NCBI GenBank assembly: GCA_937899415.1
Contig: CALBPI010000067.1
Location: 1 to 47,986 of the forward strand
Direction of reading: 5' to 3'
DNA from: an uncultured Gammaproteobacteria bacterium
GTDB lineage: Bacteria; Pseudomonadota; Gammaproteobacteria; Steroidobacterales; Woeseiaceae
DNA: 47,986 bases
Part shown: positions 1 to 47,986 of the stretch, in pieces
How positions within the stretch are numbered: position 1 is the first letter of the stretch
Layout of the letters: the number at the start of each line of letters is the position of its first letter
Program-made: the position numbers and the translations under genes
Notes under the pieces: model-generated
The model's input: the letters and a program-made list of their open reading frames with translations, nothing else
Told to the model about the DNA's origin: nothing
The model's database searches: none

Positions 1-354
1 CACGGACATGATGAGTTCGGCGGTACCTGCAACAACGTGGCCCAGCACCGATGAGCCGCGCAATAATCCGACCGTGATTGCGACACATCGAAACTGTCGA
101 GTTCGAACGGCACCCGCGCCGGCAAACAGGAACTCGATGACCGAAGTCATCGCGAGTGTGACCAGGGCGCTATAGATCCCCTGGGTCAGACCTGCCAGAA
201 CCATGCTGTCGAAGCCGTGCGAGCGGTTCGCCCACGCGCCCCAAATGGCGTAGAACGCGAAAGCGACCGCGGCGGCACCCGCGGCGCGCAAGACGGGCGA
301 GCGGTACCAGCCGCGACGCGACGAGCGTTCGTGATGATCGCGGAACGAGGCCAT
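1..354 (-). CDS. Membrane protein, N-terminal part (cut by window edge)
   Basis: An uninterrupted minus-strand frame runs from an ATG at 354 off the left edge, giving about 118 residues with no stop. After a basic start (MASFRDHHERSSRRGWYR) come at least two hydrophobic stretches, roughly residues 18-42 and 52-78, with a further apolar run near residues 92-115. This suggests an integral membrane protein with a cytoplasmic N-terminus. I do not recognise the family. No strong Shine-Dalgarno sequence precedes the ATG, so an upstream TTG is possible. It lies about 180 bases downstream of the EAL protein gene on the same strand and could be co-transcribed. Confidence 0.55.
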   Translation of the reverse strand, partial: MASFRDHHERSSRRGWYRSPVLRAAGAAAVAFAFYAIWGAWANRSHGFDSMVLAGLTQGIYSALVTLAMTSVIEFLFAGAGAVRTRQFRCVAITVGLLRGSSVLGHVVAGTAELIMSV

Positions 355-537
355 TGCAGTCGACGTCAACCGCAAGGGCTTGGCAGCCGCGGCGGTGGCG
401 TTGGCCGTCCAGGGTGGTGGCGGAGGGCGCGCATGTCGTCGGAGACCCGGGCGGGCTGACAAACATTTCAGGGCATAGGGATCGGGCCGAGCAACACCTG
501 TTTAATGAGACAGAGACGCGCGTACAGACGTGGCGAA

Positions 538-2877
538 TCAGGCGATCGACGTGAAGGCGCGGTCGCCCGAGCGCCGCTCGGACAGATCTATCGGGACGTA
601 GTCCTGAAGCCAGGCAATGAACTCGGGTGCGGGTAGCGGTTTGCTCAGAAAGTAACCCTGGATGCGTTCGCAGCCGACAGCCGCCAGTAGCCGTGCCGTC
701 GTCTCGTCCTCGACGCCCTCGGCTACGACCTCGAGACGCATGCCGTGCGCAATTCCGACGACGGTCCGCACGATTTCCGAGTTGTGCGCGTCAGTCGCTA
801 GATTGTCGATGAAGGCCTTGTCGATCTTGAGTTCATCGAGCGGGATCTGACGAAGCTGGGCCAGTGATGAATGCCCGGTACCAAAGTCGTCCATGGAAAT
901 CTTAACGCCCAGATCACGAAGACTGTTGAGCACCTGCACCGCTTTGGCGATGTCTTCCATGATTGCGCTTTCCGTCACTTCGAGCGTCAGGCGCGATGCC
1001 GCCAAGCCATGGCGCGCCAATGTCTCCTGAACATAGTCGGTCAGACCGCTTTCCATCAGATCGCGCGTGGACAGGTTCACGGCAACGTCAACGTGATGAC
1101 CGCTGGACTCCCAACTTCTGCAGGATCGGCAGGCGTCATCGATCACATAACGACTGAGCTCCACAATAAGACCCGACTTTTCTGCCGCGGGAATGAAGTC
1201 GTCCGGGCTCAGGAATCCCATGTCAGGATGGATCCATCGAATCAGCGACTCCACACAATGCACTTGGCCATCGGGCAAACCGGCCTTGGGCTGGTACCAG
1301 ACCTGGAATTCGCGGTCGCGAATGGCACGGGGAATATCGTTGACGATCTGCAGGCGGCGCGTGAACTCCGCTGCGAAGCTCAGGTGATAAGGGCCGCAGC
1401 GTACGCCCTTGCTCTCCGCCTGCACGCGTGCAATCGATGCGAAACGGAGCAATTCATCCGCGCGGTCCGAGTGTTCGGGATGCTTCGCGATGCCGACCAC
1501 TGATGGCAGGATCACGCGACTCTTACCGAGACGCGTACCCGCGTCGAGCCGCTCCTGGATCTTCAAAGCCATGCCGGTCGCACAGTCGACGGCCGTGCCT
1601 GGCAACACGATGGCGAACTCATTCGTGCCGATGTGATAGACGCTGCCCGCGTCGCCGACACAGTCGACTAGCGCCTGGGCCGCCAGACGAATCAATTCGT
1701 CGTTGGCACTGTGGCCCAGCGTTGATGAGATTTCCGCCATACGCGAGAGATGAACCGAGAGCACGCTGATGCAGTCCATTCCGGACTGCGGTCTGGCGAT
1801 CAGCGCATCGAGGTCTTTGAGCGTCCGACTGATATTGGGCAGATCGGTCAGCGCATCGTGGGTCGCGAAGTGCGAGATGTGCCGTTCGCGGTCTGAGATG
1901 GCTTTGCGCATCGCATTGAAGCTGTCGGCGAGCTGGCCGAATTCATCGCGCGTGTCGAGTGACACGCCTTTTCGATAGTTCCCGGACATCATTTGCCGTG
2001 CGGCCACACCGAGCACCTTGAGCGGCTCGGATACTGTGCTGGACAGCCAGGCGCAGGCCCCCACGGCGACTAGCAGTAACACTGCGCCGAACAACAACAG
2101 GTTTCGGCGCGCCTCGTTGTAGGGTGCGAGCACCTCGCGCATGGAGCGTTGCATCACGACGAGCACGGTCGCGGTGCGCGTGCTGAACGGCGTATTGATC
2201 GATAGCAGCGTGTCGTTCTGTGAAGACACGAGGTAGGGTTGGTTCAGACTTGCGTTCTGGTCGAACGCACTGCGCCGAGCAAACAATCCCTGCTTGCTGC
2301 CAAGGCCGGCGAGCGACACGTCGAGCCCGGTCAGGCTGGAGAGCTGGGTCTCGAGTTCCCGGTCGAGCGGGAAGCCGAGCGCAACCCAGCCGATGGTGGT
2401 CGGGGCACGCAAGGGGACCACGACGAGCTGGAACGGCACGTCAGCGACCGCCATGGCGAACTCCCGCTGTCCGTCTTCGGCTTGTTCAACGACCGCTGTG
2501 AAGTCGAGGCTGGGATCGAATGATGTCGAACCCAGCAGGGCGCCATCTCTATCAACGATGGCGCCGAATGCAGCACCCACGCGACGGCTGTGGTTTTGCA
2601 GGACGGATCGAATCGTATCCGCGTCCTGCGTCGCCGCCGCTTCCTTGAGGCCGAAGTCACTGGCAAGAACGACAGCACTGTTACTGAGTTGCTCGCTGCG
2701 CGCTGAGAGGAATTCTTCTGCCACGCCCGTCCCAACGAGCAGCGAGGCTCTCGCCGTCTCAGTAACGTCCTGTTGCACCGTCCGCAGCACGAAGTAGAAC
2801 GTTACGAACTGCACGATCGCAAGCGGCGCGAGCGTGAAGATCAGCAGCTTTGTCCGAAACCGGGTGGAACGAAACAT
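538..2877 (-). CDS. Membrane-bound c-di-GMP phosphodiesterase (sensor-HAMP-degenerate GGDEF-EAL)
   Basis: The protein has about 779 residues. A TM helix (~9-33) is followed by a periplasmic sensor region (~34-255), a second TM (~258-281), HAMP (~282-335), a GGDEF-fold domain (~340-500) and an EAL domain (~515-770). The GGDEF signature is replaced by GTNEF near residue 415, so cyclase activity is unlikely. The EAL motif reads ESL (near 544), but the other catalytic-site motifs are present: NLSTRDL, EVTES, DDFGTG, KIDKAF, AEGVED and QGYF. By family knowledge this predicts a membrane phosphodiesterase that degrades c-di-GMP in response to a periplasmic signal. The ATG at 2877 is preferred over an in-frame TTG two codons upstream. 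The gene is divergent from the cupredoxin-like gene at 3018, so the two may share a control region. Confidence 0.9.
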   Translation of the reverse strand: MFRSTRFRTKLLIFTLAPLAIVQFVTFYFVLRTVQQDVTETARASLLVGTGVAEEFLSARSEQLSNSAVVLASDFGLKEAAATQDADTIRSVLQNHSRRVGAAFGAIVDRDGALLGSTSFDPSLDFTAVVEQAEDGQREFAMAVADVPFQLVVVPLRAPTTIGWVALGFPLDRELETQLSSLTGLDVSLAGLGSKQGLFARRSAFDQNASLNQPYLVSSQNDTLLSINTPFSTRTATVLVVMQRSMREVLAPYNEARRNLLLFGAVLLLVAVGACAWLSSTVSEPLKVLGVAARQMMSGNYRKGVSLDTRDEFGQLADSFNAMRKAISDRERHISHFATHDALTDLPNISRTLKDLDALIARPQSGMDCISVLSVHLSRMAEISSTLGHSANDELIRLAAQALVDCVGDAGSVYHIGTNEFAIVLPGTAVDCATGMALKIQERLDAGTRLGKSRVILPSVVGIAKHPEHSDRADELLRFASIARVQAESKGVRCGPYHLSFAAEFTRRLQIVNDIPRAIRDREFQVWYQPKAGLPDGQVHCVESLIRWIHPDMGFLSPDDFIPAAEKSGLIVELSRYVIDDACRSCRSWESSGHHVDVAVNLSTRDLMESGLTDYVQETLARHGLAASRLTLEVTESAIMEDIAKAVQVLNSLRDLGVKISMDDFGTGHSSLAQLRQIPLDELKIDKAFIDNLATDAHNSEIVRTVVGIAHGMRLEVVAEGVEDETTARLLAAVGCERIQGYFLSKPLPAPEFIAWLQDYVPIDLSERRSGDRAFTSIA

Positions 2878-2883
2878 CGACAA

Positions 2884-3017
2884 GGCCTAAAGCGGAGTGC
2901 CGGACGGGCGATACAGGGAATAGTAGGCAAATGACGCCGCCGAAGATGTGGCGTGCATCACGGAAGCGGTAGTGCTTCGGCCAATAAACTCAAGAGCTTG
3001 TAACGCAGGTAACGACA
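2884..3017. promoter_or_regulatory. Divergent intergenic control region
   Basis: These 134 bases separate the start of the EAL protein gene (minus) from the start of the copper-protein gene (plus), so promoters for both directions should lie here. The stretch near 2975-3005 is locally AT-richer. I could not settle on a convincing -35/-10 pair, so only the position of the region is supported. Confidence 0.35.
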
Positions 3018-3644
3018 TTGAAACGGCTCGCTTCGTGTGCACTCTTGATTGCTGCCGGCGCAGTGTTTGGCGCAGAAGTCGATGTCGTTGTTCTCGACCG
3101 TGACGGACGCGCTGTGCCCGACGTTGTGGTGTCGGTGTCTGGCACTGGACTATCTCCGGATGAGTCCCTCGACACGGCAGTGATGCAGCAGGTTAACGAG
3201 GCGTTTTCCCCGCATATCGTTGCTGTGCGCAGCGGACAGTCAGTGGCATTTCCCAACAACGATCCGATTGCGCACCACGTGTACTCATTCTCGCGACCCA
3301 ACGACTTCACGCTGCCACTGTCGAAGGACCGAAACCCGGCACCGGTTGCCTTCGAGAGCGAGGGTGTTGTCGTGGTGGGCTGCAATATCCACGACCATAT
3401 GCTGGGCTACATTCTGGTTCTTGAGGCTCCTCGATTTGCGATCACTGATGACGCGGGGCAGGCGCGGCTGGACGTCAGTGGCGCCAGCGAAGACCTGGTC
3501 TTTGAGATTTGGAGCCCACGCATTCGAGACGGGCGGCCAGTGACCACGCAGCAGATCACGGCAAGCGACAGTGACGGCGTCGTGTTCAAGCTGCAGAAAA
3601 AACTGCGGCCTGAGGCCCGACAGGAATCATGGTCCGATTACTGA
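3018..3644 (+). CDS. Periplasmic cupredoxin-like (methylamine utilization protein-like) protein
   Basis: This 208-residue secreted protein has a signal peptide of about 18 residues (MKRLASCALLIAAGAVFGA). The middle part looks like a cupredoxin fold with a plausible type 1 copper site: a His in PIAHHVYSF, then Cys, His and Met in GCNIHDHMLGY, the usual order of ligands. Proteins of this kind are often annotated 'methylamine utilization protein', but nothing else of a methylamine pathway is present, so that role is not supported. The gene uses a TTG start at 3018; no ATG fits the signal peptide. It overlaps the next gene by 16 bases, implying co-expression with the outer-membrane-like protein. 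A role in copper binding or electron transfer is inference. Confidence 0.8.
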   Translation: MKRLASCALLIAAGAVFGAEVDVVVLDRDGRAVPDVVVSVSGTGLSPDESLDTAVMQQVNEAFSPHIVAVRSGQSVAFPNNDPIAHHVYSFSRPNDFTLPLSKDRNPAPVAFESEGVVVVGCNIHDHMLGYILVLEAPRFAITDDAGQARLDVSGASEDLVFEIWSPRIRDGRPVTTQQITASDSDGVVFKLQKKLRPEARQESWSDY

Positions 3645-4873
3645 GTATCTTGTCGCTGGTTGTTGCCAGCTCAGCGATGGCGGACCGGGGTAGTGGTCAG
3701 CGAATCCAAATGGGCGCTGAGATCGTGGTGTCGCACTCCGACGCCGAGGTCTCATGGCGCGACGGCGGCCTGGGAAAACTCGCGGACACCGATAATGGCT
3801 TGTCTGCCTACCGCTTCTATCTGGACTACTCGGGTCGCCTCGCGGATACCGTCACGGCCAACCTGGTCGCAGAAGCGTTCGACGATGAGCGCAACGATAG
3901 CCTGGGGCTGACGGAGGCCTACTTGCAATGGCGGCCTGTGCCCGTCAACGCGCTGCGCACGCAGGTTCGCGTGGGTATGTTTTACCCGCGGCTGTCACTT
4001 GAGAACGGCGATCCCGGCTGGAGCAGTGAATTCCTGAATTCATTTTCGGCGATCAACAGTTGGGTCGCCGAAGAACTCCGCACGTTTGGTGCCGAACTCG
4101 ATGTTCACCTGCGCGTCTCGGTGCTCGGGCAACCCCTTCGGGTCGGGCTCACCGGGTCGCTGTTCTGGAACAACGATCCTGCGGGTGGGCTGCTGGCCTG
4201 GCGCGGTTGGTCGCTGCACGGGCGACAGTCACGTCTGGGAGAATCGTTGGCTCTGGCAGAGCTACCGACATTGCATGATGACGGCCTCTTCTCGGGACAG
4301 GCGGAAAACCTAAAGCCGTTCGAGGAACTGGACGGCGAGGCGGGCTACACCGTCGGCGTGCATTTCCGAACGCAGCGTGGCTTATTGCTGCAGGCCTCGC
4401 ACTACGACAATCGAGCTGACCCGCTCCTGCTGGAAGGCGGCCAGTACGGCTGGGGCACGCGATTCAATCAAGTCGGTCTTAGAACACGCCTGCCGGGCGA
4501 CGTAACCCTGATCTCGCAGTGGATGTCGGGCAGCACGCAGATGGGCCCTGTGGATCACGGGCGCCACGCTGTGGACCTGACCTTCAGAAGTCATTTCGTC
4601 CTGGTCAGCCGCGATTGGGGAGATCGGCGTGTGTCCTTGCGCTATGACGACTTCGAGACTGTTAATCGTGATACGACCCCGATGGACACCAACGCCGAGT
4701 CTGGCAACGCGGTTGCGGTTGCGTATCGACACCGCTTGAGCGATCGCGCTGAGGCCTTCGCAGAATGGTTGTCCATCAACGCCCGGCGCGACGCGCGAAT
4801 GTACTTCAGTGAACCGACGCGCGCGCGCGAAAACCGGGTGACCCTGAACTTGCGGTTCTCCTTCGATCTGTAG
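3629..4873 (+). CDS. Predicted outer-membrane beta-barrel protein
   Basis: The 414-residue product has a clear signal peptide (MVRLLSILSLVVASSAMA). It then consists of alternating amphipathic strands rich in aromatic and Gly/Arg/Asp residues, ending in TLNLRFSFDL. This is the pattern of a porin-like beta-barrel. No specific family motif was recognised. Its start lies inside the 3' end of the cupredoxin-like gene (16-base overlap), so the pair is probably one transcription unit and may act together in the envelope. It could equally be a secreted non-barrel beta-protein, but the strand periodicity and C-terminus favour the outer membrane. Confidence 0.7.
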   Translation: MVRLLSILSLVVASSAMADRGSGQRIQMGAEIVVSHSDAEVSWRDGGLGKLADTDNGLSAYRFYLDYSGRLADTVTANLVAEAFDDERNDSLGLTEAYLQWRPVPVNALRTQVRVGMFYPRLSLENGDPGWSSEFLNSFSAINSWVAEELRTFGAELDVHLRVSVLGQPLRVGLTGSLFWNNDPAGGLLAWRGWSLHGRQSRLGESLALAELPTLHDDGLFSGQAENLKPFEELDGEAGYTVGVHFRTQRGLLLQASHYDNRADPLLLEGGQYGWGTRFNQVGLRTRLPGDVTLISQWMSGSTQMGPVDHGRHAVDLTFRSHFVLVSRDWGDRRVSLRYDDFETVNRDTTPMDTNAESGNAVAVAYRHRLSDRAEAFAEWLSINARRDARMYFSEPTRARENRVTLNLRFSFDL

Positions 4874-4975
4874 CGACGAAAGCCTCAGCGCATCCTGTCT
4901 GACATAACGCCCTCCTAATTGCCGTTTGCCTGTCAACGCATCTCGCGCTCGCCCGTTATTCAGGGCAAAGCAAGC

Positions 4976-5593
4976 ATGAGTAGACCGATGGCAACGACGA
5001 GCACGATGAGAACATTAGTGGCGGTGAGCGCCTTGTTTTGTTTCGGCCTGGGTTCGGCGCCCCTGATGGCGGCCGACGCCTGGCAACGGATCGAGCACCC
5101 GACGCTCGATATGCTGTTCACGAGTCCGGCTGCGGACTTCTCAGGTTACGAACAGGTCTATCTCGAGCCGGTTTCGGTGTGGTACCCGACGCAGAGCACA
5201 ACGGCCGCGGATCGCGTCGACACGCTTCGCGACTGGGCCGCTCGCGAGCTCGGTAGTGCAATCGCGGCGAACGGCCTTGAGATTGCCGATGCGCCCGGGC
5301 CGAACACGATGATTGTCCGCGTCCAGTTCATCGACTTCTCGGACACGCCGGTGTCAGCGCAAGCACTCGCGTGGAAGCGCCGCTTTACCTTCAACGTCGA
5401 GCCCGGCCACGTGACGATGGTCGCTGAATTGGTTGACGCGAGCACGGGCGACACGGTTGTGCGCATGGCGGACATGCAGGACGAGCCCAACGAACTGCCG
5501 GATGATCTGCAGTCTGCGCTGACCGGCTGGAGCACCGTCGTAGCGACGGCTGTGGTGGCGCCTACAAGCAAGGCGCAACTGGCCAGTCGCTAG
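4976..5593 (+). CDS. DUF3313-like secreted protein
   Basis: About 205 residues, with a hydrophobic export signal (MRTLVAVSALFCFGLGSAPLMAA) beginning around residue 11. The mature part (DMLFTSPAADFSGYEQVYLEPVSVW and following) resembles the DUF3313 family of proteobacterial lipoprotein-like envelope proteins. No lipobox Cys is visible, so it is probably a soluble periplasmic form. The start is uncertain: ATG codons at 4919, 4976, 4988 and 5006 are all in frame, and 5006 would give the tightest signal peptide. The gene is about 100 bases after the beta-barrel gene on the same strand and may belong to the same unit. Function is unknown. Confidence 0.7.
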   Translation: MSRPMATTSTMRTLVAVSALFCFGLGSAPLMAADAWQRIEHPTLDMLFTSPAADFSGYEQVYLEPVSVWYPTQSTTAADRVDTLRDWAARELGSAIAANGLEIADAPGPNTMIVRVQFIDFSDTPVSAQALAWKRRFTFNVEPGHVTMVAELVDASTGDTVVRMADMQDEPNELPDDLQSALTGWSTVVATAVVAPTSKAQLASR

Positions 5594-5629
5594 ACCGGAC
5601 ACGCCGCTGCGTGCAGCATCCCTACGTCG

Positions 5630-5652
5630 GGTCACACGGTACCCGTGTGACC
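5630..5652 (+). terminator. Perfect 10-bp hairpin, possible terminator without U-tract
   Basis: GGTCACACGG at 5630-5639 pairs perfectly with CCGTGTGACC at 5643-5652 across a 3-base loop, 37 bases after the DUF3313-like gene stop. No run of T follows, so it is either a weak terminator, an mRNA 3'-end stabiliser, or a palindromic protein-binding site in front of the 5743 gene. Confidence 0.45.
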
Positions 5653-5742
5653 TGCGTCTCAGCCCGGTCGTCCAGCCGCCCCTGATGCTAAAGACCCCCT
5701 GTCAGTTGCCGCTGACCCGGCGATGGGCTGGGTGATCAAAAA

Positions 5743-8700
5743 ATGGCATTACGTAAACTCACAAGCGCCCTGTGCGCAACGCTGGTCTGCGCGGGAAGTG
5801 CCGCGCTGGAAGTACCGCTCGACGCTGAACCGCCGTTCAAGCTGTTTTCAGTCGCCGAGGGCCTGAATCAGAAGACGGTCCTCGCTGTGGCGCAGGACGA
5901 GGACGGCTTTCTCTGGATCGCCACTTTCGGCGGACTGAACCGTTTCGACGGGCGCCATTTTGATAGCTTCACGACTCGCGAAGGCTTGCGTCAGAACCTC
6001 ATTCAGGCGCTGCTTGTCGACGACGGAAACCGAATATGGGCCGGCGATGCTGCGGGCGGTCTCTCCCTTATCGAAGACGGGCGCGTCGTGCGCATCTTCG
6101 AGCCCGACGAGGAAGCACGTGGTGTCGCCCGCGCGATTCTTCAGGTGGGCAACACACTCTACGTGGGCACCCAGCCCGGCGGCTTGCGGCGACTCGACGT
6201 CACGAACCTTGATGCCGGCCTGACGCGGATCGAGGGCGCGCCCAACGAGATCATCGTGATGGTGCGCGGCCGCAACGGTCTGATCTACGTGCTCAGCAGT
6301 GACGGCTTGTACCACTTTGAGGAAAGCAGCTCGGAGTTCGAGCGGATCCTCGAAGGCGCTTCTGCGCTGAGCAGCGATGCCAACGGCAACATCGTGGTTG
6401 GCAACGTCGATGGTCGCGTGGGCCAGCTACGCCAGGACAGCGGCATCGACTGGTTCGAGCAGCAATTCAGCGATCGCGTCACGGGACTAATCCAACGTGA
6501 CGGTGAGATTCGTTGGGTGTTTGTGACGTCCGTCGGCATCCTGCCGTTCGACAACCCGGACGCCGCGCCACTGCTACAACGCAGCGGCGGCGCCAGCGCG
6601 CTCTATGATCAGGAGGGCGTGCTCTGGATTCCGATCCGTGGCGGATTGGCTCGCTACTTAGGCTCACGCTTCGAGCACTACGGGCTCGAAATGGATGGCA
6701 ATAAACCGGAGGTGTTCTCGATTCTGCCCGACGGTCGTGATGGCCTGTGGTTCGGCACGAGCCAGGGTCTGCTTCACCTTGCCGCCGACGGCACCCTAAG
6801 CAACCGCTCCGATGCGCTCGAGATACCACGCCGCGAAGTGCGCGACGTCGTGTTGTCGCCCGATGGCAAGACGCTCTGGATTGCCCACGTCCAAAATCCG
6901 ACCTACGGCATCGACCTCGAGTCGCAGACCATCTCCAAGACGCTGGGCAGCGAAAACAGCGTCACGGTCCGGGCCTTGAGCGACCCGCAGGGACGTCTCT
7001 GGACGGGTTCCTATTTGGGTACGCTGGATCGCTACGACCCGGCGACGGATGAAACCCGTACCTACGAGCTCGGCAACGGCGCGGCCATCTACGCGATGGA
7101 CCTCGCACCCGATGGCACACTCTGGTTCGCCGCGAACTACCAGGGTTTGTTTCGCCTCGACACCACCGACGAGGCGGCCGAGCCCGAGCAGGTCATCCCG
7201 TACGAGGCGCTGCAGCAGGAGTTTTTCACTCAGATTGTCGTTGAGGGTACCGGTGACGCCGCTGTGATCTGGCTTGCGGGCATTGAGGGCAATCTGCTGC
7301 GCATTCAAAACGGCGTCGCGTCCCAGGTCATCAATGAGCCTGTGTTGTCCGACCACACGATCTACGCGATACAGCCGCTGCCGGACAACACCATCGTGCT
7401 CGCAACCAGCCGAGGCGCCTACCGCTACGACACAGCGCTCGAGGAACTCGACCACTACACGGCACTTGATGGTTTCGTCGCGATTGAGGCCAAGGTGCAC
7501 GCGACCTACTACGACGGCGGAGACCACCTGCTTATTGGCACGACGAGCGGCGTCACCAAGATGGACATCAGCGTGCCCATGGCGGGCGTGCCTGTGCCCA
7601 AGCCTCTGATTACGTCACGCACCATCGGCGACGTCGTCGTTCGCCCTAATGATGCGCTGCCAGAAGAGTCACTGTCAGGCGAAGTCCGCATCGACTTCAC
7701 TGCGGTGTCCACGCTCAAGCCGGACGCCATCGAGTACAGCTACCGGCTGAATGGCCAGGACGCCGACTGGAGTCGCGCGACACTGACCACGTCGATTTCC
7801 TATTCCAACCTCAACCCCGGCGATTACGCATTCGAGGTCCGTGCGCGGCTCGCCGGTGGCGAGTGGAGCAGTCCGGCGGCGTGGTCCTTCGTCGTGCCGA
7901 CGCCGTTTTGGCGTACATCCTGGTTCATGGCGCTTGCGGCATTTGTCATGACCGCTATCGTCTGGTCGATCGTCCAGCTGCGTCTGCGCTCGGTGGCGCG
8001 CATTAACGAGCGCCTGCGTGCCGAAGTGGCAGAGCGTACTGAGTCCATCGAGGCGGGGCGGCGCGCACTCGAGGAAATCAACGCGCAATTGAGCAGCGAG
8101 ATTCTCGAGCGACAAAAAGCCGACGAACTGCGTGCAGAGATCGAGGCGCGATTCCAGCAGGCCTATCACAACTCACCCGTTGGTATGGCGCTCGTGAACA
8201 CCGAGGGTCTCGTCTACGACGCCAACCCGAAGATGCGCGCTTTGTTCTGGCCGCACTCGCGAGAAAACGACAAGGCGCCGCTGTTCCATATCGTTGCCAA
8301 GGAAGACCGCAAGAAGTTCGAGGCCTTCCTCAATGCCTGTGCGCTGGACCAGGCAACAGAGACGAGCATGGAGTGCGCGTGTATTGCCGACGACGGGGCG
8401 ACCCTGCACATCGACTTTCACCCCTCTGCGGTCCGCGACCAGCACGGTGAGCTCAAGTACCTCGTCGTGCTGGCCAACGATGTCACACAAAGTCGTGCCA
8501 TGACGGACCAGCTGGCCTATCAGGCCCGCTTCGATGAGCTCACAGGGCTCTGCAACCGACGTGCGTTCGCTGAGAAGCTCAAAGGCGTCGGCGACCGCGT
8601 GGACGCTGGCGCATCCGCATTCCTGATGTTCCTCGACCTAGACCAGTTCAAGGTTGTGAACGACACCTGCGTGCTCGCCGCGTGTGATGAGCTGTTGCGT

Positions 8701-9834
8701 ATTGTGAGTGACGTGATCATCAGTAGTGTTCGCGATGACGACATCGTGGCGCGGTTGGGCGGGGACGAGTTTGCCCTGATCCTCGTCGGCTGCGATGAGG
8801 CGGCCGCGATGCAACGCGCCGAGGTCATCCGCCAGCGGATTCAGGACCTCGAGTTCCTTTGGGAACAGGACGTGTTCCGCATTGGCGTCAGCATTGGCGT
8901 GGTCCCCATCGTGGGCCGCTCGCAGAATCTCAACGAGCTGCAGCAGCTCGCTGATGCCGCTTGTTATGCGGCCAAGGAAGCCGGGCGCAACCGCGTGCAC
9001 CTCGTGTCGGACAGTGAGGACGCCGCGCATGAACACCGCGGTGAAATGCGCTGGGTGCAGCGGTTGAATCACGCGATCGATAGCGACAGTTTCGTGCTCT
9101 ACGGGCAGCGCATCCTCCCGCTCGGCGGTCGCTGCGACAGGACCGAGCGCATCGAAATCCTGCTGCGGATGCGCGACCGCGAGAACGGGCGACTCATTCC
9201 ACCGGGCGCCTTCCTGCCCGCGGCCGAGCGCTATGGTCTGCAGGGCCGCCTTGACCTTTGGGTGGTGCGCAACGTCATTGATGCGCTGCACGCTCAGGAT
9301 GTGGGTGAGCTGGCCCGCCGACAGTTCTGGATCAACCTCTCGGGTGCGAGTATCGGCGACAACAAGGTGGCTGATGCGCTCTTCGATATGGTCCAGGCTG
9401 CGGGCTTGCCCGGTGGCTGCCTGAACTTCGAGATCACGGAAACGGCAATCATCCGCAAGATCGCCGACGCCAAGCGGCTCATTTCCGCACTACAGGAAAT
9501 GGGTTGTCGGTTTGCCCTCGATGACTTTGGCAGCGGATTGTCGTCGTTCGGTTATCTGAAGCAGCTCAACGTGGACTGCCTGAAGATCGACGGCCAGTTT
9601 GTTCGAGACATCACCACAGATCCGACAGACCGGATCTTCGTAAAATCGATCATCGATATCGCGCACACGATGAACATGCGCATCGTGTCCGAGTTCGTTG
9701 AGAATCACGAGGTGTTGGAAACCGTTCAGTCCATGGGCAGCGACTACGCGCAAGGCTTTGGCATTCACCGTCCTGAGCCACTGGAGTCCATGGTCTCGAT
9801 GACAACGGCCATGCGCGTCGCCGGATTGGATTGA
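5743..9834 (+). CDS. Propeller-type sensor with PAS, GGDEF and EAL domains
   Basis: A 1363-residue receptor. An N-terminal signal sequence (~1-23) precedes a long periplasmic region of Reg_prop-type propeller repeats (~30-620, recurring patterns such as DGLWFGTSQGL and DGTLWFAANYQGL). A Y_Y_Y immunoglobulin-like domain follows (~650-720), then one TM helix (~726-748), a coiled coil (~750-800), PAS (~805-920), GGDEF (~926-1090) and EAL (~1100-1355). The cyclase motif is intact (GGDEF at ~1005-1009). The EAL motif reads EIL (~1135), but NLSGAS, EITETA, DDFGSG, KIDGQF, SEFVEN and AQGF remain, so phosphodiesterase activity is possible. Reg_prop/Y_Y_Y sensors are best known from polysaccharide-sensing hybrid histidine kinases; here the output is c-di-GMP turnover. 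No close operon partner: the next gene downstream is on the other strand. Confidence 0.92.
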   Translation: MALRKLTSALCATLVCAGSAALEVPLDAEPPFKLFSVAEGLNQKTVLAVAQDEDGFLWIATFGGLNRFDGRHFDSFTTREGLRQNLIQALLVDDGNRIWAGDAAGGLSLIEDGRVVRIFEPDEEARGVARAILQVGNTLYVGTQPGGLRRLDVTNLDAGLTRIEGAPNEIIVMVRGRNGLIYVLSSDGLYHFEESSSEFERILEGASALSSDANGNIVVGNVDGRVGQLRQDSGIDWFEQQFSDRVTGLIQRDGEIRWVFVTSVGILPFDNPDAAPLLQRSGGASALYDQEGVLWIPIRGGLARYLGSRFEHYGLEMDGNKPEVFSILPDGRDGLWFGTSQGLLHLAADGTLSNRSDALEIPRREVRDVVLSPDGKTLWIAHVQNPTYGIDLESQTISKTLGSENSVTVRALSDPQGRLWTGSYLGTLDRYDPATDETRTYELGNGAAIYAMDLAPDGTLWFAANYQGLFRLDTTDEAAEPEQVIPYEALQQEFFTQIVVEGTGDAAVIWLAGIEGNLLRIQNGVASQVINEPVLSDHTIYAIQPLPDNTIVLATSRGAYRYDTALEELDHYTALDGFVAIEAKVHATYYDGGDHLLIGTTSGVTKMDISVPMAGVPVPKPLITSRTIGDVVVRPNDALPEESLSGEVRIDFTAVSTLKPDAIEYSYRLNGQDADWSRATLTTSISYSNLNPGDYAFEVRARLAGGEWSSPAAWSFVVPTPFWRTSWFMALAAFVMTAIVWSIVQLRLRSVARINERLRAEVAERTESIEAGRRALEEINAQLSSEILERQKADELRAEIEARFQQAYHNSPVGMALVNTEGLVYDANPKMRALFWPHSRENDKAPLFHIVAKEDRKKFEAFLNACALDQATETSMECACIADDGATLHIDFHPSAVRDQHGELKYLVVLANDVTQSRAMTDQLAYQARFDELTGLCNRRAFAEKLKGVGDRVDAGASAFLMFLDLDQFKVVNDTCVLAACDELLRIVSDVIISSVRDDDIVARLGGDEFALILVGCDEAAAMQRAEVIRQRIQDLEFLWEQDVFRIGVSIGVVPIVGRSQNLNELQQLADAACYAAKEAGRNRVHLVSDSEDAAHEHRGEMRWVQRLNHAIDSDSFVLYGQRILPLGGRCDRTERIEILLRMRDRENGRLIPPGAFLPAAERYGLQGRLDLWVVRNVIDALHAQDVGELARRQFWINLSGASIGDNKVADALFDMVQAAGLPGGCLNFEITETAIIRKIADAKRLISALQEMGCRFALDDFGSGLSSFGYLKQLNVDCLKIDGQFVRDITTDPTDRIFVKSIIDIAHTMNMRIVSEFVENHEVLETVQSMGSDYAQGFGIHRPEPLESMVSMTTAMRVAGLD

Positions 9835-9861
9835 ACGGGCAAGGGTGGTGTTAGCGTTGGC

Positions 9862-10611
9862 CTAGGCTGTATCCAGAATGGTCGTCCGCGCCTTGAGAAA
9901 TTTGAGCAGAACGTAGACAAGTGCTGCAAATAGCGCTGCTGAAACCGTCGCGCATTCCTCGGCGACGGAAAGCTGTCCCTCCGCCGCATCCCCTGCGAGA
10001 CTGAACACGCAGATCAACAGCATTAGTACGAAGAAGCCGTTCTTCTCTTGCCGCAAGACCTTGCGCCAATCGAAACGCGTGGCAGGCGCCTCGTAACGGG
10101 ACAGGTCCGGAAAGAACATTGGTGTGGTCTCCGCCCACTGCAGATAGGCGGCGCCAAACTTGACCCTCAGAAAGCGCTCTTCGGCGTAGATGATGCGTTC
10201 GTAGTAGATCCAGAACGCCAGCGAAAACAGTGCGACGAACCAGATGTTGCCGGCGATCAACGTGATGGCGAGCCACATCAGGTAATTGCCGACGTAAAGT
10301 GGGTTTCGACAGACGGAGTAGGCGCCGGTTCTGTTCAGTACGGCGGCTACCTGGCCCGCACCTGTGTTTCGGCCCGAGGTGTCTTTGGGTGCGAATCCGA
10401 TCGTCACTACACGTACGGCCAGACCGATGAGGCCGACGGCGAGGGCGATGGCCTCCAGCGACTCGCTGATAAGCCCCTCGCTGGCGGGACCGTTAAACCG
10501 CTCCTGGTACACCTTGACGCAGAGTCCGACAACAACGAGACCGAGCGGCAAGTAGCTCCGGTATCGAAAAAGAAAGTCGCCCTGAGTCCTCAAGTCTTCC
10601 TGCAACGCCAC
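9862..10611 (-). CDS. ICMT/PEMT-family membrane protein (isoprenylcysteine methyltransferase-like)
   Basis: 249 residues with about five to six hydrophobic segments (~20-40, 55-75, 105-140, 195-210, 220-240). The RNPLYVGNYLMW segment followed by YYERIIYAEERFL is the typical core of the isoprenylcysteine carboxyl methyltransferase / phospholipid methyltransferase superfamily, in which the Arg-Asn-Pro-x-Tyr motif and the later Glu-Glu contact S-adenosylmethionine. Bacterial members methylate diverse lipophilic or thiol substrates, and the substrate cannot be told here. The start codon is GTG at 10611 with AAAGG upstream. It ends 28 bases from the stop of the convergent sensor gene. Confidence 0.75.
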   Translation of the reverse strand: MALQEDLRTQGDFLFRYRSYLPLGLVVVGLCVKVYQERFNGPASEGLISESLEAIALAVGLIGLAVRVVTIGFAPKDTSGRNTGAGQVAAVLNRTGAYSVCRNPLYVGNYLMWLAITLIAGNIWFVALFSLAFWIYYERIIYAEERFLRVKFGAAYLQWAETTPMFFPDLSRYEAPATRFDWRKVLRQEKNGFFVLMLLICVFSLAGDAAEGQLSVAEECATVSAALFAALVYVLLKFLKARTTILDTA

Positions 10612-10794
10612 GTGTCTATCTACCTTTGTATTGGCGGTCGGCTACCGCAGTGACGGCGTACCCTACGCACTTCGGCGGGTGTTACCGCCGCAATTTCATG
10701 AACGATGCCATTTCTTCGTGAATGGTCCGGTTCCCCCAGCCAACCGTCATCGCAGGGCGTGTGCCACAGAAGTCGACGCACGCCCCAGCGCGCT

Positions 10795-12843
<2,049 letters not shown>

Positions 12844-12898
12844 TTAATTGCGGCTCGGACATTCTGGGGCTTGCCGGCGCAGGCTGCCACACGGCATT

Positions 12899-12926
12899 GC
12901 GCGACACCTCGTCTGGGTTGTCGCGC
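12899..12926 (-). terminator. Hairpin between RND operon and fadH
   Basis: GCGCGACA at 12899-12906 is the exact inverse of TGTCGCGC at 12919-12926, an 8-bp GC-rich stem with a 12-base loop just after the RND transporter stop codon at 12936. No T-run follows on the minus strand, so it is a possible weak or Rho-assisted terminator between the efflux genes and fadH. Confidence 0.4.
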
Positions 12927-12935
12927 GCTTCCTGG

Positions 12936-15900
12936 CTAGAGCGGGTTCGGACTGGCGGCTGCCAATCGGCCCGCCATCCAGCGCTCGCGCAGCTTGAGCA
13001 ACATCACCAGCAGTGACGGCAGGAAGGTCAGCGTCACCAGCGTCGCGAACAACAAGCCTGTCAGTACGACGACGCCGACACCCCGGTAGAGCTCCGTGCC
13101 TTCGCCGGGCAGGAACACGAGCGGCGCGAGACCAAACAGTGTCGTGATCATCGACATGAGGATGGGCCGAATGCGCGTGGACACGGCGTCACGCACGGCG
13201 GCAATCGCATCGCTGGCACCATTCCTGAGATTGGCCAACGCACCATCCACGATCAGGATCGGATTGTTGACCACGACGCCCAGCAAGATCAGGAAGCCCA
13301 GCATGGTGATCATGTCGAACGGCTGGCGCACCCCCACAGCGTTCATGAGCGCCAGGCCGGCGATGCCGCCTGCGATGCCCAGTGGAACGGCCGTCAGAAT
13401 CACGATGGGCCAGCCCCAGTGGTTGAAGATCGCGACCATGACGAGAAAGCTGAGCACGATGGCCACGACATAGTTGTCAGCCAACGCGGCGCGTGTCGCT
13501 GTCAGTTGGTCGCTGGCCCCGGAGATGTCGACGGTCACCGACTGAGGCAGCACGTCGTCCTCACGCATCTTGCCAATGACCGCAGTACGGACGCGTTCAA
13601 CTGCCGTTTCGAGCGCGACGGATCTCGGCGGGATGATGTTGAGCGTTACGGTACGTCGCCCGTTCAGCCTGCGCAGTGAATCGGTGTCGACGGTCTCGAC
13701 GATATCGGCCACCGCTGCCACCGGCACGACGGCGCCCGACGGTGTGAAGACAGGCAGGTCTTCGACATTGGCGAGTTGCTGCGCGTCACCGGCTGATGAG
13801 TAGAGGAAGATGTCGATCTTGTCGTCGCCACGGAAGTACTCATCGACAAAGGCACCGTCGGTTAATGCGGCTACTGCAAAGCCGAGCCCGTCCGCCGAGA
13901 AACCGAGCTCGGCGGCTCGGTACCAGTTGGGGCGCACCTCGACGAGGGGCTGGTCGAGCGACAGCGATCCCGGCGAGGAATTGATGTTGGGATTGTCGAA
14001 GGCGGCCTCCGCGTACCGGAACGCGGTCTCGGCCACGGTGTAGAGCTCGGCCAGGTCCTGGCCTGTTATGTCGAGATTGACGCTGCGCGTGCCGCCGTTG
14101 TTGCTCGAGATGATCGACCCGCGCGTCGCAAACGCACGCATACCCGGGTACTGCTCGAAGCGCTTCGTGATCGCCGCCATAAACGCGTTGATATCACCGG
14201 GGTCGACGGTCTCGGCAATGACGCGGAGTCCGGACGGGCTGTAGTACTGGTTGAAGTAGACGATGGGTGGCACGTCCGTACGCCCCGCCGCGAAGTCAGT
14301 ACGGTCGGCGCCGACGAACGGCAGCAGCGCTTCCTCAATCTCCTTCGAGATCCGGGTGATCTCGGTGAAGTTGTAGCCGGGTGGCGCGGTCATCGACGCG
14401 AACGTCTTGGGTTCCTCGCCCTCGGGCAGGTATTCGGCGGGCGGCGTCAGCAGCGTGAGAATCAGGACGACGCCCAGCAGCGTCCCGGCTACGGTCGCCG
14501 TCCGGCGCACGGGCGAACCAATGAGCCAGTCGACGCCGGTAACGATGCGCTCGCGCAACGCATGGCCGGTCTCGGCGGAGTTACGAAAACCGAAGCTCAA
14601 TCGTGCCGACAACGCGGGCACGACGGTGACGGCGACGAGCATGCTGGCAAGGATCGAGGCCGAGATGGCCACGGCAATGTCCGAGTAGAGCTGCCCGGCC
14701 TCCTCGCGGATGAAGAAGATGGGCGCGAACACGAGCACGGTGGTCATCGTCGAGGCTAGCACCGCCGACCAGACCTGGCGCACGCCGGCCACGGCGGATT
14801 CCATCCGACCCATACCGAGCCGCCGATTCCGCTCGATGGCCTCGAGCACCACGATGCTGTTGTCGAGTGTCATCCCGATGGCGAAGGCCACGCCCGCCAG
14901 CGAAATCACGTTGATCGTGCGCCCGGCCGCCAACAGCCCCAGGAACGCGGCAATGGTGCAGATCGGCACACCGACAACGCCGACCAGGGTTGCGCGCCCC
15001 GAGCGCAGAAACAGGAACATGACCGCGGTCGCCAGGAAGGCACCGATGGCCAGGTTCTTCCAGACGTTACTAACGGACGCTTCGACGTAGCGGGCGTCGT
15101 CGCTGAACAGGCCGATCTGCAGCCCGTTCGCGTTCATCAGCTCCCGATTGATTTGCTCGATCGTGGGCAGCATTGCGCGCTTGATGTCGATGACATTCGA
15201 GCCCGGCTCGCGGTCGACGGAAAGGGTCAGCGTCGGCAGACCATTCACGACGGAGCGGCCACGCAACTCGTAATGCGAGAGCTCGATATCGGCAATATCG
15301 CCGAGCCGGATGATCTGATCCCCGTTCGACGACACAATCGTCTCTGCCATGGCGTCCAGAGAGTCATAGCGACCAACGGTCCGTAGCAGGTAGCGACGTT
15401 TGCCGGCTTCCAGATCACCGCCCGACACATCGCGGTTACGACCGCGGATCGCTGTGCGTATGGCGGCCAGTGATACGCCACGCTCGGCGGCTGCGGCGGG
15501 GTCGACGAGGACACGGACCTGGCGTTCGGCGCCGCCCCAGACGTTGACGCGTGACACGCCGGCCACACGCTCCATGCGCGTGCGGACGTTGTCGTCGACG
15601 AAGTCACGCAAAACTGTGACGTCGAGGTCGAGTGGATTGCCGGGCAGCGGCCGGACGTAGAAATACATGAACGAGTTCTGCGAGAACGAGCTTGCCTCGA
15701 GGCTCGGCTCGTCGACGTTTTCGGGATAGCTCGGCACCTGGCTCAGTGCATTGTTGACCCGGATGAGCGCTTCGTTGATATCGACGCCAAACGGAAACTC
15801 GAGCTCAATCTCGGCGCTGCCGTAGGACGCCGAGGAAATCATGCGCTCGAGCCCCGGCAGCGAGCGCAGGTACTCCTCCTGCTCGATCAGAATCTCCTTC

Positions 15901-16073
15901 TCGACGTCTTGCGGCGTCGCGCCCGGCCAGCGCGTTTCAACGGTCACGACGCGCACTTCGAGGTCAGGGATCATCTGTACGGGGATGCGAAGCGCTGCGA
16001 GTACGCCCAGAACGCCAACGACGAGCACGACGACGGCGAGCAGGGTGCCGTGACGAATGATGCGCTCGAACAT
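12936..16073 (-). CDS. RND-family efflux transporter permease
   Basis: 1045 residues, the normal size for an AcrB-type RND permease. It starts with the first TM helix (~10-30, then IPVQMIPDLE and the porter-domain sequence TRWPGATPQDVEKEI). It has two large periplasmic loops and the central TM bundle, including GMTLDNSIVVLEAIERN in TM4. AcrB has two adjacent Asp in TM4 for proton transfer; this protein has Asp-Asn, a common variant in related clades. The product should couple proton influx to export of hydrophobic or toxic compounds. The adaptor gene lies 6 bases upstream, so the two form one operon. No outer-membrane TolC-like partner is encoded nearby. Confidence 0.93.
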   Translation of the reverse strand: MFERIIRHGTLLAVVVLVVGVLGVLAALRIPVQMIPDLEVRVVTVETRWPGATPQDVEKEILIEQEEYLRSLPGLERMISSASYGSAEIELEFPFGVDINEALIRVNNALSQVPSYPENVDEPSLEASSFSQNSFMYFYVRPLPGNPLDLDVTVLRDFVDDNVRTRMERVAGVSRVNVWGGAERQVRVLVDPAAAAERGVSLAAIRTAIRGRNRDVSGGDLEAGKRRYLLRTVGRYDSLDAMAETIVSSNGDQIIRLGDIADIELSHYELRGRSVVNGLPTLTLSVDREPGSNVIDIKRAMLPTIEQINRELMNANGLQIGLFSDDARYVEASVSNVWKNLAIGAFLATAVMFLFLRSGRATLVGVVGVPICTIAAFLGLLAAGRTINVISLAGVAFAIGMTLDNSIVVLEAIERNRRLGMGRMESAVAGVRQVWSAVLASTMTTVLVFAPIFFIREEAGQLYSDIAVAISASILASMLVAVTVVPALSARLSFGFRNSAETGHALRERIVTGVDWLIGSPVRRTATVAGTLLGVVLILTLLTPPAEYLPEGEEPKTFASMTAPPGYNFTEITRISKEIEEALLPFVGADRTDFAAGRTDVPPIVYFNQYYSPSGLRVIAETVDPGDINAFMAAITKRFEQYPGMRAFATRGSIISSNNGGTRSVNLDITGQDLAELYTVAETAFRYAEAAFDNPNINSSPGSLSLDQPLVEVRPNWYRAAELGFSADGLGFAVAALTDGAFVDEYFRGDDKIDIFLYSSAGDAQQLANVEDLPVFTPSGAVVPVAAVADIVETVDTDSLRRLNGRRTVTLNIIPPRSVALETAVERVRTAVIGKMREDDVLPQSVTVDISGASDQLTATRAALADNYVVAIVLSFLVMVAIFNHWGWPIVILTAVPLGIAGGIAGLALMNAVGVRQPFDMITMLGFLILLGVVVNNPILIVDGALANLRNGASDAIAAVRDAVSTRIRPILMSMITTLFGLAPLVFLPGEGTELYRGVGVVVLTGLLFATLVTLTFLPSLLVMLLKLRERWMAGRLAAASPNPL

Positions 16074-16079
16074 GGTGGC

Positions 16080-17159
16080 TTAGTCTCCGACGCCGTCGAT
16101 GACGCGCACCGCCTGACCGTCGGTCAGCGCTTCATTGCCGCGCGTAACAACGGGCAGCAGGCTATCCAGTCCGTCGGCGATCACGGCTGTTTCGCCGTAC
16201 ACACGATCCACGTCAACGGACATCTGGCGTGCGGTGGGTGTCGTGCCGCCGTCCACCACAAACACAGTCGTCGTACCGTCGGGGTAGCGAATCAGTGCAT
16301 CTCGAGGAATCAGCAACGTTTCCTCGCTGCTCGCTAGGGTCAGGTCCGCGGTGGCTGACATGCCCGGTGTCAAATCGGCGATGGCCTCTGTGAGGCGCAG
16401 CCGAACGAGAAATGTGCGTGCCCCGGGATCACTTTGCGGGACCGCGGCTTCAAGCGTCGCCGCAAGTCGCCGGTCGGACAACGCGTCAACGGTGACGACA
16501 GCGGATTCAAGACGGGAGAGTTGTGGCCAGAGTGACTGCGGTGCCTGAATTTCCAGCCAGAGATCATCGGGCGCCACGAGTCGCGCCACGGCCGTGCCCT
16601 GGTTGACCCACTCGCCCGCGTCGACCAGTCGGCGTGCGATGACGCCATCAAATGGCGCAGTGACATTGTGCAGCTCACGCTGGCGCACTGAGGTGTCTCG
16701 GGCAGCGCGCGTGACGGCCAGTGCAGCGGCTGCAATCTCGGCACCCGACTCACGCGCGCGAAGCTCGGTTTCGGGAAACAGGCGATCCGCACGCAGTGCT
16801 TCGGCTTCTTCCACGAGACGCTCCGCTTCTCGTAACGCCGCCTCGGCGCGCGCCACTTCGGCCTCAGCCTGCGCAAGCTCAAGCTCAGCGACACGGGCAT
16901 CGAGCCTGACCAGCACCGTGCCGCTGGCCACCCGATCACCAGGCTCGAATTCTGCCGAAGCCACGAGCCCGGCTACCTGCGGTGACAGTGCGGCCTGGCG
17001 ACGCGGCACAAAGGAGCCGCTCAGTGTCAGCTGCTCAACCGCCGGGGCGACTTTGGGTGTCGCCACGACGACGGGCGTCTGTGCGCCGGCGATTGCAGAG
17101 AAGGACCACAGCAGCATGAGTACCGGCAGCGCGGCCGGAGATGGAGAGCAGGAGGCCAT
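16080..17159 (-). CDS. RND efflux periplasmic adaptor (membrane fusion protein)
   Basis: 359 residues. The N-terminus has a hydrophobic export signal (~8-27, ending SAIAGA). A lipoyl/biotin-like half motif (LSPQVAGLVASAEFEPGDRVASG) follows, then an alpha-helical hairpin rich in Ala/Glu (~90-150), the second lipoyl half (VTAPFDGVIARRLVDAGEWV) and a beta-barrel region. This is the classical HlyD/AcrA adaptor order. It bridges the RND permease encoded 6 bases downstream and an outer-membrane channel that must be encoded elsewhere. No clear Shine-Dalgarno sequence precedes the ATG at 17159; an internal ATG at residue 15 would leave a shorter signal. Confidence 0.9.
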   Translation of the reverse strand: MASCSPSPAALPVLMLLWSFSAIAGAQTPVVVATPKVAPAVEQLTLSGSFVPRRQAALSPQVAGLVASAEFEPGDRVASGTVLVRLDARVAELELAQAEAEVARAEAALREAERLVEEAEALRADRLFPETELRARESGAEIAAAALAVTRAARDTSVRQRELHNVTAPFDGVIARRLVDAGEWVNQGTAVARLVAPDDLWLEIQAPQSLWPQLSRLESAVVTVDALSDRRLAATLEAAVPQSDPGARTFLVRLRLTEAIADLTPGMSATADLTLASSEETLLIPRDALIRYPDGTTTVFVVDGGTTPTARQMSVDVDRVYGETAVIADGLDSLLPVVTRGNEALTDGQAVRVIDGVGD

Positions 17160-17239
17160 GCCCGAAGACTACTGCAAGTTGCGGGCTCCCATCATCCGGT
17201 GTTCACGAATGGCATCGAAGCCGGCTGCATCCTCTCAGG

Positions 17240-18301
17240 CTAGACACCCGAGAGAATCGGCATCTCCGCCTGTTTCGACTGCTGCGCGCGCGCGTCGAAC
17301 GCGGTCCAGACGCCGGCATCGCCGTGCCAGCTGCCGCCGGTCGCGCCCTTGGCGTATTCCGTGGCGCGCGTCTCGAAGAAATTCGCGTGCTCCACGCCGT
17401 TCAGAATCTCGGTGAGCCAGGGCAGCGGATGTTCTTTGATGCCATAGACTGTCGGCAGCGACAGTTGCCGCAGACGCCAGTCGGCGACATATCGGATGTA
17501 GCGCTTCACGGCTTCGGCGTCGAGTCCCTCAAGCGGCCCCATTTCAAACGCCAGGTCGATGAAGCTGTCCTCGAGCTTCACGACGGTTCTCGCACAATCG
17601 ACAATATCGTCTTTAACGGCTTGCGTGAGCGCCCCTGTTTCCTCGGCGAACGTATGAAACAGCTTCATGACGCCCTCGCAGTGGAGGCTTTCGTCGCGCA
17701 CAGACCAGGAGACGATTTGCCCCATACCGCGCATCTTGTTGTGCCGGGGAAAGTTCAGGAGGATCGCGAAACTGGCGAAGAGCTGCAGCCCTTCTGTAAA
17801 GCCACCGAACATGGCCAGTGTGCGCAGGATGTCACCTTCGTTGGCGACACCAAATTCCTGCATGAAGTCATGCTTGTCACGCATGGCCTCATAGTCCATG
17901 AACGCAGCGAACTCGGAGTCGGGCATGCCCAGCGTCTCGAGCAAGAGTGCATAGGCCACAATGTGAACGGTCTCCATGTTGGAGAACGCAGCCAGCATCA
18001 TCTTGATCTCTGTCGGTTTGAACACGAGTGCATAGCGCTCGAGGTAGTTGTCCTGCACCTCGACATCCGACTGGGTGAAGAACCGGAATACCTGCGTCAA
18101 CAGATTGCGTTCGGCGTCACTGAGGTGGTGCGCCCAGTCCTTGCAGTCTTCGCCCAGCGGCACTTCCTCGGGCATCCAGTGAATCTGCTGCTGCCGGCGC
18201 CAGAACTCGATGGCCCAGGGGTAGCGGAACGGTTTATAGGTCTTGCTGGGCAGCATGAGGCCGGGCTTGCCAATCAACTCCATCTGGTTTTGTTTGTTCA
18301 T
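17240..18301 (-). CDS. nrdB: Class I ribonucleotide reductase, beta subunit
   Basis: 353 residues starting at MNKQNQMELIG, with GGAG in front of the ATG at 18301. The open frame extends further upstream but without homology-like sequence. The diiron/tyrosyl-radical site is visible. METVHIVAY gives Glu-x2-His followed four residues later by Tyr, matching E115/H118/Y122 of the E. coli enzyme, and DESLHCEG supplies another Glu-x2-His. The protein generates the tyrosyl radical for reduction of ribonucleotides by the NrdA partner encoded 23 bases upstream. It belongs to the shorter (~350 residues) NrdB type. Expression should follow the riboswitch-controlled nrdA transcript. Confidence 0.95.
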   Translation of the reverse strand: MNKQNQMELIGKPGLMLPSKTYKPFRYPWAIEFWRRQQQIHWMPEEVPLGEDCKDWAHHLSDAERNLLTQVFRFFTQSDVEVQDNYLERYALVFKPTEIKMMLAAFSNMETVHIVAYALLLETLGMPDSEFAAFMDYEAMRDKHDFMQEFGVANEGDILRTLAMFGGFTEGLQLFASFAILLNFPRHNKMRGMGQIVSWSVRDESLHCEGVMKLFHTFAEETGALTQAVKDDIVDCARTVVKLEDSFIDLAFEMGPLEGLDAEAVKRYIRYVADWRLRQLSLPTVYGIKEHPLPWLTEILNGVEHANFFETRATEYAKGATGGSWHGDAGVWTAFDARAQQSKQAEMPILSGV

Positions 18302-18324
18302 CGTTCTTGTCTCCAGTGCGTAGC

Positions 18325-20172
18325 TTATTGGCAGGCCAGGCATTCGTCGTAGTCGTTGAGTCCGTCGCTGAGTTCGCGCTCGGGCCAGGCTTTCGTGTTG
18401 TCGCCCTCGACACCGGCGAAGCCGGCGCGCTGGACCGATTTGGACCGGCAGTAGTAGAGGCTCTTGATCCCCCGTTCCCAGGCAGACCAATGCAACATGA
18501 GCAGGTCCCACTTGTGGATATCACTGTTCAGGAACAGGTTGATCGACTGGCCCTGGCACACGCTGGGTGCACGGTCTGCCGCCAGGTCGACAACCCAGCG
18601 CTGGTCGATCTCAAAGGCGGTGCGAAAGACGGCCTTTTCTTCGTCACTGAGTGCGTCCAGATGCTGTACCGATCCGTCGTGCTGCAGAATCGTGGCCCAG
18701 GTCTCAGGCGTATTAAGGTCACGCGACTCGAGCAGTTGTTCCAGCGCCGGGTTCTTCACTGTGAACGATCCCGACAGCGTCTTGTGTGTGTAGATGTTCG
18801 CCGGGATCGGCTCGATGCAGGCGCTGACCCCACCGCAGATGATGCTGATGCTGGCGGTTGGGGCGATCGCCAGTTTGTGACTGAATCGCTCCGCGACGCC
18901 CGCTTCCCCGGCGTCTGGGCAGGGGCCACGTTCTTCGGCGAGACGCGCTGAGGCACGGTCTGCTTCATCGCGCAGGTGTCGGAACATGCGCAGGTTGAGG
19001 CTCTTGGCCATGGCGCCTTCGAAAGCGATGCCCTGGTCTTGCAGGTAGCTGTGAAAACCCATGGCGCCGAGGCCGACGGAGCGCTCGCGCATGGCTGAAT
19101 AGCGTGCCTGCGCCATACTGTCGGGTGCACGCTCGATGAAATCGTCGAGTACGTTATCGAGCATCCGCAAAACGTCCTCAACAAACCGGCTGTCCGTTCG
19201 CCACTCATCCCATCGTGTGAGATTCACGGACGACAGGCAGCACACTGCCGTTCGCGTCATGCCACTGTGATCACGACCTGTGGGCAGCAGGATCTCGCTG
19301 CACAGGTTTGACTGACGCACCTTCAGTCCCAGCTGCTTCTGGTGCTGGGGCACATCGCGGTTCGCGGTGTCGACAAACAGCAAGTAGGGCTCGCCCGTCT
19401 GCAGTCGCGTTTCGAGAATGCGCTGCCAGAGCTCACGCGCCGATACGGTGCGGATCACCGTGTCGTCGGCAGGACTGCGCAGCGCAAACGGCGCATCCTC
19501 ACGCACGGCTTCCATAAATGCATCGGTAATGGCGATGCCATGGTGAAGATTCAGGCTCTTGCGATTGAAGTCGCCAGAGGGTTTCCGGATCTCGACGAAC
19601 TCCTCGATCTCCGGGTGATGCACATCGATGTAGACCGCCGCCGAGCCGCGGCGCAGTGAGCCCTGAGAAATGGCGAGCGTCAGCGAATCCATGACCCGCA
19701 CAAACGGGATGATCCCGGACGTCTCGCCACTCTCACCGATGGGCTCGCCGATGGAGCGGACGTCACCCCAGTAGGTGCCGATACCGCCGCCGTTGGAGGC
19801 CAGCCAGACGTTTTCAGTCCAGGTGCCGACGATGCTGTCGAGACTGTCCTCGACGGCGTTGAGGAAACAGGAGATCGGCAAACCGCGGTCGGCGCCGCCG
19901 TTGCTCAGAACAGGCGTCGCTGGCATGAACCAGAGCATCGACATGTAGTCGTAGAGCCGCTGCGCGTGGTCGGCGTCATCAGCGTAGGCGTTAGCAACGC
20001 GCGCAAACAGGTCCTGGTAGGACTCTCCAGGCAGCAGGTAGCGGTCCCGCATGGTCGCCTTGCCGAACTCCGTCAGCAGGGCGTCCCGTGTGTGATCGAT
20101 GCGGATGCCGAAGCGCTCGGCTGTGCTTTTTGCGCGGACGGATTGCGTGGTTTCTGACGCCGGTGTAGCCAT
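18325..20172 (-). CDS. nrdA: Class I ribonucleotide reductase, alpha subunit without ATP-cone
   Basis: 615 residues, much shorter than E. coli NrdA (761). The N-terminus goes straight into the catalytic barrel without the usual ATP-cone, so the common dATP-inhibition site is absent. Active-site features are present: the redox Cys in LPISCFLNAV, the Asn-x-Cys-x-Glu triad in NLCSEILLP, the second redox Cys in TAVCCLSSVNL, the radical-transfer Tyr pair in SLYYCRSKS, and a C-terminal CLAC for thioredoxin/glutaredoxin recharging. The ATG at 20172 has AGGGG seven bases upstream. A cobalamin riboswitch lies in the leader and NrdR-box-like sites lie in the promoter. The reaction is reduction of ribonucleotides to deoxyribonucleotides. 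Confidence 0.95.
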   Translation of the reverse strand: MATPASETTQSVRAKSTAERFGIRIDHTRDALLTEFGKATMRDRYLLPGESYQDLFARVANAYADDADHAQRLYDYMSMLWFMPATPVLSNGGADRGLPISCFLNAVEDSLDSIVGTWTENVWLASNGGGIGTYWGDVRSIGEPIGESGETSGIIPFVRVMDSLTLAISQGSLRRGSAAVYIDVHHPEIEEFVEIRKPSGDFNRKSLNLHHGIAITDAFMEAVREDAPFALRSPADDTVIRTVSARELWQRILETRLQTGEPYLLFVDTANRDVPQHQKQLGLKVRQSNLCSEILLPTGRDHSGMTRTAVCCLSSVNLTRWDEWRTDSRFVEDVLRMLDNVLDDFIERAPDSMAQARYSAMRERSVGLGAMGFHSYLQDQGIAFEGAMAKSLNLRMFRHLRDEADRASARLAEERGPCPDAGEAGVAERFSHKLAIAPTASISIICGGVSACIEPIPANIYTHKTLSGSFTVKNPALEQLLESRDLNTPETWATILQHDGSVQHLDALSDEEKAVFRTAFEIDQRWVVDLAADRAPSVCQGQSINLFLNSDIHKWDLLMLHWSAWERGIKSLYYCRSKSVQRAGFAGVEGDNTKAWPERELSDGLNDYDECLACQ

Positions 20173-20177
20173 GTGTT

Positions 20178-20213
20178 GCCCCTGATGCAGTGCGAGTTAT
20201 TGGCACGAGGGGC
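20178..20213 (-). promoter_or_regulatory. Shine-Dalgarno-sequestering hairpin of nrdA
   Basis: On the minus strand GCCCCT (20213-20208) pairs with AGGGGC (20183-20178), which contains the nrdA ribosome-binding site. An inner 4-bp stem (20203-20206 with 20190-20193) strengthens it. This is a plausible expression platform for the upstream cobalamin riboswitch, acting at translation. Confidence 0.5.
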
Positions 20214-20293
20214 TGAGGCTTTGCGGACACGGTTCATGGGAGCGACCGGCAACAAACCCTGTCGGCACACCCCGTCCGATGAGTAGTTCTGTT

Positions 20294-20462
20294 GTGCCGG
20301 CAGGTCTCCTGACTCACGGCGTTTGCGCGATGTATCGCCTTCCCGGGTTTCCCCAGTGGCATTGAGACACATCGCCGCCGACTACAGTTGCGGGGGCAGT
20401 CCCGGACTTCTGGCAGGCGCCAGGCACCGGATTCCCTTTTCATCGCCTTGTGGGCGAACCGA
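20294..20462 (-). ncRNA. Cobalamin riboswitch upstream of nrdAB
   Basis: Reading the minus strand from ~20462, the conserved blocks of the B12 element occur in order: AAAAGGGAATCCGGTGC, the B12 box region ACTGCCCCCGCAACTGTA, CACTGGG, CCCGGGAAGG and GTGAGTCAGGAGACCTGCC. It lies about 120 bases before nrdA. By established knowledge this RNA binds adenosylcobalamin and usually lowers expression of the downstream gene. B12 control of a B12-independent ribonucleotide reductase is known from Streptomyces and predicted elsewhere; it suggests that the genome also has a B12-dependent class II enzyme. Confidence 0.95.
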
Positions 20463-20509
20463 CCCCTAGATGTTGTGTCATGCGACCGAGTAAAGTCAAC
20501 ATATTGTAG
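20463..20509. promoter_or_regulatory. Tandem NrdR-box-like sites upstream of nrdA
   Basis: Two 16-bp sites resemble the NrdR consensus acaCwAtATaTwGtgt. Site 1 (20494-20509, core CAACATATTG) matches 11 of 16 positions. Site 2 (20463-20478, right half TTGTGT) matches 12 of 16. Their centres are 31 bp apart, the spacing typical of NrdR box pairs, in which NrdR binds cooperatively. They lie immediately upstream of the nrdA riboswitch and overlap the proposed promoter. Confidence 0.55.
20470..20499 (-). promoter_or_regulatory. Candidate nrdAB promoter
   Basis: On the minus strand TTGACT (20499-20494) serves as a -35 and CAACAT (20475-20470) as a weak -10, with an 18-base spacer. Transcription would start near 20462, at the first base of the riboswitch. 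Both elements coincide with the NrdR-box-like sites, which would explain repression by NrdR. The -10 is poor, so this is tentative. Confidence 0.4.
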
Positions 20510-20578
20510 TGGTGTTGGCCACGACACCGATGTCCAAGCCGTGTGGACGTTTCTAACCCATTGGGGCACTATCAACGC

Positions 20579-20755
20579 GTGACGGTGCCAGCCCGGATTG
20601 GGCTGGCGAAAGGGAATGTGGTGCGGGCCGGGGCCCAATCCCACAACTGCCCCCGCAACTGTAAGCGGCGAGCAAACTCGACACGAACCACTGGGCGGTT
20701 AGCCCGGGAAGGAACGAGGGAGCAGCGACCCGCGAGTCAGGAAACCTGCCGTCAC
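20579..20755 (+). ncRNA. Cobalamin riboswitch upstream of the BLUF protein gene
   Basis: The closing stem GTGACGG (20579-20585) pairs with CCGTCAC (20749-20755). Between them lie the conserved blocks GAAAGGGAATGTGGTGC, the B12 box region ACTGCCCCCGCAACTGTAAG, CCACTGGG, CCCGGGAAGG and GCGAGTCAGGAAACCTGCC. It is a complete second B12 element, on the opposite strand to the nrdAB one and only 116 bases from it. It precedes a gene whose product itself carries a B12-binding-like domain. This arrangement predicts cobalamin control of that gene and its coupled neighbour. Confidence 0.95.
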
Positions 20756-20836
20756 AGCGACACGTTGACCGGGCGGGGTGCACCGGGGGACGCTGACGAT
20801 GCCACGACCTGCCAGGCCAGGCATCCTGCGGACCCA

Positions 20837-20866
20837 CTGCCCCCCACCCACGGTGGAGGGAGGCAG
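20837..20866 (+). promoter_or_regulatory. Anti-Shine-Dalgarno hairpin before the BLUF gene
   Basis: The C-rich run at 20837-20848 folds onto GGTGGAGGGAGGCAG at 20852-20866 around a 3-base loop (849-851), with single-base bulges. The G-rich arm is the ribosome-binding site of the ATG at 20869. This is a convincing translational expression platform for the plus-strand cobalamin riboswitch. Confidence 0.6.
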
Positions 20867-20868
20867 AT

Positions 20869-21987
20869 ATGACACCGATTTCAGAGACTCAGGCGCACCT
20901 TGGGCGGGTGTTCCGGCTCAGTTATTCGAGTCGCGCGACGCGCCCGATACACCGCAGTGCGGCGACTCAGCTCGCTAACGACGCCGCGGACAACAACGGC
21001 CGGGAGGGTGTCTCCGGGGTCCTGTTTAGCGATCACGGCCTGTTCCTGCAGTGGCTTGAGGGCCCGGCACCCGAGGTGTGCTCCGTGATGTCCCGCATTA
21101 CTGCCGACCCGCGCCACACCGATGTCACCCTGCACAGTGCGGGCTGGATTTCGGACCGCCGCTATTCCGATTGGGCGATGCAGCTCGCCGGACAACCGTT
21201 ACCGGGAACCGCGCCCGGGGGGCGTCTTCAGGATCGGTCGAAAGCGCCCTGCGACACCTTGCAGGCGCTGGCTGCATTCGACGCGATGGAACGGGACTAC
21301 TACCGAGAGCGCAATCGGATCGGCGGCAGTCCGTCGCTGCAGGAGTTTGCGCACGAGCTCATTCACCGCAGCCCGAGCGCGTCGCCACACCTACCAGAAG
21401 CGGCCCGGACGCATTTGCACGCGCGTGCACAGTTCGTCGATGACGTGTGCAGTGAGTTTGTGTCGGGCTGGCGCGAGGATCACTGGACCTCGATCGAGGT
21501 CGCGCTTGGCATGGCACACCTCAATCTCATCTGGCAGCGGTCGGGCCGCGTGCTGCAGCCCTCGCAGTCGCGCCAATGTGTTGCGGTCGTTGTGCCGCCC
21601 AACAGCTCTGAGTGCCTCGGCGCGATCGTAAAGGCCGACTTGCTGCGTGACGCCGGCATTGCCGTGCGTATGATCAGTGCGCCAAGCGTTGACACCACAA
21701 TTGGCGCGCTTTACGAGCAGGAGCTCGACGCCATCATCGTTGCGGGGTCCCGGCTGGGGTGGAGTGAAGACCAAAAGCGCGCCAAGGCGCTGGCATCCCG
21801 CATCCGCGAGCGCATCCGGGCGGTCCCGACCTATGTCGGCGGTCATAAGGCGGGGAGCCTGGACGGCTGGCCCGAGCGCATTGCGCTTCTGCGCGACGAT
21901 GCAGCGGCGATGCGCGCCACCGATGTCGATTGGCTGGCGCTTTCCCAGCTGGCCACAGGCACAAGCGGTCACCTGCTTAAGCGTTGA
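20869..21987 (+). CDS. BLUF blue-light receptor with C-terminal B12/SCHIC-like domain (AppA-like)
   Basis: 372 residues. Residues ~12-108 form a BLUF flavin domain with all photocycle residues: Tyr19, Asn43, Gln61, Trp102 and Met104. Each is exactly two positions before the AppA equivalents (Y21, N45, Q63, W104, M106). A helical segment (~140-230, His217 in MAHLNL) precedes a Rossmann-like B12-binding fold (~238-360: VAVVVPPNSSECLGA ... LDAIIVAGSRLG). At the Asp-x-His-x-x-Gly cobalamin signature the sequence has Ser-x-Glu-x-x-Gly (246-251), so the usual lower-ligand His is missing, as in the heme- or cobalamin-binding SCHIC domains of AppA/PpaA/AerR. AppA's Cys-rich tail is absent. A strong ribosome-binding site is present, the gene lies behind a cobalamin riboswitch, and it is coupled to the next gene by a TTGA overlap. 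Confidence 0.85.
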   Translation: MTPISETQAHLGRVFRLSYSSRATRPIHRSAATQLANDAADNNGREGVSGVLFSDHGLFLQWLEGPAPEVCSVMSRITADPRHTDVTLHSAGWISDRRYSDWAMQLAGQPLPGTAPGGRLQDRSKAPCDTLQALAAFDAMERDYYRERNRIGGSPSLQEFAHELIHRSPSASPHLPEAARTHLHARAQFVDDVCSEFVSGWREDHWTSIEVALGMAHLNLIWQRSGRVLQPSQSRQCVAVVVPPNSSECLGAIVKADLLRDAGIAVRMISAPSVDTTIGALYEQELDAIIVAGSRLGWSEDQKRAKALASRIRERIRAVPTYVGGHKAGSLDGWPERIALLRDDAAAMRATDVDWLALSQLATGTSGHLLKR

Positions 21988-22967
21988 TCCGAATCGGGCT
22001 CCTGGGCGCCTCCCGAATCGCGGTTGGCGCCGTCATCCGGCCGGCCGCAGCCTTCGACCAGTTGCAGGTGCAGGCGATCGCCGCACGCTCGCCAGTCCGC
22101 GCGCGCCAGTACGCCGAAACGCACAGCATTCCGAAAACGCATGCGGACTACGCAGCGCTGGTGACGTGCCCTGACGTCGACCTTGTCTACAACGCCTTGC
22201 CGCCCAGTGAGCACAAACACTGGACTATCGCCGCGTTGCGAGCCGGTAAGCACGTGCTCTGCGAGAAGCCCTTCGCGCTGTCGGCGGAAGAGGCCGGGGC
22301 AATGGTCGGCGCTGCGCGTGACACGGGCAACGTGCTCATCGAGGCCTTCCACTACTGTTTCCATCCGCTCTTTCTCCGTGTCCTGGAGCTGACTAAGTCA
22401 GACGCGATCGGCACGGTGCGGCGCGTGGATGGGCACTTCAATACCGCGATTGCATTTGAGCCCTCTGAGCTTCGCTACGTGCGGGAACTGGGCGGTGGCG
22501 CATTGATGGACCTGGGTTGTTATCCGCTGCACTGGGTGCGACAGGTGGTCGGTGAAGCGCCCGATGTGGTGTCCGCCGTCGGTGAGTGGCACGAGGCGGG
22601 CGTCGATGTTGCGATGACGGCGAAACTGGCTTTCCCAGGCGGCGCTATGGCGCACGTGAAGTGTTCGATGGCCGGCGTGTCGTCCGGTCCGCTCGACAAC
22701 ACGCTGCAAGTCACAGGCGACCTGGGCACGTTGACGGTGAACAACCTGATCGCGCCGCACCTGGGGCACGAGCTGCATCTGGATACCGGCGAGGGTATTG
22801 TCACCGAGACGCTCAGCACGCGGCCGACCTATCACTACCAGCTGCAACACGTGATCGATGTGATCGAAGGCAGTGCGCCGCAGGTAACGGGCGGTGATGA
22901 TGCGATTAACACGATGCACCTCATCAACGCGGTCTACCGCAAGGCGCTGGGTCAGGACGCTTCGTAA
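21984..22967 (+). CDS. Gfo/Idh/MocA-family NAD(P)-dependent oxidoreductase
   Basis: 327 residues. The N-terminal dinucleotide-binding motif (IRIGLLGASRIA) and the Glu-Lys-Pro signature (GKHVLCEKPFAL) at ~90 define the Gfo/Idh/MocA family, whose members oxidise or reduce sugars, inositols, biliverdin and related compounds. GGGALMDLGCYPLHW (~172-186) is the typical substrate-side segment with the conserved Asp and His region. The substrate is not identifiable. The start is TTG inside a TTGA overlap with the BLUF gene stop, so translation is coupled and expression should depend on the same cobalamin riboswitch. The 3' end overlaps the convergent diguanylate cyclase gene by 16 bases. Confidence 0.85.
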   Translation: MIRIGLLGASRIAVGAVIRPAAAFDQLQVQAIAARSPVRARQYAETHSIPKTHADYAALVTCPDVDLVYNALPPSEHKHWTIAALRAGKHVLCEKPFALSAEEAGAMVGAARDTGNVLIEAFHYCFHPLFLRVLELTKSDAIGTVRRVDGHFNTAIAFEPSELRYVRELGGGALMDLGCYPLHWVRQVVGEAPDVVSAVGEWHEAGVDVAMTAKLAFPGGAMAHVKCSMAGVSSGPLDNTLQVTGDLGTLTVNNLIAPHLGHELHLDTGEGIVTETLSTRPTYHYQLQHVIDVIEGSAPQVTGGDDAINTMHLINAVYRKALGQDAS

Positions 22968-24424
22968 AGCTCCACCTGGTTGCGGCCCTTTTCCTTGGCC
23001 TGGTAGAGCACTTCGTCGGCCTTGGCGACGAGCGCTTCGAGCTGCTCGTGTTTCGCGGAGCCGAATGCCACGCCAAAGCTGGCTGTGACGCTGACGGGGC
23101 CGTGCTTGGCGTCGATACGCAGGCTCTCGATGTTTTGCCTGGCGCGCTCCGCGATGCTCTGACCCAGCTCGATGTTGCCGGCGGGGATCAGCATGACGAA
23201 TTCCTCGCCACCCCAGCGGCTCACGATGTCTTCCTCGCGCAGCTCCTGTTTGAGCGCATCGGCCGCGGCGCGCAGCACGCGGTCACCGGCCTCGTGGCCG
23301 TGTTGGTCATTCACCTGCTTGAAGTGATCGAGATCGATGATCACCGCGCAGAGATCGACGCCTGCGCGTTGCAACTCCTGGAAGCGTCGCTGTACGTGGG
23401 CCCGGTTGGGCAGTCCGGTGAGCGGGTCGAGCTCGGTGCGCTTTTCGAGGCTGCGCTTGTAGAGCAGCACGAGGAACAGGCCTGCGCCCGCGAGTAGCGT
23501 CACGCTGAAGGCAGCGACGAGCGCGTTGGTCAGGAATGCCTTCACGATCTGGTTCTGACGCGCCTCGAGCGGTGCGAGCAGCAGCAGCCGCCAACCGAGC
23601 TCCTCGATCCCGAATTCCGAGATCAGGTAGTCGCCGTCGTCGACTTCGATGATCTCGCTGTCGTGGCTGTCGGTTTGGCTGTCGCCGTGCTCGAACCAGT
23701 CCAGTGAACCCAGCGTCGGGATGTAGGCGTCCCGGACGACGAGGTCAGGCAGTGAGGTCAGAATGATCTCGTCGTCGTCGTTGACGAACAGGAAGTCGTA
23801 GCCGTAGCGCGCCTTGTACTGGTCAAAGGTGTTCAGAAAGTTCTGCACCCGCTTGCCCACGCCTACGTAGCCCAGAAACTCGCGCTCCGGGCCGTAGATC
23901 TTGACGTCGAAATACAGGTGGACGTCGCCGATCTGGCCGAGGTCGGCCATAAAGTCCTTGTCCCGTTCGATGGCCTCGAAGTACCAGGCCACCTCGCCCT
24001 CAACGAGATCGAGTGTCCGCCCGTTGGAGAAGTACTGTTTGCGCGTCTTCTCGCTGGCGACGAAGAAGACCAGCCCAAGGTCCTGCTCCATCCCCTGCAG
24101 CCGCTCGAGCAATGCCGCCTCATCGAAATCAGGCGAGTCCATCATGGCGGTGAAGTCGACCGAGCTCGCAAAGGTTTCGGCGATGTACAGCGGGCGCAGC
24201 AGTTCGTCGCGCACGAGCTTGAAGACCGGCGACACGGCCTGCTGCTGCACGCGGCTTTGTTCGGCGACGATGTTGTCGATGGCCTTGTAGGTCGCGTAGA
24301 AGAACGCGGCCCCCAGCGACAGCACCAGCACGATAGCCAGTCTTTGTGGAAATGTGGTGGGTTTCAACGCAAAAGATCCGATCGCATGGGGGTGCGCGGG
24401 TCCTCGACATAATCGGACTGACAC
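22952..24424 (-). CDS. Membrane diguanylate cyclase with periplasmic sensor
   Basis: 490 residues from the GTG at 24424; a TTG at 24367 (KPTTFPQRLAIVLVL...) is an alternative start. TM1 (~28-46) and TM2 (~300-322) flank a periplasmic Cache-like sensor domain of ~250 residues. The C-terminal GGDEF domain (~330-488) has the active motif GGEEF at ~405 and an inhibitory RxxD site (REED) five residues before it, so it should make c-di-GMP with product feedback. Its 3' end overlaps the Gfo/Idh/MocA gene on the opposite strand. Upstream it faces the TonB receptor gene, with two copies of the TGCATTCG element between them; whether these affect this gene is unknown. Confidence 0.92.
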   Translation of the reverse strand: MSVRLCRGPAHPHAIGSFALKPTTFPQRLAIVLVLSLGAAFFYATYKAIDNIVAEQSRVQQQAVSPVFKLVRDELLRPLYIAETFASSVDFTAMMDSPDFDEAALLERLQGMEQDLGLVFFVASEKTRKQYFSNGRTLDLVEGEVAWYFEAIERDKDFMADLGQIGDVHLYFDVKIYGPEREFLGYVGVGKRVQNFLNTFDQYKARYGYDFLFVNDDDEIILTSLPDLVVRDAYIPTLGSLDWFEHGDSQTDSHDSEIIEVDDGDYLISEFGIEELGWRLLLLAPLEARQNQIVKAFLTNALVAAFSVTLLAGAGLFLVLLYKRSLEKRTELDPLTGLPNRAHVQRRFQELQRAGVDLCAVIIDLDHFKQVNDQHGHEAGDRVLRAAADALKQELREEDIVSRWGGEEFVMLIPAGNIELGQSIAERARQNIESLRIDAKHGPVSVTASFGVAFGSAKHEQLEALVAKADEVLYQAKEKGRNQVELYEAS

Positions 24425-24502
24425 AAGTGTAGGTCGGGTCCCATTAAAAAACCGCGTCGAAGTTCAAAGTTCAGGCGGTTTCCAGTGCCTGCATGCGACC
24501 GG

Positions 24503-24522
24503 CCGCTACTGCGAATGCATAA
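24503..24522 (-). promoter_or_regulatory. Operator-like site A (TGCATTCGCAGT)
   Basis: On the minus strand the 12-mer TGCATTCGCAGT occupies 24519-24508. The identical 12-mer recurs at 24594-24605 and at 32983-32994, and a one-mismatch copy at 32906-32895. It is placed upstream of the TonB receptor gene, 74 bases from site B and in inverted orientation to it. Likely a LacI-family operator. Confidence 0.6.
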
Positions 24523-24590
24523 AAACAACACCTGAAATACCCACAAAAACACTATTAAGCGCCCATTGTGTTGTCAGCACCGGCCCAGAG

Positions 24591-24608
24591 AATTGCATTC
24601 GCAGTCAG
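24591..24608 (+). promoter_or_regulatory. Operator-like site B (TTGCATTCGCAGT)
   Basis: TTGCATTCGCAGT at 24593-24605 lies 80 bases before the TonB receptor ATG. It shares its 12-base core with sites A and D. Sites A and B form an inverted pair with 74 bases between the cores, close to the 76 bases between sites C and D. Confidence 0.6.
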
Positions 24609-24684
24609 AACAGGGCAATCTAGCGGCGTCTGCGGTTGTCATGACGGCGGACGCCTTACAGACACAGCCAAGGGGGAGCTTGTG

Positions 24685-27135
24685 ATGTTTTTGTTCCGGT
24701 CCAGCCGGGCGAAGGCGCTTGCCGTGCCCGCGTCCATCCTCATGACGTATGCCTCGATCGTGCCCGCACAGGCACAGCTCGAGGAAATCGTCGTCACCGC
24801 GGAGCGTCGCGAAGAGAGCCTGCAAGACGTCAGTGTCTCGGTGAGCGCTTTCAACGAAGAAGCGTTGCAGCTCGGCGGTATTACTGATGTATCCCGCCTC
24901 GAACTTTTGGTTCCCGGCCTTAACTACGCGTTTGCGGGTAACGACGCCAAGTTCAACGTACGCGGCGCCAACTCCACGAACACCTTCGGCGACAACAGCT
25001 CGATCGTCGGTGCTTTTGTGGACGGCATTTACAAGGTGCGTGCCTCGCAGCAGACGCGTGCGTTCTTTGATATTCGCAACGTTGAATTCCTGCGTGGTCC
25101 GCAGGGTACGCTGTACGGCCGTAACACGTTCGCGGGCGCACTGAACGTTTACACCAACATCCCCGACCTCGAGGAAGTGGGTGGCAACGTCGGTGTGAGC
25201 TTCGAGCGCTTTGACCGCGCCCGGGTTGACGGTGCGTTTAACTTGCCGCTGACGGACAACTTCGGTGTGCGCATCGCGGGCTTCACCGACAAGAGCGATG
25301 GCTTTATCGAAAACCTCGCGGGCCCTGACTTGGGTGCGCAGGATGACAAGGGCGTTCGTTTGTCGGCGCTCTACAGCGGTGATCGTTTGCAGATCATCGG
25401 CCGCTACACGCGCGTCGAGGAAGACGGCAACGAAGCGGGCCTGTTCGGCTACACGTTCCTCTGCCGTAATGAGACGCCTGATGGCCTCACGGACCCGTTT
25501 GGCTCTGTGCGCGATTGCAGCAACCCCGTGCGCGGCTCGGGCTCGCGCGGTCCGGCGTCAAATGGTCCCGGCGGTGATCCGTGGACGATCTCGCAGGACT
25601 ACGTCCAGCCTGTCGATCTGACCGATGAAGAGCTCTCGCTCACCATCGACTACGACTTCGACAACTTCGCTGTGAAGTCGATCACGGCGATGTACGACTA
25701 CGAGAACGACATCGGCTTCGATTTCGACTTCAGCCCGACGCCGAACTCGAATGGTGGTTACCAGGAAGTTTCGGAAGGTTTCTCGCAGGAGTTCCAGATC
25801 ACCTCGACGGGCGACGGTCCGCTGCAGTGGACGGCCGGCTTGTTCTACTCGGACACCGAGGACTTCAACTCGTTTTACATCTACCAGCAGACGGTGCGTG
25901 ATGACTCCACGCGCGGCACGGTCACGCTGCCGGGTATCGCTGATCCGTTCACGCTGCTCGATGGCACAGACATCGTGTCGGACGCAACGCTGCTTGGCGG
26001 CTTCTTCGCCAACGCCGTGCAAATCGACACCAAGTACCTCGGCATCTTCGCCCAGGGTGAGTACTCCGTGTCTGACACGCTGCGTGTGATCGCGGGCATT
26101 CGCTACAACGACGAGGAAAAAGACGCGTCGTGTGGTGGCTCGAACTTCACGGGTGACGAGAACGGTGACGGCACCGTCGACCGTGTCGTCAACGTCCTGC
26201 CGGGTGTTGATGGCAGCTCGCCGTTGATCCTGCCCGACAACGCACGCAGCCTGTTCTCGTACAACTGTGGCGCGTCGGACGCGATCACGAGTGCCAACAC
26301 GATCCAGGACAGCTCGAGCTTCGGTGAGTTTGACAACATCACCTGGCGCTTCGGTGTCGAGTACGACGTGAACGGCGACACGATGGCCTACCTTACGGGC
26401 TCGACGGGCTACCTCTCGGGTTCGGCCAGCACCACGACGACGACCGAAGAGCAGGAGTCTCAGGTCATCGAACTGGGTCTGCGCACCGTACTGCTCGACA
26501 ACACGCTGCAGTTCAACGCGGCCGTGCACTTCACGGAGTACACGAACCTGCTGACGCAGCGTCAGCGCGTTGACCCGAACACGGGCATCGTCCTGACGTT
26601 CTCGGACAACGGTGGTGACATCGAAGCGTTCGGTATCGAGATGGACGCCGTCTGGCTGCCCTCGGACAACTGGACGCTGACGGGCACACTGGCCTATCTG
26701 GACTCGGAGTTCGGCACCTTTGGTCAGTCGAACCCCTACCAGCTCTACAACGGCGAAGTTCGCAGCTTCATCGACCAGTCTGGCGAGCAGACGCCGTGGT
26801 CGCCGGAGCTGACGCTGGGTGCCAGTGCGGCTTACCTGCACGACATGGGTGACCGCGGTACGTTGCAGCCTTACCTGCAGTTCTACTACTCGGACGGCTA
26901 CAACACCTCGAACCTTCTGGCCACGGACCCGTCGCACGATCAGGACTCGTTCACCAAGACGGACGCCCGCCTGATCTGGACGTCGGCAGACAGCATCTAC
27001 TCGGTCGAAGCGTTCGTCGAGAACATCGAGGATTCCGATGTACTGGCACGCGGTAACAACAACGGTGACGATGTTGTTCAGACCTCGTTCCTGTACCCGC
27101 GGAACTACGGTCTGCGCGTCAAGGTGAATTTCTAG
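24685..27135 (+). CDS. TonB-dependent outer-membrane receptor
   Basis: 816 residues from the ATG at 24685, which has AGGGGGAGC eight bases upstream; the frame is open further 5' but lacks a signal. A signal peptide (~1-31) precedes a TonB box and plug start (LEEIVVTAERREESLQDVSVSVSAF), plug motifs (FNVRGANSTNTFG, EFLRGPQGTLYGRNTFAGALN) and a 22-strand-type barrel ending in NYGLRVKVNF with the terminal Phe. It imports a large or scarce substrate across the outer membrane using TonB energy. It is followed after a hairpin by the sulfatase gene, and its promoter region holds sites A and B, linking it to the SnoaL/HisD-like catabolic genes. The substrate is unknown. Confidence 0.93.
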   Translation: MFLFRSSRAKALAVPASILMTYASIVPAQAQLEEIVVTAERREESLQDVSVSVSAFNEEALQLGGITDVSRLELLVPGLNYAFAGNDAKFNVRGANSTNTFGDNSSIVGAFVDGIYKVRASQQTRAFFDIRNVEFLRGPQGTLYGRNTFAGALNVYTNIPDLEEVGGNVGVSFERFDRARVDGAFNLPLTDNFGVRIAGFTDKSDGFIENLAGPDLGAQDDKGVRLSALYSGDRLQIIGRYTRVEEDGNEAGLFGYTFLCRNETPDGLTDPFGSVRDCSNPVRGSGSRGPASNGPGGDPWTISQDYVQPVDLTDEELSLTIDYDFDNFAVKSITAMYDYENDIGFDFDFSPTPNSNGGYQEVSEGFSQEFQITSTGDGPLQWTAGLFYSDTEDFNSFYIYQQTVRDDSTRGTVTLPGIADPFTLLDGTDIVSDATLLGGFFANAVQIDTKYLGIFAQGEYSVSDTLRVIAGIRYNDEEKDASCGGSNFTGDENGDGTVDRVVNVLPGVDGSSPLILPDNARSLFSYNCGASDAITSANTIQDSSSFGEFDNITWRFGVEYDVNGDTMAYLTGSTGYLSGSASTTTTTEEQESQVIELGLRTVLLDNTLQFNAAVHFTEYTNLLTQRQRVDPNTGIVLTFSDNGGDIEAFGIEMDAVWLPSDNWTLTGTLAYLDSEFGTFGQSNPYQLYNGEVRSFIDQSGEQTPWSPELTLGASAAYLHDMGDRGTLQPYLQFYYSDGYNTSNLLATDPSHDQDSFTKTDARLIWTSADSIYSVEAFVENIEDSDVLARGNNNGDDVVQTSFLYPRNYGLRVKVNF

Positions 27136-27167
27136 TCACCGGGACGTGCGCCAGAGCGTAACGGCAG

Positions 27168-27187
27168 AGGGGCCTTAGGGCCCCTTT
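27168..27187 (+). terminator. Rho-independent terminator after the TonB receptor gene
   Basis: AGGGGCC (27168-27174) pairs with GGCCCCT (27179-27185) around a 4-base loop and is followed by TTT. It lies between the receptor stop and the sulfatase start. The short T-run suggests partial termination, allowing lower expression of the sulfatase from the same promoter. Confidence 0.65.
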
Positions 27188-27207
27188 GTCGTTTTGGGGA
27201 GAACACC

Positions 27208-29457
27208 ATGCCAATAACCCGCCGAACGTTTCTCGAGGCCGGCGCAGCCGCCGGAACCCTGGCCGCTTCCGGAGGCCTTGCGGCCGAGATCGGCGGCGAC
27301 GTTCGCGACACGGGCTGGCGACCGCGCCAGCTCGATCAGGCACCCAACATCGTTATGGCGGTGCTCGACGATGTCGGTTTCGCCGACCTGGGCTGCTACG
27401 GCGCCGAACACAACACACAAGCCATCGATGCGCTTGCTGCCGGTGGTACGCGCTTCAACAACTTTCATGTCACGGCGTTGTGCGCGCCCACGCGTGCCTG
27501 CCTGCTCACGGGGCGCAACGCGCACGCTGTCGGGGTGGGCAATATTGCGGAATGGGGGCGCGACCACCCTGGCTATCGCGGCTGGATTCGCCAGGACGCC
27601 ATGACGCTTGCGGAAATGCTGCGCCCGGCAGGCTACTCGACGTTTGCGACGGGCAAGTGGCACCTGTCGTCACTGGCCGACCAAAACGGCAGCGGCCCCT
27701 ACGACCACTGGCCGACGGGTCGCGGCTTTGATCGGTGGTACGGCTTCCACGGTAACGCCATCGATCACTGGCACCCCGAGATGTTCGAGAATACCTCGCC
27801 CGCCTATCCCCAGAAGACCGCCGACTACCACCTGAGCCACGACCTGGCCTCGCGCTCGATCGACTACATCGCCGATCACAGCTCGGCGACGCCCGAGCGC
27901 CCGTTCTTTTTATACCTGGCGTTTGGTGCGATGCACTTCCCGCTGCATGCGCCCGCCGACGATATCCGGCGCCACCGTGGACGCTATGACGAAGGCTGGG
28001 ACGTGGTCCGCGACGCGCGGTTTGCAAAGCAGCTCGAGCTCGGCGTTGTGCCAGACGGAACGCGTCTGCCCGCGCGCAATGCCGACGTGCCTGCCTGGGC
28101 GACGCTCGACGCCGATCAGAAGCGACTGGCCGTGCGCGGTCAGGAGGTCTACGCCGCCTTTATCGAACATACGGACCGGCAAATCGGCCGCGTCGTCGAC
28201 TTCCTCAAGGCGACTGGGCAGTACGACAACACGATCATCCTGGTGCTGTCTGACAATGGCGCAGCCTATGGCGGTCCGATCGAGGGAAGACTGGACGTGC
28301 GCCGCGACGCCTACCTCGGGCCAGCGCCCATCGAGGAGTTTCTCGGTGACATCGATCTGTTTGGTACCGACGCGTCTTACCCCATGTACTCGCGCGGCTG
28401 GGCGCAGGCCGGAAACACGCCGCTAAAGTGGTACAAGGCAGATACCTATGAAGGCGGCATTCGTTCACCGCTCGTGGTGAGCTGGCCCGCTGGTGACCTG
28501 CCCCAGGGTCAGATCAACGCGCAGTACCACCACGCCATCGATGTCGTGCCGAGCCTCATGAACATGGCCGGCCTGGAGCCGCCGCGTGAGTTCCGCGGCG
28601 CCGCGCCGCTGGCCGTTCAGGGCACGAGCTTCGCTTACAGCTTCGATAACCCCGCGGCCCCGACCCGCAAGCCCGTGCAGTACTTCGAGACGCTGGGTGA
28701 CCGTGCGATCTGGGAGGACGGCTGGAAGGCCGTGGCACGCCACAAGGCGGGCGCGAGCTACGAGACTGATGTCTGGGAGCTATTCCATGCAGCCGAAGAC
28801 TTCTCCGAGTCGAACAACCTCGCGGCACAATACCCGGAACGTCTCGAACGCCTGCGCGCGCTCTGGCAGCGTGATGCCGAACGCTACGATGTGCTGCCGC
28901 TAGAGGACGACACGCTCAAGCTCTACGAGGCCTCAGTGCCGCCGCCGCGTGCCACTTACCTCATGTTCCCGGGCATGACGCGACTCGACCGACTCAGTGC
29001 CCCCGACATCTTCACCTGGGACTCGGCGTTTCGCGCCGAGGTGAGCCTGCCGCGGTCGCGGGCCGATGGCGTCATCCTCTCCGCCGGGGACAGCAGCTGC
29101 GGCTACGAGTGGTATATGAAGAACGGCTACGTGCACTTTGCCTACGTCTACACGCGCAATGCGGTGTACAGCGGGCGTAGCCAGGGTCGCGTCGCCGCCG
29201 GTGATTACGAACTCGGTTTGCGCATTCGCAAGACGGGCGCCGAAACGGGCGTGGTGACGCTCACGGTCGATAGCGAGGCCGTCGGCGAGGTCGTGCTCGA
29301 ACGCATGTGGCCCATCTATGCAGCCAACGCAGGCATCCGGTGCGGTGAGAACCATCACGCGCCGGTCTCGCGCGACTACACGCCGCCGTTCGAATTCGAG
29401 GGCACGATTGCACGCGTGGTGGTCGACGTCGATATGACGACGACGCGCACGGATTAG
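27208..29457 (+). CDS. Tat-exported arylsulfatase (type I, formylglycine)
   Basis: 749 residues. The N-terminus is a twin-arginine signal (RRTFLEAGAAAGTLAASGGLA). The sulfatase signature CAPTRACLLTGRN (~residues 92-104) contains Cys-x-Pro-x-Arg, where the Cys becomes formylglycine. Metal-site features follow family order: LDDVGFADLG near the N-terminus and VLSDNGAAYGGP further on. A C-terminal beta-rich region (~560-745) is usual in the long arylsulfatase-like subgroup. It hydrolyses a sulfate ester, probably in the periplasm. GGGGAG stands before the ATG. The gene lies between the TonB receptor and the SnoaL operon, suggesting that desulfation precedes uptake or catabolism. The substrate is unknown. 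Confidence 0.93.
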   Translation: MPITRRTFLEAGAAAGTLAASGGLAAEIGGDVRDTGWRPRQLDQAPNIVMAVLDDVGFADLGCYGAEHNTQAIDALAAGGTRFNNFHVTALCAPTRACLLTGRNAHAVGVGNIAEWGRDHPGYRGWIRQDAMTLAEMLRPAGYSTFATGKWHLSSLADQNGSGPYDHWPTGRGFDRWYGFHGNAIDHWHPEMFENTSPAYPQKTADYHLSHDLASRSIDYIADHSSATPERPFFLYLAFGAMHFPLHAPADDIRRHRGRYDEGWDVVRDARFAKQLELGVVPDGTRLPARNADVPAWATLDADQKRLAVRGQEVYAAFIEHTDRQIGRVVDFLKATGQYDNTIILVLSDNGAAYGGPIEGRLDVRRDAYLGPAPIEEFLGDIDLFGTDASYPMYSRGWAQAGNTPLKWYKADTYEGGIRSPLVVSWPAGDLPQGQINAQYHHAIDVVPSLMNMAGLEPPREFRGAAPLAVQGTSFAYSFDNPAAPTRKPVQYFETLGDRAIWEDGWKAVARHKAGASYETDVWELFHAAEDFSESNNLAAQYPERLERLRALWQRDAERYDVLPLEDDTLKLYEASVPPPRATYLMFPGMTRLDRLSAPDIFTWDSAFRAEVSLPRSRADGVILSAGDSSCGYEWYMKNGYVHFAYVYTRNAVYSGRSQGRVAAGDYELGLRIRKTGAETGVVTLTVDSEAVGEVVLERMWPIYAANAGIRCGENHHAPVSRDYTPPFEFEGTIARVVVDVDMTTTRTD

Positions 29458-29464
29458 GCGTCGG

Positions 29465-30493
29465 TTATAACGCGGTGCGCGGCTGCCCGCGCAGGTGGCG
29501 GACGCGTGCAAACACGTCGACGCCCATCTGCCGAAGCACATCGGCGATATCGATGGGCACCCAGTTCTCGGCGATAAGCTCGCCGTCGACGCGGTAGAAG
29601 TCCATGACGCGGAAGTGGATCTCGCGGCCCGTGGGCCCGGTACCCAGCCAGTCGGGCCCCGAGTGAGTGCCGATGACCGAAGGCCAGCCGCCCGTCACCA
29701 CGAAGTCACCGTCGTAGACGTTGGCCACGTGCTTGTGCACGCGCCGGTCGGGGAAGCCGCGCAGGAACGGAATCTGGTGGTGCGCCTCAAAGCCGGCCAG
29801 GCCCTTGCTGGTGCCAATGCCGGCGGGCCCGTACCACATGAAGCCCGGGCTCCAGAACCGGGCGTGGTCCATGCTCTTCAAGTCCGTGCCATCGAACTCA
29901 CCCAGGCCTGCGTGCATGGCCTTGACGAGTCGCAGTGACTCGAGTCCACGCTCGAGATCGCAGGCTTCGAGATCGGCGCCGCCACCGCCTGCGGGCGCGG
30001 GCCAGGTGATCTCGGCACCGAGGCTCGGCGCGACAGGCCAGACGCCCGCCTGACGCATGAGGTCGAGCGTGTCGACGAGCATGTGCGTCTCGGCGACCCG
30101 GCCGTTGTCGCCGACGCGGTGGATTTCGCAGCAACGCAGCGTGACCACCTCGTGGTTGGCCGGGATATCGATCCAGTCCTGTTCGAAGCGGCCTTGCAGG
30201 TCGCTCATGATCGCGACGAAGTCGTGACCTTCGTAGTGGCCCGGCACGACGATGCGGTCGCGGCGTTCGAGATCGGGGAAAGCGGTGCGCAGCGGTTGCC
30301 AGAGGGCACCGACGATCTGGTCAGCGCCCGTGGCCTCGTTGACGGGGTGAAACGCGTTGAGCTGCGCGCCGTCTTCGTAAGCGTCGGCGGCGGCTGCGCC
30401 CAGCGATTCGATGGGCGTGCTGAACAGCGCGCGCAGTTTCTCCGCTACGGCGCGCTTGTTCGCCGCATGTGTTTCCCCACCGCTTGTTGGCAC
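29465..30493 (-). CDS. Two-domain SnoaL/ester cyclase-like protein (copy 1)
   Basis: 342 residues from a GTG at 30493, two bases after the stop of the HisD-like gene; a longer reading would run into that gene. It contains two NTF2-like cone domains (~5-150 and ~185-335), each resembling SnoaL polyketide-cyclase/ester-cyclase proteins. The second has FMWYGPAGIG, HQIPFLRGFPDR, REIHF and ENWVPIDIADVLRQMGVDV. These motifs recur in the protein at 41888-42919, which has the same length, so the two are paralogs. Known SnoaL proteins catalyse aldol-type ring closure, and relatives act as hydrolases, isomerases or binding proteins. No enzyme activity is established for this group. It is the third gene of the operon cupin - HisD-like - SnoaL. 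Confidence 0.8.
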   Translation of the reverse strand: MPTSGGETHAANKRAVAEKLRALFSTPIESLGAAAADAYEDGAQLNAFHPVNEATGADQIVGALWQPLRTAFPDLERRDRIVVPGHYEGHDFVAIMSDLQGRFEQDWIDIPANHEVVTLRCCEIHRVGDNGRVAETHMLVDTLDLMRQAGVWPVAPSLGAEITWPAPAGGGGADLEACDLERGLESLRLVKAMHAGLGEFDGTDLKSMDHARFWSPGFMWYGPAGIGTSKGLAGFEAHHQIPFLRGFPDRRVHKHVANVYDGDFVVTGGWPSVIGTHSGPDWLGTGPTGREIHFRVMDFYRVDGELIAENWVPIDIADVLRQMGVDVFARVRHLRGQPRTAL

Positions 30494-30495
30494 GT

Positions 30496-31782
30496 TCAGG
30501 CTGCCTTGGTCTTCTTGTATCGCGTGACGCGCAGATCGGCCTGCGCTTTGTGGCCCATCATGCCCTCGAGCCCGCACAGGCGCGAGCAGTATTCGCCCAC
30601 GGTGGCTGTCGCCTCGGGCGAGACGCGTTGGTAGGTGCAGGTCTTGATGAATTTGCCGACCCAGAGACCGCCCGTGTAGCGCGCGGCGAGCTTGGTTGGC
30701 AGCGTGTGGTTGGTGCCGATCACCTTGTCGCCGTATGCGACGTTGGTTTCGGGGCCCAGGAACAACGCGCCGTAGTTGGTCATGTTGTTGAGAAAGTGAT
30801 CGGGGTCGCGCGTCATGACCTGCACGTGCTCGCTGGCGATGCGGTCGGCTTCGGCCACCATCTCATCCTCGGTATCGCAGAGGATGATCTGACCGTAGTC
30901 GCGCCAGGCGGCACCGGCTACGTCGGCGGTCTCGAGCACGGTGAGCTGGCGTTCGATCTCGCGCTGCGTGTCTTCAACGAGCTGCGCCGAGTTTGTGAGC
31001 AGAATCGCAGGCGAGTTCGGACCGTGCTCGGCCTGACCCAGCAGGTCGGTCGCCGCCATTTCGCCGTCGCAGGTGTCGTCGGCGATGATCAGCGTCTCGG
31101 TCGGGCCCGCGAACAGATCGATGCCCACGCGGCCATACAGCTGGCGTTTGGCTTCGGCGACGAAGGCGTTGCCCGGGCCGACCAGCATGTCGACGGGTGC
31201 GATGGTCTCCGTGCCGAGCGCCATGCCGCCCACGGCTTGCACGCCACCGAGGCAGTAGATTTCATCGGCGCCCGCGAGGTGCATGGCGGCCACAATGGCG
31301 TCGTTGGGGCCACCGTCGTGCGGCGGTGCACAGGCGATGACGCGTTTGACACCTGCGACCTTGGCCGTGAGCACGCTCATGTGCGCACTGGCCACCATGG
31401 GATATTTGCCCCCTGGGATGTAGCAGCCCACGCTGTTCACGGGGATGTTCTTGTGACCCAGGAAGACGCCGGGCATGGTCTCTTCCTCGACGTCGCGCAA
31501 CGCGGCTTTCTGAATTTCGGCGAACTTGCGGATCTGCTTCTGCGCAAAGTGAATGTCGTCGAGCGTCTGCTCTGGCAGACGTGCGATAGCTGCGTCAATC
31601 TGCTCCTGGGTCAGTTGAAACTGGTCGGGCGACCAGTTATCGAATTTTTCAGAGAGCTCGCGAACCGCAGCGTCGCCGCGTGACTCGATGTCGGCGAGAA
31701 TGCCCTCGACGATACTCTTGACCTTGGCATCCATGTCGGCCGCGGCTGCGGCGTCGATGCCTTTCTTGATGACCTTGATCAC
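30496..31782 (-). CDS. HisD-family NAD-dependent dehydrogenase (HpsN-like), not histidine biosynthesis
   Basis: 428 residues, the size of histidinol dehydrogenase. The catalytic Glu-His (ASEHVQV), zinc ligands (Gln-x2-His in GQAEHGPNS, Asp in AYGDKVIG, His in [11 protein letters not shown]) and the NHTLPTK loop are all present. It should therefore catalyse the zinc-dependent alcohol-to-acid (four-electron) oxidation. The [15 protein letters not shown] segment is typical of the catabolic HisD branch that includes HpsN, the dihydroxypropanesulfonate dehydrogenase. No his genes are nearby, so a catabolic alcohol is the likely substrate; its identity is inference. Starts with GTG (31782, GAGG upstream), 33 bases after the cupin gene. 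Confidence 0.88.
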
Positions 31783-31815
31783 GGTGATAGCCTCGCGAAC
31801 GGAATTGGGTTGATG

Positions 31816-32844
31816 TCAGGAGTGGTAGGACGGCGACTGTGGCAGGTCGCCGCCGCGCACGACCCAGGCTTCGACCCGTTCGTGCGTTGAATTCGAAAAG
31901 CTTCGCGCCATGCCGATGGGCACTGTGAGCACGTCACCCGGAACCATCTCGACGTCGCCGTCGGGCAGGCCCACGGTGAGCTGCCCGGCATGCATCATGA
32001 TGACTTCTTCTTCATGGCGCGTGTGCAGGGGTGAGCCGGCACCCGGCTGGATCTGGACGTGGCGCACCTGGAAGCCATGCAACCAGTTCATGTGCCCCGC
32101 AGCGAGACCTTCGGCGTCGCTTGCGCTGCCAATGACAGGGCGTTCTTCAATGCCTTGCAGCGTGCTGCAGGTCAGGGCGTCCAGTGAGTCATGTCGCAAC
32201 ACGCAGCCCCCCATGTCGTCGGCCTTGAGCCGGTCGAGTGCGGCGACATCCGCTTTGGTGGTGGGCGGCATCACGGTCTTGTCATCGGGCACGGTTTCAC
32301 CGCGCGTTGTGTCCACGAGGCTGCCGTCCTCGAGCAGCACCAGGCCATACTTTTCCGCGTTGTCGAACACATAGGGGGCCCAGGTCACGCGGCCCGGGTC
32401 ATTGCCGCCCAGTACAGCGAAGAGGTAGCCCGTGCTGTCACCGACGTTCTCGAAGCCGCGGAACACGTGCACGGGGATCGAGATTGTGTCACCGGGGTGC
32501 AGCACGACCTCACCATCCTCGAGATTGGGGCCCATCTTGAACGCCCAGGTGCCCGAATGAACGATAAACACTTCAGCCGTTTCGTGGCTGTGCTGCGAGT
32601 TGACGCAGCCCGGCGGCTGGCGTGCGCCGCCAATGTTGAAGCCGTGTGGCAGCCTGACGTGGACGTGCTGGTCCGGGCTCTCCGACACGCCGGGGCCGAT
32701 GATCGTGAAGTTCTCTTTTTCTGCGCTGCCCGGGGTGCGGGTGTCAATGAACGCCGTGGTGCAGGGCCGAAGGTCCGCGTAGCGCACGAGGCGCTTGGCG
32801 AGCAACGACGCGTGCCGTTGCGCAGTGGCGGCGGCTTGAGCCAT
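31816..32844 (-). CDS. Bicupin protein
   Basis: 342 residues from the ATG at 32844 (MAQAAATAQ), the first of the operon cupin - HisD-like - SnoaL. It holds two cupin domains. The first (~80-180) has a full metal set: HSH and Glu in NSQHSHETAEVF, then His in IPVHVFRGFENV. The second (~250-335) has PLHTRHEEEV and GDVLTVPIGMARSF, where the last His is replaced by Met, so its metal site is incomplete. The arrangement resembles bicupin dioxygenases and isomerases such as gentisate dioxygenase in size, but no specific match can be claimed. Site C lies about 50 bases upstream. Confidence 0.8.
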   Translation of the reverse strand: MAQAAATAQRHASLLAKRLVRYADLRPCTTAFIDTRTPGSAEKENFTIIGPGVSESPDQHVHVRLPHGFNIGGARQPPGCVNSQHSHETAEVFIVHSGTWAFKMGPNLEDGEVVLHPGDTISIPVHVFRGFENVGDSTGYLFAVLGGNDPGRVTWAPYVFDNAEKYGLVLLEDGSLVDTTRGETVPDDKTVMPPTTKADVAALDRLKADDMGGCVLRHDSLDALTCSTLQGIEERPVIGSASDAEGLAAGHMNWLHGFQVRHVQIQPGAGSPLHTRHEEEVIMMHAGQLTVGLPDGDVEMVPGDVLTVPIGMARSFSNSTHERVEAWVVRGGDLPQSPSYHS

Positions 32845-32888
32845 GTACGGGTCCCCGAACGGCGCGCTGGCGCCGACAAACGAATATT

Positions 32889-32909
32889 CAATGTACTTCG
32901 AATGCAATT
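32889..32909 (-). promoter_or_regulatory. Operator-like site C overlapping a -10 for the cupin operon
   Basis: On the minus strand TTGCATTCGAAGT (32907-32895) differs by one base from the 12-mer of sites A, B and D. It is followed directly by TACATT, a possible -10 for the cupin operon. Together with site D it forms an inverted pair, 76 bases apart, between two divergent operons. Confidence 0.6.
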
Positions 32910-32980
32910 CCAGATCAACCAAGCATGGCAACACTTGCTGGCCACGAGTTGGATACGCGAGCAGCCTTTGGAGAACTTGA

Positions 32981-32999
32981 TCTGCATTCGCAGTACAAT
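32981..32999 (+). promoter_or_regulatory. Operator-like site D overlapping a -10 for the SnoaL/amidohydrolase operon
   Basis: TGCATTCGCAGT at 32983-32994 runs straight into TACAAT (32994-32999), a good -10 sequence 38 bases before the ATG at 33038. The imperfect dyad TTG-A-T / A-T-CAA around the central CGC suits an asymmetric LacI-type operator, with binding expected to block RNA polymerase. Confidence 0.6.
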
Positions 33000-33037
33000 C
33001 GCCGCTCGTGGTCCTTGGGGCCGGTGGAGCAGGGCAC

Positions 33038-34021
33038 ATGGCAGCGGAACGGACGGGGGCTTACGGCCCTGACGACGACATCGTCGACTTCATCCTCGGG
33101 ATCACCTACGAGATCTGGGAGGAGCGGGGCGTCGACCTGATCCACCAGTACTACGGCGAGGACTGCATTGTCTGGGGGCTGGATGGCATCACCCATGGCG
33201 CCCAGGCCGTCATTGACGCCACATGGGCCACACTCGCTGCATTTCCGGACCGCCGGCTCATCAACGAGCACGTGATCTGGTCGGGCAGCAAGGACGTGGG
33301 CTTCTACAGTTCGCACCGCCTTCTGTCGACGGGCACCAACGAGGGGCCGTCGGTCTATGGCCCCGCCACGGGCAACCGCATTCGTATGACCAACATCGCC
33401 GATTGCTTTGTCGAAAACGGCCTGATCACGCGCGAGTGGCTCGTGCGTGACAGCATGATGTTCGCGACGCAATTGGGCGCCGATGTCGCGGCCGCAGCGC
33501 GCGAAATGCGCGCCGGCCGAACCGAAGAACACCAGGCTTGGCTCGACAGCGAACACGCGCGCGTGCGCGCCGCCGATACTGCAGATGTTGCGCCCGTCGA
33601 TCCGGTTGCAGACCCCGAGGCGTTTGCGCGCGCCGCTATTCAAAGCGTGTGGTTCGGTGACCTCGCCCGCTTTGCGCGTGCTTACGCGCCCTATTGCGTG
33701 CTGCACCGCTCGCCGTTCGATCACCACTCGGGCCGTGACGACTTGTTCGCCTACTACGCGTCGCTTCGCGAGGTGCTTGGGAAGGTCTCGGTCAGTGTCG
33801 ACCACGTCGCGGCACAGCCCGTGTCCTCGAACGGCATCGATATTGCGGTGCGCTGGACCGTTGCCGGTGAGCATGAAGCGCCGTTCTGCGGTGCCGCGGC
33901 CACGGGTAAGCCCCTGTTCATCATGGGCGTCTCGCACTGGCGTTGCATAGCGGGCCGCATCACAAGCGAGCGAACGGTGTTCGACGATCTCGCCCTGCTG
34001 AGCCAGGTGGTCGATCCTTGA
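33038..34021 (+). CDS. Two-domain SnoaL/NTF2-like protein (divergent)
   Basis: 327 residues from the ATG at 33038, with GGAGCAGGG in front. It consists of two NTF2-like cone domains: ~10-150 (motifs HGAQAVIDATWATLAAFPDRR and RMTNIADCFVENGLI) and ~205-325 (SPFDHHSGRDDLFAYYASL, PLFIMGVSHWRC). They are joined by a polar linker (~155-200). It is clearly of the SnoaL-like type but far from the 29465 and 41888 proteins, lacking the WYGPAGIG motif. Its stop codon overlaps the TTG start of the amidohydrolase, so the two are translationally coupled and probably work on the same compound. No catalytic residues can be assigned. Confidence 0.75.
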   Translation: MAAERTGAYGPDDDIVDFILGITYEIWEERGVDLIHQYYGEDCIVWGLDGITHGAQAVIDATWATLAAFPDRRLINEHVIWSGSKDVGFYSSHRLLSTGTNEGPSVYGPATGNRIRMTNIADCFVENGLITREWLVRDSMMFATQLGADVAAAAREMRAGRTEEHQAWLDSEHARVRAADTADVAPVDPVADPEAFARAAIQSVWFGDLARFARAYAPYCVLHRSPFDHHSGRDDLFAYYASLREVLGKVSVSVDHVAAQPVSSNGIDIAVRWTVAGEHEAPFCGAAATGKPLFIMGVSHWRCIAGRITSERTVFDDLALLSQVVDP

Positions 34022-34920
34022 GTCGGCGCATCGTCGACGCGCACCACCACCTCTGGGACCTCGCGGTCTGCCACTACCCGTGGCTCATGGCCAAAGGCGT
34101 GCGCCGGTTCTTCGGTGACCCGACACCCATCCAGCACGACTACGGTGTCGACGATCTGCGCGCTGATGCCGCGCCCTACGACATCGTAGCGTCGGTGCAC
34201 ATCCAGGTGGGCGTGTCGCTAGAGGACGTTGTGCACGAGACGCGTTGGCTGCAGTCGATCGGTGACGCCTACGGTTTGCCCAACGCGATTGTCGCCTACT
34301 GCGATATGGAGCGCGCCGACGCAACGCGTGTCATCGAAGAGCATGCGGCGCACGCGCGGCTTCGGGGCCTGCGCCAGATCGTCGGACGCTCCGACGCTGA
34401 GGACGCCGTAACGGGCAGCGGCAGCCTGCTCGCGGATGCGCGCTGGCGCGAACACCTGGCCGCGCTCGGTGCGCTGGGTTTGAGTTTTGACCTGCAGCTC
34501 ACACCGGGGCAGATGGCCGCAGCGGCCGAGGTGCTGGCCGAGGCACCCGACACGCCCGTGGCGCTCTGCCATTGCGGTTCACCCTGGGACCAGACTGCGG
34601 CCGGCCTGCGCGCCTGGCGCGAAGGGCTCGAGCTGCTGGCCTCGCTGCCTCAGGTGTCCTGCAAGATTTCCGGGCTCGGGATGTTCGACCATGATTGGGA
34701 TGTCGACTCGATTCGCCCCATCGTCGAGACCTGCATCGAGGTCTTCGGGCCGGCGCGCGCGATGTTCGGCTCGAACTTTCCCGTCGACAAACTGCACGCC
34801 AGCTACGCGGACGTCTGGGGTGCCTTCGAGACCATCGCAGCGCAGCTGCCGCAGGCCGATCAGGGCCTGCTATTCGGTGGCACAGCGCGCGCGTTTTACC
34901 GCATCGCGTCAGACAGCTGA
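34018..34920 (+). CDS. COG3618-type amidohydrolase (lactonase-like)
   Basis: 300 residues from a TTG in a TTGA overlap with the preceding SnoaL-like gene. The metal motif HHH after IVDA (IVDAHHHLWDL) opens a TIM barrel. HIQVGV, LCHCGSP and GSNFPVDKL (with the catalytic Asp-region near residue 260) complete the amidohydrolase_2 pattern. The family includes L-fuconolactonase, L-rhamnonolactonase, pyrone-dicarboxylate lactonase and sulfomuconolactone hydrolase, so hydrolysis of a lactone is the best guess. The 3' end overlaps the convergent aldolase gene by 25 bases. Being driven from site D links it to the LacI-like regulon. Confidence 0.87.
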   Translation: MSRRIVDAHHHLWDLAVCHYPWLMAKGVRRFFGDPTPIQHDYGVDDLRADAAPYDIVASVHIQVGVSLEDVVHETRWLQSIGDAYGLPNAIVAYCDMERADATRVIEEHAAHARLRGLRQIVGRSDAEDAVTGSGSLLADARWREHLAALGALGLSFDLQLTPGQMAAAAEVLAEAPDTPVALCHCGSPWDQTAAGLRAWREGLELLASLPQVSCKISGLGMFDHDWDVDSIRPIVETCIEVFGPARAMFGSNFPVDKLHASYADVWGAFETIAAQLPQADQGLLFGGTARAFYRIASDS

Positions 34921-35654
34921 TTGGCACCGGCCAGCAGGAAGGCGTGGTCGGACTTGAGCAGGAACAGGCTCGACCCGAGCTCGCGCCAGCGCGGCAGCTC
35001 CGACAGGTTGGGCGTGAACATGCCGACAGTCATGCCCGCATCACGGCACTGGCTGCAGATGGTCTCTACGGCTTCGATAACGGCGGCATCGTCGGGCGCG
35101 CGCTGCATGGCAACTGCTAGGTCGGCGCGGCCGACGAACAGAGCGTCAACGCCTTCCACGCGGGCAATCTCGGGTACTTGATCGAGCGCGGCCAGGTCTT
35201 CAATTTGCACAACCACGCTCGTGTGTTTGGCGCTCGCCTCGAGATGCGCGGCCATACCCAGCGTGCCGTAGCCTGCCGCACGCGGTGAGCCCGCAAACCC
35301 CCGACCGCCATCGCCAAAATGGCTGGCGCGCACGATGCGCTCGGCCTGGGCGACACTCGTGACGTGTGGCACGAGAATGCCGCTCGCGCCGCTGTCGAGC
35401 GCATTGCGAATCTCGCGCGCTGAATCGTCGGCGGTGCGGACCAGGCTCGGCATGTCGGCCGCGCGACAGGCCGCGAGACACAGGTCGGTGTCACTGCGAC
35501 CAAACGGCGCGTGTTCGCTGTCGATGGTCACGACGTCGAGCGAGGACAAGCCGAGCACCTCGGCCACGACGGGTGAGGGCGTTTTCATGAAGGTGCCCAT
35601 GATCGGCGCACCCTTTGTGAGCCGATCCCGGAAGGACACTATACGGCTGCTCAT
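34896..35654 (-). CDS. HpcH/HpaI-family aldolase
   Basis: 252 residues, typical for the class II HpcH/HpaI aldolases. TIDSEHAPF carries the conserved Glu-His pair, GRGFAGSPRAAGYG the loop that holds the substrate carboxylate, and VQIED with GRADLAV the divalent metal ligands Glu and Asp. Such enzymes cleave 4-hydroxy-2-oxo acids to pyruvate and an aldehyde, often the last step of a sugar-acid or aromatic pathway. It is the last gene of lacI - hydrolase - MetE-like - aldolase, overlapping the MetE-like gene by 4 bases (ATGA). It supports a pathway ending in pyruvate; the substrate is unknown. Confidence 0.9.
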   Translation of the reverse strand: MSSRIVSFRDRLTKGAPIMGTFMKTPSPVVAEVLGLSSLDVVTIDSEHAPFGRSDTDLCLAACRAADMPSLVRTADDSAREIRNALDSGASGILVPHVTSVAQAERIVRASHFGDGGRGFAGSPRAAGYGTLGMAAHLEASAKHTSVVVQIEDLAALDQVPEIARVEGVDALFVGRADLAVAMQRAPDDAAVIEAVETICSQCRDAGMTVGMFTPNLSELPRWRELGSSLFLLKSDHAFLLAGANQLSDAMR

Positions 35655-36796
35655 GCGCTTCCCCAGAGTTGATCGCTGGCGCGTGCTGCGCCTTCAGCCA
35701 TGCTGGCGAGCTTGGCATAGACGATGTTCTCGTCGACGGCGCCGAAGCCCGCAAAGGTCGAGAAGCCACAGTCCGTGCCTGCCATGACCCGGTCGCGACC
35801 CACGATACCGGCGTAACGGCAGATCCGCTCCGCAACGAGCTTGGGGTGTTCGACGAAGTTCGTGGTCGAGTCGAGCACGCCCGGGATCAGGACGAGGTCC
35901 TCGGGCAGGTCCGTGTTGGCGAAGACCTCCCACTCGTGCGCGTGGCGCGGGTTCGACGACTCGAACAGCAGCGCGCCGATATGCGCCTTGAGCGCGATTG
36001 GCAACACGAGCTCCATGGGCGCATCGTGGTGGTGCGGGCCCTCGTAATTGCCCCAACAGACATGCAGGCGCACGCGGTCGCGGGGGATCCCCTCGAGCGC
36101 CATGTTGAGCGCTTCCACGTGCAGCGTCGCCTGGGCTATGTAGTCCGAATCCGGTTTGCCCTTGAACATCATGTGCCGGCCCAGCCCCAGGTCGGGTGAA
36201 TCGAGCTGCAGCACAAGGCCGGCGTCGACGATGGCTTGGTACTCGGCCTTCATCGCCTCAGCCAGCGCCATGAGATAGTCCTCGTGCGTGGCGTAGTGCT
36301 GATTGGGCTGGAACAGCGCGATGACGCCCGGGGAAGCGGCGTTCATGAAGCCTTCGACGGGTGGTGCGGCGGTCATTGCCGCCCGCATGTTGTCGATATC
36401 GTCAGACGCCGGTTGCATGTCTTTGACGCGAATGGCTCCCACGCAACACGGCCGGCGGTAGGTGGGCGTTCCCCCCGAATCAGCGAGGCGCTTGAGGAAA
36501 CTCGGGTAGTCCTCAAGGTCGCTGGGTGGCTCGCGCTCGCTGTCGCCGTCAAAGCCCGTGATGCGATCCTTGATGTAAGTAGCGTAGCTGATCTTGCTCA
36601 TTTCGCCGTCGCTGACGACGTCAACGCCGCTATCGATCTGGCGTGCGACGACCGCGGCCACGGCCTCACGGATGATGCCGCCGGCGTCATCTCGCGGTTC
36701 GCCACGCTCGGCTGCAAACACCACATCGGTGACGGCCTGCGATCGGGGCAGGCTGCCCACGTGCGTGGTGAGGATGCGGTCCTGGCTCGTTTTCAT
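35651..36796 (-). CDS. MetE C-terminal-like / epoxyalkane:CoM transferase-like zinc protein
   Basis: 381 residues, half the size of full MetE and close to epoxyalkane:coenzyme M transferase (~377). It has the HVGSLPR start, LQLDSPDL, and the zinc ligands of the family: His and Cys in RLHVCWGNYEGP and Cys in GTDCGFSTFAG. The MetE N-terminal domain is absent, so methionine synthesis with folate is unlikely. Zinc-thiolate transfer of an alkyl group, or C-S bond breakage, is the family-based expectation; this is inference. It overlaps both neighbours by 4 bases (ATGA) in the lacI operon. Confidence 0.85.
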   Translation of the reverse strand: MKTSQDRILTTHVGSLPRSQAVTDVVFAAERGEPRDDAGGIIREAVAAVVARQIDSGVDVVSDGEMSKISYATYIKDRITGFDGDSEREPPSDLEDYPSFLKRLADSGGTPTYRRPCCVGAIRVKDMQPASDDIDNMRAAMTAAPPVEGFMNAASPGVIALFQPNQHYATHEDYLMALAEAMKAEYQAIVDAGLVLQLDSPDLGLGRHMMFKGKPDSDYIAQATLHVEALNMALEGIPRDRVRLHVCWGNYEGPHHHDAPMELVLPIALKAHIGALLFESSNPRHAHEWEVFANTDLPEDLVLIPGVLDSTTNFVEHPKLVAERICRYAGIVGRDRVMAGTDCGFSTFAGFGAVDENIVYAKLASMAEGAARASDQLWGSA

Positions 36797-37518
36797 GGTG
36801 TTCCTGTTGTTGTTCGAGATGACGGTTGTTCAACCAGCGCCACGAGAGCTGCAGTTACGGCAACGGGCTGTTCGAGGGTCGCGATGTGCCCGCAGTCGTC
36901 AATGACTTCAAGCCGAGCCCCCGGAATCGCATCGGCCATGAATCGATGATAGCCAACGGGGCACAACTTATCTTCGGCGCCACAGAGCACGAGCGTCGGG
37001 CAGTCGATCGTGGCGAGCGTGGTCGCACTGTCGACGCGGTCGCGCAGCGCGATTGACTGGCGCTCGAATACGTCGGGCCCGAGTTCGAGTGCCATGTCGA
37101 GCAGCAGATTGAGCAGCGCCTCATCATCGCGGTGCGACTCGGCGAGGTAGAGCGGTTTCATCGACTCGACGGCCAGCGTGCGCAGACCGCCCGACAACGC
37201 GATATCGATCTGCTCGAGCCGCAGTGACTGGCGCTCGGGTGCCTCGGCGTACGGGTTGGTGTCCAAAAGTGCGAGGTGCGTGACGCGTTCTCGCGCCTGG
37301 CGCCAGATCTCGAAGGCCAGGATGCCGCCCATTGACAACCCAACGAGCGCGAACTCTGGCGGCGCGGAATCGAGTACTTGCATCGCCATGTCGGCGAAGT
37401 TGTCGGCGCGCGTTGTATCCGCGTGCAGTGCGGGATAGGGCAGTGCATCGGTTTGCGGCGTCCACAGCCGCGCGTCGCACATCATGCCGGGCAGGTAGAC
37501 GACGGCGGGCGCCGGCAC
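36793..37518 (-). CDS. Alpha/beta hydrolase
   Basis: 241 residues starting with GTG at 37518, three bases after the LacI gene stop. The nucleophile elbow is GLSMGG (Ser at ~90), the acid Asp lies in LCGAEDKLCP and the His in DDCGHIATLEQP, giving a full Ser-Asp-His triad. No signal peptide, so it is cytoplasmic. An esterase, lactonase or C-C hydrolase acting on a pathway intermediate is likely. Its coupling to the MetE-like gene (4-base overlap) and placement after the LacI regulator point to the same catabolic pathway. Confidence 0.88.
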   Translation of the reverse strand: MPAPAVVYLPGMMCDARLWTPQTDALPYPALHADTTRADNFADMAMQVLDSAPPEFALVGLSMGGILAFEIWRQARERVTHLALLDTNPYAEAPERQSLRLEQIDIALSGGLRTLAVESMKPLYLAESHRDDEALLNLLLDMALELGPDVFERQSIALRDRVDSATTLATIDCPTLVLCGAEDKLCPVGYHRFMADAIPGARLEVIDDCGHIATLEQPVAVTAALVALVEQPSSRTTTGTP

Positions 37519-37521
37519 GGC

Positions 37522-38604
37522 CTACTCGCCGGTCTTGAGCAGCCGGGCCGAGCCGCCGCGAATGGGAATGCCCGAGAAGGCCCGCTTCTCGGGCGAGAGC
37601 TCAGGCCGCTCAATGCGTTCGAGCAGCATCGATGCCGCCGATTCCGTCATGCGCTGCACGGGCTGGCGCACGGTCGTGACGTCATAGGCCGCATAGCGCG
37701 CCGGGCCGACCCCGTCAAAACCGACGATCGAAATGTCGTCAGGCACATGCAGGCCGTGGCCTTCACGTGCCTCGTCGATGCAGCCGATGGCCATGACATC
37801 GTTGGCGGCAATGACGGCGTCGGGTACGTTGCCGCGTTTCTCGACGAGTTCCGAAAAACAGGCGCGGCCCGTCTCGTAGCCGAAGTCACCGCTGACCGTG
37901 GTGACGTCAGTGATACCGAGCTGGGTAAGCTCATTGAGGGCGCCCATCTTGCGCTCGATGCTGACGACCGAGTCCTCGGGGCCCTCGACGACGCCAAAGG
38001 ACCGGTGACCGGCGCGCACCAGTTCGTCGACCAGCCAGCGCTCGCCGGCCTCCTGATCGCACCGCACGGAGCTCACGAGCGGCTCGCGCGAGGTGCGGTT
38101 GTAAAACACGACGGGGATGTGGGCGCTCTCGATGGTGCGCAGCTGCTCGGGCGAGAACATCGCCGCCGTGATCACGCCGTCCACGCGGTACTGCAGCATT
38201 TGCTCGACCACACTGCCGGTGTCGCCCTCGCGTTCGAGCGCGAACAGCAGCACGCGCACGTTGCGTTCCGAGAACCGCTGCGTGAGCTGCACGAGCACCT
38301 CGGGGTAGTAGAGGTTGGTGAGTTTGGAGATCACCACGGCCACCATGTTGGAGCGTTGCGTGATGAGACCGCGAGCGATCGCGTTGGGCCGGTAGCCCAG
38401 TTTGTCGGCGGCGGCCATAACCCGCTCGCGCATGGCCTTCGAGGCACTGGCCCCGTCCTGGAAGACGCGGGACACCGCCGATTGCGAGACGCCGGCCAGC
38501 TCGGCGACGTCGTAGGAGGTCGCGCGCTTCTTGCCCGACTTGCTCCCTTTGTCCTTGGTTTTTCGTGTCTTGCTCATGCGCCGCGCCATGTTGCCGGCTT
38601 TCAT
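37522..38604 (-). CDS. LacI-family transcriptional regulator
   Basis: 360 residues. A basic N-terminus precedes the LacI helix-turn-helix and hinge (TSYDVAELAGVSQSAVSRVF ... LGYRPNAIARGL, ~29-82). A periplasmic-binding-protein-like effector domain (~90-350) follows. ATG codons at 38604, 38589 and 38577 are all possible starts; 38577 (MSKTRK) would give a shorter N-terminus closer to the family norm. It is the first gene of an operon with the hydrolase, MetE-like and aldolase genes, so it probably regulates itself through the palindrome at 38626-38643, and likely sites A-D as well. The effector is probably the pathway substrate. Confidence 0.92.
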   Translation of the reverse strand: MKAGNMARRMSKTRKTKDKGSKSGKKRATSYDVAELAGVSQSAVSRVFQDGASASKAMRERVMAAADKLGYRPNAIARGLITQRSNMVAVVISKLTNLYYPEVLVQLTQRFSERNVRVLLFALEREGDTGSVVEQMLQYRVDGVITAAMFSPEQLRTIESAHIPVVFYNRTSREPLVSSVRCDQEAGERWLVDELVRAGHRSFGVVEGPEDSVVSIERKMGALNELTQLGITDVTTVSGDFGYETGRACFSELVEKRGNVPDAVIAANDVMAIGCIDEAREGHGLHVPDDISIVGFDGVGPARYAAYDVTTVRQPVQRMTESAASMLLERIERPELSPEKRAFSGIPIRGGSARLLKTGE

Positions 38605-38625
38605 TGTCGCCGGATAGTAGGCAGT

Positions 38626-38643
38626 ATTGCATTCGTATGCAAT
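38626..38643. promoter_or_regulatory. Palindromic LacI-type operator (site E)
   Basis: ATTGCATTCGTATGCAAT is an inverted repeat of 7-bp arms with a 4-base centre holding CG, the usual form of a LacI-family operator. It lies between the lacI gene (start 38604) and the SDR gene (start 38656). It shares TTGCATTCG with sites B and C and TGCATTCG with A and D. Confidence 0.7.
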
Positions 38644-38655
38644 TTGGCGCCAAAC

Positions 38656-39390
38656 ATGTCTGAAAGCCTGTCAGGACAGCTCGCACTGGTCACGGGGGCC
38701 GGCCGTGGCCTGGGCCGCGCCTGTGCCGAGGGGCTTGCTGACGCGGGTGCCCGGGTTATCGCCACGGCACGCACAGCCTCAGATCTGGAGGCGCTCGCAG
38801 CCCATGATTCGGGCCGCATTGAGACCTGGACGGGCGACGTCACTGAGGACGCGTTCGTCGAGCGTGTGGCCGCGATCGAGGGTCTGTCGATCCTCGTCAA
38901 CAACGCAGGCGCCAACCGGCCGCAGTCCTTCGTCGAGGTCGACGCCGAGTCGCTGGATTTCGTGCTGAATCTGAATGTGCGCGCAGCATTTCGGGTGGCG
39001 CAGGCTGCAGCACAAGCGATGCTGCGCACGGGCGGTCCGGGCGCGATCATCAACATGTCGTCACAGATGGGCCACGTCGGCTCGCCGAAGCGCAGTGTGT
39101 ACTGCATGACCAAGCACGCCGTGGAAGGGCTCACCAAGGCCATGGCCGTTGAGCTCGCGCCGCACGGCATCCGCGTCAATACGGTCGCACCCACCTTCGT
39201 CGAGACGCCCTTGACCAAGCCCATGCTCGACAACCCGACGTTTCGCGACTTCGTGTTCGGCATGATTCCGATGGGCAAGCTGGCGTCACTTGAGGACATC
39301 GCGGCGGCCGTCATGTACCTGGCATCACCGGCCTCGAGCATGGTCACAGGCCACAGCCTGCGCGTCGACGGCGGCTGGACCGCGCAATAA
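38656..39390 (+). CDS. Short-chain dehydrogenase/reductase
   Basis: 244 residues from the ATG at 38656, only 12 bases after site E; a longer open frame extends upstream antisense to lacI but is not coding. The cofactor motif is TGAGRGLG, followed by NNAG, catalytic Ser in NMSSQMGH and Tyr-x3-Lys in YCMTK. The C-terminus ends in VTGHSLRVDGGW, the classical SDR finish. It oxidises or reduces an alcohol/ketone with NAD(P). It is the first gene of the operon SDR - symporter - hydrolase - SnoaL - SnoaL, directly under the palindromic operator. Confidence 0.92.
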   Translation: MSESLSGQLALVTGAGRGLGRACAEGLADAGARVIATARTASDLEALAAHDSGRIETWTGDVTEDAFVERVAAIEGLSILVNNAGANRPQSFVEVDAESLDFVLNLNVRAAFRVAQAAAQAMLRTGGPGAIINMSSQMGHVGSPKRSVYCMTKHAVEGLTKAMAVELAPHGIRVNTVAPTFVETPLTKPMLDNPTFRDFVFGMIPMGKLASLEDIAAAVMYLASPASSMVTGHSLRVDGGWTAQ

Positions 39391-39417
39391 CAAGAACCCT
39401 GGCAGGAACACGCGCCC

Positions 39418-41025
39418 ATGGCTGAATTCGGCACCCTGAACTGGATCATCCTTGTCACCTATGTGCTGCTGAACCTGCTGCTGGGCTGGGTGCTCAGCAA
39501 GAAGGTCGAAACGGCCGAGGACTTTTATCTCGGTCGGCGCACGACGCCCTGGTGGGCCATCGGCATTTCGGTGATCGCCACTTATGTGAGTGCGCTCTCG
39601 TTCCTGGGCGGCCCGGCCTGGTCGTACACGGAGAGCATCGCGGTCATCGCGATCCACCTGAACTACCCGATCGTGATCTTCCTCGTGATCACGATTTTTC
39701 TGCCGTTCTTCTTCAATTCAGGCGTGGCGTCGATTTACGACTACATGGAGCAGCGCTTTGGCCCCACCTCGCGCGCCGTGATCTCGGCCGTGTTCCTGGT
39801 CTCGCAGGCGCTGACCTCGGCCGCGGTGCTCTATGCGACGGCGCTCGTGATCCAATTCATCACGGGCGTCGACGTGAAGATGGCTATCGTCCTGGTCACG
39901 ATCATCGCGCTGATCTACACAATGATGGGCGGTATCACGGCTGTGATCTGGACGGATGTGATCCAGGCGGGCGTGCTGCTCGTCGGCGCGCTCATTATTT
40001 TCTTTGCGCTCATCAACAACATGCCGGCGCCGCTGGGCGAGGTGCTCGACAGCCTCAAGGCCGCGGGCAAGACGAACCCACTCGACCTGTCGATGGACTT
40101 CACGCTCGAGGCCACGGTGTGGTCGGGCGTGATAGCGATGACGATCTTCCACGTGACGGTCTATGGCGCGAACCAGATGATGGTGCAACGCACGCTGGCC
40201 GCGAAGAACATCGGCGACGCCAAGAAATCATTTCTGCTCATGGGCTTCGTCGCGTTCTTCATCTACTTCCTGTTTTTTGTGCTCGGCATTCTCTTTTACG
40301 GCTACTACGGCGGCCAGGAGTTTGAGGATGGCAACACGATTATCTTGAGCTTCGCGACCGACTACGGCTTGCCAGGCCTCATGGGCATTATCGCTGCGGC
40401 CGTCGTGGCGGCCTCGATGTCATCGCTCGACTCGGCCTTCAATTCGCTGGCCACGATTTCAACGATCGACTTCTACCAGCGCTACTTCAAGAGAGCCGAA
40501 TCACCCGAGCATTACCTGACGGTGACGCGGTGGTTCACAGTGCTCTGGGCTGTGCTTATCATCGTGCCGGCGATGCTCTACGTGAACAGCGAGGGCTCGA
40601 TTCTGCGCACGCTGTCGCAAATCGGTTCCTACTTTGTGGGCGCCAAACTCAGTATGTTCGGCCTGGGCTTCTTTTCGAAGCAGACGACAGAGAAGGGCCT
40701 GCTTGCGGGTGTCGCCGTGGGCTTTATTGTGATCTGGCTCGTGGCCACGAATACCGACATCGCCTGGCCCTGGTACTGCGTCATTGGTGGTGGTGTGAAC
40801 ATCATCGTGTCGCTCGTGGCGAGTCGCCTCATTGACGGCCGGCAGGCCGAATGGTCGGCCTACTCGATCCCGGGCCAGCAGCGCGAATTCCGCGAGAAAG
40901 GCCTGCCCGAGATGGAGAATGGCTGGTACTTGGTACCCGGCAAGATCGACCGCGTGAGCTGGTGGCTGCTTGCGTTCTTCATCTTCACGATCGTCTTCCT
41001 CTATGCGTTCGAGGCGCTGATCTGA
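39418..41025 (+). CDS. Sodium:solute symporter (SSS family)
   Basis: 535 residues with about 13 to 14 TM helices. The SSS pattern is visible: TAEDFYLGRRTTPWW near TM1-2, SVIATYVSALSFLGGPAW in TM2, MGGITAVIWTDVIQAGVL, and the sodium-site helix AAVVAASMSSLDSAFNSLATISTIDFY. The protein couples Na+ entry to import of a small organic solute such as a sugar, uronate, or organic acid. Its position in the LacI-controlled operon suggests that it brings the pathway substrate across the inner membrane after the TonB receptor has taken it across the outer membrane. The stop codon overlaps the next start by one base (TGATG). Confidence 0.93.
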   Translation: MAEFGTLNWIILVTYVLLNLLLGWVLSKKVETAEDFYLGRRTTPWWAIGISVIATYVSALSFLGGPAWSYTESIAVIAIHLNYPIVIFLVITIFLPFFFNSGVASIYDYMEQRFGPTSRAVISAVFLVSQALTSAAVLYATALVIQFITGVDVKMAIVLVTIIALIYTMMGGITAVIWTDVIQAGVLLVGALIIFFALINNMPAPLGEVLDSLKAAGKTNPLDLSMDFTLEATVWSGVIAMTIFHVTVYGANQMMVQRTLAAKNIGDAKKSFLLMGFVAFFIYFLFFVLGILFYGYYGGQEFEDGNTIILSFATDYGLPGLMGIIAAAVVAASMSSLDSAFNSLATISTIDFYQRYFKRAESPEHYLTVTRWFTVLWAVLIIVPAMLYVNSEGSILRTLSQIGSYFVGAKLSMFGLGFFSKQTTEKGLLAGVAVGFIVIWLVATNTDIAWPWYCVIGGGVNIIVSLVASRLIDGRQAEWSAYSIPGQQREFREKGLPEMENGWYLVPGKIDRVSWWLLAFFIFTIVFLYAFEALI

Positions 41026-41891
41026 TGCGCCGCTTGCGAGTCGCGCTGGCCCTCACGGTGCTGGCGGTGCAGGCCTGCGCGGCTGATGCGCAGCCGCCGC
41101 CCATGAGCATCGAGGCGCTGCGCGAGTATGACTTCGATGTGACGCTCGCGCGGGTCCGACCGCTTGAGGCCGAGGCGGGTTACTCGGCCTATCTCGTTGC
41201 CTACGAGCACGCGGGTCTGAGCCTGCACGCGATGGTGGCCGTACCCGATACCCCGGTGCCTGAGGCTGGCTTTCCCGTTGTTGTTGCCCACCATGGCTAC
41301 GTGCCTGACCCGCGCCGATACGGCATCACGAGCGAGGATGTGGATGCACGACCCGGCGACTACTACCGCTCGGTGCCCGGGCTGTTCGCGACGCGTGGTT
41401 TCCTTACCGTGATCCCCGACTACCGGGGCCACAATAATTCCGAGGGATTCGCTTTCATCGATCCGCAGGACGAGCAGTCGGTGGGCTACTACGCCGAAGA
41501 TGTCGCCGCGTTGCTCTCAGCCGTCGACCAGCTCGAGCAGGCCGATGCCGACAACGTGTTTTTCTGGTCCCATTCCATGGGCGGTAGTGTCGCGCTGCGC
41601 GTGCTGCTCGCCACCGATACCGTGCGCGCAGCGTCGTTCTGGGCCACGATGAACGTGGATGATCTTGCGGACCAGGTCGCGGCGCTCGACGGGCCGGTGA
41701 TCGTGCACCACGCCGTCGGCGACACGGCGACCCCGGCCACCAACAGCCTGAGCTTTGCACAAGCTCTGGCCGGTGCCGGGCGGCTGCACGCCGTGTCGCT
41801 GTACCCGGAGTCCGACCACTACTTTGCGTTGCCGCGCCGAGAGGCCGCCGCCGAGGCGGATGTGGCCCTGTTCCTGGAGCGCCTGCAATGA
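41025..41891 (+). CDS. Exported alpha/beta hydrolase (dienelactone hydrolase/S9-like)
   Basis: 288 residues from an ATG in a TGATG junction with the symporter gene. An export signal with a possible lipobox (LAVQAC) starts the protein, so it is periplasmic or membrane-anchored. Catalytic Ser is in SHSMGGSV, Asp in HHAVGDTATPA and His in PESDHYF. PVVVAHHGYVP and PDYRGHNNSEG form the oxyanion and lid regions of the dienelactone hydrolase/prolyl oligopeptidase-like group. It may hydrolyse an ester on the substrate before import. It overlaps the following SnoaL gene by 4 bases (ATGA). Confidence 0.87.
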   Translation: MRRLRVALALTVLAVQACAADAQPPPMSIEALREYDFDVTLARVRPLEAEAGYSAYLVAYEHAGLSLHAMVAVPDTPVPEAGFPVVVAHHGYVPDPRRYGITSEDVDARPGDYYRSVPGLFATRGFLTVIPDYRGHNNSEGFAFIDPQDEQSVGYYAEDVAALLSAVDQLEQADADNVFFWSHSMGGSVALRVLLATDTVRAASFWATMNVDDLADQVAALDGPVIVHHAVGDTATPATNSLSFAQALAGAGRLHAVSLYPESDHYFALPRREAAAEADVALFLERLQ

Positions 41892-42919
41892 CGCGCATCG
41901 CCGAGAGAAAAGCGTTCTTTGAGGACTATCGCGCGGCACTCTACGACTGCGACGCGGCAGCCTTGCCCAGACAGCTTTCCGAACTGTGCGCGCCCGATTG
42001 CGATGTGCAACTCGCCCACCCCATGGGTCGTGTGCAGGGCCCGGCGTCTCTGTTCGAGACCGGTTACGCGCCCTTGCTCGAGGCGATCCCGGATCTCGAG
42101 CGCCGCGACTATATCGTCATCGGTGCGCACGACCAGGGTCGGGACTGGATCGGTTGCGGCGGCTATTACTCGGGTGTGTTCGAGAAGCCCTGGCTCGATA
42201 TACCGGCCACGCGCCATTTCGTGCACATGCGTTACATCGAGTTCTTCGGCTTTCGCGACGGCCGCATATCGGACTTGCGCCTGCTCTGGGACATTCCGTC
42301 CGTGATGATGCAGGCGCGGGCCTGGCCCATGGCGCCGAGTCTCGGTGTGGAGTTGCTCGTGCCAGGCCCGGCGACACAGGACGGTATTGTTCGTGGCGAC
42401 AGCGAACCGGCCCACAGCGCTGCCAGCATGACGCTCGTCAACGACATGATCGATGGCCTGTCGCGGTTTGCCGAAGGCGGTGCCGAGGCCATGGGCCTTG
42501 AGCAGTTCTGGCACCCGAAAATGAACTGGTACGGCCCTGCGGGCATTGGCGCCAATCGCCGTCTCTCAGGCTTTCGGAACTGGCACCAGATTCCGTTCCT
42601 GAAGAGTCTGCCCAATCGCACCTCGGATACGAAGGCGGGCGGCTACGACTGCTACTTCGCCGACGGCGATTACGTGGCGTTCTGCGGCTGGCCCGCCATG
42701 CACGCGACGGTGTCAGGCGACGGCTGGATGGGAGTCAGCCCGTCCGACCGCGAGATCCATTTTTCGAGCCTCGATCTCTGGCGCTGTGAGAACGGACAGA
42801 TCCGTGAGAACTGGGTGCTCATTGACCTGCTCGATGTCTGGGCGCAGCTCGGGGTGGATGTCCTCGAACGCATGCGCGAGGTCACCTTCGACCGCCAGCC
42901 CATCGATTTCAAACCCTGA
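41888..42919 (+). CDS. Two-domain SnoaL/ester cyclase-like protein (copy 2)
   Basis: 343 residues, paralogous to the protein at 29465-30493. Both have two NTF2-like cone domains of the same length and share motifs along the chain: DLERRD.IV in domain 1, MAPSLG/VAPSLG at the linker start, WYGPAGIG, HQIPFL, REIHF and ENWV-ID--DV---GVDV in domain 2. The start overlaps the hydrolase stop by ATGA. The presence of two paralogs in separate operons of one regulon suggests that they act on related intermediates or form a heteromer; this is inference. No reaction can be named. Confidence 0.8.
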   Translation: MTRIAERKAFFEDYRAALYDCDAAALPRQLSELCAPDCDVQLAHPMGRVQGPASLFETGYAPLLEAIPDLERRDYIVIGAHDQGRDWIGCGGYYSGVFEKPWLDIPATRHFVHMRYIEFFGFRDGRISDLRLLWDIPSVMMQARAWPMAPSLGVELLVPGPATQDGIVRGDSEPAHSAASMTLVNDMIDGLSRFAEGGAEAMGLEQFWHPKMNWYGPAGIGANRRLSGFRNWHQIPFLKSLPNRTSDTKAGGYDCYFADGDYVAFCGWPAMHATVSGDGWMGVSPSDREIHFSSLDLWRCENGQIRENWVLIDLLDVWAQLGVDVLERMREVTFDRQPIDFKP

Positions 42920-42935
42920 ACCAAGGACACACGAC

Positions 42936-43463
42936 GTGAGTGGACAACGCCCCGATCAGGCCGAGCTGACCAAAGATAACGACCTCTCGAAAACCGACGA
43001 GACGCTGGGCGTCATCGACGCCATGGTCGACGGCCTCAACGATCACGACATCGACAACATGGGGCGCTTCTTCAGCGAGTCATTCCGCTGGATTGGCAAC
43101 GCGGGCTGTGGCTTCAAGAGTGGCTTAAAGGAATTCCAGGACGGCTGGCAGCGGCCGTTTCAAGCGGCCTTTTCAGACAAGGTCTGCACCGATGAAGCCC
43201 GTATCACGCAAGGCGAATGGTGCGCCGCGTTTGGTCGGCAGGAGGCCGTGCACAGCGGCGAGTTCATGGGAATCGCACCCACAGGCAAGCGCGTCGAGAT
43301 CCGCTACATGGACTTCTGGAAAGTCGTCGACGGCAAGATCGTCGACAACTGGGTCATGGTCGACTTCCCGCACGTCATGCGCCAGCTGGGCGTCGACCCG
43401 TTCGACGGCCACGGCTGGGAGCGCTTTGATTCGACGTCGATGCCGAGCAACGTCGCCGACTGA
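42936..43463 (+). CDS. Single-domain SnoaL/ester cyclase-like protein
   Basis: 175 residues starting with GTG at 42936, AAGGA eight bases upstream. One NTF2-like cone domain with FRWIGNAGCG, PTGKRVEIRYMDFW and DNWVMVDFPHVMRQLGVDPF, motifs that align with the second domain of the two-domain copies at 29465 and 41888. It is the last gene of the SDR operon, 16 bases after copy 2. It could be the catalytic partner or a stand-alone version of that domain. Function unknown. Confidence 0.78.
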   Translation: MSGQRPDQAELTKDNDLSKTDETLGVIDAMVDGLNDHDIDNMGRFFSESFRWIGNAGCGFKSGLKEFQDGWQRPFQAAFSDKVCTDEARITQGEWCAAFGRQEAVHSGEFMGIAPTGKRVEIRYMDFWKVVDGKIVDNWVMVDFPHVMRQLGVDPFDGHGWERFDSTSMPSNVAD

Positions 43464-43514
43464 TCCCGTGCGGTCCCGCCGCGCACGCTGCGACCAATCC
43501 TCGAAATCGTGAAA

Positions 43515-43531
43515 CCAATCGGTTTACCAAT
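43515..43531. promoter_or_regulatory. Operator-like repeat 1 (TTGGTAAACC)
   Basis: On the minus strand ATTGGTAAACCGATTGG occupies 43531-43515, with the dyad GGT/ACC inside. A second, cleaner copy lies at 43635-43647. Both stand in the promoter region of the second TonB receptor, suggesting a regulator distinct from the LacI-like one. Confidence 0.4.
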
Positions 43532-43634
43532 AGCGCGTTCTGCGGAATTGGCTGTGCCTTGAGAAAGCCTCTTCAGCACGCATCATTCTTCAGCCTCGGG
43601 ACAATAAGAGTTCAAAAACAAAGGCTTGGAGCGA

Positions 43635-43647
43635 TTGGTAAGACCAA
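43635..43647. promoter_or_regulatory. Operator-like repeat 2 (TTGGTAAGACCAA)
   Basis: A 5-bp inverted repeat, TTGGT/ACCAA with a 3-base centre, lies 28 bases before the -35 of the receptor promoter. GntR-type regulators of sugar-acid metabolism bind dyads with TTGGT/ACCAA arms, but the regulator here is not encoded in the window. Confidence 0.45.
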
Positions 43648-43674
43648 AATGCTCTATTTGGAGAGTGTTTTTGG

Positions 43675-43704
43675 TTGAAATTCTGGTCATAATTGGATTA
43701 TAAA
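43675..43704 (+). promoter_or_regulatory. Promoter of the second TonB receptor
   Basis: TTGAAA (43675-43680) and TATAAA (43699-43704) are spaced by 18 bases, a good sigma-70-type promoter. It precedes the ATG at 43755, which has a strong AGGGGGG ribosome-binding site. Confidence 0.55.
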
Positions 43705-43754
43705 CCCCCTTCGGTTGCTTACCGAACACTACTGCTTCTTAGGGGGGATCTAAG

Positions 43755-46679
43755 ATGAACGTCAAGCGTGCGAGCGCTCTGCTCGCAATACCTGCGTCAA
43801 CCCTGACACTCATGTCAGCGGCCATCGCGCAGGAAGAACCAATCGAGGAAATCGTCGTAAAGGGCATCCGCGGATCGCTCGCAACGGCGATTGATCAGAA
43901 GCGCAATTCAGACAACCTGGTCGAAGTCATCATCGCCGAGGACATCGGGAAGCTGCCCGATCAGAACCTCGCTGAGGTCCTTGAGAACATCCCGGGCATC
44001 CAGATCACGCGCGAAGCAGGCGTGGGTAACGGCGTCCAGATTCGCGGGACCAATGCCAACCGGACGGAGATCAATGGGGTCTCGACCGTCGGTTCCGGCG
44101 CAGGTCGTACGGGGATCAACTTTGAGGACGTCTCGGCCGCGATTATCGCGGGCGTTGAAGTCACCAAGTCGCCAGAGGCCAAGACCATCGAAGGCTCAGT
44201 TGGCGGCACGATCAATCTCCGGACGATTCGGCCGCTGGAGCTCAGCGATTCGCTGGCAGTGGTTCGAATTCAGGGTGAAGACAGCAGCCTGTCGACCGAT
44301 GGTATCCAGCCCCGTCTCGCAGGGACCTGGGGTGACAACTGGTCGACGGATTCGGGCGATTTCGGCGTCGTTGTCAGCGGCAGCTACACCGAACAGGACG
44401 TCACCGCATTCCGTCCTCGCACGGACCGCGACAACTTTGTCGGCTCGGCGAGCGGCGCAGCGAGCGCGCAGCCCTTTGATTTCCTGCCCATCCAGTTCCT
44501 CGTGCAGGACTACGACAACTTCGAGTACGAAACCATCATCTTCGCGGGTTCGTTCGAGTGGGCGCCCAATGACAGCATGACGCTCTACTTCGACACGATC
44601 ATCAACGATCAGGAACGCCTCCAGGAAAGTTCTCGTGTGCAAGCTTCAGGTGTTTCCGATTTGCGTAACTTCTCCGTCCCGGATGGCTTCGAGCTTGTGA
44701 ACTTCGGCAGCATCGACGGCGAGAATGGCGGTCAGAACCTGGGCTCCATTCAAGCGGCGCTGTTCGGCACGATCCCGATTGAAACGGGCGGCGCTGATCC
44801 GAACCTGCGTCTGTCGACCGACACGAGCTCGCGCGTCACCGAAAGCCAGATCTTCCGGTTGGGTACGGACTGGGAGCGTGATCGCTGGTCGGGCCGCGTT
44901 GAGGTCTCGACGTCGCGTTCAGAGACGGACAACCCGAATTTCAGCACCACGCTGAACTTCATCAACCCCAATGCAGCGACCAACTCAAGTAACGAGAACG
45001 GCACGCCGTTCGCCTACGATCTCCGTGGCGGGCTGACGTTTGGTATCGCGTTTGGCGCTGCCGGTGCACCGGCACCGGCCGACCTGTTGAACCCGGCGAA
45101 CTACGTCCTTCGTGATGTGAACATCGGGCAAGACACGACCGAAAACACCGAAGACGCGTTCCTGTCCGATTTCTCGTTCGACTTGCAGTGGAAAGCGATT
45201 GCGTCGATTGACTTCGGCTATCGCTACAACAAGACCACGAGCACAACGGATGAAGTACGCTCCAACACCGGCATTCGACAGCTTGCTGAAGCGCCGACCG
45301 GAGACTTGTTCGAGAGCATCTTAACGACAGGCCCGGACAACTTTGATGCGGCCGACGGTCGAGCGCTGTTCGTCCGCGACTTCCTGCTCATCAACCCCGA
45401 AACGGCCAACTCGGACCCGGGGGCGGTACTCGACGTCATCAACGCGGCCATTGTGGCGAATAACGCGATCACCGGTGCGACGCGACCGCCAATCAGTGAT
45501 CCGACATCGCGCACAGCGGCGTTCTTCGATGTCGAGGAAACCACGAGCGCGCTGTATGCACAGGCCAACTTTGAAGTCGGCATGTTCCGCGGCAACTTCG
45601 GCTTCCGCTATGTGGACACCGATCTGGACTCGCGTGGCTTCCGTGTCACGGATGGTGTCAGCACGCCAACGTCCACAAGCTCGAGCTACGAGTTCTTCCT
45701 GCCGCGCATCAACATCGTGGCAAGTCCCCGTGATGATCTGGTTCTGCGACTGGGCTGGACGAAAGACATCCGACGACCCAACTTCGATGACCTGTCCACA
45801 TCGTTCTCGTTCAGCACGAGCCCGAACCCGCCCGTAAGTCTTGGCAACCCGGCGCTTGAGCCCGAAGAGGTCGATTCGCTCGACATCTCAGCCGAGTGGT
45901 ACTTCGCACCGGCTGCTGTCGCGAGCATCGGCTACTTCCGCAAGGAGCGTACGGGTGTATTCGTTCGCAACGACGAAGACCCGATCGAGGACGCCAACGG
46001 CTTCCGTGATATCACGGACCCGTGTGAGGCCGGCGGCATCTTCAACCCGATCGCCGACCCCAACGTGTTCGCACCGCCGGGAACTCCGCCAGGTGTCTGT
46101 GTGCCGACCACGCAGATCATCAACGGCACGGGTGAAACGACGCAGTCCGGTTTCGAGTTTGCGATCCAGTACGACCTGTCGAACTTCGAGGAGCAGCTGG
46201 GCTGGGCCTCGGGCTTCGGCTTCCTGGCCAACTACACGATTCAGGACTTCGATGGTGGTGATAACTTCCTCGGCCCCACGAGTCGTGCCGACACGGTGTT
46301 CACCGCACTCGGTAACCCCGATGTCACGCTGCGACAGCCGCTCGTGGATCTCTCGGAGAATGCCTACAACATCACGGTGTTCTACGAGAAGTATGATCTC
46401 TCGGCGCGACTGCGTTACACCTGGCGTGAGGCTTATCGTTCTACCGATTTCGGTAGCACGACGAGCTTCCCCTGGGGCTTCCCGGTGGTCCAGGACGACC
46501 GTGGGCAGCTCAACGGCAGCATCAGCTACAACGTCACCGACAACCTCAATGTTGGTCTGGAAGCTATCAACATTACGGAGTCTGAAGTCGAGCAGTACTG
46601 TGTCAACGAGAACGCATTGCTCTGCTTCCAGGGCCTGACCGATCGTCGTGTCACGTTTGGCGCCAGCTACCGGTTCTAA
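43755..46679 (+). CDS. TonB-dependent receptor, carbohydrate-type
   Basis: 974 residues. Signal peptide (~1-25), TonB box (EEPIEEIVVKGIRGSLATAI), plug domain with LPDQNLAEVLENIPGIQITRE, GVQIRGTNANRTEINGV and EVTKSPEAKTIEGSVGGTINL, then a long beta-barrel ending TFGASYRF with the terminal Phe. The RGSLATAIDQKRNSDNLVEVI start and the large size are typical of receptors that import oligosaccharides in Xanthomonas, Caulobacter and marine gammaproteobacteria. It stands in front of the polysaccharide-lyase-like gene, making a small polysaccharide-uptake pair. The glycan is unknown. Confidence 0.93.
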   Translation: MNVKRASALLAIPASTLTLMSAAIAQEEPIEEIVVKGIRGSLATAIDQKRNSDNLVEVIIAEDIGKLPDQNLAEVLENIPGIQITREAGVGNGVQIRGTNANRTEINGVSTVGSGAGRTGINFEDVSAAIIAGVEVTKSPEAKTIEGSVGGTINLRTIRPLELSDSLAVVRIQGEDSSLSTDGIQPRLAGTWGDNWSTDSGDFGVVVSGSYTEQDVTAFRPRTDRDNFVGSASGAASAQPFDFLPIQFLVQDYDNFEYETIIFAGSFEWAPNDSMTLYFDTIINDQERLQESSRVQASGVSDLRNFSVPDGFELVNFGSIDGENGGQNLGSIQAALFGTIPIETGGADPNLRLSTDTSSRVTESQIFRLGTDWERDRWSGRVEVSTSRSETDNPNFSTTLNFINPNAATNSSNENGTPFAYDLRGGLTFGIAFGAAGAPAPADLLNPANYVLRDVNIGQDTTENTEDAFLSDFSFDLQWKAIASIDFGYRYNKTTSTTDEVRSNTGIRQLAEAPTGDLFESILTTGPDNFDAADGRALFVRDFLLINPETANSDPGAVLDVINAAIVANNAITGATRPPISDPTSRTAAFFDVEETTSALYAQANFEVGMFRGNFGFRYVDTDLDSRGFRVTDGVSTPTSTSSSYEFFLPRINIVASPRDDLVLRLGWTKDIRRPNFDDLSTSFSFSTSPNPPVSLGNPALEPEEVDSLDISAEWYFAPAAVASIGYFRKERTGVFVRNDEDPIEDANGFRDITDPCEAGGIFNPIADPNVFAPPGTPPGVCVPTTQIINGTGETTQSGFEFAIQYDLSNFEEQLGWASGFGFLANYTIQDFDGGDNFLGPTSRADTVFTALGNPDVTLRQPLVDLSENAYNITVFYEKYDLSARLRYTWREAYRSTDFGSTTSFPWGFPVVQDDRGQLNGSISYNVTDNLNVGLEAINITESEVEQYCVNENALLCFQGLTDRRVTFGASYRF

Positions 46680-46685
46680 AAGGCG

Positions 46686-46710
46686 AGGCCCCGGCCATGC
46701 GCCGGGGCCT
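46686..46710 (+). terminator. Strong hairpin after the TonB receptor gene
   Basis: AGGCCCCGG (46686-46694) pairs with CCGGGGCCT (46702-46710) around a 7-base loop, then TTA. A stable 9-bp GC stem with a minimal T-run, seven bases after the stop: probable terminator or attenuator before the lyase-like gene. Confidence 0.6.
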
Positions 46711-46762
46711 TACCCCGCTTCCGGTTTGACTCGGGATACCCCCGCTGACCAAGAGCCTCGCC

Positions 46763-47728
46763 ATGAGTTCCGATCAGCACTGCACGAAAGCAACGGCCCG
46801 CGGCACCGCTTTTTGCGTGATTTTGAGCATTGCACTCGGCCTGGACGCCTGCGGATCAGGTGGTGGTACCCCAACAGTCGCCACGCCGCAAAACCCGCCG
46901 CCCGTTGTTACCCCGCCACCCGTTGATGAGGCCGCCTACACGGTCGTCTCCACACGAACGCTGTCGGCCGATGGCTTCGAGGCGGGCGTGGACACTTACG
47001 ATCTGATTCGGAACTTCGGCGGCCCGAATCCGATCGAGGCGCCGGACCTCTACGCGGTCAATCACCCCGGCGCGCCACACATCTACGAGGACGAAGACGC
47101 CGAGGTCGGAAACCACTTTGTCTTTGTCCTGCACCGGGATCTGGACCGGGACCGAGATCGCCTGGACATCACGGATCGGCAACGGAACGAGATCAAGACC
47201 TACAACTCGTCTGAAGACGCCGTGAAGGGCTTTGAGAACGAGACGCTCGTCTTCCGCTGGAAGTTCAAGATAAACGCGGACATGAGTGTCTCGACCCGAT
47301 TCACGAACCTGTTTCAGTTGAAGGCAGTCGGTGGCGACGATAGCCAGCCCATCATTACAATTTCGGGCGCAGAGCGTAGCGGCGAAGACGGCATCGAAGT
47401 TCGCCACAGCCCTCTGCAGGCGACAGCGCTGCTTGCGCGAACACCCTGGCCCGAAGTCACCGGGGAGTGGCTCGACGCCTACTGCCGGGCGACGTTCTCC
47501 GATACAGGGGCATTCCGCATGATTGTGACTCGAGTCCGTGATGGTGCGGTCATCTTCGACATTGCTGTCGATGAGCTCGACTTATGGCGTGGCGACAGTC
47601 CGGAACACTTCGTCCGGCCCAAGTGGGGCATCTACCGCTCGCTGGTGGATCTCGACAACCTTCGCCCTGACGAGGAGCGCGTCCGCTTCGCTAACTTTGT
47701 CCTTAGTAAGGTCGTCCTCGACAACTAG
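46763..47728 (+). CDS. Jelly-roll polysaccharide lyase-like lipoprotein
   Basis: 321 residues. The N-terminus has a hydrophobic segment ending in GLDAC followed by a Gly/Ser/Pro-rich linker (~32-60), so a lipoprotein tethered to the outer membrane is likely. The rest (~65-320) resembles the concanavalin-like lyase fold of heparinase I/PL20-type enzymes: DRQRNEIKTY near the active-site groove, LVFRWKFKIN, LFQLKAVGG and the closing strand PKWGIYRSL followed by EERVRFANFVLSKV. It would cleave an acidic polysaccharide by beta-elimination. The substrate class cannot be decided. Its position after a carbohydrate-type TonB receptor fits extracellular depolymerisation and uptake. Confidence 0.72.
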   Translation: MSSDQHCTKATARGTAFCVILSIALGLDACGSGGGTPTVATPQNPPPVVTPPPVDEAAYTVVSTRTLSADGFEAGVDTYDLIRNFGGPNPIEAPDLYAVNHPGAPHIYEDEDAEVGNHFVFVLHRDLDRDRDRLDITDRQRNEIKTYNSSEDAVKGFENETLVFRWKFKINADMSVSTRFTNLFQLKAVGGDDSQPIITISGAERSGEDGIEVRHSPLQATALLARTPWPEVTGEWLDAYCRATFSDTGAFRMIVTRVRDGAVIFDIAVDELDLWRGDSPEHFVRPKWGIYRSLVDLDNLRPDEERVRFANFVLSKVVLDN

Positions 47729-47744
47729 CGACGCCACCTTCGGG

Positions 47745-47873
47745 TCACTCATACGTGACATTGCGCGTGACGTAACCGTCTTCGTTGGCCCGGATTGGCG
47801 CCGTGTCTTTCATGACGACGTCCTCGATCTCGGTTATCGGTTCACCGTTCGTCAGGTACAGGTCGAGTGGTGG
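47745..47873 (-). CDS. 3' end of an unidentified gene, cut by damaged sequence
   Basis: A minus-strand frame ends with a TGA at 47745 and reads, from about 47870, LYLTNGEPITEIEDVV and then KDTAPIRANEDGYVTRNVTYE. Codon use is normal up to about 47873. Upstream of that (towards 47986) the composition becomes purine-rich and low in complexity, and the reading frame cannot be trusted. I do not recognise the family. It is convergent with the lyase-like gene. Confidence 0.4.
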   Translation of the reverse strand, partial: PPLDLYLTNGEPITEIEDVVMKDTAPIRANEDGYVTRNVTYE

Positions 47874-47986
47874 GGGGGCGCGCGCGGGAGGGGGAGAAAA
47901 GGTAGAGAGACGGGAGCCGGGGGACGCGACCCCGCGGCGAGAGAAGTTTGGAGGCCCGGAGGAGGACAATTAGAAAACGCAGGAGG
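47870..47986. other. Anomalous purine-rich, low-complexity window end
   Basis: From about 47870 the plus strand is dominated by G and A (GGTGGGGGGGCGCGCGCGGG, then GA-rich runs such as AGGGGGAGAAAAGG and GGAGGAGG). It differs sharply from the balanced GC-rich sequence before it. No gene, hairpin or repeat unit explains it. The simplest reading is a poor-quality or mis-assembled contig end. Confidence 0.55.

Follow-up and report, generated by a model that had tools for sequence, protein, structure and literature searches.

We found a cobalamin riboswitch in the leader of a gene for a BLUF-SCHIC protein of the AppA type in the DNA analysed here, a stretch of 47,986 nucleotides (the window) from an uncultured gammaproteobacterium of the family Woeseiaceae. 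The pairing is real and recurrent, being found in several lineages, and our searches of open-licence papers gave no description of it. What is new is the combination of a known kind of photoreceptor with a known kind of riboswitch, which makes cross-talk between B12 and light directly testable. The features of the window referred to below are:

17240..18511, minus strand: nrdB, ribonucleotide reductase small chain, ORF as listed (PF00268, 242 bits on 17243-18424)
18325..20172, minus strand: nrdA, ribonucleotide reductase large chain (PF02867, 396 bits)
20282..20478, minus strand: second cobalamin riboswitch, before nrdA (cmscan, 118.7 bits)
20567..20767, plus strand: cobalamin riboswitch aptamer (RF00174) of the BLUF-SCHIC gene (cmscan)
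20770..20785, plus strand: CGGGCGGGGTGCACCG element directly 3' of the aptamer (leaders compared by eye)
20837..20866, plus strand: hairpin able to pair the Shine-Dalgarno region (GGAGGGAGG, 20855-20863) (sequence, fold, shuffles)
20869..21987, plus strand: BLUF-SCHIC (AppA-type) protein, 372 aa, with BLUF at 15-105 and the SCHIC fold at about 150-344 (ORF, Pfam, fold)
21984..22967, plus strand: Gfo/Idh/MocA-family oxidoreductase whose reading frame (TTG start) shares its first 4 bases with the end of the BLUF gene

A BLUF-SCHIC protein of the AppA type

The N-terminal part of the protein matched the Pfam BLUF family PF04940 at residues 15-105 with 82.2 bits against a cut-off of 25. Residues 18-107 align with 20-109 of AppA (2iyg), an offset of 2, and Y19, N43, Q61, W102 and M104, which we take to be the flavin-pocket residues, are all present. 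The BLUF residue set and its offset from AppA, first claimed in a sequence-only reading of this DNA, are thus borne out.

For the C-terminal half, phmmer returned the SCHIC domain of AppA (4heh, 7.7e-5) and AerR (7te2, 8.3e-5). The Pfam B12-binding family PF02310 scored 13.7 bits on the protein, below its cut-off of 32.1. PF21966 (AppA_SCHIC) gave no match to it at E 0.1 and was weakly matched by three of six clade members (best 0.011); NCBIfam gave no match to the window protein. A profile of six clade members found AppA (4hh0) as its best match, aligned in a single stretch, 13-328, with E 7.9e-37.

We then compared folds. An AlphaFold model made from 30 aligned rows had a mean pLDDT of 79.7 and a pTM of 0.55, with pLDDT below 50 in segments 111-131 and 144-152 and in the tail. 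Foldseek ranked full-length AppA (4hh1) first for this model (E 2.7e-19). By VIA-align, the SCHIC half matched the AppA SCHIC domain (4heh) with Z 21.5 over 190 residues at an rmsd of 2.5, and AppA in the AppA-PpsR2 complex (4hh3) with Z 21.4; the other folds were photocobilin (8j2x, Z 15.2), AerR (7te2, Z 14.7) and CarH (5c8d, Z 13.5). As modelled, the protein is of the AppA type and nearer to the SCHIC domain of AppA than to the cobalamin-binding AerR. BLASTP of the window protein against the AerR of the same genome gave nothing significant; the two are related through profile and fold. The proposal of an AppA-type BLUF protein with a cobalamin riboswitch in its leader therefore agrees with the 4hh0 and 4heh matches and with RF00174. 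The C-terminal domain of B12-binding type that had been proposed finds support in the SCHIC and AerR matches by phmmer and fold, but not in PF02310. The same split runs through the HMM search against BLUF and B12-binding/SCHIC profiles suggested as a check, which BLUF passed and in which PF02310 fell short and PF21966 gave no match.

Known tetrapyrrole ligands are missing from the SCHIC domain

The C-terminal half carries S246-S-E248-C-L-G, the Ser-x-Glu-x-x-Gly motif noticed earlier. In a passage of PMC9144470, the lower cobalt ligand of AerR is His145 and the heme ligand of AppA, shifted by two residues, is His284; the AppA loop V329-T337 is described there as likely to hinder cobalamin. Our alignments place Glu248 at the AerR His145 position and Ser246 at the AppA His284 position. 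These assignments use our own readings of the alignments, in which the histidine of PGEQH is His145, in agreement with the two-residue shift given in PMC9144470, and VAPSLLEGT is the named AppA loop. The window loop, V291-S299, equals that of AppA in length. Glu248, Lys255 and Asp257 did not vary among six aligned clade members, and a seventh (G919) also has Glu at the cobalt-ligand position.

The protein thus lacks the heme-ligand histidine that would place it among heme sensors and the cobalt-ligand histidine that would place it with AerR/PpaA. Neither of the known ligand histidines is present and the loop has the AppA length, so the C-terminal domain probably does not sense cobalamin or heme via these ligands; judging by its residues, the earlier suggestion that it might read one of them is unlikely. 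The clade would then have retained a SCHIC fold from which the known tetrapyrrole ligands are gone.

The AerR of the same genome has PGEQH, with the cobalt-ligand histidine kept, and scores 54.7 bits with PF02310. An AerR-like match was present in 13/13 genomes. The best such match kept the histidine in all 12 genomes inspected, two of them by eye; the 13th genome, G399, lies outside this count, and the best match in G398 is not the one nearest pufLM.

The cobalamin riboswitch and the leader

Cmscan matched RF00174 at 20567-20767 on the plus strand with E 1.2e-29 and 120 bits (gathering score 31.5). The match covers the full model (1-189), confirming the complete B12 riboswitch reported before the BLUF gene. 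Comparing ten riboswitched BLUF leaders by eye, we saw the CGGGCGGGGTGCACCG-type element (CGG.CGGGGTG..CCG) directly 3' of the aptamer in eight of them, and the nrdA leader has it too; the leaders of L094 and L087 deviate from this form. The element is perhaps the P13/L13 kissing-loop arm, as we infer; inspection by eye did not resolve L5-L13 kissing-loop covariation. The distance from the aptamer end to the start codon, which we chose ourselves in each leader, was 98-113 bases in the ten leaders. The common element and the similar spacing suggest a shared expression platform.

The hairpin reported to bury the ribosome-binding site is present, but its pairing is not above chance. Shine-Dalgarno pairing in the window leader was 0.70, against a mean of 0.73 in dinucleotide shuffles, and we rejected the hairpin as support for an OFF switch. 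Among ten leaders tested in this way, only that of L085 stood out (0.02 of shuffles equally high). A scan of 20150-20950 found no terminator or sigma-70 promoter pattern. Since Shine-Dalgarno burial does not exceed that of shuffles and the scan gave neither pattern, the direction of the switch is something we infer, and it is likely OFF. Most riboswitches of the cobalamin class lower expression when cobalamin is plentiful. The relevant part of PMC9600662 describes repression of a cobalamin-independent isozyme by a cobalamin riboswitch, a strategy tested for metE and metH, and PMC10653944 describes one activating natural corrinoid riboswitch.

The pairing recurs in proteobacteria

A survey of riboswitch-BLUF pairs in other genomes had been proposed, and cmscan yielded ten loci beyond the window. 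Altogether the pairing stands at 11 loci in 10 taxa of alpha-, beta- and gammaproteobacteria, one of them with a broken frame, and the loci are spread widely through the tree of the family. Outside the window, RF00174 lies directly upstream of the BLUF gene at:

L084, Rhodovulum euryhalinum: 125.2 bits
L085, R. adriaticum: 123.1 bits
L087, Shimia MAG, BLUF frame broken: 85.5 bits
L094, Rhodovibrionaceae MAG: 116.5 bits
L103, gammaproteobacterial MAG: 123.4 bits
L119, Burkholderiales MAG: 118.6 bits
L120, Aquibium carbonis: 121.8 bits
L163 and L165, R. sulfidophilum plasmids (two strains): 130.1 and 128.4 bits
L216, genome G919 (Rhodovulum family): 102.5 bits

Cmscan did not find RF00174 at L083 (Alkalicaulis) or L164 (Cereibacter azotoformans), both of the window's clade, nor up to E 0.1 at the gene of AppA itself (L217, G853), nor at G424, G536 and G492 or the G040 and G044 relatives. 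The leader of L129 is too near a contig edge to be judged.

A contig scan with the window protein alone as query found no relatives; a three-row alignment as query found 311, and we carried on with the 80 best. Among these 80, a B12-box pattern occurred at 6/41 long and 0/35 short BLUF loci (Fisher p 0.028, a guide only, as related sequences are not independent), long meaning at least 270 residues beyond the QWLEG motif. Set aside from the 80 were L087 (broken frame, riboswitch present), L098 (truncated) and L129 and L152 (near a contig end); the 41/35 count does not include L163, L165, L216 or the window. The long BLUF family is rare, with 5/394 genomes of the Rhodovulum family at E 1e-25.

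Two loci showed individual peculiarities. The broken BLUF frame of the Shimia MAG (L087, 5669-6818) is a pseudogene or an assembly error, and upstream on the same strand are a metH-looking ORF and another RF00174. In the C. azotoformans protein (L164, 3992-5095) the BLUF Tyr is replaced by Phe (VAFASR), a change that may have altered or abolished the photocycle.

Phylogenetic analysis joined the window protein with those of Alkalicaulis, Rhodovulum and C. azotoformans in one clade with support 100/99, all with Glu; G919 joins them in a further tree. Rhodosalinus (L086), which has the histidine and no riboswitch, is sister to the clade in the trees. The placement of G919 and L086 is unsure owing to long branches. 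On the trait tree, built without AerR, the near-copy L165, L087 and L098 and with L129 outside the trait counts, the riboswitch label required seven changes, six of them forced by well-supported branches, and the no-His label two. We considered riboswitch and loss of the cobalt-ligand histidine going together as a general rule and rejected it: four riboswitched relatives (L094, L103, L119 and L120) keep the histidine, and an independent-pairs test gave no link. Nor did the riboswitch prove to be a mark of B12 auxotrophs. CbiC was present in 4/9 riboswitched genomes (G397, G398, G399 and G919; not found in G000, G400, G401, G402 and G403) and in 11/41 overall, several of the genomes being draft MAGs.

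A phototroph that probably depends on outside B12

The genome of the window (G000, 3.94 Mb, 98.4% complete) belongs to a family of Woeseiaceae MAGs. Its contig C84 carries the two reaction-centre genes pufLM, with aerR and a ppsR-like gene adjoining each other; the product of the latter has PAS and Fis-type HTH domains. Further photosynthesis genes on C84, among them bch-type genes and an acsF-looking gene, were seen by eye. The BLUF gene, the source of the single BLUF protein in G000, and the photosynthesis cluster are on separate contigs. The sequence-only reading had placed the protein in a non-photosynthetic setting; that claim falls, since pufLM is present on another contig together with a ppsR-like gene and an aerR of the B12 type. 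The phototrophy test covered 11 genomes with long BLUF proteins, all 11 of which have the reaction-centre family (pufLM), plus G040 and G044, both positive; the rest, including Myxococcota, lie outside it. A passage of PMC2654016 reports C. litoralis to be without an appA-like gene.

G000 has three copies of RF00174, before nrdAB, before the BLUF-SCHIC gene and before a btuB-looking TonB-dependent receptor. The last, on contig C20 (L038, 1501-1734), was recognised as BtuB-like by eye. CbiC/CobH was not found in this 98.4%-complete genome, so G000 probably takes B12 from outside. According to a table in PMC3679898, four strains of OM60/NOR5, which are aerobic phototrophs, need outside B12.

Neighbouring genes

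The second RF00174 (20478-20282, minus strand), overlooked in the earlier reading, lies back to back with the first, the two divergent aptamers being 88 bases apart. It precedes nrdA and nrdB, the true start of the latter probably being later than that of the listed ORF, as the Pfam match begins further in. The oxidoreductase whose start overlaps the BLUF stop is possibly the second gene of the BLUF transcript, and to judge from the overlap the two may be coupled. Elsewhere in the window, an ORF at 35651-36796 (minus strand) resembles, by eye, a cobalamin-independent methionine synthase (MetE C-terminal).

Enzymes encoded by aceB-aceA, prpC and nrdAB are able to replace B12-dependent routes. 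The BLUF copies of R. sulfidophilum and Cereibacter lie downstream of aceB-aceA, the Cereibacter copy also near prpC, and together with nrdAB in the window these neighbours are in keeping with a B12-shortage programme. Inspected by eye, the neighbours of the other BLUF copies showed no pattern of B12-free routes. The copies of R. sulfidophilum (L163) and C. azotoformans (L164) are plasmid-borne, and L084 and L085 share, by eye, a similar stretch directly downstream of the BLUF gene. From these plasmid copies and this likeness, the BLUF-SCHIC gene may be mobile.

Proposed role and alternatives

We give even chances to the following explanation: the protein is an AppA-type PpsR antirepressor that is made at B12 shortage and shifts control from the B12-based AerR to a flavin-based partner. 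It would act on PpsR as the repressor of photosynthesis, sensing blue light through flavin in its N-terminal BLUF domain and binding PpsR through a C-terminal SCHIC module that would no longer hold cobalamin or heme by the known ligands. With plentiful cobalamin the riboswitch would lower expression, and with cobalamin short the protein would be made; the divergent nrdAB riboswitch presumably has the same OFF direction. AerR in the same cell, its cobalt-ligand histidine kept, would be the PpsR partner with a B12 chromophore. At B12 shortage it would be without chromophore while the flavin-based partner rises. PpsR is likely the output, given the AppA-type fold, pufLM in 11/11 genomes and the AerR-like match in 13/13. 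Against this explanation stand the riboswitched relatives with the histidine and the negative independent-pairs test, the clade members without RF00174, the Shine-Dalgarno pairing no higher than in shuffles, the known activating corrinoid riboswitch, the opposite actions of AerR and AppA in R. sphaeroides, a CbiC distribution that does not follow the riboswitch, the separate contigs and the absence of an AppA_SCHIC match.

By analogy with metE replacing metH, a B12-sensing RNA in purple bacteria might swap the PpsR partner, from B12-loaded AerR at plentiful cobalamin to a flavin-based, cobalamin-blind AppA-type protein at shortage. We advance this hand-over tentatively, and its further part, that the link between riboswitch and photoreceptor was gained or lost several times across proteobacteria, is equally tentative. 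A B12-free stand-in is no family-wide rule, since four riboswitched relatives retain the histidine. 'Stand-in' may also be the wrong word: a passage of PMC6199135 ascribes opposite actions in R. sphaeroides to AerR and AppA, and the hand-over may therefore be a sign switch rather than a substitution.

An alternative that we consider rather unlikely is a general coupling of B12 status to photosystem control: the riboswitch would tune how much AppA-type regulator is made because cobalamin, heme and bacteriochlorophyll share one tetrapyrrole pathway; ligand binding by the SCHIC domain would then vary and be irrelevant to the link. This accommodates riboswitches found with and without the cobalt-ligand histidine, the at least six tree changes and the phototrophy, by pufLM, of the genomes tested, and a section of PMC5282855 surveys how cobalamin and heme act on bacteriochlorophyll genes via AerR-CrtJ and PpsR. 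With no CbiC/CobH found in G000, however, outside B12 would probably not report the cell's own tetrapyrrole flux.

It is improbable that the BLUF-SCHIC protein itself reads cobalamin or heme, with the riboswitch as feedback on a B12-binding protein. The B12-binding-type fold and the riboswitched relatives with an intact histidine would suit such feedback, but the window's clade is without both ligand histidines, Glu248 is fixed in 6/6 aligned members and PF02310 reached only 13.7 bits. We give similarly little credit to a regulator whose target is not PpsR but possibly lies within its own operon or close by. The gene does sit on another contig than the photosynthesis genes, and the oxidoreductase start overlaps its stop, yet the architecture and fold are of the AppA type, all 11 genomes tested have pufLM, and the gene neighbours examined vary from genome to genome. 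Finally, an accident of location, the riboswitch being a copy of the nrdA leader with no role for the BLUF gene, would fit two divergent riboswitches 88 bases apart with a similar 3' element but is very improbable, as the pairing occurs at ten other loci, none with an opposite-strand RF00174 by cmscan (some stretches being short).

If the antirepressor explanation is true, an RNA and a flavin photoreceptor would form a second B12 route to photosystem genes beside AerR, and B12 supply could set the light response of phototrophs that need it from outside. The same arrangement is found in named, cultured Rhodovulum.

Comparison with known systems

Among the open-licence papers listed by our searches we found no report joining a cobalamin riboswitch with a BLUF protein; one may exist elsewhere. 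Two papers that combine BLUF with cobalamin or B12 riboswitches (PMC9545926 and PMC4448311) were discarded because they concern genes named bluF. In the passages concerned, PMC9614035, PMC8584932 and PMC3565283 mention BLUF, riboswitch and PpsR without linking them.

The closest known system is AppA of Rhodobacter (Cereibacter) sphaeroides, which the window protein resembles in BLUF-SCHIC order, fold (Z 21.5), loop length and BLUF residues. The window protein differs in having neither the heme-position histidine nor the Cys-rich tail and in the cobalamin riboswitch of its leader, and identity in structural alignments is 20-24%. The R. sulfidophilum plasmid protein shares the clade (100/99), Glu for His and a riboswitched leader, whereas its gene sits on a plasmid after aceB-aceA. 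Masuda and colleagues (PMC3738892) called it an AppA ortholog, with no mention of a riboswitch.

The AerR/PpaA photoreceptors, partners of PpsR/CrtJ, share the B12-binding-type fold of the C-terminal half. Unlike the window protein, AerR keeps the cobalt-ligand histidine and has no BLUF domain, and its fold matches with Z 14.7 only. AerR-CrtJ is an established path by which B12 controls photosystem genes, as set out in parts of PMC5282855 and PMC9144470. A loss of the cobalamin-binding motif has a parallel in HP1 of Rhodospirillum rubrum, which a section of PMC10734443 describes as AerR-like and still controlling pigment; HP1 is there the smallest of its family and described without a BLUF domain. 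The riboswitch itself is of the same RNA family as those of the B12-independent isozyme genes metE and nrdAB, the latter being its divergent neighbour in the window, but the gene it controls here encodes a light-sensing regulator rather than an enzyme or transporter.
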